Shown here one piece after another: positions 1 through 35,774 of a DNA stretch of 35,774 nucleotides (positions are counted from its first letter, which is position 1; each line of letters opens with the position of its first letter). The DNA lies in the NCBI GenBank assembly GCA_005777825.1, contig SXLB01000078.1:1-35774 (forward strand), given 5' to 3'. The stretch comes from Methylotenera sp. (GTDB taxonomy: Bacteria > Pseudomonadota > Gammaproteobacteria > Burkholderiales > Methylophilaceae). Both the position numbers and the translations under genes were made by a program. The notes beneath the pieces are model-generated. The model saw only the letters and a list, made by a program, of their open reading frames with translations, was not told the origin of the DNA and did not search any database.

Positions 1-188
1 GCACTTACGACTACGTGGTTGCCTTGCGCGCCGTAATCACCAGTGACTTCATGACCGCACACTGGGCCGAATTGCCTTACGATTTATTAGGCCGGGTATC
101 CAATCGCATCATCAACGAAGTGCGCGGCATCAATCGCGTGGCCTATGACATTTCTGGCAAACCGCCGGCCACCATAGAGTGGGAATAA
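1..188 (+). CDS. guaA: GMP synthase (glutamine-hydrolysing), C-terminal fragment truncated by window start
   Basis: Frame 3 reads [61 protein letters not shown], the typical GuaA C-terminus; not in the ORF list because it lacks a start. Confidence 0.95.
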
Positions 189-190
189 TC

Positions 191-697
191 ATGAGCCGTG
201 CCTTTGTAAACGAAGAACGTTTTGAACAAGCCGGTGGTGAGGAATTAGTTGACCGCCCAATTAGCGAATTTGCTAATTACGTGACGCCAACGGGTGCGCT
301 GGCACTGCAGGACCAAGATGCCGCCTTGATGGCCGAGCTGGCCCCCTTAAAACAATCAGCAGAAGACGCCTTTAATAAAGATAAAGTGGCTGAACTTGAG
401 CGCGATTTACGCTACGTAAGAGCCAGGTTGGACAGTGCAATTTTGGTCGACCCGGCTGGACAAGACCATGCAACCGTATTGTTTGGCGCCAGTGTGACTG
501 TGCAAGACGATGCAGGACTAGCCCATTGCTTTCACATCGTCGGAGAAGACGAAGCCGATGCCAGCATCAATAAAGTCAGCTACGTGTCGCCCCTAGCCAA
601 GTCTTTAATAGGCCAAAAGGTGGGGGACATGGTGACCTGGTTGCGCCCTGCCGGCAACCTTAATTTAGAAATTCTGGACATACACTACCCATCATGA
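191..697 (+). CDS. GreA/GreB-family transcription elongation factor-like protein
   Basis: ATG at 191 (MSRAFVNEER) preferred over GTG at 179; C-terminal GreA/GreB-like domain (VSPLAKSLIGQKVGDMVTW). Confidence 0.8.
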   Translation: MSRAFVNEERFEQAGGEELVDRPISEFANYVTPTGALALQDQDAALMAELAPLKQSAEDAFNKDKVAELERDLRYVRARLDSAILVDPAGQDHATVLFGASVTVQDDAGLAHCFHIVGEDEADASINKVSYVSPLAKSLIGQKVGDMVTWLRPAGNLNLEILDIHYPS

Positions 698-1296
698 ACG
701 TTACGCAAGCCATAACAGAACGCCGTTCGGTCAAGGCATTTGACCCACAACATCGAATGTCCGAGCAAGAGATAAACCAGCTCATGTCGCTGGCCATGCT
801 CTCCCCCACAGCGTTCAACATCCAAAACTGGCGTTTCGTTTTGGTAACCGATCCGCTGTTGCGCCAACAAATACGCACAGCCAGTTGGAATCAAGCACAA
901 GTCGAAGAGGCCTCCTTGCTCATTGTATTGACTGCCGATTTAAACGCTTGGGCTAAACAACCGGAACGCTATTGGAAAAACGCGCCTAAAGCCGCCTCCG
1001 ACATATTGGTGCCTATGATAGGTCATTACTACCAAAACAACGATCAGGTGCAACGCGATGAAGCCATGCGCTCTTGCGGCATGGCGGCCACCACTCTCAT
1101 GCTGGCAGCCAAGGAAATGGGTTACGACACATGCCCCATGGACGGATTTGATTTCACTGCCGTGAGCAAACTGCTTAATCTCCCAGCCGACCACATACCA
1201 ACCATGTTTGTCGTGGTAGGCAAAGCCTTAAAGGCAGCGGCACCACGCGGCGGTCAATTAGCCATGGACGAAGTCGTGGTCTACAACCAATTTTAA
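694..1296 (+). CDS. Nitroreductase family protein
   Basis: MNVTQAITERRSVKAFDP...LSPTAFNIQNWRFVLV motif typical of FMN nitroreductases; overlaps the upstream stop by 4 nt. Confidence 0.9.
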   Translation: MNVTQAITERRSVKAFDPQHRMSEQEINQLMSLAMLSPTAFNIQNWRFVLVTDPLLRQQIRTASWNQAQVEEASLLIVLTADLNAWAKQPERYWKNAPKAASDILVPMIGHYYQNNDQVQRDEAMRSCGMAATTLMLAAKEMGYDTCPMDGFDFTAVSKLLNLPADHIPTMFVVVGKALKAAAPRGGQLAMDEVVVYNQF

Positions 1297-1303
1297 CTAA
1301 TCC

Positions 1304-1322
1304 GTAGGAGAGCCGCTCCTAC
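1304..1322. terminator. Intergenic hairpin GTAGGAG-AGCCG-CTCCTAC
   Basis: Perfect 7-bp inverted repeat with 5-nt loop between nitroreductase and ABC-F genes; no clear T tract, so terminator or REP-like. Confidence 0.35.
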
Positions 1323-1344
1323 ACAACACTCTTAAGGGTTTAAT

Positions 1345-2940
1345 GTGTTAATCAGCAACAACATCACCGTGCAATTCGGCGCCAAGCCGCTGTTTGAAAA
1401 CGTATCCGTCAAATTTGGCGACAACAACCGCTACGGTTTGATTGGCGCAAACGGCTGCGGCAAATCCACTTACATGAAGGTGCTGGCTGGGGTGCTCCCC
1501 CCTACATCCGGCAATGTCGCTATAGACAGCCACGAACGCATGGCCTTTTTACGCCAAGACCAATTTGCCTACGAAGACCAGCGCGTGCTGGACGTGGTGA
1601 TGATGGGCCACGAACAAATGTGGAAAGCCAACCAAGAAAAAAATGCCATCTACGCCAATATGGAGGCGACAGAAGAAGATTACATGCGCGCTGCCGAGCT
1701 AGAAGGCGTGTTTGCCGAATACGACGGTTATACCGCCGAGGCACGCGCCGGTGAATTGTTGTTGGGTGTGGGCATCCCCATTGAACAACACAATGGCTTA
1801 ATGAGTGCCGTGGCACCTGGCTGGAAGCTACGCGTATTGCTAGTGCAAGCACTGTTCTCCAACCCAGACATTTTGCTGCTAGATGAGCCAACCAACAACT
1901 TGGACATCAACACCATACGTTGGTTAGAAGACGTGCTGAATAACCGCGACTGCACCATGATCATCCTTTCGCACGACCGGCACTTTTTAAACCAAGTGTG
2001 CACGCATACCTGCGACATGGACTACGGCAAGATTGCCGTCTACCCTGGCAATTACGACGATTACATGGAAGCCAGCACCGCAGCACGCGCCCAACAAGCC
2101 AAAGACAATGCCAAAGCCAAACAACAAGTGGCGGATTTGCAGGACTTCGTGCGCCGTTTCTCCGCCAACGCCTCGAAAGCCAAACAAGCCACCAGCCGTG
2201 CCAAGCAAATCGATAAAATTAAAATCGAAGAATTCAAGCCGTCTTCACGCCAATACCCCTTCATTCGCTTTGAATACGACGAGCGCGAAAAGCTATACCG
2301 CAATGCCGTGGAAATCAAAAAACTCAGCCACGGCTTTGATAAACCCTTGTTTAACGACGTCAGCATGATGTTTGAAGCCGGTGAAAAAGTCGCCATCATT
2401 GGCGAAAACGGCATCGGTAAAACCACTTTCTTACGTTGCCTAGCCGGCGATTTGTCGCCTAAGCACGGCGAAGTGAAATGGGCGGAAAAAGCCAACATAG
2501 GCTATTTCGCGCAGGACCACGAATACGAATTTGAGCAAGGTGAAGACCTATTTGAATGGATGTCACGCTTTAGGCAAGTGGGCGACGACGACCAAGTGGT
2601 GCGCAGCATGTTAGGTCGCTTATTATTTGGCGGCGACGACACCAAAAAATCCGTCAAAGTCCTATCCGGTGGCGAAAAAGGCCGCATGCTCTACGGCAAA
2701 ATGATGCTGGGTCGCACCAACGTCATGCTGATGGACGAACCGACCAATCACATGGACATGGAATCCATCGAAGCGCTTAACACCGCCTTGGATAAATACA
2801 AAGGCACGCTGTTCTTTGTCAGCCATGACCGCGAATTCGTTAGCTCCATTGCCACGCGCATCATAGAAATCAAAGCCGACGGCATAGTTGACTTCAGCGG
2901 CAACTACGAAGACTACTTAGCCAGCCAAGGCGTGGAGTAA
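1345..2940 (+). CDS. ABC-F family ATPase (YbiT-like)
   Basis: Two Walker A ([18 protein letters not shown]) and two [22 protein letters not shown] motifs, no TM domain; GTG start. Confidence 0.93.
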
Positions 2941-2963
2941 TCCCAAACTAAACTAGCCTGCGT

Positions 2964-2977
2964 TTGACCTAGGTCAA
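2964..2977. promoter_or_regulatory. FNR/CRP-family operator-like palindrome TTGACCTAGGTCAA
   Basis: Perfect 14-bp palindrome matching the TTGAY-N4-RTCAA class; 73 nt upstream of the DUF3149 ATG; centred 41.5 bp upstream of the +1 predicted from the CATATT -10 at 3000-3005. Confidence 0.65.
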
Positions 2978-3049
2978 TGCGCACGGCAGATGAAAAGATC
3001 ATATTGGTAAGCACTGCAATGATGCAGTGTTTGCCATAGGACTTTCATC

Positions 3050-3196
3050 ATGAAATTATTAAGCGATTTACTATCCACTGACTACGGCCTACAAAGTGTC
3101 GCCGTGATTGCCTTTGTCTTAGTCATGGTGGTGTTCTTCTCCGTGTACTTCAAACGCCACATGGATCAAGATGCCAAGAATGCCGGATTGAAATAA
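3050..3196 (+). CDS. DUF3149-type small single-pass membrane protein (48 aa)
   Basis: Translated by hand: MKLLSDLLSTDYGLQSVAVIAFVLVMVVFFSVYFKRHMDQDAKNAGLK*; one TM helix; resembles DUF3149. Below the ORF-track size cut-off. Confidence 0.82.
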   Translation: MKLLSDLLSTDYGLQSVAVIAFVLVMVVFFSVYFKRHMDQDAKNAGLK

Positions 3197-3221
3197 CCCC
3201 TCTTCCAAGAGCCAAATAAAA

Positions 3222-3250
3222 AAACCCAGCCACTTTCGTGAACTGGGTTT
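3222..3250. terminator. Bidirectional terminator between DUF3149 gene and typA
   Basis: AAACCCAG...CTGGGTTT stem with inner CAC/GTG pairs, A-rich on left and T-rich on right, between convergent genes. Confidence 0.85.
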
Positions 3251-3289
3251 ATTTTATGGCTAAGATTGTTAGGCTTAAAATAGCGCTAA

Positions 3290-5119
3290 TTAGGCTTTAT
3301 TGGTGCCGGCGCGTTTACGCTCGTTTTCCGTTAAATGGCGTTTGCGGATACGTATGGTTTTTGGGGTGATTTCCACCAACTCATCGTCATCAATAAATTC
3401 CACCGCCGATTCCAAAGACAAGGCGATAGGCGTAATCAAGCGCACCGCTTCATCGGTACCGGATGAACGCACGTTGGTCAGTTGTTTACCTTTAATTGGG
3501 TTCACCACCAAGTCGTTATCACGGCTGTGCACGCCTATGATCATGCCTTCGTACAATTTATCGCCGGGCACAGAGAACATTTTTCCGCGGTCTTGCAATT
3601 TCCATAAGGCGTAAGCCACGGCCTCGCCTTTTTCGGCGGAAATCAACACGCCATTCCGGCGACCTGGCATGTCGGCTTTCACCGGGGCGTATTCGTCAAA
3701 CACGTGGCCCATTAAGCCGGTACCGCGTGTCATGGTTAAAAATTCGCCTTGGAAACCAATCAAACCGCGCGCTGGAATTTTGTATTCCAAACGGGTACGG
3801 CCGTTACCATCGGATTCCATGTTAAGCATTTCACCACGACGACGACCCAATTCCTCCATGGCTGCACCTTGGTGCTCGTCTTCTAAATCGACAGTGAGAA
3901 TTTCATAAGGCTCGCATTTTTCACCGTTTATTTCGCGGAACACCACTTTTGGTTTACCCACGGCCATTTCAAAGCCTTCACGGCGCATGGTTTCCAACAA
4001 AATAGTTAAGTGTAATTCACCGCGACCGGATACGCGGAACACGTCGGCATCTTCGGTTTCTTCCACGCGCAAGGCCACGTTAACCAACAATTCTTTGGTT
4101 AAGCGATCACGGATTTGACGTGATGTGACAAACTTACCTTCTGTACCGGCTAAGGGTGAGGTATTCACCATGAAGTCCATGCTCAAGGTAGGCTCGTCCA
4201 CACCTAGATGCGGCAAGCCCACTGGGTTTTCACGATCGCATATGGTGAAGCCTATGCCGATGTCGTCTAGACCAGAAATAATCACGATGTCGCCGGCTTC
4301 AGCTTGTTCTACTGGCACGCGCTCCAAGCCTTGGAAACCCAAAACCTGATTAATCTTGCCCATGGTCACTTGCTTGTCACCGTTCATGATGGTGACGGCC
4401 TGACCGGTTTTGATCTTACCGTTGCTAACGCGGCCCACACCCAATCGGCCCGTGTAGGTTGAGTAATCCAAAGCGGAGATTTGCATTTGCAATGGCGCAT
4501 TGCTATCACCAGCAGGTGGTGACACGTGTTTAAGGATGGTGTCAAACAAGGCACGCATGTTGTCTGAAGGTGTCTTCATGTCCATCATGGCATAACCGTT
4601 AATGGCTGACGCGTAAACAATAGGGAAATCCAACTGGTCGTCATTGGCGCCTAAGTTAGCAAACAAATCAAAGGTTTGGTTGATCACCCAATCGGTACGG
4701 GAACCTGGGCGGTCCACCTTATTGATCACAACTATGGGTTTCAAACCCAAGGCCAAGGCTTTCTTGGTCACGAAACGGGTTTGAGGCATAGGGCCTTCCA
4801 CCGCATCCACCAACAACACCACGCCGTCCACCATGCCTAATACGCGCTCTACTTCACCACCAAAGTCCGCATGGCCTGGGGTATCCACAATGTTGATGCG
4901 CGTGCCTTCGTAAACCAAGGCGGTGTTTTTCGCCAAAATGGTAATGCCGCGTTCTTTCTCTAAATCATTAGAGTCCATGACGCGCTCCACCACGGCGTGG
5001 TGAGCGGCAAAGGTGCCGGCTTGTTGTAGAAGCTTGTCTACCATGGTGGTTTTACCGTGGTCAACGTGGGCAATGATGGCGACGTTTCTTAAATTCCTGC
5101 TGCTAGGGGTGCTTGACAT
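3290..5119 (-). CDS. typA: GTP-binding translational GTPase TypA/BipA
   Basis: [41 protein letters not shown]; likely start MSSTP at 5119 rather than 5170. Confidence 0.97.
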
Positions 5120-5196
5120 AGTGTGGAGCCAGTATTGAAAGGCGGCGATTCTAACATACTTAAGGGCCAATTAATTTTCCCACTCAAATTATTAAT

Positions 5197-5224
5197 TTGA
5201 CAATCCCGATTAATTGTTTATACT
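5197..5224 (+). promoter_or_regulatory. Sigma70-type promoter TTGACA-N16-TATACT for the first DEAD-box helicase
   Basis: Perfect -35 at 5197-5202, near-perfect -10 at 5219-5224; predicted TSS about 5231. Confidence 0.7.
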
Positions 5225-5230
5225 GCGCGC

Positions 5231-5589
5231 TTCATTCGCATTACGCCTTATTTGGTAATGCTTGAATCATTGCCCTGACCCTTCTGTTGCTCGTGATTGT
5301 TTGTAGCAACTATCAAGAAATCAGCTGTATCGATTTTTACTGGTTAGCGGCTGTGCCCGTGCGCTGGTAAAGATTGTATTAGCTTGTTGTTAGCAACATT
5401 GCACACTGCTTTTGTGTGCATAGTTTGATTTAACGAACACCCAATACCCTCTGCGTTTATATTGCCCTTGTGGCATGAGCTGAATTGCATCGCTTATGCA
5501 CAAAGGATATGCCCGTTTTTACTTAGCGCCCTTTTGTTTTATTTACTATTGCTTATCGTTTACAGGCGACAAGCTAGAAAGGGTCTACT
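5231..5589 (+). promoter_or_regulatory. Long structured 5' leader (~360 nt) upstream of the DEAD-box helicase gene
   Basis: Noncoding between predicted TSS and TTG start; several hairpins: 5254-5274, 5286-5310, 5385-5398, 5400-5420. Confidence 0.5.
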
Positions 5590-7377
5590 TTGTCTTTTGC
5601 ATCATTAAATCTTGATAACGCCTTGCTTCGTGCTATTGAAGAATCAGGCTACACCACCCCAACCGCTATTCAAGCGCAGGCTATTCCTGTTGTGACCGCT
5701 GGTCATGACTTGATGGCCTCTGCACAAACCGGCACCGGTAAAACCGCGGCCTTTATGTTGCCAGCCTTAAACTTATTGGCTACCCCACACGAATTAAAAA
5801 GCCGTGGCCCACGTATCTTGGTCTTAGTGCCTACCCGTGAATTGGCCACGCAAGTGAACGAAGCTGCGCGTAAGTACGGCAAATTCATCCGCGCCCGTAC
5901 CGTGAGCATCGTTGGCGGCATGCCATACCCATTACAAAACAAATTGCTATCGCAACCACTGGACATCTTGGTGGCTACCCCAGGTCGCTTGTTAGACCAC
6001 ATGGAGCGTGGCCGCATCGATTTGTCCCGCTTGCAAATGTTGGTGTTGGACGAAGCCGATCGCATGTTAGACATGGGCTTCTTACCGGATGTTGAACGCA
6101 TCTGCGAACAGTTGACTGCTGAACGCCAAACGCTGTTGTTCTCTGCCACCTTAGACGGTGACATTGCGCGCATTGCCCGACAAATCTTGAAAAACCCCAA
6201 AACCATACAAGTGGCGACGCAAAAAGAAAAACACGCCAACATAGAACAACGCTTGCATTACGTGGATGACATGACGCATAAAAACAAATTGCTAGAGCAT
6301 TTGTTGATTGCCCCAGAAGTAAACCAAGCCATTATTTTCACCTCGACCAAACGCCATTGCGACGTGCTGGCTGAAGATTTGTATGCCGCAGGCCATAAAA
6401 CGGCGGCATTGCATGGCGACATGACGCAAGGCGCGCGCAACCGCACCTTGACCAAATTACGCCAAGGCGACGTTAAAGTCTTGGTGGCCACCGATGTGGC
6501 AGCCCGAGGCATAGACGTGGCTGGCATCACTCACGTGATTAATTACGATTTACCAAAATTTGCCGAAGATTACGTGCACCGTATTGGCCGTACTGGCCGC
6601 GCTGGCAACACCGGTATTGCCATTTCCTTTGCGTCTAATATAGACCGTCACATCTTACGCAAAATTGAACAATTCACCGGCAACCGCATGGACCCATCTA
6701 CCATAGAAGGCTTTGAACCTAAACGCGCCATGAAAATGGATGGCCCAGGTAACGGCCGTGGTGATCGCGGCGATATCCGCCGTGATGCACACAAACCAGG
6801 TGGTCGCGGTGGCTTTAAACCGCGTGATGACCGTGGCAGCTTTAATGACCGTGGTCCACGCACAGAGCGCACAGGCGGCTACCAAGCGCGCGATGGCGCT
6901 AGCCGTGATGACCGTGGCAACCGTGACTTCACTGCTCGTCCAAGCAACGGTAACGCTTACGCTGGTCGCAGCGACAGGCCAACTGATGACAGGCCGCGTC
7001 AATTTTCTGACCGCCCTAACGCAGCCCGCCCGCAAGGTGACCGCCCAGCAGCTGGCGCGCCTAACCGCAGCTTTGGCGACAGCATTGCCTTTGGCAAAAA
7101 ACCTTACTCACGCGACAACGCTAGCGCGCCTCGTGGCGACAGCAACCGCGACAGCCGTGGCAACCGTCAAGATGCCAACCGTGGTGACAACCGCGTATTG
7201 GGCGCCCGTTACGAAGGCCGCAACGATGCTGCCCGTGGCGATCGCGCTGCTGCACCGCAACGTCGTGATAGCGCTAGACCGGACAGCCGTCCAGCTCGCG
7301 CCAATAATGACACGCGTAGTTTTGGTAATGCGAATGCAGGCAGCAATGCACCGCGTCGCCCTCGTAGCTTTGCATAA
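5590..7377 (+). CDS. rhlE: DEAD-box ATP-dependent RNA helicase, RhlE-like, with RGD/N-rich C-terminal tail
   Basis: Q-motif, AQTGTGKTAAF, LDEADRMLD, SATL, HRIGRTGRAG; N-terminus MSFASLNLDNALLRAI matches RhlE; TTG start. Confidence 0.93.
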   Translation: MSFASLNLDNALLRAIEESGYTTPTAIQAQAIPVVTAGHDLMASAQTGTGKTAAFMLPALNLLATPHELKSRGPRILVLVPTRELATQVNEAARKYGKFIRARTVSIVGGMPYPLQNKLLSQPLDILVATPGRLLDHMERGRIDLSRLQMLVLDEADRMLDMGFLPDVERICEQLTAERQTLLFSATLDGDIARIARQILKNPKTIQVATQKEKHANIEQRLHYVDDMTHKNKLLEHLLIAPEVNQAIIFTSTKRHCDVLAEDLYAAGHKTAALHGDMTQGARNRTLTKLRQGDVKVLVATDVAARGIDVAGITHVINYDLPKFAEDYVHRIGRTGRAGNTGIAISFASNIDRHILRKIEQFTGNRMDPSTIEGFEPKRAMKMDGPGNGRGDRGDIRRDAHKPGGRGGFKPRDDRGSFNDRGPRTERTGGYQARDGASRDDRGNRDFTARPSNGNAYAGRSDRPTDDRPRQFSDRPNAARPQGDRPAAGAPNRSFGDSIAFGKKPYSRDNASAPRGDSNRDSRGNRQDANRGDNRVLGARYEGRNDAARGDRAAAPQRRDSARPDSRPARANNDTRSFGNANAGSNAPRRPRSFA

Positions 7378-7460
7378 TTAAGGATAGAATCCAGCGGCTG
7401 GGAATGGCATCGCTTGTATTCAAGGCATGCCAACTCCCGGCCCCTAGTTAGAGAGAAACA

Positions 7461-8858
7461 ATGACAGAAACCGTACAGTTCGACAGCTTAGGCTTGGCGC
7501 CCGAGTTACTCAGAGCACTGACCGATTCAGGGTACACCACCCCCACCCCAATTCAGGCGCAAGCCATCCCGCTAGCATTAGCTGGCGGTGACTTAATGGC
7601 AGGCGCACAAACCGGCACCGGCAAAACCGCGGCCTTTTCCCTGCCACTACTGCAAAAATTATTACCGTTTGCCAATAACGGCGCCTCTCCTGCTAAACAC
7701 CCGATACGCGCACTGGTCTTAACACCGACACGCGAATTGGCCATCCAAGTAGAAGAAAGCGTCAAAGCCTATGCCAAGCACACACCCTTACGTTCATTAG
7801 TGGTGTTCGGCGGCGTGGACATTAAAACGCAAACCCCGCATTTAAAAACCGGTGTGGAAGTGCTGGTTGCGACCCCGGGTCGTCTGCTCGACCATATCGA
7901 ACAAAAAACCTTGCAACTGAATCAAGTGCAAGTCTTAGTGCTGGACGAAGCCGATCGCATGCTAGACATGGGCTTTATGCCGGATCTAAAAAGAATCTTG
8001 GCTTTGCTGCCTAAACAACGGCAAACCTTGATGTTTTCAGCCACGTTTTCCAATGAAATCAAAAAACTGGCCGACGACTTTTTAAGCCATCCCCAGCTAA
8101 TCGAAGTGGCACGCAGCAACGCCACCAACGATAACGTTACGCAAATGGTTTACCCGGTTGCGCAAAGCGATAAAGAAGCTTTGTTGATACAGCTATTGAA
8201 AAATAGCGACTCCAAACAAGTCTTAATTTTCACTAAAACCAAAATGACTGCCAGCCGCTTAAGCCGCAGCTTGGCCAAGGTAGGCATAGCCGCCGACGCC
8301 ATCCATGGCGACAAATCGCAACAAGAGCGCAATAAAGCCTTGGATGCATTTAAATCAGGGGCTGCCACGGTATTGGTGGCCACCGATGTGGCCGCACGCG
8401 GTTTAGACATAGACCAATTGCCCATGGTGATTAACTACGAAATACCCAGCGCACCGGAAGATTACGTCCACCGCATAGGCCGTACCGGCCGAGCAGGCGC
8501 ATTGGGCGTGGCCATTTCCTTTGTCAGCCCTGAAGAAGACAAATACTTGGTGGAAATTGAAAAATTGATTAAACGCGAGATTCCTAAAGAAAGCATAGAA
8601 ATTGATAGGGCTGGCGCACGCAGCCGCAGCGCGCACAAGCCTGCCAACAGCCATGCCAGTACTTCTCATGCGTCTGCAGGTCAAGATGCCTCTACTAGCA
8701 GAAGGCCAGCGCCTAAGAAGAAAAGCACCGACCCTTGGTTTGATAAACCTTATGAAGCGGTGGTGGCGCAGAAACAAGCGGCCATTAAAGCGCCAGCCAG
8801 TAACAGCAAAAAGGCCCCGGTGGCCGCCCTGCTGGGTGGGATCGCTTTTAATAAATAA
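7461..8858 (+). CDS. DEAD-box ATP-dependent RNA helicase (second RhlE-like paralogue)
   Basis: AQTGTGKTAAFSLPLL, DEADRMLDMGF, SATF, HRIGRTGRAG; short K/A/S-rich tail. Confidence 0.93.
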   Translation: MTETVQFDSLGLAPELLRALTDSGYTTPTPIQAQAIPLALAGGDLMAGAQTGTGKTAAFSLPLLQKLLPFANNGASPAKHPIRALVLTPTRELAIQVEESVKAYAKHTPLRSLVVFGGVDIKTQTPHLKTGVEVLVATPGRLLDHIEQKTLQLNQVQVLVLDEADRMLDMGFMPDLKRILALLPKQRQTLMFSATFSNEIKKLADDFLSHPQLIEVARSNATNDNVTQMVYPVAQSDKEALLIQLLKNSDSKQVLIFTKTKMTASRLSRSLAKVGIAADAIHGDKSQQERNKALDAFKSGAATVLVATDVAARGLDIDQLPMVINYEIPSAPEDYVHRIGRTGRAGALGVAISFVSPEEDKYLVEIEKLIKREIPKESIEIDRAGARSRSAHKPANSHASTSHASAGQDASTSRRPAPKKKSTDPWFDKPYEAVVAQKQAAIKAPASNSKKAPVAALLGGIAFNK

Positions 8859-8866
8859 TTGGCTAC

Positions 8867-8888
8867 AGGTGGTTATATACAACCACCT
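8867..8888 (+). terminator. Hairpin AGGTGGTT-ATATAC-AACCACCT after second helicase
   Basis: Perfect 8-bp stem 9 nt after stop codon; only a short T run follows. Confidence 0.5.
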
Positions 8889-9117
8889 TGGCTAATTTCA
8901 ACCTACTTCCACAGCTAAACTGGTCCCGCTATAAAACACGCTTAGATTTAATGCTCTTTAAATTCAATGCATTATCGATGAATTTAATGGCCCAAAAAAA
9001 ACTGGCACGGTTATCGCATAAGTCATAGCAGAAAATCCTAGCAGTGAAATTAAGCACGTCATAATTTGAAGGGTTGTGTGTGCGCTTAGTGGGTGGATTT
9101 TTAGTTTGCATATTAAT

Positions 9118-9154
9118 AAAGCAAAAAAGGCGCCCTAGGCGCCTTTTTTGCTTT
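9118..9154. terminator. Strong bidirectional intrinsic terminator
   Basis: 17-bp perfect stem AAAGCAAAAAAGGCGCC-CTA-GGCGCCTTTTTTGCTTT; A/T tracts on both sides. Confidence 0.92.
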
Positions 9155-9184
9155 TCTTGCGGACTATCGTAAAAAGATTAAGTA

Positions 9185-9712
9185 TTACTCTTTACCAATT
9201 TGGTAAGCCTCTTCGTTGTCTTCTACGATTTTGCCGGTGGTGGCATCCACTTCTACTTTGAACTCTTTACCGTCAGCAGCGGTAATATCAAATTCGTAAG
9301 AAGCTTTACCGTCGGCCTCTACTTCGTATTCTGTTTCCGTCACATTGCCTGGGTGGGCTACTAAAGCCGTGGCTTTTGCCGCGGCTTCCGTTACCTTAGC
9401 CGCAGCTTTAAACTTCGCGTCATCGGCCTTTACTTCTTGCTCAACTTCCGTGACTTTGCTTGTTTTTGCATCGACTTCGATGTCCCATGATGTGCCGTCA
9501 GCAGACTCAACATCAAACTCATAAACGCCGTTTTTGCCTTCATTTTTGAATTCAACTTTAACAATTTTGCCATCGTGCGATGCCAGTGCTGCTTTAACGG
9601 CTTTACCTAAGGCGTCGTGTGATTTAGGTTTTAGGCTGTCGTGACCAGCCATGGCAGTATTTGCAAAAAAAGCAGCGGCAATTAAACCAGCACCTACAGT
9701 TAAACGTAACAT
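9185..9712 (-). CDS. Periplasmic protein with two PepSY domains
   Basis: Signal peptide [23 protein letters not shown] from start at 9712; repeated [27 protein letters not shown] / [27 protein letters not shown]. Confidence 0.85.
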
Positions 9713-9755
9713 TTTAAAAATCTCCATTCGTATTAAATATCTCGGCATTGGGTGA

Positions 9756-9773
9756 TTAAGTCGACTGACTTAA
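9756..9773. promoter_or_regulatory. Inverted repeat TTAAGTC-GACT-GACTTAA upstream of PepSY gene
   Basis: 7-bp perfect arms, 4-nt spacer, 44 nt upstream of the likely start codon. Confidence 0.4.
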
Positions 9774-9985
9774 CGCCCTGTATCCGTAAGGTTAATTCTA
9801 GCAAAAACCATGTATATATTTAATTAATTTACACTTTATTGCAAATTGGTTATAAGTAACCAGTTAAAAATGCGCCGTTTTGATGAAGCCAACCAAGATT
9901 AGTTCAAACACAAAAATGTTTAAACTGCTGTATGCATACAGCTAGATACTGGTGCTTAGTTGAGAGGATGTATGGCCAGCGAAGA

Positions 9986-10384
9986 TTAGTAGCTATTGCC
10001 GGTGAATTTTTTGATGTCGCGCAATTGGCGTTTAGTGGGTCGACCTGAACCGCGCTCGCGGCGCGCATGAGCATCCAAGCCGGTAACTTTGAGGTTTTCT
10101 CGCTTCGCCTGACTGGCCGGCGTTTCTTGATATAACATGGCTGCTTCCGGTGCGCCCTTGCGCACATTAGATAAAGCCAGCACAGCCACTTCAATCTCGA
10201 CATCACGCGTGCGTATGGCCGCCAACTGACCAGGTCGTAATTCTTTGGCCGGTTTGACCCTGTCGCCATCCAAATGTACTTTGCCAGTGTCGATGGCTGT
10301 AGTGGCTAAGCTACGGGTTTTAAAAAAACGCGCCGCCCACAACCATTTGTCTAACCGACATTTGCTTTCCACTTCACTATTCAT
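9986..10384 (-). CDS. hslR: S4-domain RNA-binding protein, Hsp15-like
   Basis: CRLDKWLWAARFFKTRSLATTAIDTGKVHLDGDRVKPAKELRPGQ and C-terminal GRPTKRQLRDIKKF. Confidence 0.92.
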   Translation of the reverse strand: MNSEVESKCRLDKWLWAARFFKTRSLATTAIDTGKVHLDGDRVKPAKELRPGQLAAIRTRDVEIEVAVLALSNVRKGAPEAAMLYQETPASQAKRENLKVTGLDAHARRERGSGRPTKRQLRDIKKFTGNSY

Positions 10385-10408
10385 ATTGCCGCAAACCTAG
10401 AAGATGGC

Positions 10409-12556
10409 TTAACGCGTGCGCTCTAGCAAGGTGGTTTTTGGTAGATTTTGCTCCAACACCAACTTAAAGGATGCCAAGGTTTCAGTTGCTAGGACGCTCA
10501 CTGCTTCGAGGGTATGGCCCGTGAGCAGCAATATGCCTTCTGCCACATTATTCATGGTGTTGATGTGAAATTGCCCCTGTGCCACCGCCTCCACCACTTC
10601 GTCCGCCAAGATAAGGTGACGAACATTGCGACCCGGGATTAACACGCCCTGCGTGCCATCTAAGCCTATGTCTTTACATACCCTAAAGTAGCCTTCTATC
10701 TTTTCATTAAGGCCACCCACCGGCAGCACTTCGCCGTGTTGATTTAAGGCGCCGGTCACGGCTACGCCTTGCTTAATAGGCAATCTCGACAAAGCCGATA
10801 AGAGCACAAATAACTCCGCGCACGATGCCGAATCGCCATCCACGCCGTTGTATTCTTGTTCAAACACCAAGGAGGCCGTCATGTTCAGCGGGTTCAGTTT
10901 GGCAAAATTGGTGTGCAACCAACTTTGCAATATCATCACGCCTTTATCGTGCGTGGGGCCGCTCATCAGTACTTCACGGTCTATGGTTAGCACATCGCGG
11001 CGACCGGCATAGCAATTAGCCGAAATGCGGATGGGCGAGCCAAAACTGGCGTCGGCAAGGTCTATGTGCGTTAAACCGTTGATTTGGCCGACGGCTTCGC
11101 CTTGCACGGTAATCATCAATTCGTTATCGACGATGGAGTCACGCATGTGCCCTTCTATGTAACCGTGCCGTGCATAACGCCGACTGATGGCGGCTTTCAC
11201 GTCTTCCACATCGACTAATTTAGCCTCACGCAAACTGGCTGCCGCGGCGCTCTCTAACATCAATTTTTCTAGCACGGCGAATTCGGTGCTTAAGCGTGTT
11301 TGGTCTTCTTCCAACCTATGCATGGCTTGCAACAAAGCCACCACGGCGGCGGCCGTGAAGTGACTGCAATTAAATTGCTGGCATTTTTGGGCGATAAAGG
11401 CGGCGTAGGCCGCGTAATTATCCGGACTGGCTTTCACTTTTTCGGCGAACTCAATCTTGATCGGGAAGTAATTAAAGAAATCGTAGTTCTCGTCTATCAG
11501 CAAATAATAATCTTCGCGCGTGGCCACCAGCACCAATTTAACCGACACCGGTATGACGGATTGCGCGCTCACAAAACTGCCTCCTGCGCTGCCACTGCTG
11601 GCTAAATCTTCTATCTGCAAGGTGCCATTGCGTAAAAAGCGATGCAGCTTTTCTAATATCTGCGCCCCATTGGCTTCGTCTGCCAACAGATCGCGTAAGT
11701 TAATCAGCAAGGTGCCGCCGTCGGCGCGCAACAAATTGCCGGCGCGCAAACGCAAAAAATCCGGCGCCGCGCTGGATTCCGCTGCACTTTCTATGCCGCC
11801 AAATAGCGATTGCAAACTGGGGTCGTTGTCGTAAATGACTGGCGCATGGGCCGCGCTCTGACCGGCAGCCAAAACGCCTTGATGGTGATCCACCAATAAA
11901 TTCACGCGGTAACGGCCAAAAAAACTTTCGCTTAACAAGGCATCCAGGTTGCTGTCTCCCTCGCCTGCTGCACTGGGTTGCCAAGCTTCCAAATACTCCA
12001 TGATGTCTTTTTGCATCCAAGCAAAATAAGCCAGCAAACTGGCGTTGTTGGCAATCGCCGGCACGCTGGCATTGATGCCTTGTAATTGCGCTTGAAGAAA
12101 GGTCACTATGGCGGTGCTGGCTTGATCCTTGATGCGCGCTTCCAACAAATTGGCTAACTCTTTAGCCAAATGCCGAATAAATTGATCCAAGGCTTGTTTT
12201 AATTGACCGCCCACCCCTGCCGGTAATTTTAAAAACACCGGTTTGCCTTGGCTGTCAAAAGGATACAAGGCAACCAAATCATTAGGCGGCACTTGTTTGG
12301 CCGCAGCATCGTGCATCGCACTTAACATCAAGGTGGTACGACCCGTACCAGGTTCGCCCAGGGCCAACAAATTAAAACCAGGCTGGCGGATAGCCAAGCC
12401 AAATTCAGCGGCTTTTTTGGCTTCGGGTTGCGCCACCCAGGCTTGTTGCTGCGCACTGCATTGCTTGCCTCCCAGCAAGGATGAAGTATCCGCAAATTTA
12501 AATTGCTTGGGGTCAATATTGAGGGTTAATTGCTCAGGGCTTAAAGACTGTGACAT
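10409..12556 (-). CDS. Lon-like ATP-dependent protease with AAA domain (YcbZ/LonH-type)
   Basis: GEPGTGRTT nucleotide-binding loop; S16 catalytic region GVDGDSASCAELFVLLSALSRLPIKQGVAVTGALNQHGEVLPVGGLNEKIEGYF. Confidence 0.88.
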   Translation of the reverse strand: MSQSLSPEQLTLNIDPKQFKFADTSSLLGGKQCSAQQQAWVAQPEAKKAAEFGLAIRQPGFNLLALGEPGTGRTTLMLSAMHDAAAKQVPPNDLVALYPFDSQGKPVFLKLPAGVGGQLKQALDQFIRHLAKELANLLEARIKDQASTAIVTFLQAQLQGINASVPAIANNASLLAYFAWMQKDIMEYLEAWQPSAAGEGDSNLDALLSESFFGRYRVNLLVDHHQGVLAAGQSAAHAPVIYDNDPSLQSLFGGIESAAESSAAPDFLRLRAGNLLRADGGTLLINLRDLLADEANGAQILEKLHRFLRNGTLQIEDLASSGSAGGSFVSAQSVIPVSVKLVLVATREDYYLLIDENYDFFNYFPIKIEFAEKVKASPDNYAAYAAFIAQKCQQFNCSHFTAAAVVALLQAMHRLEEDQTRLSTEFAVLEKLMLESAAAASLREAKLVDVEDVKAAISRRYARHGYIEGHMRDSIVDNELMITVQGEAVGQINGLTHIDLADASFGSPIRISANCYAGRRDVLTIDREVLMSGPTHDKGVMILQSWLHTNFAKLNPLNMTASLVFEQEYNGVDGDSASCAELFVLLSALSRLPIKQGVAVTGALNQHGEVLPVGGLNEKIEGYFRVCKDIGLDGTQGVLIPGRNVRHLILADEVVEAVAQGQFHINTMNNVAEGILLLTGHTLEAVSVLATETLASFKLVLEQNLPKTTLLERTR

Positions 12557-12600
12557 ATCACCTAACTAAATTATCAAATCGATAGTGTTAAACATTATTT

Positions 12601-13056
12601 TTAAGGCAGTTGCCAGCGCTTTTGCGCATCGTGGTCACTGTCCTTGTCGTCCAACCAGCGTTCACCGCTTGCGGTCAGTTCTTTCTTCCAAAATGGCGCT
12701 TGCGTTTTCAAGTAATCCATAATGAATTCGCAGGCTTTAAAGGCCTGATCGCGGTGCGCACTGGCTACCGCCACCAAAACGATTTGCTCGCTAGCCTGCA
12801 GGCTGCCCACGCGATGCACCACGGTCGCATCCAACACAGCCCAGCGGCTGGCTGCGTCAGCCACAATAGCCTGCAAGGCTTTCTCGGTCATGCCCGGGTA
12901 ATGCTCCAAGGTCAATTGACTCACCGTCTCGCCCTCGTTTAAATCACGCACCAAGCCAACAAAACTCACCAAGGCACCGATGTCTTGGCGTGACTCGCGC
13001 ATGCGAGCCAACTCAAAATTTAAATCAAAATCTTCGCTTTGAACGGCAATTTTCAT
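12601..13056 (-). CDS. moaE: Molybdopterin synthase catalytic subunit MoaE
   Basis: GALVSFVGLVRDLNEGETVSQLTLEHYPGMTEKAL and HRVGSLQASEQIVLVAVASAHRDQAF. Confidence 0.95.
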   Translation of the reverse strand: MKIAVQSEDFDLNFELARMRESRQDIGALVSFVGLVRDLNEGETVSQLTLEHYPGMTEKALQAIVADAASRWAVLDATVVHRVGSLQASEQIVLVAVASAHRDQAFKACEFIMDYLKTQAPFWKKELTASGERWLDDKDSDHDAQKRWQLP

Positions 13057-13079
13057 GGTGGCATTAATTTAGGGCTGAC

Positions 13080-13337
13080 TTAGCCGCCGGTCACCGGTGG
13101 GAAAAACGCCACCTCGTCACCGTCGACAATTAAGGCCTGATCATCGACCAATTCATGATTAATCGCACCCCGGACTTTTAAGCTACCGAGTAACATTTTT
13201 TGCCAGACCTCACTGCGTTTAGCCAACAGGCCTTTTAGTTTCAATAAGCTCAATTCGTCGTCCGGCAATTCCAAATCTTCACTGGAAAACTTCAAGGTTT
13301 CTTTTAATCTTGCAAAATAAAATATCTTTATTTTCAT
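13080..13337 (-). CDS. moaD: Molybdopterin synthase sulfur carrier subunit MoaD
   Basis: Ubiquitin-like fold length with C-terminal GDEVAFFPPVTGG. Confidence 0.95.
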   Translation of the reverse strand: MKIKIFYFARLKETLKFSSEDLELPDDELSLLKLKGLLAKRSEVWQKMLLGSLKVRGAINHELVDDQALIVDGDEVAFFPPVTGG

Positions 13338-13354
13338 AATGTTATATAAATTTA

Positions 13355-14674
13355 TTAATCTTCTTTATCTTCTACTACATCCAACACATCGAGCGGCTGA
13401 TCGGCCAATTCGACGCGTTCAATCTTAGCAAAACGTTGGGTGATTTTTTGACTGGAGATGTGCACGTCTTGGGCATTTTCATGGGCTTGACGGATGTTGT
13501 CGGCCAGCTTCTTCATGCGCTGATCAAAGCGCCCAAAGTCTTTGCTAAGTTTAGCCAATTCTTCTTTAATGACGTGTACTTGCTTGCGCGTTTCCACGTC
13601 TTTTAACACCGCGCGCGCGGTATTTAACACCGCCATCAAGGTGGTGGGTGACACCACCCAAACGCGCTTATTCATGGCGTACTCAATGACATCTTGATGG
13701 TAGGCGTGCAATTCAGCAAACACCGCTTCAGCCGGTATAAACATCACCGCGCCGTCGGACGTGACATTGGAAATGATGTATTTCTTGGCGATGTCATCGA
13801 CGTGTTTTTTTACGTCCAATTTGAATTGCTTTTCCGCCAGCAGTTGTTCGGCTTCGGCTAACTTGCTATCAAACATGCGGTGGTAGTTTTCCAAGGGAAA
13901 CTTACTGTCCACCGCAACGGTGCCGGTAGGTTCGGGTAGAAATAAGGCGCAATCGGCCCGCGTGCCGTTTTCAAAACTGTGCTGCATGGCGTAGGAGTTA
14001 ACCGGCAATACATTGCGCACCAAGGCCTCCAATTGCACCTCACCAAAGGCACCACGCGAACGCTTGTCGCCCAACAACTCTTGCAGGCTCACCACGTTAG
14101 TGGTTAAACCATCGATTTTCTTCTGCGCTTCGTCTATGGTGGCCAATCGCGCCATCACATCAACAAAGGTTTGATTGGTTTTCTTAAAGCCCTCGTCCAA
14201 GCGCTCGGACACCTTGCCACCTATTTGCTCCAAACGGTTGTCCACGGCTTTGCTTAAACTCTCTATGCTTAGGCTTAGGGTGGTGGTGGCTTTAAGCATG
14301 GTATCGTTAATCAAGGCTTGCTGCGCCTGTCCTTGTTCCGCCAAGGTGGTGTGCAGTTTCTCCATGATGCTTTCACGGGTCAATGCTAAATTGCTGTTTT
14401 GCGCCAATTGCAAGGCCTGCATGGCTTCGCGTGTGCTTTGCAACTCGTTGGCCACGCTAGCACGCAAGCGTTCACTGGTCTCTTGCGAGGACGCGCTTAA
14501 GCGGTCGCCCAATTTATTTAAGCCATCATTAAAATCCAGCAACATGGCCCGGTGCTTTTCTTCTAACTGCTGCAGTATTAAGGCTTGCTGATTGCCTGCC
14601 GAACCTCGGCTTATTAGCCTGAGTAACAGCAAGAAAATCAGCACCAGCAAGACCAATATGGAAATTTGTATCAT
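13355..14674 (-). CDS. rmuC: DNA recombination protein RmuC
   Basis: N-terminal TM, coiled coil, LQELLGDKRSRGAFGEVQLEALVRNVLP and VDSKFPLENYHRM. Confidence 0.93.
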   Translation of the reverse strand: MIQISILVLLVLIFLLLLRLISRGSAGNQQALILQQLEEKHRAMLLDFNDGLNKLGDRLSASSQETSERLRASVANELQSTREAMQALQLAQNSNLALTRESIMEKLHTTLAEQGQAQQALINDTMLKATTTLSLSIESLSKAVDNRLEQIGGKVSERLDEGFKKTNQTFVDVMARLATIDEAQKKIDGLTTNVVSLQELLGDKRSRGAFGEVQLEALVRNVLPVNSYAMQHSFENGTRADCALFLPEPTGTVAVDSKFPLENYHRMFDSKLAEAEQLLAEKQFKLDVKKHVDDIAKKYIISNVTSDGAVMFIPAEAVFAELHAYHQDVIEYAMNKRVWVVSPTTLMAVLNTARAVLKDVETRKQVHVIKEELAKLSKDFGRFDQRMKKLADNIRQAHENAQDVHISSQKITQRFAKIERVELADQPLDVLDVVEDKED

Positions 14675-14734
14675 GGGATGGATTATACCTGATGGGGCCA
14701 GGCCCGCTTGAGCAATGTATAGGGCGAGCGTCGC

Positions 14735-15769
14735 TTAAACTAGGTCACGGGCACGCAATTCCGACTTGATGTAGGCGTAATAAATCGGCGCAGCAACAAT
14801 GCCGGTTAAACCAAATGCGGCTTCCATGCAGAGCATGGCGATTAACAGTTCCCAGGCATTAGCGCGTATCTGACTGCCAACAATGCGCGCATTTAAAAAG
14901 TACTCCAACTTATGGATAACAATCAAATACAGCAAAGAGCCCACCGCCACCAACAAGGATTGACTGAGGCTAACGATGACTATCATGGTGTTGGAGATTA
15001 AATTGCCTATCACCGGAATCAAACCGACCACAAAGGTAATGGCTATCATGGTTTTAATCAGCGGCAGATGCACCCCCATCATAGGCAACACCAAGGCCAA
15101 ATACATAGCAGTAAAAACCGTGTTGATAGCGGAAATGCGCACTTGCGCAAACACCACACGCTTGAATGCATCGCTAAAAAACTCACCGCGGCAAGCTAAA
15201 GCCCGCGCAAATGGCTTGAAGTTGTCCATGGCCACCGCGTCGCGCACCGCCAATATGCCGCCTATGATCATGCCTATTAAGATGTGTGCGGTTGCCCTGC
15301 CGGCTTCCTTACCCACCACTTGCAATTCATCGGCATGACTGCGTAACCACTGTGATGCTTGCTCTTTAAAGGTAATGGCATCGGCCGGCAAATGCTCAAA
15401 CAACCAAGCCGGCAATATCTTACGGCTGTCTTCTATGATTTGCGCCATTTTGGCCAGCAGTACGGTTAAGCTGCCCGAATCGGATCTAAAAAAAGCCACC
15501 AAACCGGCGCCGGCAAAGGCCAGCAAGCTAACAATAATCACCACCAGTATGGCGACTGCCCATAATTTTGATACATTACTTGGCTTATTGTTCGAAAACC
15601 TTCTCGCCAGCATGGGCGTGATGATGTGCACCAATTCAAAAACCAACAAGCCAGCCAACACAGCCGGCAACAAATGAAATAGCAGCACAAATACCAGCGC
15701 AATGGCGGCCATGATCCAAGCGGCCACTTCGTGCGCAGTCGCGGGGCTGAGTTTAATTGTTTTAGTCAT
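14735..15769 (-). CDS. AI-2E family transporter (PerM-like)
   Basis: Multi-TM protein with VGLIPVIGNLISNTMIVIVSL and C-terminal FGLTGIVAAPIYYAYIKSEL. Confidence 0.85.
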   Translation of the reverse strand: MTKTIKLSPATAHEVAAWIMAAIALVFVLLFHLLPAVLAGLLVFELVHIITPMLARRFSNNKPSNVSKLWAVAILVVIIVSLLAFAGAGLVAFFRSDSGSLTVLLAKMAQIIEDSRKILPAWLFEHLPADAITFKEQASQWLRSHADELQVVGKEAGRATAHILIGMIIGGILAVRDAVAMDNFKPFARALACRGEFFSDAFKRVVFAQVRISAINTVFTAMYLALVLPMMGVHLPLIKTMIAITFVVGLIPVIGNLISNTMIVIVSLSQSLLVAVGSLLYLIVIHKLEYFLNARIVGSQIRANAWELLIAMLCMEAAFGLTGIVAAPIYYAYIKSELRARDLV

Positions 15770-15845
15770 GCGTACACCTTAATTACACCTAGGAATTTTT
15801 TGCCACAATAGCATAAGCCGATTTATTTGTTGATGAAATGTGTGC

Positions 15846-16418
15846 TTATTCCGCATAGGGCTTAAAACGGTTTAGAAAATTGGCCGCTTCCTGGATCGGC
15901 AAGTTCAGCACCAAATCCACATGCTCGCCAAAGCTTTTGCTAACGATGCTGCCTTTGCATTTTTGCAAGGCACTGTTCATGGTGTCCATTTGCTTATAGC
16001 TAAGGCTTAATGCGTAATGCTGCATTTCAACAAACGCAACGGTTTTGGCTTGATCTAAAGCCAGCTTGGCCGTACCGCCATAAGCCCGCGCTAAACCGCC
16101 GGTACCTAAATTAATGCCGCCGTAATAGCGTATTACTGCCACGCAAACATTAATCAAATCGCGCCCTTCTATGAGCTTGAGCACAGGCATGCCGGCCGTA
16201 CCCGACGGTTCACCGGCATCGGAAAATCGCGGTACGATGGCCGCGCCCACTTTTAATCGATAGGCGTAAGCCAAATGATGTGCGCTGGGATGCTTAGCCG
16301 CAAACGCGCGCAAGGCAGCGGCCAGCTGGCGCTCATCGGCCACCGGCAGCGCCATGGCAAGAAAACGCGATTTATTAATGGTCTGCTCGGCAAAGCCGGC
16401 CTCGGCTAGCACTAACAA
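15846..16418 (-). CDS. YigZ/IMPACT family protein
   Basis: INKSRFLAMALPV, HLAYAYRL, FSDAGEPSGTAGMPVLKLIEG, VIRYYGGINLGTGGLARAYG; TTG start directly after the fhs stop. Confidence 0.92.
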   Translation of the reverse strand: MLVLAEAGFAEQTINKSRFLAMALPVADERQLAAALRAFAAKHPSAHHLAYAYRLKVGAAIVPRFSDAGEPSGTAGMPVLKLIEGRDLINVCVAVIRYYGGINLGTGGLARAYGGTAKLALDQAKTVAFVEMQHYALSLSYKQMDTMNSALQKCKGSIVSKSFGEHVDLVLNLPIQEAANFLNRFKPYAE

Positions 16419-18128
16419 TTAACTTAACCCACTGATATGGCCTGCCTGGTTAACAGCTATGCGCTCACTGGCAGGCAGCTTAGGCAAGCCTGGCATGGTC
16501 ATGATGTCGCCACATACGGCCACGACGAATTCCGCACCACGTGACAAACGCAATTCGCGTACGGTCAACACGTGGCCAGTAGGCGCCCCACGCAAAGTCG
16601 GGTCGGACGAAAAGGAATACTGCGTTTTGGCTATGCATACCGGAAAATGCCCGTGATGTTTTTCCAAACTAGCCAAGCTTGCTTGGGCCTTAGGGCTGAA
16701 CTCAACCTGACTGGCCCCGTATATTTTTTGCGCCACACACTTTATTTTATCGGCCAAGGGCATGGCATCCGGGTACAAAAGTCGACACGCCTGGTTGCCA
16801 CGGCTGGCGATTAGACGCAATACCGCATCGGCTAAATCAACCGCCCCACCCGCCCCCTGCGCCCAATGCTTGCAAACCACCGCTTGCGCACCCAACTTGG
16901 CGACGGCCGCTTGCAAACAGGTGATTTCAGCATCGCTGTCGCTATCAAAGTGGTTGATGGCGACCACCACAGGTAAATTGAATGCTTGCTGCAAATTGGT
17001 CAGGTGCTTTTCCAAATTCGCCATGCCGGCAATCAAGGCGGCGGTATTTTCCTGATTTAAGTTTTTCACTTCCATCCCGCCGTGAAATTTCAGTGCCCGC
17101 ACGGTGGCCACCAAGACCGCTGCCGCTGGCTTTAATCCACTCTTGCGGCACTTAATGTCCATGAATTTTTCGGCGCCTAAATCCGCGCCAAAGCCCGCTT
17201 CAGTCACCACAAAATCAGCTAGCTTTAAGGCCGCTTGGGTCGCCACCACGGAATTGCAGCCGTGCGCGATATTGGCAAACGGGCCACCGTGCACCAAAGC
17301 CGGGGTGTGAGCCAAGGTTTGCACCAAGGTAGGTTGAAAGGCATTTTTCAGCAATGCCGTCATCGCACCCTCGGCTTGCAAATCGCTGGCTAACACGGCT
17401 TGCTGCTGTTTGTTTAGGCCTATCTGTATATTGGCAAGGCGTTGTTGCAAATCGGCTAAAGAGGTGGCCAGGCAAAAGATTGCCATGACCTCGCTGGCGA
17501 CGGTAATGTCAAATCCGGTTTGCCTGCTGTAGGGAATCAACGTATTGGTCTGCGTGTCTTTACTATGACTATTCAGGGTGACGTCACGCAGTGCCCTATC
17601 GTTCATGTCCAAGCATCGGCGCCAACTGATGCTATCCGGATCAATGTTCAAGGCATTGCCTTGGTATACATGGTTATCAATTAAGGCAGCCAGCAAATTA
17701 TTGGCACTGGCGATGGCATGAAAGTCACCGGTGAAATGCAAATTAATGTCTTCCATGGGCAACACTTGTGAGTAGCCGCCACCGGTTGCGCCGCCTTTCA
17801 GACCGAACACTGGGCCCAACGACGGCTCGCGCATGCACACCATGGCGCTTTTTTGCTTTTCCGCCAGCAAGCGATTTAAGGCATCGGCCAAACCTATGGT
17901 AGTGGTGGTTTTACCTTCGCCGGCCGGGGTTGGGCTAATGGCCGTAACTAGGATTAACTGGCCGTCAGGCTTAGCCTGCAATCTTTGCATGGCTTGCGCC
18001 GACAGCTTGGCAATATACGGCCCATAGTGCAGCAAATCCTCGGGCGCTAAATTCAACGCCGCCGCAATTTGCGTTATGGCTTGCATTTCAGCCGCTTGCG
18101 CGATGGCTATGTCGCTTAGCATGGCCAC
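16419..18128 (-). CDS. fhs: Formate--tetrahydrofolate ligase
   Basis: [65 protein letters not shown]. Confidence 0.97.
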
Positions 18129-18679
18129 TAAAAATCGCCTTTACTGGCTTTATTGATCAAGCTCAATAAACTGGTTTCCAAGTCTCTTGCGGCTTGTTGT
18201 GCGCGTAACGTCGGCTGTTTAATGTGACTCAGGTCGTAAGTCGGTCTGGCCAGTGCGATAAACAAACGCATGCGCCGATTGGCATCCGGCTTTTCGTAAA
18301 TGGCGATGCGGCACGGCGCAAACACCAAAAATTCCGGATGATCGAGAAAGATTTCCGTGCCCAAGCTTAAATTGCAGAAGCTTTGTACTTCCTTAATGCC
18401 CTGCGGGTCTATGCCACGGTTTTTGATGTGTTCGGTGATGGAAAAATTGGCCGGGTTAACAAAGTTAATGCTTAGCGCCAAGCTTTTTAAACTTTCCGTG
18501 ACGTCTTGGTAAGTTAAGCCCTCACGCACCGGCAATTCGTATATGGCATTAGTCGGGTCTATGGCCGGCATGCCGGCTTCCACTTGCCCTGAAAGCAAAG
18601 CATGCTTTGATTTGGGCGGATTTAGGCTGCAAGCACACAACATGCACGCCACCAAGAACAGCACAGCCGACAGACGCAT
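18128..18679 (-). CDS. DUF302-type lipoprotein
   Basis: Lipobox-like MLCACSLN; C-terminal [40 protein letters not shown] resembles DUF302 proteins. Confidence 0.75.
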
Positions 18680-18714
18680 ACATCCCTTTGTTTTTTGATT
18701 GAGCTAAGTGCTAA

Positions 18715-19641
18715 TTATGCACTTATTTTTAGTGCTGCATTCACTGCCGCCTGATTAAATTGCGGCGCAATCAATTCTATGAAGCCATACATATAGCTGC
18801 GCAAAAAAGCATCCTTGCGCACGCCCAAATAGGTGGTGCTGTCGGCAAACAAATGGCTGACATCGACTTTAATCAAACTGGCATCGCGCTCATCGTCGTA
18901 AGCCATGTTGGCCAACAAGCCCACGCCCAAGCCCAAACTGACATAGGTTTTAATCACGTCGGCATCGATGGCGGTCAACACCACATTCGGCGACAAACCG
19001 GCATTGCTAAAAGTGGTGGAAACCAGCGTGCCACCAGTGAACCCAAAATCGTAGGTGATCAGTGGGTAAGCCGCCAATTTCTTTAGACTAAGATTGCTTT
19101 CCAATAGCAAAGGATGGCCATGCGGCACCACCACACAACGATTCCATTTATAACAAGGCAAACACAGTAAATTTTCAAAATCGCTGATGTACTCGGTGGC
19201 AATCCCTATGTCCGCATCGCCATTGGCGACCAGTTCAGCCACTTGCTTGGGGTTGCCTTGGTGGATATTGAGTTTCACTTGCGGAAACTGCGTCATAAAC
19301 GTTTTTACTGCCGTCGGCAATTTGTAACGTGCTTGCGTGTGGGTCGTAGCTATGGTCAAGGTGCCGGTTTCGATGTTGGCAAATTCATCACCCACCCGCT
19401 TGATGTTGTCGACCTGTTGCATGACTTTGGCGGCCAAATTTAGTATTTGTTGGCCAGGCTCGGTAATGCCGGTTAAACGTTTGCCATTCCGCTGAAAAAT
19501 CTGCAGGCCTATCTCTTCCTCAAACAACTGAATCTGCTTACTCACGCCAGGCTGCGAGGTATACAAAACCTCAGCCGCATTAGTGATATTTAGGTCTTGT
19601 CGCGCCACTTCATTTAGGTATCGCAATTGTTGTAATTTCAT
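18715..19641 (-). CDS. cysB: LysR-type regulator, CysB family
   Basis: MKLQQLRYLNEVARQDLNITNAAEVLYTSQPGVSKQIQLFEEEIGLQIFQRNGKRLTGIT, divergent from sulfur-assimilation genes. Confidence 0.93.
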   Translation of the reverse strand: MKLQQLRYLNEVARQDLNITNAAEVLYTSQPGVSKQIQLFEEEIGLQIFQRNGKRLTGITEPGQQILNLAAKVMQQVDNIKRVGDEFANIETGTLTIATTHTQARYKLPTAVKTFMTQFPQVKLNIHQGNPKQVAELVANGDADIGIATEYISDFENLLCLPCYKWNRCVVVPHGHPLLLESNLSLKKLAAYPLITYDFGFTGGTLVSTTFSNAGLSPNVVLTAIDADVIKTYVSLGLGVGLLANMAYDDERDASLIKVDVSHLFADSTTYLGVRKDAFLRSYMYGFIELIAPQFNQAAVNAALKISA

Positions 19642-19696
19642 CCGCTGTTCTTTCCATCAAAACCGTGCGTTCAATATAACGAAAAATTATACGTAT

Positions 19697-19739
19697 AGAA
19701 TAACATATTCTAAAAAAACTAATTTACTCCTGCTATAGT
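19697..19739 (+). promoter_or_regulatory. Candidate CysB operator (AGAATA-ACA-TATTCT, 19697-19711) and -10 TATAGT (19734-19739)
   Basis: Perfect 6-bp arms centred ~42 bp upstream of the predicted TSS, with no good -35; adjacent palindrome TATACGTATA at 19688-19697. Confidence 0.55.
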
Positions 19740-19787
19740 GCGCATCTAAATTTTTTAGTTCCACCCTTTTGATAACGGATACTCCAT

Positions 19788-20558
19788 ATGGAATTTGGTT
19801 ACATCATTGCAGGCTTTTTAGTTGGCTTATTGGTAGGTCTTACTGGCGTCGGCGGCGGCTCCTTGATGACGCCCATCCTAGTGCTGTTCTTTCACATTAA
19901 ACCGGCATTCGCGGTAGGCACGGACCTGCTTTACGCAGCCGTGACCAAAAGTGTCGGTATTTTCGCCCACGGCAAACTGGGTAACATTGATTGGAAAATA
20001 GTGCGACTGCTGGCTTATGGCAGTGTGCCAGCCTCCATCTTGACCACCCTCAATTTAAAACACATGGACATCGCCTCGGATGCGGCGGTCGACAGCATTA
20101 AGTTTTGGCTAGGGATAGCATTACTTATAACGTCGCTGTCAGTGTTGTTTAGAAACCAATTAACTAAACTATCCAAGAGAGAACATCTGGTCAGCACTAA
20201 ATGGGCGCCATATTTAACCTTATTTTTAGGCTTAATTCTGGGGTTTTTAGTCACCTTAACTTCGGTAGGCGCAGGCGCTTTGGGGGTGACGGCCTTGCTC
20301 ATTATTTACCCTAACCGAGCCATCACCACCATCATAGGTTCGGACATTGCCCATGCCGTTCCACTGACCTTGGTAGCCGGCTTAGGCCATGCCAGCCTAG
20401 GCACCGTCGATTACGGCTTGCTCGGCACCTTACTTATAGGCTCCATACCCGGCATTTGGATAGGCAGCCATTTAAGTTTGAAACTGGCCGAGCATTGGGT
20501 ACGCATAGCCTTGGCATTAATACTAATTTTTGTGGGCTTGAAACTGGTTTTCCATTAA
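19788..20558 (+). CDS. TSUP (TauE/SafE) family permease, probable sulfate/sulfite transporter
   Basis: VGLLVGLTGVGGGSLMTPILVLFFHIKPAFAVGTDLLYAAVTKSVG and second half LTSVGAGALGVTALLIIYP. Confidence 0.93.
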   Translation: MEFGYIIAGFLVGLLVGLTGVGGGSLMTPILVLFFHIKPAFAVGTDLLYAAVTKSVGIFAHGKLGNIDWKIVRLLAYGSVPASILTTLNLKHMDIASDAAVDSIKFWLGIALLITSLSVLFRNQLTKLSKREHLVSTKWAPYLTLFLGLILGFLVTLTSVGAGALGVTALLIIYPNRAITTIIGSDIAHAVPLTLVAGLGHASLGTVDYGLLGTLLIGSIPGIWIGSHLSLKLAEHWVRIALALILIFVGLKLVFH

Positions 20559-20615
20559 AATGCCGAGTTCAGCACAACTCACTGATACAACACATACGAT
20601 TAAGAAAAACACACC

Positions 20616-22298
20616 ATGTATAAGTATGACGAAATAGACCAAACCCTAGTAGACGAGCGCGTCGCGCAATACCGCGATCAAACCAAACGCTATTTAGCTG
20701 GGGAACTAAGCGATGAAGAGTTTCGCCCTTTGCGTTTGCAAAATGGCTTATACATCCAGCGTCATGCGCCCATGCTAAGAATTGCCGTGCCCTACGGCAT
20801 GCTATCCAGCAAGCAATTGCACAAACTAGCCGACATTGCCAGTCAATACGACAAAGCATACGGCCACTTTAGCACCCGACAAAACATGCAACTTAACTGG
20901 CCATTGCTGGAAGACGTGCCAGATATTTTAGCTGAATTGGCCAAGGTGGAAATGCACGCCATTCAAACCTCAGGCAACTGCATACGTAACATCACCACCG
21001 ATCAATTTGCCGGCGTAGCCCCTGACGAAGTCGTCGACCCGCGCGCCATGGCAGAGGTGATGCGTCAGTGGAGTACCTTCCACCCAGAATTCGCTCTATT
21101 GCCTCGCAAATTTAAAATCGCCGTGTCCGGCACCAAACAAGACCGAGCCATCGTGCAAGCGCACGACATAGGCATGGAGTTTTATTTAGACGCCCAACAA
21201 CAATTGGCCATTAAAGTGTGGGTGGGTGGCGGCTTAGGTCGCACGCCTATTTTGGGCACCGTAATACGCGAGCACTTGGAATGGCAACACGCACTAACCT
21301 ATTGCGAAGCCATCGTTCGTGTTTATAACTTGCACGGCAGGCGCGATAACGCCTACAAAGCGCGCATTAAAATCTTAGTCAAAGCCTTAGGTCTAGACGA
21401 ATTTAAGCGCCAAGTGGAAGAAGAGTGGGCCCATTTAAAAGACGCGCCCAACACCATCACAGAAAGGGAATTGGCCAGGGTGGCGCAGCATTTTGAACCC
21501 ATGCCATATGAAGCATTAGCTCAGCATGATGCATCGTACGATGCCGCCATCGCTAGCAACCCGGCGTTTGCCGCTTGGGCTAAACGCAGTTTGCACGCCC
21601 ACAAAATGCCCGGTTACCGCGCCGTCACCCTGTCATTAAAAACCCATGGCCAAGCGCCTGGCGACGCCACTAGCGAGCAAATGCACACGGTGGCTGACTT
21701 GGCAGCGCAATACAGCTTTGGTGAATTACGCGTGTCGCACGAGCAAAACCTGATTTTAGCCGACGTTAAATTAAGCGATGCCTTTGCCCTATGGGAAAAA
21801 GCCCGCGCACAGGGCTTGGCCTCGCCTAACATCGGCTTGTTAACCGACATCATATGCTGCCCGGGCGGCGACTTTTGTAGTTTAGCCAACGCGAAAAGCA
21901 TTCCAATTGCGCAAGCCATACAAATGCAATTCGATAATTTGGATTATTTACACGACATAGGCGAGCTGGAGTTGAATATTTCCGGCTGCATGAACGCCTG
22001 CGGTCACCATCACATCGGCCACATCGGCATCTTGGGCATAGATAAAGACGGTTCCGAATGGTACCAAGTGACCTTAGGCGGTAGTCAAGGTAACCAAGCT
22101 AGTATAGGCACGGTCATAGGCCCCTCTTTCTCGGCCGAAGAAATGCCACAGGTGGTGGAAAAATTGATCTCGGTTTATCTAACCGAACGTAATGGCGAAG
22201 AACGTTTCATTGATACCGTGCGACGCTTGGGCATAGCCCCATTCAAAGCCCATGTTTACGCCGATAAAAACGCCGCCAAAGCGGAGGGCATAGCATGA
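20616..22298 (+). CDS. cysI: Nitrite/sulfite reductase hemoprotein (assimilatory sulfite reductase)
   Basis: HFSTRQNMQLNW, QTSGNCIRNIT, CCPGGDFCSLANAKSI, NISGCMNACGHHHIGHIG siroheme/4Fe-4S motifs. Confidence 0.94.
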   Translation: MYKYDEIDQTLVDERVAQYRDQTKRYLAGELSDEEFRPLRLQNGLYIQRHAPMLRIAVPYGMLSSKQLHKLADIASQYDKAYGHFSTRQNMQLNWPLLEDVPDILAELAKVEMHAIQTSGNCIRNITTDQFAGVAPDEVVDPRAMAEVMRQWSTFHPEFALLPRKFKIAVSGTKQDRAIVQAHDIGMEFYLDAQQQLAIKVWVGGGLGRTPILGTVIREHLEWQHALTYCEAIVRVYNLHGRRDNAYKARIKILVKALGLDEFKRQVEEEWAHLKDAPNTITERELARVAQHFEPMPYEALAQHDASYDAAIASNPAFAAWAKRSLHAHKMPGYRAVTLSLKTHGQAPGDATSEQMHTVADLAAQYSFGELRVSHEQNLILADVKLSDAFALWEKARAQGLASPNIGLLTDIICCPGGDFCSLANAKSIPIAQAIQMQFDNLDYLHDIGELELNISGCMNACGHHHIGHIGILGIDKDGSEWYQVTLGGSQGNQASIGTVIGPSFSAEEMPQVVEKLISVYLTERNGEERFIDTVRRLGIAPFKAHVYADKNAAKAEGIA

Positions 22299-22906
22299 GC
22301 CATCTAATTACCCTGCAAGCCGATGTGGCTAAAATTACTGAGGATGCATGGCAATTCGTCGCCTTGCCACCCTCGCAACAGGAAGTGCGAAAACAAGCGG
22401 GCAAGGTTGTTTTATTCAAACTGACCGGCGAACAAACCGTTACGCCAGAACAAATCGCTGGCACGCTTATTCCAGCCAACGGAAAAGTATTGGTGCCGCT
22501 GACGGTATTCATCGCTAGGAAAACGCAACTGCAAGCACGCTTAGACCAAAAAGAAGTGGGTGTATGGTTAGATACGCACGAATCCTTGACCGATTTAAAC
22601 CAAGCGCAAGCGGATTTAAATGCCTTACCCATCATAGCCGTGCACGTGGAACGCTTTGCTGACGGTCGCATCTTTTCGCTGGGCAGCTTGTTGCGCAGTC
22701 GCTATGGCTTTAAAAATGAATTGCGCGCGGTCGGCGACGTACTAAGAGACCAACTGTTTTTCCTTAAACGCAGCGGCTTTAATAGCTTTGCTATGCGCAC
22801 GGACCGCAGTGCTGCCGAGGCTATCGCCAGCCTAAACGACTTCAGTCGGCCATACCAAGGCGCCGTTGATGAAGCCCGCCCTGCTTTTAGACGCTACAAC
22901 CGATAA
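22295..22906 (+). CDS. DUF934 family protein
   Basis: LIPANGKVLVPLTVF, IAVHVERFADGRIFSLGSLLRSRYGFKNELRAVGDVLRDQLFFLKRSGFNSF; ATGA overlap with cysI. Confidence 0.88.
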   Translation: MSHLITLQADVAKITEDAWQFVALPPSQQEVRKQAGKVVLFKLTGEQTVTPEQIAGTLIPANGKVLVPLTVFIARKTQLQARLDQKEVGVWLDTHESLTDLNQAQADLNALPIIAVHVERFADGRIFSLGSLLRSRYGFKNELRAVGDVLRDQLFFLKRSGFNSFAMRTDRSAAEAIASLNDFSRPYQGAVDEARPAFRRYNR

Positions 22907-22911
22907 GCCTC

Positions 22912-23667
22912 ATGTCCGTCACCTCTTCTTTAAAACCCAGCGCCGCCAACCCAGCGATACATCCTGAGTTGACCGCCAGCCTAGTGGCCAGCGTCGAGTC
23001 TAAAGCCGCGCAAGTAAGTCGCTTATTAACCGAGGCTTGCGCCACGCTTAAGCGCATTAGCTTTGCTAACAGTTTCAGCGCAGAAGACATGGTGTTGACC
23101 GACATTATTTTGCGCAAAAAACTGCCCATCAGCCTATTCTCATTGGATACCGGCCGTTTGCCGGTTGAAACCTATGATTTGATGGCGCGTGTTGAAGCCC
23201 ATTACCAAACCAAATTGACGCTTTATTTTCCACAACATGAATCGGTTGAACGCTACGTTCAAACGCACGGCATCAATGCCTTTTACGACAGCATCAACTT
23301 ACGTAAAGATTGCTGCAGCATGCGCAAAGTGGAGCCGTTGCAACGCGCATTAGCCGGCCAAGATGCTTGGGTAACCGGCATGCGTGCGGCGCAAGCCAGC
23401 ACACGCAGCAGCCTACCAGTACGCGAGTTTGATGAGGGCAACAAACTGGAAAAATTCAACCCATTAAGCGACTGGACCGAGCAGGAAGTATGGGCCTACG
23501 TGCACATGCATGACGTGCCGTACAATCAATTGCACGAACAATTCTACCCCAGCATAGGTTGCGCTCCTTGCACGCGCGCCATTGCCATGGGCGAAGACAT
23601 CCGTGCCGGTCGCTGGTGGTGGGAAGACCCCTTAAACAAAGAATGCGGATTGCACGTAAAAAAATAA
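22912..23667 (+). CDS. cysH: Assimilatory (phospho)adenylylsulfate reductase, 4Fe-4S APS-reductase type
   Basis: SFANSFSAEDMVLTDII, DCCSMRKVEPL and IGCAPCTRAI cysteine pairs. Confidence 0.94.
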   Translation: MSVTSSLKPSAANPAIHPELTASLVASVESKAAQVSRLLTEACATLKRISFANSFSAEDMVLTDIILRKKLPISLFSLDTGRLPVETYDLMARVEAHYQTKLTLYFPQHESVERYVQTHGINAFYDSINLRKDCCSMRKVEPLQRALAGQDAWVTGMRAAQASTRSSLPVREFDEGNKLEKFNPLSDWTEQEVWAYVHMHDVPYNQLHEQFYPSIGCAPCTRAIAMGEDIRAGRWWWEDPLNKECGLHVKK

Positions 23668-23675
23668 TTTAACTT

Positions 23676-24617
23676 ATGACTACACACACATCAAAACAAC
23701 AAGCTTTATCCCATTTAGATTGGCTGGAATCAGAAGCCATCTACATTTTGCGCGAAGTAGCGGGCCAATGCAGCAATCCGGTCTTGCTGTTTTCCGGTGG
23801 TAAGGATTCGCTTTGCATCTTGCGCCTAGCCGAAAAAGCGTTCAGACCAGGTCGTTTCCCCTTCCCATTGATGCACATCGATACCGGCCACAACTACAAA
23901 GAAGTCATCGATTTCCGCGATCAACGCGCGGCTGAATTGGGCGAGCGATTAATCGTTCGCTCGGTGGAAGACTCCATGCAACGCGGCACGGTGGTGCTCA
24001 AATCAGCCGATGAATCGCGCAATAAACACCAATCCGTGACCTTATTGGAAGCCATAGAGGAATTTGGCTTTGATTGCTGCATAGGCGGCGCCAGACGCGA
24101 CGAAGAAAAAGCCCGCGCCAAAGAACGCATCATGAGTTTCCGCGATGAATTTGGCCAATGGGACCCAAAAAATCAACGCCCAGAATTATGGAATTTGTAT
24201 AACGCCCGCAGCCATAAAGGTGAAAACATACGCGCCTTCCCTATTTCCAACTGGACGGAAATGGACGTATGGCAATACATAGAACGCGAAAAACTGGCCT
24301 TGCCTAGCATCTATTTCGCCCATCAACGCGACGTGGTCATGCGTGGTGGATCCATCGTGCCGGTCAATGTGCCCTTGGTAAACGGCGACATCGCTAACCC
24401 AGCTAAAGCCGGTGAAGACATCATTAACATGCAAGTGCGCTTTAGAACCGTGGGCGACATCAGTTGCACGGCGCCGGTGTTATCCGACGCAGACAGCATA
24501 GAAAAAATCGTGCTGGAAACCGCCACATCGACCATCACCGAACGCGGCGCCACCCGTTTAGACGACCAAACCTCCGATGCTTCTATGGAACAACGTAAAA
24601 AGGAAGGCTACTTTTAA
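23676..24617 (+). CDS. cysD: Sulfate adenylyltransferase subunit 2
   Basis: LLFSGGKDSLCILRLAEKAFRPG, MHIDTGHNYKEVIDFRDQ, C-terminal DDQTSDASMEQRKKEGYF. Confidence 0.97.
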   Translation: MTTHTSKQQALSHLDWLESEAIYILREVAGQCSNPVLLFSGGKDSLCILRLAEKAFRPGRFPFPLMHIDTGHNYKEVIDFRDQRAAELGERLIVRSVEDSMQRGTVVLKSADESRNKHQSVTLLEAIEEFGFDCCIGGARRDEEKARAKERIMSFRDEFGQWDPKNQRPELWNLYNARSHKGENIRAFPISNWTEMDVWQYIEREKLALPSIYFAHQRDVVMRGGSIVPVNVPLVNGDIANPAKAGEDIINMQVRFRTVGDISCTAPVLSDADSIEKIVLETATSTITERGATRLDDQTSDASMEQRKKEGYF

Positions 24618-24701
24618 TTTCGCCCGTTTTTTGCCGGAGCAGCTGCCTTAAAAGCAGCGTTAGCCCGACCTGCTGAACATTGATTTTAGACTACAGACAC
24701 T

Positions 24702-25985
24702 ATGACCACAAACCACACACCACATAACGACAGCCTATTGCGCTTCATGACCTGCGGCTCGGTAGACGACGGCAAAAGTACGCTAATCGGCCGCTTGCTA
24801 TTCGACAGCAAAACCATCTTGGCCGACACCTTGACGCAAATGTCACGCACCTCGGAAAAGCGTGGCTTAAGCGCCGTGGATTTATCCTTGCTAACCGACG
24901 GCCTGCAAGCCGAACGGGAACAAGGCATCACCATAGACGTGGCCTACCGCTATTTTTCAACCGGCACACGTAAATACATCATTGCCGATGCGCCTGGGCA
25001 CGAGCAATACACACGCAACATGGTAACCGCCGCCTCCACCGCCAATCTGGCCATCATATTAATAGACGCACGCCGTGGCGTGCTGACGCAAACCCGTCGC
25101 CATAGTTACCTGGCGCATTTGGTCGGCATACAGCACATAGTGGTGGCCGTGAATAAAATGGATTTGGTTAATTACGACCAAGCCAGCTACGACAAAATCT
25201 GCGCCGACTACTTGGCTTTTGCCAAAGAGATCGGTCTAGCGCAGGCCCGTGACATTCGTTTCATTCCCATATCGGCCTTGGCTGGTGACATGCTGGTGGA
25301 CCGTTTGGGTAACATGAACTGGTATCAAGGTGCAACCTTGTTGGAAATATTGGAAAAAGCGCCGGCTGCGCACACCGAAAATCAAGAAGTGTTCCGCTTT
25401 CCTGTGCAATTTGTTTGCCGGCCACACGCCAGTGCGGATGCCGAATTGCATGACTACCGAGGCTTTATGGGCCGCATCGAATCCGGTGAGATTGCCGTGG
25501 GCGATGCCGTAACGGTACTGCCGAATGGCTACCAATCTAAGGTTAAAGCCATCCAATTGGGCGAGGCCAATTTAAATTCAGCCAAAACCGAGCAAAGCGT
25601 CACCCTGTTATTAGAGGACGAAATCGACACTTCACGCGGCGACATGATCGTTAAAACCAGCGAGGCAAAGGAACCGGTCAAGCAAATCGACGCCTTCGTT
25701 TGCTGGCTGTCTGAAACGCCACTATCAACGGCTCGCAGCTATATCATTCGCCACACCACCCGCGAATCCAAGGCCAAGGTAAGCGCCATACAATACAAAG
25801 TAGACGTTAACACCTTGGAACAGCAAGCCAGCAGTGATCTTAAAATGAATGACATCGCGCGCATCAGCTTTAAATTGGCCCAAGCACTGATGGTCGACAG
25901 CTACAGCGTTAACCATGCTACTGGCGCTTTTATTGTGATAGACGAAAGCACTAACAACACCGTCGGTGCAGGCATGATTGTTTAA
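24702..25985 (+). CDS. cysN: Sulfate adenylyltransferase subunit 1 (no fused APS kinase domain)
   Basis: RFMTCGSVDDGKSTLIGRLLFDSK, DAPGHEQYTRNMVTAAS; ends at 427 aa with no CysC extension. Confidence 0.96.
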   Translation: MTTNHTPHNDSLLRFMTCGSVDDGKSTLIGRLLFDSKTILADTLTQMSRTSEKRGLSAVDLSLLTDGLQAEREQGITIDVAYRYFSTGTRKYIIADAPGHEQYTRNMVTAASTANLAIILIDARRGVLTQTRRHSYLAHLVGIQHIVVAVNKMDLVNYDQASYDKICADYLAFAKEIGLAQARDIRFIPISALAGDMLVDRLGNMNWYQGATLLEILEKAPAAHTENQEVFRFPVQFVCRPHASADAELHDYRGFMGRIESGEIAVGDAVTVLPNGYQSKVKAIQLGEANLNSAKTEQSVTLLLEDEIDTSRGDMIVKTSEAKEPVKQIDAFVCWLSETPLSTARSYIIRHTTRESKAKVSAIQYKVDVNTLEQQASSDLKMNDIARISFKLAQALMVDSYSVNHATGAFIVIDESTNNTVGAGMIV

Positions 25986-26086
25986 ATTCAACTGCCTAGC
26001 CTAGCGCAAGCATTTATTGATTTAATTAACAGGCGATTTCCATTAAAATACGCTGTATAGCAAATTTAGCCCTTAAGGAATAAAAC

Positions 26087-26410
26087 ATGACTTACGTCGT
26101 TACCGAAAATTGTATTCAATGCAAATTTACCGATTGCGTTGATGTTTGCCCGGTTGATTGCTTTGTGGAAGGCCCAAACTTCCTGGCCATTAACCCAGAC
26201 GAGTGCATAGACTGCACCCTATGCGTGGCAGAATGCCCGGCTGAAGCCATCTTTGCCGAAGACGATGTACCGGCTGATCAACAAGAGTTCATTGCGCTGA
26301 ACGCCCGTTTAGCGGCACTTTGGCCTGTCATCACTTCACGCAAAGCCGCCCTAGAGGATGCCGATGCCATGAACGGCGTGCCGGGCAAGCGTGATTTACT
26401 GATTGAATAG
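26087..26410 (+). CDS. fdxA: 7Fe-type ferredoxin FdxA
   Basis: [21 protein letters not shown] ... [18 protein letters not shown]. Confidence 0.93.
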
Positions 26411-26428
26411 CGCAATCTGACTAAAGAC

Positions 26429-26451
26429 AAAGGAGGCTTAGGCCTCCTTTT
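26429..26451 (+). terminator. Terminator after fdxA
   Basis: AAAGGAGGC-TTAG-GCCTCCTTT 9-bp perfect stem plus short T run. Confidence 0.75.
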
Positions 26452-26479
26452 GCATTTGACCGCGACCTAGCCACAACAC

Positions 26480-26998
26480 ATGACCACCCCACTGCCTTTT
26501 CTGCAACATTACCCCAGCCAATTGCAGGAGAAGATTCGTCAGCTGCAGGCGCAAGACAAGCTGGCCGACTACCTAAACGAGCGCTACCCGACTATGCACA
26601 ACGTGCAAACCGACAAAGCCCTCTACCAATACAGTAATGACATTAGGCAAACCTTCCTACGCAACGCACCAGCCCTTGATAAGGTGTATTACGACAGCAA
26701 ACTGACCGTGGCGCACCACGCGCTAGGGCTGAATACCAGCATAGCCAGAGTGCAAGGCAGCAAGCTCAAAACCAAGAAGGAAATGCGCATAGCCAGCTTT
26801 TTTAAAAGCAGCCCAGAGGATTTCTTGCGCATGATTGTTGTGCACGAATTGGCGCATTTAAAAGAACGTAATCACGACAAAGCCTTCTACCAACTCTGTT
26901 TGCACATGGAGCCCAGTTACCACCAACTGGAGTTTGATTGCCGAGTCTATTTGCTGTGGAAAAGCAGCAGTAAACCAATCGATAAGGATGACGCTTAA
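26480..26998 (+). CDS. YgjP-like zinc metallopeptidase-domain protein
   Basis: MIVVHELAHLKERNHDKAFYQLC (HExxH...H) and C-terminal domain. Confidence 0.82.
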   Translation: MTTPLPFLQHYPSQLQEKIRQLQAQDKLADYLNERYPTMHNVQTDKALYQYSNDIRQTFLRNAPALDKVYYDSKLTVAHHALGLNTSIARVQGSKLKTKKEMRIASFFKSSPEDFLRMIVVHELAHLKERNHDKAFYQLCLHMEPSYHQLEFDCRVYLLWKSSSKPIDKDDA

Positions 26999-27054
26999 AA
27001 TATTCTATATTTGCACTGCAGACTAGTCCTTAAAGTATTGTAAAATGCCTACTT

Positions 27055-27148
27055 GGCGGGCCTCCCCGCATTGTGAAGTAGCCAATCTGGTCAGGTGCGG
27101 AAGCAAGCAGCCACAACTATTGAGCAAGTGCCGGGGGCAAGGCTCGCC
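27055..27148 (+). ncRNA. ffs: Signal recognition particle RNA (4.5S, bacterial small type)
   Basis: Conserved GGTCAGGTGCGGAAGCAAGCAGCC apical loop and complementary ends GGCGGGCC/GGCTCGCC; upstream of dnaX. Confidence 0.93.
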
Positions 27149-27160
27149 TCCCCTTATTAT

Positions 27161-27177
27161 GGCAAGCAAGGCTTGCC
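27161..27177 (+). terminator. Hairpin GGCAAGC-AAG-GCTTGCC after ffs
   Basis: Perfect 7-bp stem, 3-nt loop, ~12 nt after SRP RNA end; no T tract. Confidence 0.35.
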
Positions 27178-27253
27178 TAGCAGTTAGATTAAGGTGCTAG
27201 CGCGGGTAAACAATTCGATTAAATTAGCCAATGAAAGCAGACGCATTAATCTC

Positions 27254-29035
27254 ATGAGCTACCAAGTACTGGCCCGTAAATGGCGCCCTAAATCATTCGA
27301 AACCCTGGTTGGACAAGACCATGTGGTGCGGGCCTTAAGCAACGCATTGGACCAACAGCGTCTGCATCATGCCTATCTGTTTACCGGCACCCGCGGCGTA
27401 GGTAAAACCACCCTAGCCCGTATCTTAGCCAAATCACTGAATTGCGAAAGCGGCATCAGCGCTAAGCCATGCGGCGTATGCAGTGCCTGCACAGAAATTG
27501 ACCGCGGACGCTTTGTTGATTTAATTGAAGTGGATGCTGCCAGCAACACACAAGTCGACGCCATGCGCGATTTGCTGGACAATGCCCAATACGCACCCAG
27601 TGCCGGGCGCTTTAAAGTCTACATCATCGATGAAGTGCACATGCTGTCGAAAAGCGCTTTCAATGCCATGCTGAAGACGCTAGAAGAACCACCGGCACAC
27701 GTTAAATTCATCCTAGCCACCACCGACCCACAAAAAGTACCGGTCACGGTCTTGTCGCGTTGCCTGCAATTCAATCTAAGGCAAATGGCCGGCACCTCGA
27801 TTATTGATCACCTGCAAAACATATTGATCCAAGAGGCCATACCGTATCAGGCCAGTGCCTTGCACTTAATTGCGCGGGCAGCCGATGGCAGCATGCGGGA
27901 TGCCCTATCTTTAACCGACCAAGCGATTGCTTACGGCGGCCAAAGCGTCAATGAAGCCGAAGTGCGCGACATGCTGGGTGCCATTGACCAAAGCTATTTA
28001 TACCAACTGATTAACGCTTTATTAGCAGAAGACGGCCCGGCTCTAATAGCTCAAGCAAACGCCATGGAACAGCGCAGCCTATCCTTTGAAAGCGCCTTAA
28101 ACGATTTGGCGCAATTACTGCACCAAATAGCCGTGGCACAAACGGTGCCAGACAGCGTCGCCCATGACTTACCTGAACGCGCAGTCTTGCTCGACTTTGC
28201 ACAAAGAATACCGGCGGCCACCTTGCAGTTGTACTACCAAATTGCCCTACTGGGCAGACGTGACATAGGCTTAGCGCCCGATGAATTGGCTGGCTTTAGC
28301 ATGAGCTTGCTGCGCATGCTAGCGTTCAGCCCTAAAGACCAAGCGCTAAACATCGCCAGCCCCACTGCGCTTAAGCCGCAATCTAGCAATCCAGTAACGG
28401 TCACGGCCTCAGTTGCAAGCGTAGCATCCGATACCGCAACGGCAGCCACCCTTGCGGCAAATGAGGCCAGCAAACCCCAAGTGCATCATGAGGAAAGTCC
28501 GCAAGCGGCTCAAGAGGAAAGTTCGCCAGCACCTAGCAGCGACGAAATGCCTTTTGAAGAGGCCATGCCTAGCGAGCCCATCCCTATGGAAGAAGCCGAA
28601 ACCGCAGATGCCCAATACAGCCATAATGAGCCCATGACTAGCGACGCTGGCTTGAACCGGCAATTTAATGGCGATTGGCGCAACTTGGTAGACAATCTAA
28701 AATTGGGTTTAGCGCGCGCCTTATCGCAGCACTGCGAATTGATTAGCTACGATGAAAACAGCATCAGCTTAAGCGTACCGGACATGCAAAAACATTTATT
28801 GGTGCCTAATTACCAAGAAAAACTCAGCACGGCAATTAACCAGTATTTTGATAAGAAAATCAAACTGCACTTTAGTGTGGGTGGCACTGGCAACACGCCA
28901 GCCCAGCAAATTAACCAAGAGAAAGCGCAGGCGCAAAGCACGGCTGAAACCGCCATAGAGCAAGACGGTTTTGTGCAAGCCTTGATTAACGATTTTGGCG
29001 CACAAATCATTCCCAACAGCATTAAACCAATTTAA
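27254..29035 (+). CDS. dnaX: DNA polymerase III subunit gamma/tau
   Basis: MSYQVLARKWRPKSFETLVGQDHVVRALSNAL start at 27254; GTRGVGKTT; zinc-binding CESGISAKPCGVCSAC. Confidence 0.96.
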   Translation: MSYQVLARKWRPKSFETLVGQDHVVRALSNALDQQRLHHAYLFTGTRGVGKTTLARILAKSLNCESGISAKPCGVCSACTEIDRGRFVDLIEVDAASNTQVDAMRDLLDNAQYAPSAGRFKVYIIDEVHMLSKSAFNAMLKTLEEPPAHVKFILATTDPQKVPVTVLSRCLQFNLRQMAGTSIIDHLQNILIQEAIPYQASALHLIARAADGSMRDALSLTDQAIAYGGQSVNEAEVRDMLGAIDQSYLYQLINALLAEDGPALIAQANAMEQRSLSFESALNDLAQLLHQIAVAQTVPDSVAHDLPERAVLLDFAQRIPAATLQLYYQIALLGRRDIGLAPDELAGFSMSLLRMLAFSPKDQALNIASPTALKPQSSNPVTVTASVASVASDTATAATLAANEASKPQVHHEESPQAAQEESSPAPSSDEMPFEEAMPSEPIPMEEAETADAQYSHNEPMTSDAGLNRQFNGDWRNLVDNLKLGLARALSQHCELISYDENSISLSVPDMQKHLLVPNYQEKLSTAINQYFDKKIKLHFSVGGTGNTPAQQINQEKAQAQSTAETAIEQDGFVQALINDFGAQIIPNSIKPI

Positions 29036-29063
29036 TTAAACCTTTAATTTCAGGAGCAGCACT

Positions 29064-29372
29064 ATGATGAAAGGCGGCATGGCCAATATGATGAAACAGG
29101 CCCAGCAGATGCAAGCAAACATGCAAAAAGCCCAAGCGGAATTGGCCAATATAGACGTGGAAGGCATCGCCAGCAACGGCTTGGTTAAAGTCACCATGGC
29201 TTGCAACAACGTGGTCAAACGCGTCGCCATAGATGACAGCGTTATGGACGACAAGGAAACCTTGGAAGACTTGTTAGTCATCGCATTAAAAGATGCCACC
29301 GCAAAAGCCGAAGCCACCTCCTCTGCGCGCATGGCTAACTACATGCCGGCTGGCATGAAACTGCCGTTCTAA
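29064..29372 (+). CDS. ybaB: YbaB/EbfC nucleoid-associated protein
   Basis: [30 protein letters not shown]; between dnaX and recR. Confidence 0.96.
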
Positions 29373-29393
29373 GATTAAGCCTTACAGCGCTTA

Positions 29394-29993
29394 ATGAAAA
29401 ATCCTCCGGCCTTAGAACAATTAATCGATAGCCTGCGCTGCCTACCGGGTGTTGGGCCTAAGTCCGCGCAGCGTATGGCTTATTACTTACTACAGCGCGA
29501 TAGAAAAGGCGCCAGCGGCTTAGCCACGGCCTTGGATCAAGCTTTGCAGGTGGTAGACCATTGCCAACTCTGCAATACCTTTAGCGAACAAACCATTTGC
29601 CCATTGTGCGCATCAGAGCAACGGGATACCCATTTACTCTGCGTGGTGGAAATGCCGACCGACTTGCTCATGTTGGAAAACACCCGCGCCTACACAGGCA
29701 TGTATTTTGTTTTGATGGGCCGCTTGTCGCCGCTAGACGGCGTGGGGCCTAAAGAAATCCATTTAGACAAATTGCTAAAACGGGCACAAGACGGCTTGGT
29801 GCAAGAAGTCATATTGGCCACCAACTACACGGTAGAGGGCGACGCCACCGCCCATTACATCAGTGAACTGCTCAAAGCACGCGGCATTAAAACCAGTCGC
29901 ATCGCGCGTGGCATGCCCATGGGCGGGGAAATTGAATACGTGGACAGCGGCACGCTCGCCCAAGCCATGATGGAAAGGCGTAGCATTGCTTAG
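29394..29993 (+). CDS. recR: Recombination protein RecR
   Basis: [29 protein letters not shown]2-C zinc finger [22 protein letters not shown]. Confidence 0.97.
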
Positions 29994-30000
29994 TTTGAGT

Positions 30001-30672
30001 TCAATCGCAACAGCTTAGATTTTCTAGCATAGCGGCCGGGGTTTCAATTAATGCATCGGCACCCCATTCACGTGGCCTGTCGGTCTCGGCCAAATAGCCA
30101 AACAAGGCTACTACCGTTTTCATGCCCGCCGCTCTGCCGGCTTGCACATCGCGTTCTGCGTCACCGACATAAATGCATTGTTGCGGTTGGCATTGCATTT
30201 GCGCGCAGGCCATCAGCAAGGTGTCGGGCGCGGGCTTAGGTTGCGGCGCATCGTCACCACAGAGCAAACAGGCAGCCCGTTCGAACAAGTTGCTGTCACC
30301 TAGCTTCACGGCCTTGGTTAAATTGACCGAGAATCGCCTGGGCTTATTGGTCACGATGCCCCATTTAATGCCCTTGCTGTCTAAGGCCGCCAACAAATCA
30401 GCAATACCCGGTAAAAATAGCGGATGTTGGGTATACACCGATTCATACAAATCCAGGTATTCCAAACGCATGACTTCAAATTGGCTGTCGTCCGGATAGA
30501 TAGCAAAACCCAATTCCAATAAACCGCGTGTGCCGTGCGAGGCCACCGGCCATATCTGCTCGTGTGGCAAGGGCGATTTACCATGCCGAGTTAACTGCAT
30601 ATTCAGCGCCAAGCCTAAATCGTGAGCGGTATCAACCAAGGTGCCGTCTAAATCGAACAAGACCACACTCAT
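30001..30672 (-). CDS. gph: HAD-family phosphatase (phosphoglycolate phosphatase / MupP-like)
   Basis: [44 protein letters not shown]. Confidence 0.88.
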
Positions 30673-31409
30673 GCCGGCAACACCGTATGCATGAGGTAAT
30701 TGACCGCCACATCGTCACTCAAGCGGTAAGTTTGTTTGAATGGGTGATAGCTCATGCCCCGCAAGCTCATGACATCGAGCTTGGCATGGCGAGCCCAACT
30801 TGATAACTCAGACGGCTTAATGAATTTGGCGTAATCGTGCGTGCCTTTGGCCAACAAATTAAGCAGGTATTCCGCGCCAACCACGGCCAACAAGTATGCT
30901 TTTGGATTGCGGTTGATGGTGGAAAAAAACACCGAACCATTCGGTTTAACCAATTTAGCGCAGGCTGCCACGATGGCCGCTGGGTCTGGCACATGCTCCA
31001 GCATTTCCATGCAAGTCACCACATCAAAACTGGCCGGCTCCAGCGCGGCCAATTGCTCGGCTGAGATGCACTGATAATCCACATCCGCGCCACTTTCTAA
31101 CTGATGCAATTTAGCCACGTTCAGCGCTTTTTCACCCAAATCAATGCCGGTGACTTTCGCCCCTTTAAAATGCATGGATTCGGATAGTATGCCGCCGCCG
31201 CAACCAACATCCAGCACCCGCTTGCCTCTCAAGTCCACCAAACCGTTAATCCAATTTAAGCGCAGTGGATTGATTTCGTGCAAAGGCTTAAATTCGCTGT
31301 TTATATCCCACCATTTGTGCGCGAGTTCAGCAAACTTTTGCAACTCGGCCTGATCGGCATTCAAGCTTACTTGGTCGGCTGTTTGACTTGCTGTATCTTT
31401 ACTTGCCAT
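30669..31409 (-). CDS. ubiG: Ubiquinone biosynthesis O-methyltransferase UbiG
   Basis: [45 protein letters not shown]. Start may be internal (TTG before NADQ). Confidence 0.95.
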
Positions 31410-32728
31410 GTGTTCACTATGTCCTTTAATTCCTGAGGCTCAATATTGGCATACACGCCATTGCAATAACGCAATTCGCCGGCCACCCAAGTGTGGCTAA
31501 CTTGTTCCCTACCGCAGCAATAAACCAAATGCGAGATGGGATCGTAATAAGGTGCCAGCAATACTTCATCTAAACGCACGGCCGTTAAATCGGCGTGCTT
31601 GCCGACTTCTATCGAACCTATCTTTTCGTCTAAACCTATGGCTTTTGCCCCGTTAATGGTGGCCATGGCCAAGGCTTGCATAGCCGGCAAGGCACTGGCA
31701 TCGGCGCTCACGCCTTTGGCTAATAAGGCCGCCAAACGTATTTCACTGAATAGGTCTAAACGGTTATTGCTGGCGGCCCCGTCTGTGCCCAAGGCCACGT
31801 TAACGCCTTTGGCCAACAAATCCACCACCGGCGCCATGCCGCTAGCCAGTTTCAAATTCGAGCTGGGGCAATGCGCAATATGGCAACCGTATGCAGCCAA
31901 CATATCCATCTCGTAATCCAATAAATGCACGCCGTGCGCGGCCAATAAATCCGGGCCAAGCAAGCCCAATTTAGCCAACCTGGCTAAGGGACGCATGCCG
32001 TATTGGCTTTCACTACGGCTGATTTCCTCCAAGGTTTCATGCAAGTGCGTGTGCAAGCCTAGCGCCAATTGCTCGGCATAGGTGATGACTTTTTCTAAGC
32101 TGCGATCGGACACCGTATAAGGAGCATGCGGTGCAATCGACGAACTGATCAATGGGTTATTGCGCCATGAGTCGTGGGCATCAAAGCCTTTTTGCAAATA
32201 ATCGTCGGCATCGCTGGCGTAGGCCGAGGGGAAATCCAACACCAACAACCCCAGATTGGCCCGCATACCCGCTTGACTGGCTGCCGCCGCGGTCGCTTGC
32301 GGAAAGAAATACATGTCGTTAAAACAAGTGATGCCGCCACTAAGCATTTCGGCACAGGCCAACAAACTGCCGTCTTGCACGAATTGCGGTGAGACCAAGG
32401 CTTGCTCGGCCGGCCAGATGCGTTGCTCTAGCCATGTCATTAAAGGTAAGTCATCGGCCATGCCGCGCAGCAAACTCATGGCGGCATGCGTGTGCGCATT
32501 GATCAAGCCGGGTAGCAGTGCCTGCTCACCTAAATTGACCAGTTCAGCAGCGCGGAAAGCTTGTTTGGCCGCTTCGCTTGGCAGCACGGCCACAATCAAC
32601 CCGTCATGCACCACCACGGCGTGATCTTCTAGCACGGCAAAATCGGCTGCCATGGTCGCAATCCAGTGGGCTTCTATAATGAGATCAACGTCAGCGACTG
32701 CAGGGGTTAAGTATTTGCTATTAGCCAT
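31367..32728 (-). CDS. mtaD: TRZ/ATZ-family amidohydrolase (5'-methylthioadenosine/S-adenosylhomocysteine deaminase type)
   Basis: [60 protein letters not shown]. Confidence 0.9.
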
Positions 32729-32750
32729 AGCACTTATTCTACCAATAAAA

Positions 32751-32772
32751 AAGCCCCGTCATGACGGGGCTT
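32751..32772 (-). terminator. Intrinsic terminator of ompA-like gene
   Basis: AAGCCCCGTC-AT-GACGGGGCTT perfect 10-bp stem followed on the minus strand by a T run. Confidence 0.92.
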
Positions 32773-32796
32773 AAACTTAAACAGCGCAAATTTAGC

Positions 32797-33876
32797 TTAG
32801 CGGCAAGGCATTTCACGCTGTTTTTCGGCGGAAATGACCACGCGACGATTAGGCTGCAAGCACTCTATGAGTTTCTTGTTGGGTTTATCACCCTTGCATG
32901 CCACCACCGGCTCAGACTCACCTTTGCCAGAAGCTTGCAAACGTTTAGCCGACACGCCTTGCGTCATTAGGTAGGCTTTCACTTGATTGGCACGCCGCTC
33001 GGATAATTTTTGATTGTAACTTTCGCTGCCCAACCTATCGGTATGGCCGGTTACCATCACCAACTCGACATCGGCATTGGCTTTAATTTTATTGGCCACT
33101 TCGTCCAAAGTCGGCTTGGAACTGTCTTGCAGTTTATCTTGATCAAAGGCAAACAATTTTTCAGCCATTATGGTCACGGTTTCAAAGCTGGGCTTGCAAG
33201 CTGGCAATGCTGCAGCGGCAGGCGCATCTGGGGTAGCAGCGGCCTGCACTGGCGCGGCGGCCGGCGCCAATTCGGCTACTGGCATGGCAGTTGGGGCAGG
33301 AAAGCGGAACACACCGCCCAAATTAAGCAAGGTGTTGCCGACGGTGCCGCTTGAATCAAATACACCGGTTGATTTAGCCGTTGAACGCGACCATTGTTGA
33401 CGCACATCGGCTTGCACACCGAAGCTGTCATTGAATAAATACTGCGCACCCAAGCCTATATTGGCCAGCCATGAGGTTTTGCTTTTATCTTGAACTACGG
33501 TCGGTGAATAATCCAGCTTGTTATTCGCCACACCCAAGCCGGTTAGCAGGAAGGGACGGAAACTGTCTCGGCCTAACATATACAGGGCATCCATGCCCAA
33601 ACTGGTTTGTTTATACCGGCCATTACCACCTAAATCATCGTTAGCGCGCGCGTAGCTGAGACCAGACTGTATGTCCCAATGCGGACTGAGCTCTTTGCCC
33701 AAGCGTATGGACGCACCGCCGCCATTTTTGGCAGCCAAGTCTTTATCGGTATCCATCAAGCTCACGCCCGGCACGGCATACCACGCACCGCTGTAAGCTT
33801 CTTCTGCGCTGGCATGGCCTGCCAACAAACCCAATGCTGAAAGCATGGCTGCTATAAACTGACGATTATTTTTCAT
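32797..33876 (-). CDS. OmpA-family outer membrane protein (beta-barrel plus C-terminal OmpA domain)
   Basis: Signal peptide, barrel-like N-terminus, A/P-rich linker, VTGHTDRLGSESYNQKLSERRANQVKAYL. Confidence 0.93.
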   Translation of the reverse strand: MKNNRQFIAAMLSALGLLAGHASAEEAYSGAWYAVPGVSLMDTDKDLAAKNGGGASIRLGKELSPHWDIQSGLSYARANDDLGGNGRYKQTSLGMDALYMLGRDSFRPFLLTGLGVANNKLDYSPTVVQDKSKTSWLANIGLGAQYLFNDSFGVQADVRQQWSRSTAKSTGVFDSSGTVGNTLLNLGGVFRFPAPTAMPVAELAPAAAPVQAAATPDAPAAAALPACKPSFETVTIMAEKLFAFDQDKLQDSSKPTLDEVANKIKANADVELVMVTGHTDRLGSESYNQKLSERRANQVKAYLMTQGVSAKRLQASGKGESEPVVACKGDKPNKKLIECLQPNRRVVISAEKQREMPCR

Positions 33877-33963
33877 GATTTACTCCTTAGCTGAAAACGA
33901 AAGGCCTTAAAACCACCTTAGCTATCAACCGCACTATCAATATAGCGCCATATTAACAAAATT

Positions 33964-34680
33964 TCACAGCATCTTACGAATTACTTTGACCTTCTCGGCA
34001 TCCAGCGTGGATTGGCGTTGATTCCCGACGCACACCCCGCCCCTAAAACCGATGTAGTGTGGCTGCAGGTTTTTTGCCGCCGCCAGGTGGCTATCCCTTA
34101 ATGAGCCAGCCAAACCCAATAGCAAGCCTTGCGCTGCGACCTGCTTAGCAAATTCGTTGGCTTGCTTGGCACTGTAGTGGTCAAACAAGCTCAGGCCATT
34201 TTTAGTTTGCGTGTCCAGCATCACACCGAGAAAACCGGCTTGCTTAATGTCGGCAAGCAAACTGTCTGGGTAGGCGGTTTCCGCAAACAGCACCGCAATC
34301 AGTTGTTGGCCAGCCTGCGTATAAGGTAACAGGGCTTGCAAGCAGCCTCGATAATCCTCGGTGGCAAAAAAGCCAATTTTAACGATGGCCACACCGGTAG
34401 CGATGACTTGATCCAGTTGCGGCAGCCACTGCTCAGCTTGCATGGGCAAATCGCCTAAGGTCGCGCTGGTCAAGCTTTTTTGGCTCATGGGTTGCTGGTT
34501 TAGGTAGGCGACGATACCGCGGATGTCGGCTAGCGGCAAGGCCCCCAAGGCACCGCTATGCGGATTTTTAAGGTCTATGATATCGGCACCCAGCTCTAGC
34601 GCCATCTTCGCCTCATCCAGCGTGCAAACGCTGATCAACAATTGCGGGCTAGCTTGGCTGCTCAGCAGAGCGGCATTCAT
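33964..34680 (-). CDS. mfnB: (5-formylfuran-3-yl)methyl phosphate synthase (MfnB, DUF556)
   Basis: LLISVCTLDEAKMALELGADIIDLKNPHSGALGALPLADIRGIV; ATGA overlap with upstream gene. Confidence 0.88.
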   Translation of the reverse strand: MNAALLSSQASPQLLISVCTLDEAKMALELGADIIDLKNPHSGALGALPLADIRGIVAYLNQQPMSQKSLTSATLGDLPMQAEQWLPQLDQVIATGVAIVKIGFFATEDYRGCLQALLPYTQAGQQLIAVLFAETAYPDSLLADIKQAGFLGVMLDTQTKNGLSLFDHYSAKQANEFAKQVAAQGLLLGLAGSLRDSHLAAAKNLQPHYIGFRGGVCVGNQRQSTLDAEKVKVIRKML

Positions 34681-35252
34681 GCGAGATTGCTCCCGTCTTG
34701 CGCGGCATAGTAGTTATCTATTTTATCGGTCAGCCAAGCCCATGCCTGCAGTTCACGTTCACCCGCAGTTTTGTCTATGGCAATTTGCAAATACTGCCTT
34801 TCTGATTGCACTTTTTCTTTGGATAACCTAGTTAAACGGCTGACCAACACCGCCAGTTCTATCACCGCGGCTTGGGCGCGGTTAAAGCCGGCAAATGCTT
34901 GATGCTGCACGCTATGCTGCACCTGCATATGCAAGCGCGGACGCTCGGCATCGTCCTCCACTTGCAACAAGGTCAATTCCTCATGCGCTAAGCAATCCGC
35001 CAACCGATAGCCCATGAGCTGCTCGGCTGGCAACAGCGACCAAGCTTGCCTATTGGTCAGCGCCCCAGCAAACACCCGCACGTCATCGCATAGGCTGAGC
35101 ACGGCGCGTTGAGTGGTCATGATATTGCTTAAGGTCAAAGACGGCTTATACGGAGAAATAATGACCGTCTTGCCTAGCCTTTGTATGCCAAAAGGGGCCA
35201 CGTGCACCTCGCCTTGCTCATTCATGCTGCTAACGATGGTTTCAAATATCAT
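34677..35252 (-). CDS. DUF447 family protein (H4MPT-associated, predicted flavin-binding)
   Basis: MIFETIVSSMNEQGEVHVAPFGIQ...VIISPYKPSLTLSNIMTTQRAVLSLCDDVRVFAGAL; next to mfnB. Confidence 0.8.
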   Translation of the reverse strand: MIFETIVSSMNEQGEVHVAPFGIQRLGKTVIISPYKPSLTLSNIMTTQRAVLSLCDDVRVFAGALTNRQAWSLLPAEQLMGYRLADCLAHEELTLLQVEDDAERPRLHMQVQHSVQHQAFAGFNRAQAAVIELAVLVSRLTRLSKEKVQSERQYLQIAIDKTAGERELQAWAWLTDKIDNYYAAQDGSNLA

Positions 35253-35774
35253 GATTTGATTTTTTCGCGGCTAATTTACGTGCAGTCATGGCAGCCTCAC
35301 GATGGGCTATTTTAGCCTCAGGCTGAGTTGGCGCCGCGCTCAAACCCCACTCCAAGGATTGATCTTGCACGTAACGTTTTTTCAGTTGCCAGGCAATTTG
35401 CGCTCTAGCCAATTCCACGCCCAAATAAAAAGCATGCGAGGCATCGTCATGCACGTCTAGCAAAGGGTATAGCGCAAACGGATCGGTCGCTTGGTGTAGC
35501 CCATCCCTGTTGTATACGTGCACACCTTGCTCGCTAACCTGGATACGAAAGTTAGGGTCTTTGATCATGCTGGCAATCTCTTTAATTTCATTCACGCTAT
35601 AGCTGAATGGCCGCCTATCATGTAGGCCCAGCAAGCCATTGCTGTAGCCACGCGGTAGCCTGTCATCGGTCTTGGCAGCGTGCATAACTCGCCTAGCTAA
35701 ATCGGCTTCGGCGATGGCATTCACCGCGTGTGGGCTGACCGAGGTTGCCAGCACGGCATTGATGTTCAATTCGC
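35242..35774 (-). CDS. DUF6513-type dihydropteroate-synthase-like protein, C-terminal part (truncated by window end)
   Basis: DPNFRIQVSEQGVHVYNRDGLHQATDPFALYPLLDVHDDASHAFYLGVELARAQIAWQLKKRYVQDQSLEWG; the listed TTG start is internal and the frame stays open to the window edge. Confidence 0.75.
   Translation of the reverse strand, partial: ELNINAVLATSVSPHAVNAIAEADLARRVMHAAKTDDRLPRGYSNGLLGLHDRRPFSYSVNEIKEIASMIKDPNFRIQVSEQGVHVYNRDGLHQATDPFALYPLLDVHDDASHAFYLGVELARAQIAWQLKKRYVQDQSLEWGLSAAPTQPEAKIAHREAAMTARKLAAKKSNHDI

Follow-up and report, generated by a model that had tools for sequence, protein, structure and literature searches.

The high-affinity cbb3 oxidases serve bacterial respiration on traces of oxygen. 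Time and again, small subunits of oxidases have escaped notice, among them subunits of the cytochrome bd oxidases and the 36-aa CcoM (PDB 5DJQ, chain N), which is part of the cbb3 oxidase of Pseudomonas stutzeri. Overlooked small oxidase subunits are documented for P. stutzeri (PMC10433244, PMC9264385), and in B. cenocepacia the overlooked small subunit CydP belongs to an operon that carries an Anr-like box (PMC9104464). Regarding regulation, FNR control of cco and hemN has been predicted in the betaproteobacterium Accumulibacter (PMC6446978).

Here, we analyzed a contig of 35,774 nt (SXLB01000078.1, assembly GCA_005777825.1), referred to as the window, which belongs to a Methylotenera-like MAG; a single-protein scan likewise placed the nearest named relatives among Methylotenera MAGs. 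The segment of interest is flanked by an ABC-F ATPase gene (1345-2940) and a convergent bipA/typA gene (3290-5170), and contains the following features:

2964-2977, no strand assigned: the perfect palindrome TTGACCTAGGTCAA, read as an FNR/CRP-family operator; its centre is at -41.5 relative to the predicted start, and it is kept upstream of DUF3149 genes
3000-3005, plus strand: -10 element CATATT, which follows the box after 22 nt, as at ccoN, ompW and hemN of the same genome
3012, plus strand: predicted transcription start, inferred from the -10 element and the position of the box
3007-3034, plus strand: inverted repeat or stem-loop with loop ATGA; the stem has 12 bp, G-U pairs included, of which the 7 at 3012-3029 pair perfectly
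3038-3041, plus strand: Shine-Dalgarno sequence AGGA, 8 nt before the ATG
3050-3196, plus strand: DUF3149 (PF11346) small membrane protein, 48 aa plus stop, one predicted TM helix, basic C-terminus
3210-3262, no strand assigned: bidirectional intrinsic terminator common to the DUF3149 unit and the convergent bipA/typA gene

An earlier, sequence-only reading of this DNA had reported the palindrome at 2964-2977, CATATT at 3000-3005, the repeat CACTGCA-ATGA-TGCAGTG at 3012-3029 and the open reading frame at 3050-3196, and all four are located exactly there. Its placement of the palindrome centre at -41.5 is also correct, the centre lying between 2970 and 2971 when the predicted +1 at 3012 is taken as reference. 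The terminator is strong (-21 kcal/mol, z -6.0, 0 of 200 shuffles equally stable), and the best reading of the segment is that it forms a self-contained transcription unit. The fold of the whole transcript is ordinary (z 0.10), and an Rfam search of the window gave no match at the DUF3149 locus. The only Rfam match elsewhere was an ordinary bacterial small SRP RNA at 27055-27151 (66.7 bits), just upstream of a dnaX-like gene.

The encoded protein, MKLLSDLLSTDYGLQSVAVIAFVLVMVVFFSVYFKRHMDQDAKNAGLK, was assigned to DUF3149 (PF11346) by a Pfam search with 60.8 bits against a cut-off of 23.2 (E 9.1e-17). Differences between close orthologues number 180, 113 and 433 at codon positions 1, 2 and 3, a pattern that marks a protein under selection, and hence the reading frame is a real gene. 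These two results bear out the prior proposal that a 48-aa DUF3149 protein is encoded at 3050-3196. Its layout, with the TM helix read off the sequence, fits that of the family, whose members have about 40-50 aa with a short N-terminus containing an invariant glycine, one hydrophobic helix and a basic tail; in an alignment of 26 members of the subfamily, G13 is invariant and L7 and S16 are nearly so. When the protein was compared with solved structures, no match was returned. Within a phylum-wide sample DUF3149 was confined to the class to which the window belongs, and neither the name nor the accession of the family was found in the 5.39 million papers searched, which include few from subscription journals.

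The promoter contains a TTGA-N6-TCAA dyad that forms a perfect 14-bp palindrome. Three sites of this type occur in the window, against 0.61 expected by chance, so that a single box is weak evidence by itself. Its half-sites are TTGAC/GTCAA, as opposed to the consensus TTGAT/ATCAA. The would-be -35 (ATGCGC, 2977-2982) is poor, with 2 of 6 matches, and a consensus scan found no sigma-70 promoter at the start region of DUF3149, which fits the expectation for an activator-dependent promoter.

Evidence of another kind comes from comparing upstream regions. We looked for boxes of the TTGA-N6-TCAA type, perfect or with at most one mismatch, 65-115 bp before the start codon. Among 67 DUF3149 genes of the family Methylophilaceae, 41 have a perfect box and 56 have one with at most one mismatch, whereas shuffled upstream regions gave 0.11 and 2.2, the control window -150 to -200 gave 0 and 2, and the reversed pattern gave 0 and 4. 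In other families of the class the corresponding counts are 12 and 23 of 29 genes (shuffles, 0.02 and 0.67). In the STDYG-like group the box is present in 35 of 35 genes (21 perfect, the others with one mismatch), and the same holds for all 10 DUF3149 loci of a later phylum-wide sample, five of which come from one genus. Since the box is kept far above shuffles and controls, its position upstream of orthologues is not due to chance; and since the upstream neighbour gene varies among the box-bearing groups, its conservation is not due to common flanking sequence either. When the Methylotenera DUF3149 genes are aligned on the box, a -10 element (CATATT and variants) lies 22 nt downstream of it. 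The loss of the palindrome upstream of orthologues had been named beforehand as the observation that would speak against the promoter, and these counts show that the palindrome is kept, inside and outside the family. At one other DUF3149 locus (L023) the box lies inside a long inverted repeat (TAGCCTGCG...CGCAGGCTA), directly after the ABC-F gene and upstream of the DUF3149 start; the outer arms of this repeat have decayed in the window.

The box is not found everywhere. Six of the 29 class genes have none in the test range; one of these has a perfect box at -130, and three others (L126, L128 and L129) have a box upstream of the cco operon in which they are carried. In most cases, then, DUF3149 is predicted to be an FNR target in its own right or is part of an FNR-type cco operon. 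Neither applies to the class genes L119 and L125, nor to the MLKVLFGSWVG/FGSTVG subfamily, in which 0 of 9 genes have a box (L046, L048, L055, L059, L064, L067, L069, L081 and L083) and the neighbours are other genes. In one genome (L132) a member of this subfamily adjoins tatC and the Rieske/cytochrome b (petABC) genes; the partner complex of the subfamily is possibly a different one.

The genome of the window encodes an FNR (L093:3778-4509) with an N-terminal C-X2-C-X5-C motif, CSSCNLRELC, and a further cysteine. The fnr gene adjoins hemN, with a box between them. The order of box, 22 nt and -10 element seen at DUF3149 recurs in this genome at ccoN, ompW, hemN and an nnrS-like gene, and a narK-like gene has a similar arrangement; the nnrS-like and narK-like names are our reading of N-termini. 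Together, the boxes with 21-22 nt to the -10 (L015:1472, L092:7591, L093:1240, L093:3649 and L159:558) outline a small FNR-type regulon of nnrS-like, ccoN, ompW, hemN/fnr and narK-like genes. The FNR-like class II promoter that had been suspected from the window is thus supported by the conserved box, the 22-nt spacing, the same layout at ccoN, ompW and hemN, and the presence of an FNR gene, and we regard the class II FNR reading as well supported by sequence comparison, with 3012 as the predicted start site.

Two other explanations of the promoter have to be considered. In the more radical one, the palindrome is a chance occurrence, the promoter is spurious, and DUF3149 is transcribed by read-through from the ABC-F gene. 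Between the stop codon of that gene and the box there are just 23 bp, in which no terminator was detected, and the number of such boxes expected per window makes coincidence conceivable; the box is kept, however, where the upstream gene is a different one, and the comparative data refute read-through as the whole explanation, which leaves it hardly tenable. It is less far-fetched, if still improbable, that the box is read by another regulator of the CRP/FNR family, either an NO sensor (DNR/NnrR) or one of the CRP type, in which case the signal would be NO or carbon. This would agree with the deviating half-sites, with the presence in the genome of a second Crp-family protein lacking the FNR cysteines, and with the similar boxes at the nnrS-like and narK-like genes. 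Yet boxes of this class also occur at ccoN, ompW, hemN and fnr, with shared geometry at ccoN, ompW and hemN, and the DUF3149 orthologues alternate freely between TTGAT and TTGAC half-sites.

As to what this presumably FNR-controlled protein does, it had been suggested that it may be an accessory subunit of a respiratory complex, and for the cbb3 oxidase this suggestion is supported by co-occurrence with ccoN and by operon position. In a class-wide sample of 369 genomes, 37 with and 332 without DUF3149 (DUF3149 and ccoN each counted above its cut-off), ccoN was detected in 36 of the 37 and in 153 of the 332 (p 1.3e-10); the one exception is a genome that is 55% complete. Within the family, ccoN is present in 80 of 85 DUF3149 genomes and 53 of 102 others, and the five DUF3149 genomes without detected ccoN are all at most 91% complete. 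This family comparison is the weaker test, because reduced genomes (genera g2 and g16) lack both genes and so confound it; we therefore rely on the class-wide sample. The gene order is ccoNO(Q)P-DUF3149-ccoG in six genomes (L126, L129, L138, L139, L140 and L141), which belong to three families. In a fourth family (L128) the order is fnr-ompW-DUF3149-ccoNOQP-ccoG, and in a fifth (L142) DUF3149 lies about 1.1 kb beyond ccoG with a box of its own. In L139, L140 and L141, tblastn detected no CcoQ between ccoO and ccoP; it may be divergent or missing there. The association does not extend to cytochrome bd: cydA is present in 18 of the 37 DUF3149 genomes and 149 of the 332 others (p 0.73), and for want of an association we reject an accessory role in that oxidase. 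No cydA was found in the genome of the window itself, which is 83% complete.

Based on these data, we consider it probable that FNR activates DUF3149 and that its product serves the cbb3 oxidase as an accessory or assembly protein, a prediction drawn from genome comparison. The main rival is that it is an FNR-induced small membrane protein with a general role at low oxygen, such as tuning of the membrane or respiratory chain or a function in redox stress, and makes no contact with cbb3. In the window, DUF3149 indeed stands alone, the cco operon of the genome being on another contig; FNR regulons contain many unrelated genes, and the occurrence of cbb3 may itself mark FNR-type lifestyles, so that an association through a shared regulator or lifestyle could mimic a functional link. 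Against a general role speak the location of DUF3149 between ccoP and ccoG in three families and an association that holds for cbb3 and not for bd, and we consider it rather unlikely. Many genomes carry cbb3 without DUF3149, and consequently the protein is not essential for the oxidase.

In the case of the inverted repeat, the earlier description was correct in part. The 7-bp stem at 3012-3029 is present, but the true stem is longer, with 12 bp including G-U pairs (3007-3034); the 7-bp core begins at the predicted +1, and the outer arm starts 5 nt upstream of it. The idea that the hairpin protects the mRNA receives partial support from the arms, which co-vary within the genus. In several close relatives a hairpin built of other letters occupies the corresponding position (z -3 to -6.7), and in eight dissimilar sequences 46 of 56 cells are paired, against a mean of 27.9 when the right arms are re-dealt (0 of 5000 as high), a comparison that favours pairing somewhat, because the arms were set by hand and the axis was chosen per sequence. 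Hand-setting was chosen because the right arms came out in the wrong place when the leaders were aligned automatically. On the other hand, the stem counted from the predicted +1 onward is unexceptional (z -1.2, 25 of 200 shuffles equally stable), and most other genera have either a weak hairpin or none. Instead of a stabilizing stem that protects the mRNA, the repeat could be an operator at which a second regulator binds the DNA, or a palindrome maintained by templated mutation, which would agree with arms that reach upstream of the +1 and with a stem that, from +1, is not unusual; the arm letters change together between species, which a protein-binding site would not need, and we lean against this alternative while granting it a sizeable chance.

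The conserved box and promoter geometry, the FNR gene, the boxed cco operon, the co-occurrence with cbb3 and the location of DUF3149 in cco operons elsewhere can be read directly from the genomes; the oxygen response, the FNR binding, the topology and the physical association with the oxidase in the following model are inferred. When oxygen falls, the [4Fe-4S] FNR encoded in the genome would bind TTGACCTAGGTCAA and contact RNA polymerase from -41.5 (class II). It would thereby switch on an mRNA of about 245 nt that starts with or near the stem-loop, ends at the shared terminator and encodes a single-pass inner-membrane protein, probably with its N-terminus out and its C-terminus in. The DUF3149 protein would then probably join the cbb3 oxidase produced from the co-regulated ccoNOQP operon as an accessory subunit, or else assist its assembly or stability. 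A broader proposal, which we make tentatively and rate slightly below an even chance, is that DUF3149 serves cbb3 oxidases across beta- and gammaproteobacteria as a small subunit or assembly factor so far overlooked, with an origin independent of CcoM, that it is a core FNR target, and that in Methylotenera the promoter-proximal hairpin adds a second layer of control, at the RNA level.

An uncharacterised Pfam family thus gains a specific and testable role from the combination of promoter, phylogenetic profile and operon position. Among the known small oxidase subunits, those of cytochrome bd (CydX, CydH/YnhF and CydP) resemble DUF3149 in being short single-helix accessories of an oxidase, and differ from it in that DUF3149 has no statistical link to cydA. 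CcoQ/FixQ (PF05545) is, like DUF3149, a small one-helix component of the cco operon; the two are not identical, since the window protein matches DUF3149 only and the ccoNOQP operon of the genome has a separate CcoQ (FixQ, 3.3e-10). CcoM, like DUF3149, is a very short membrane protein that has a single helix, a basic C-terminus and a link to cbb3, and it is a candidate for a protein that works in a similar way. We do not equate the two, as no homology was detectable: CcoM gave no PF11346 match, and a profile comparison aligned 7 columns with 7.8% probability. With regard to control, the predicted window promoter resembles the FNR/ANR class II promoters of cco, hemN and ompW in its box near -41.5, the 22 nt to the -10 and the cysteine-bearing FNR encoded in the genome, and differs from FNR/ANR class II promoters in its TTGAC/GTCAA half-sites. 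In kind, a small membrane protein with a predicted link to cbb3, encoded behind a conserved FNR-type promoter, is ordinary; the assignment of such a role to DUF3149 is new as far as the literature was searched.
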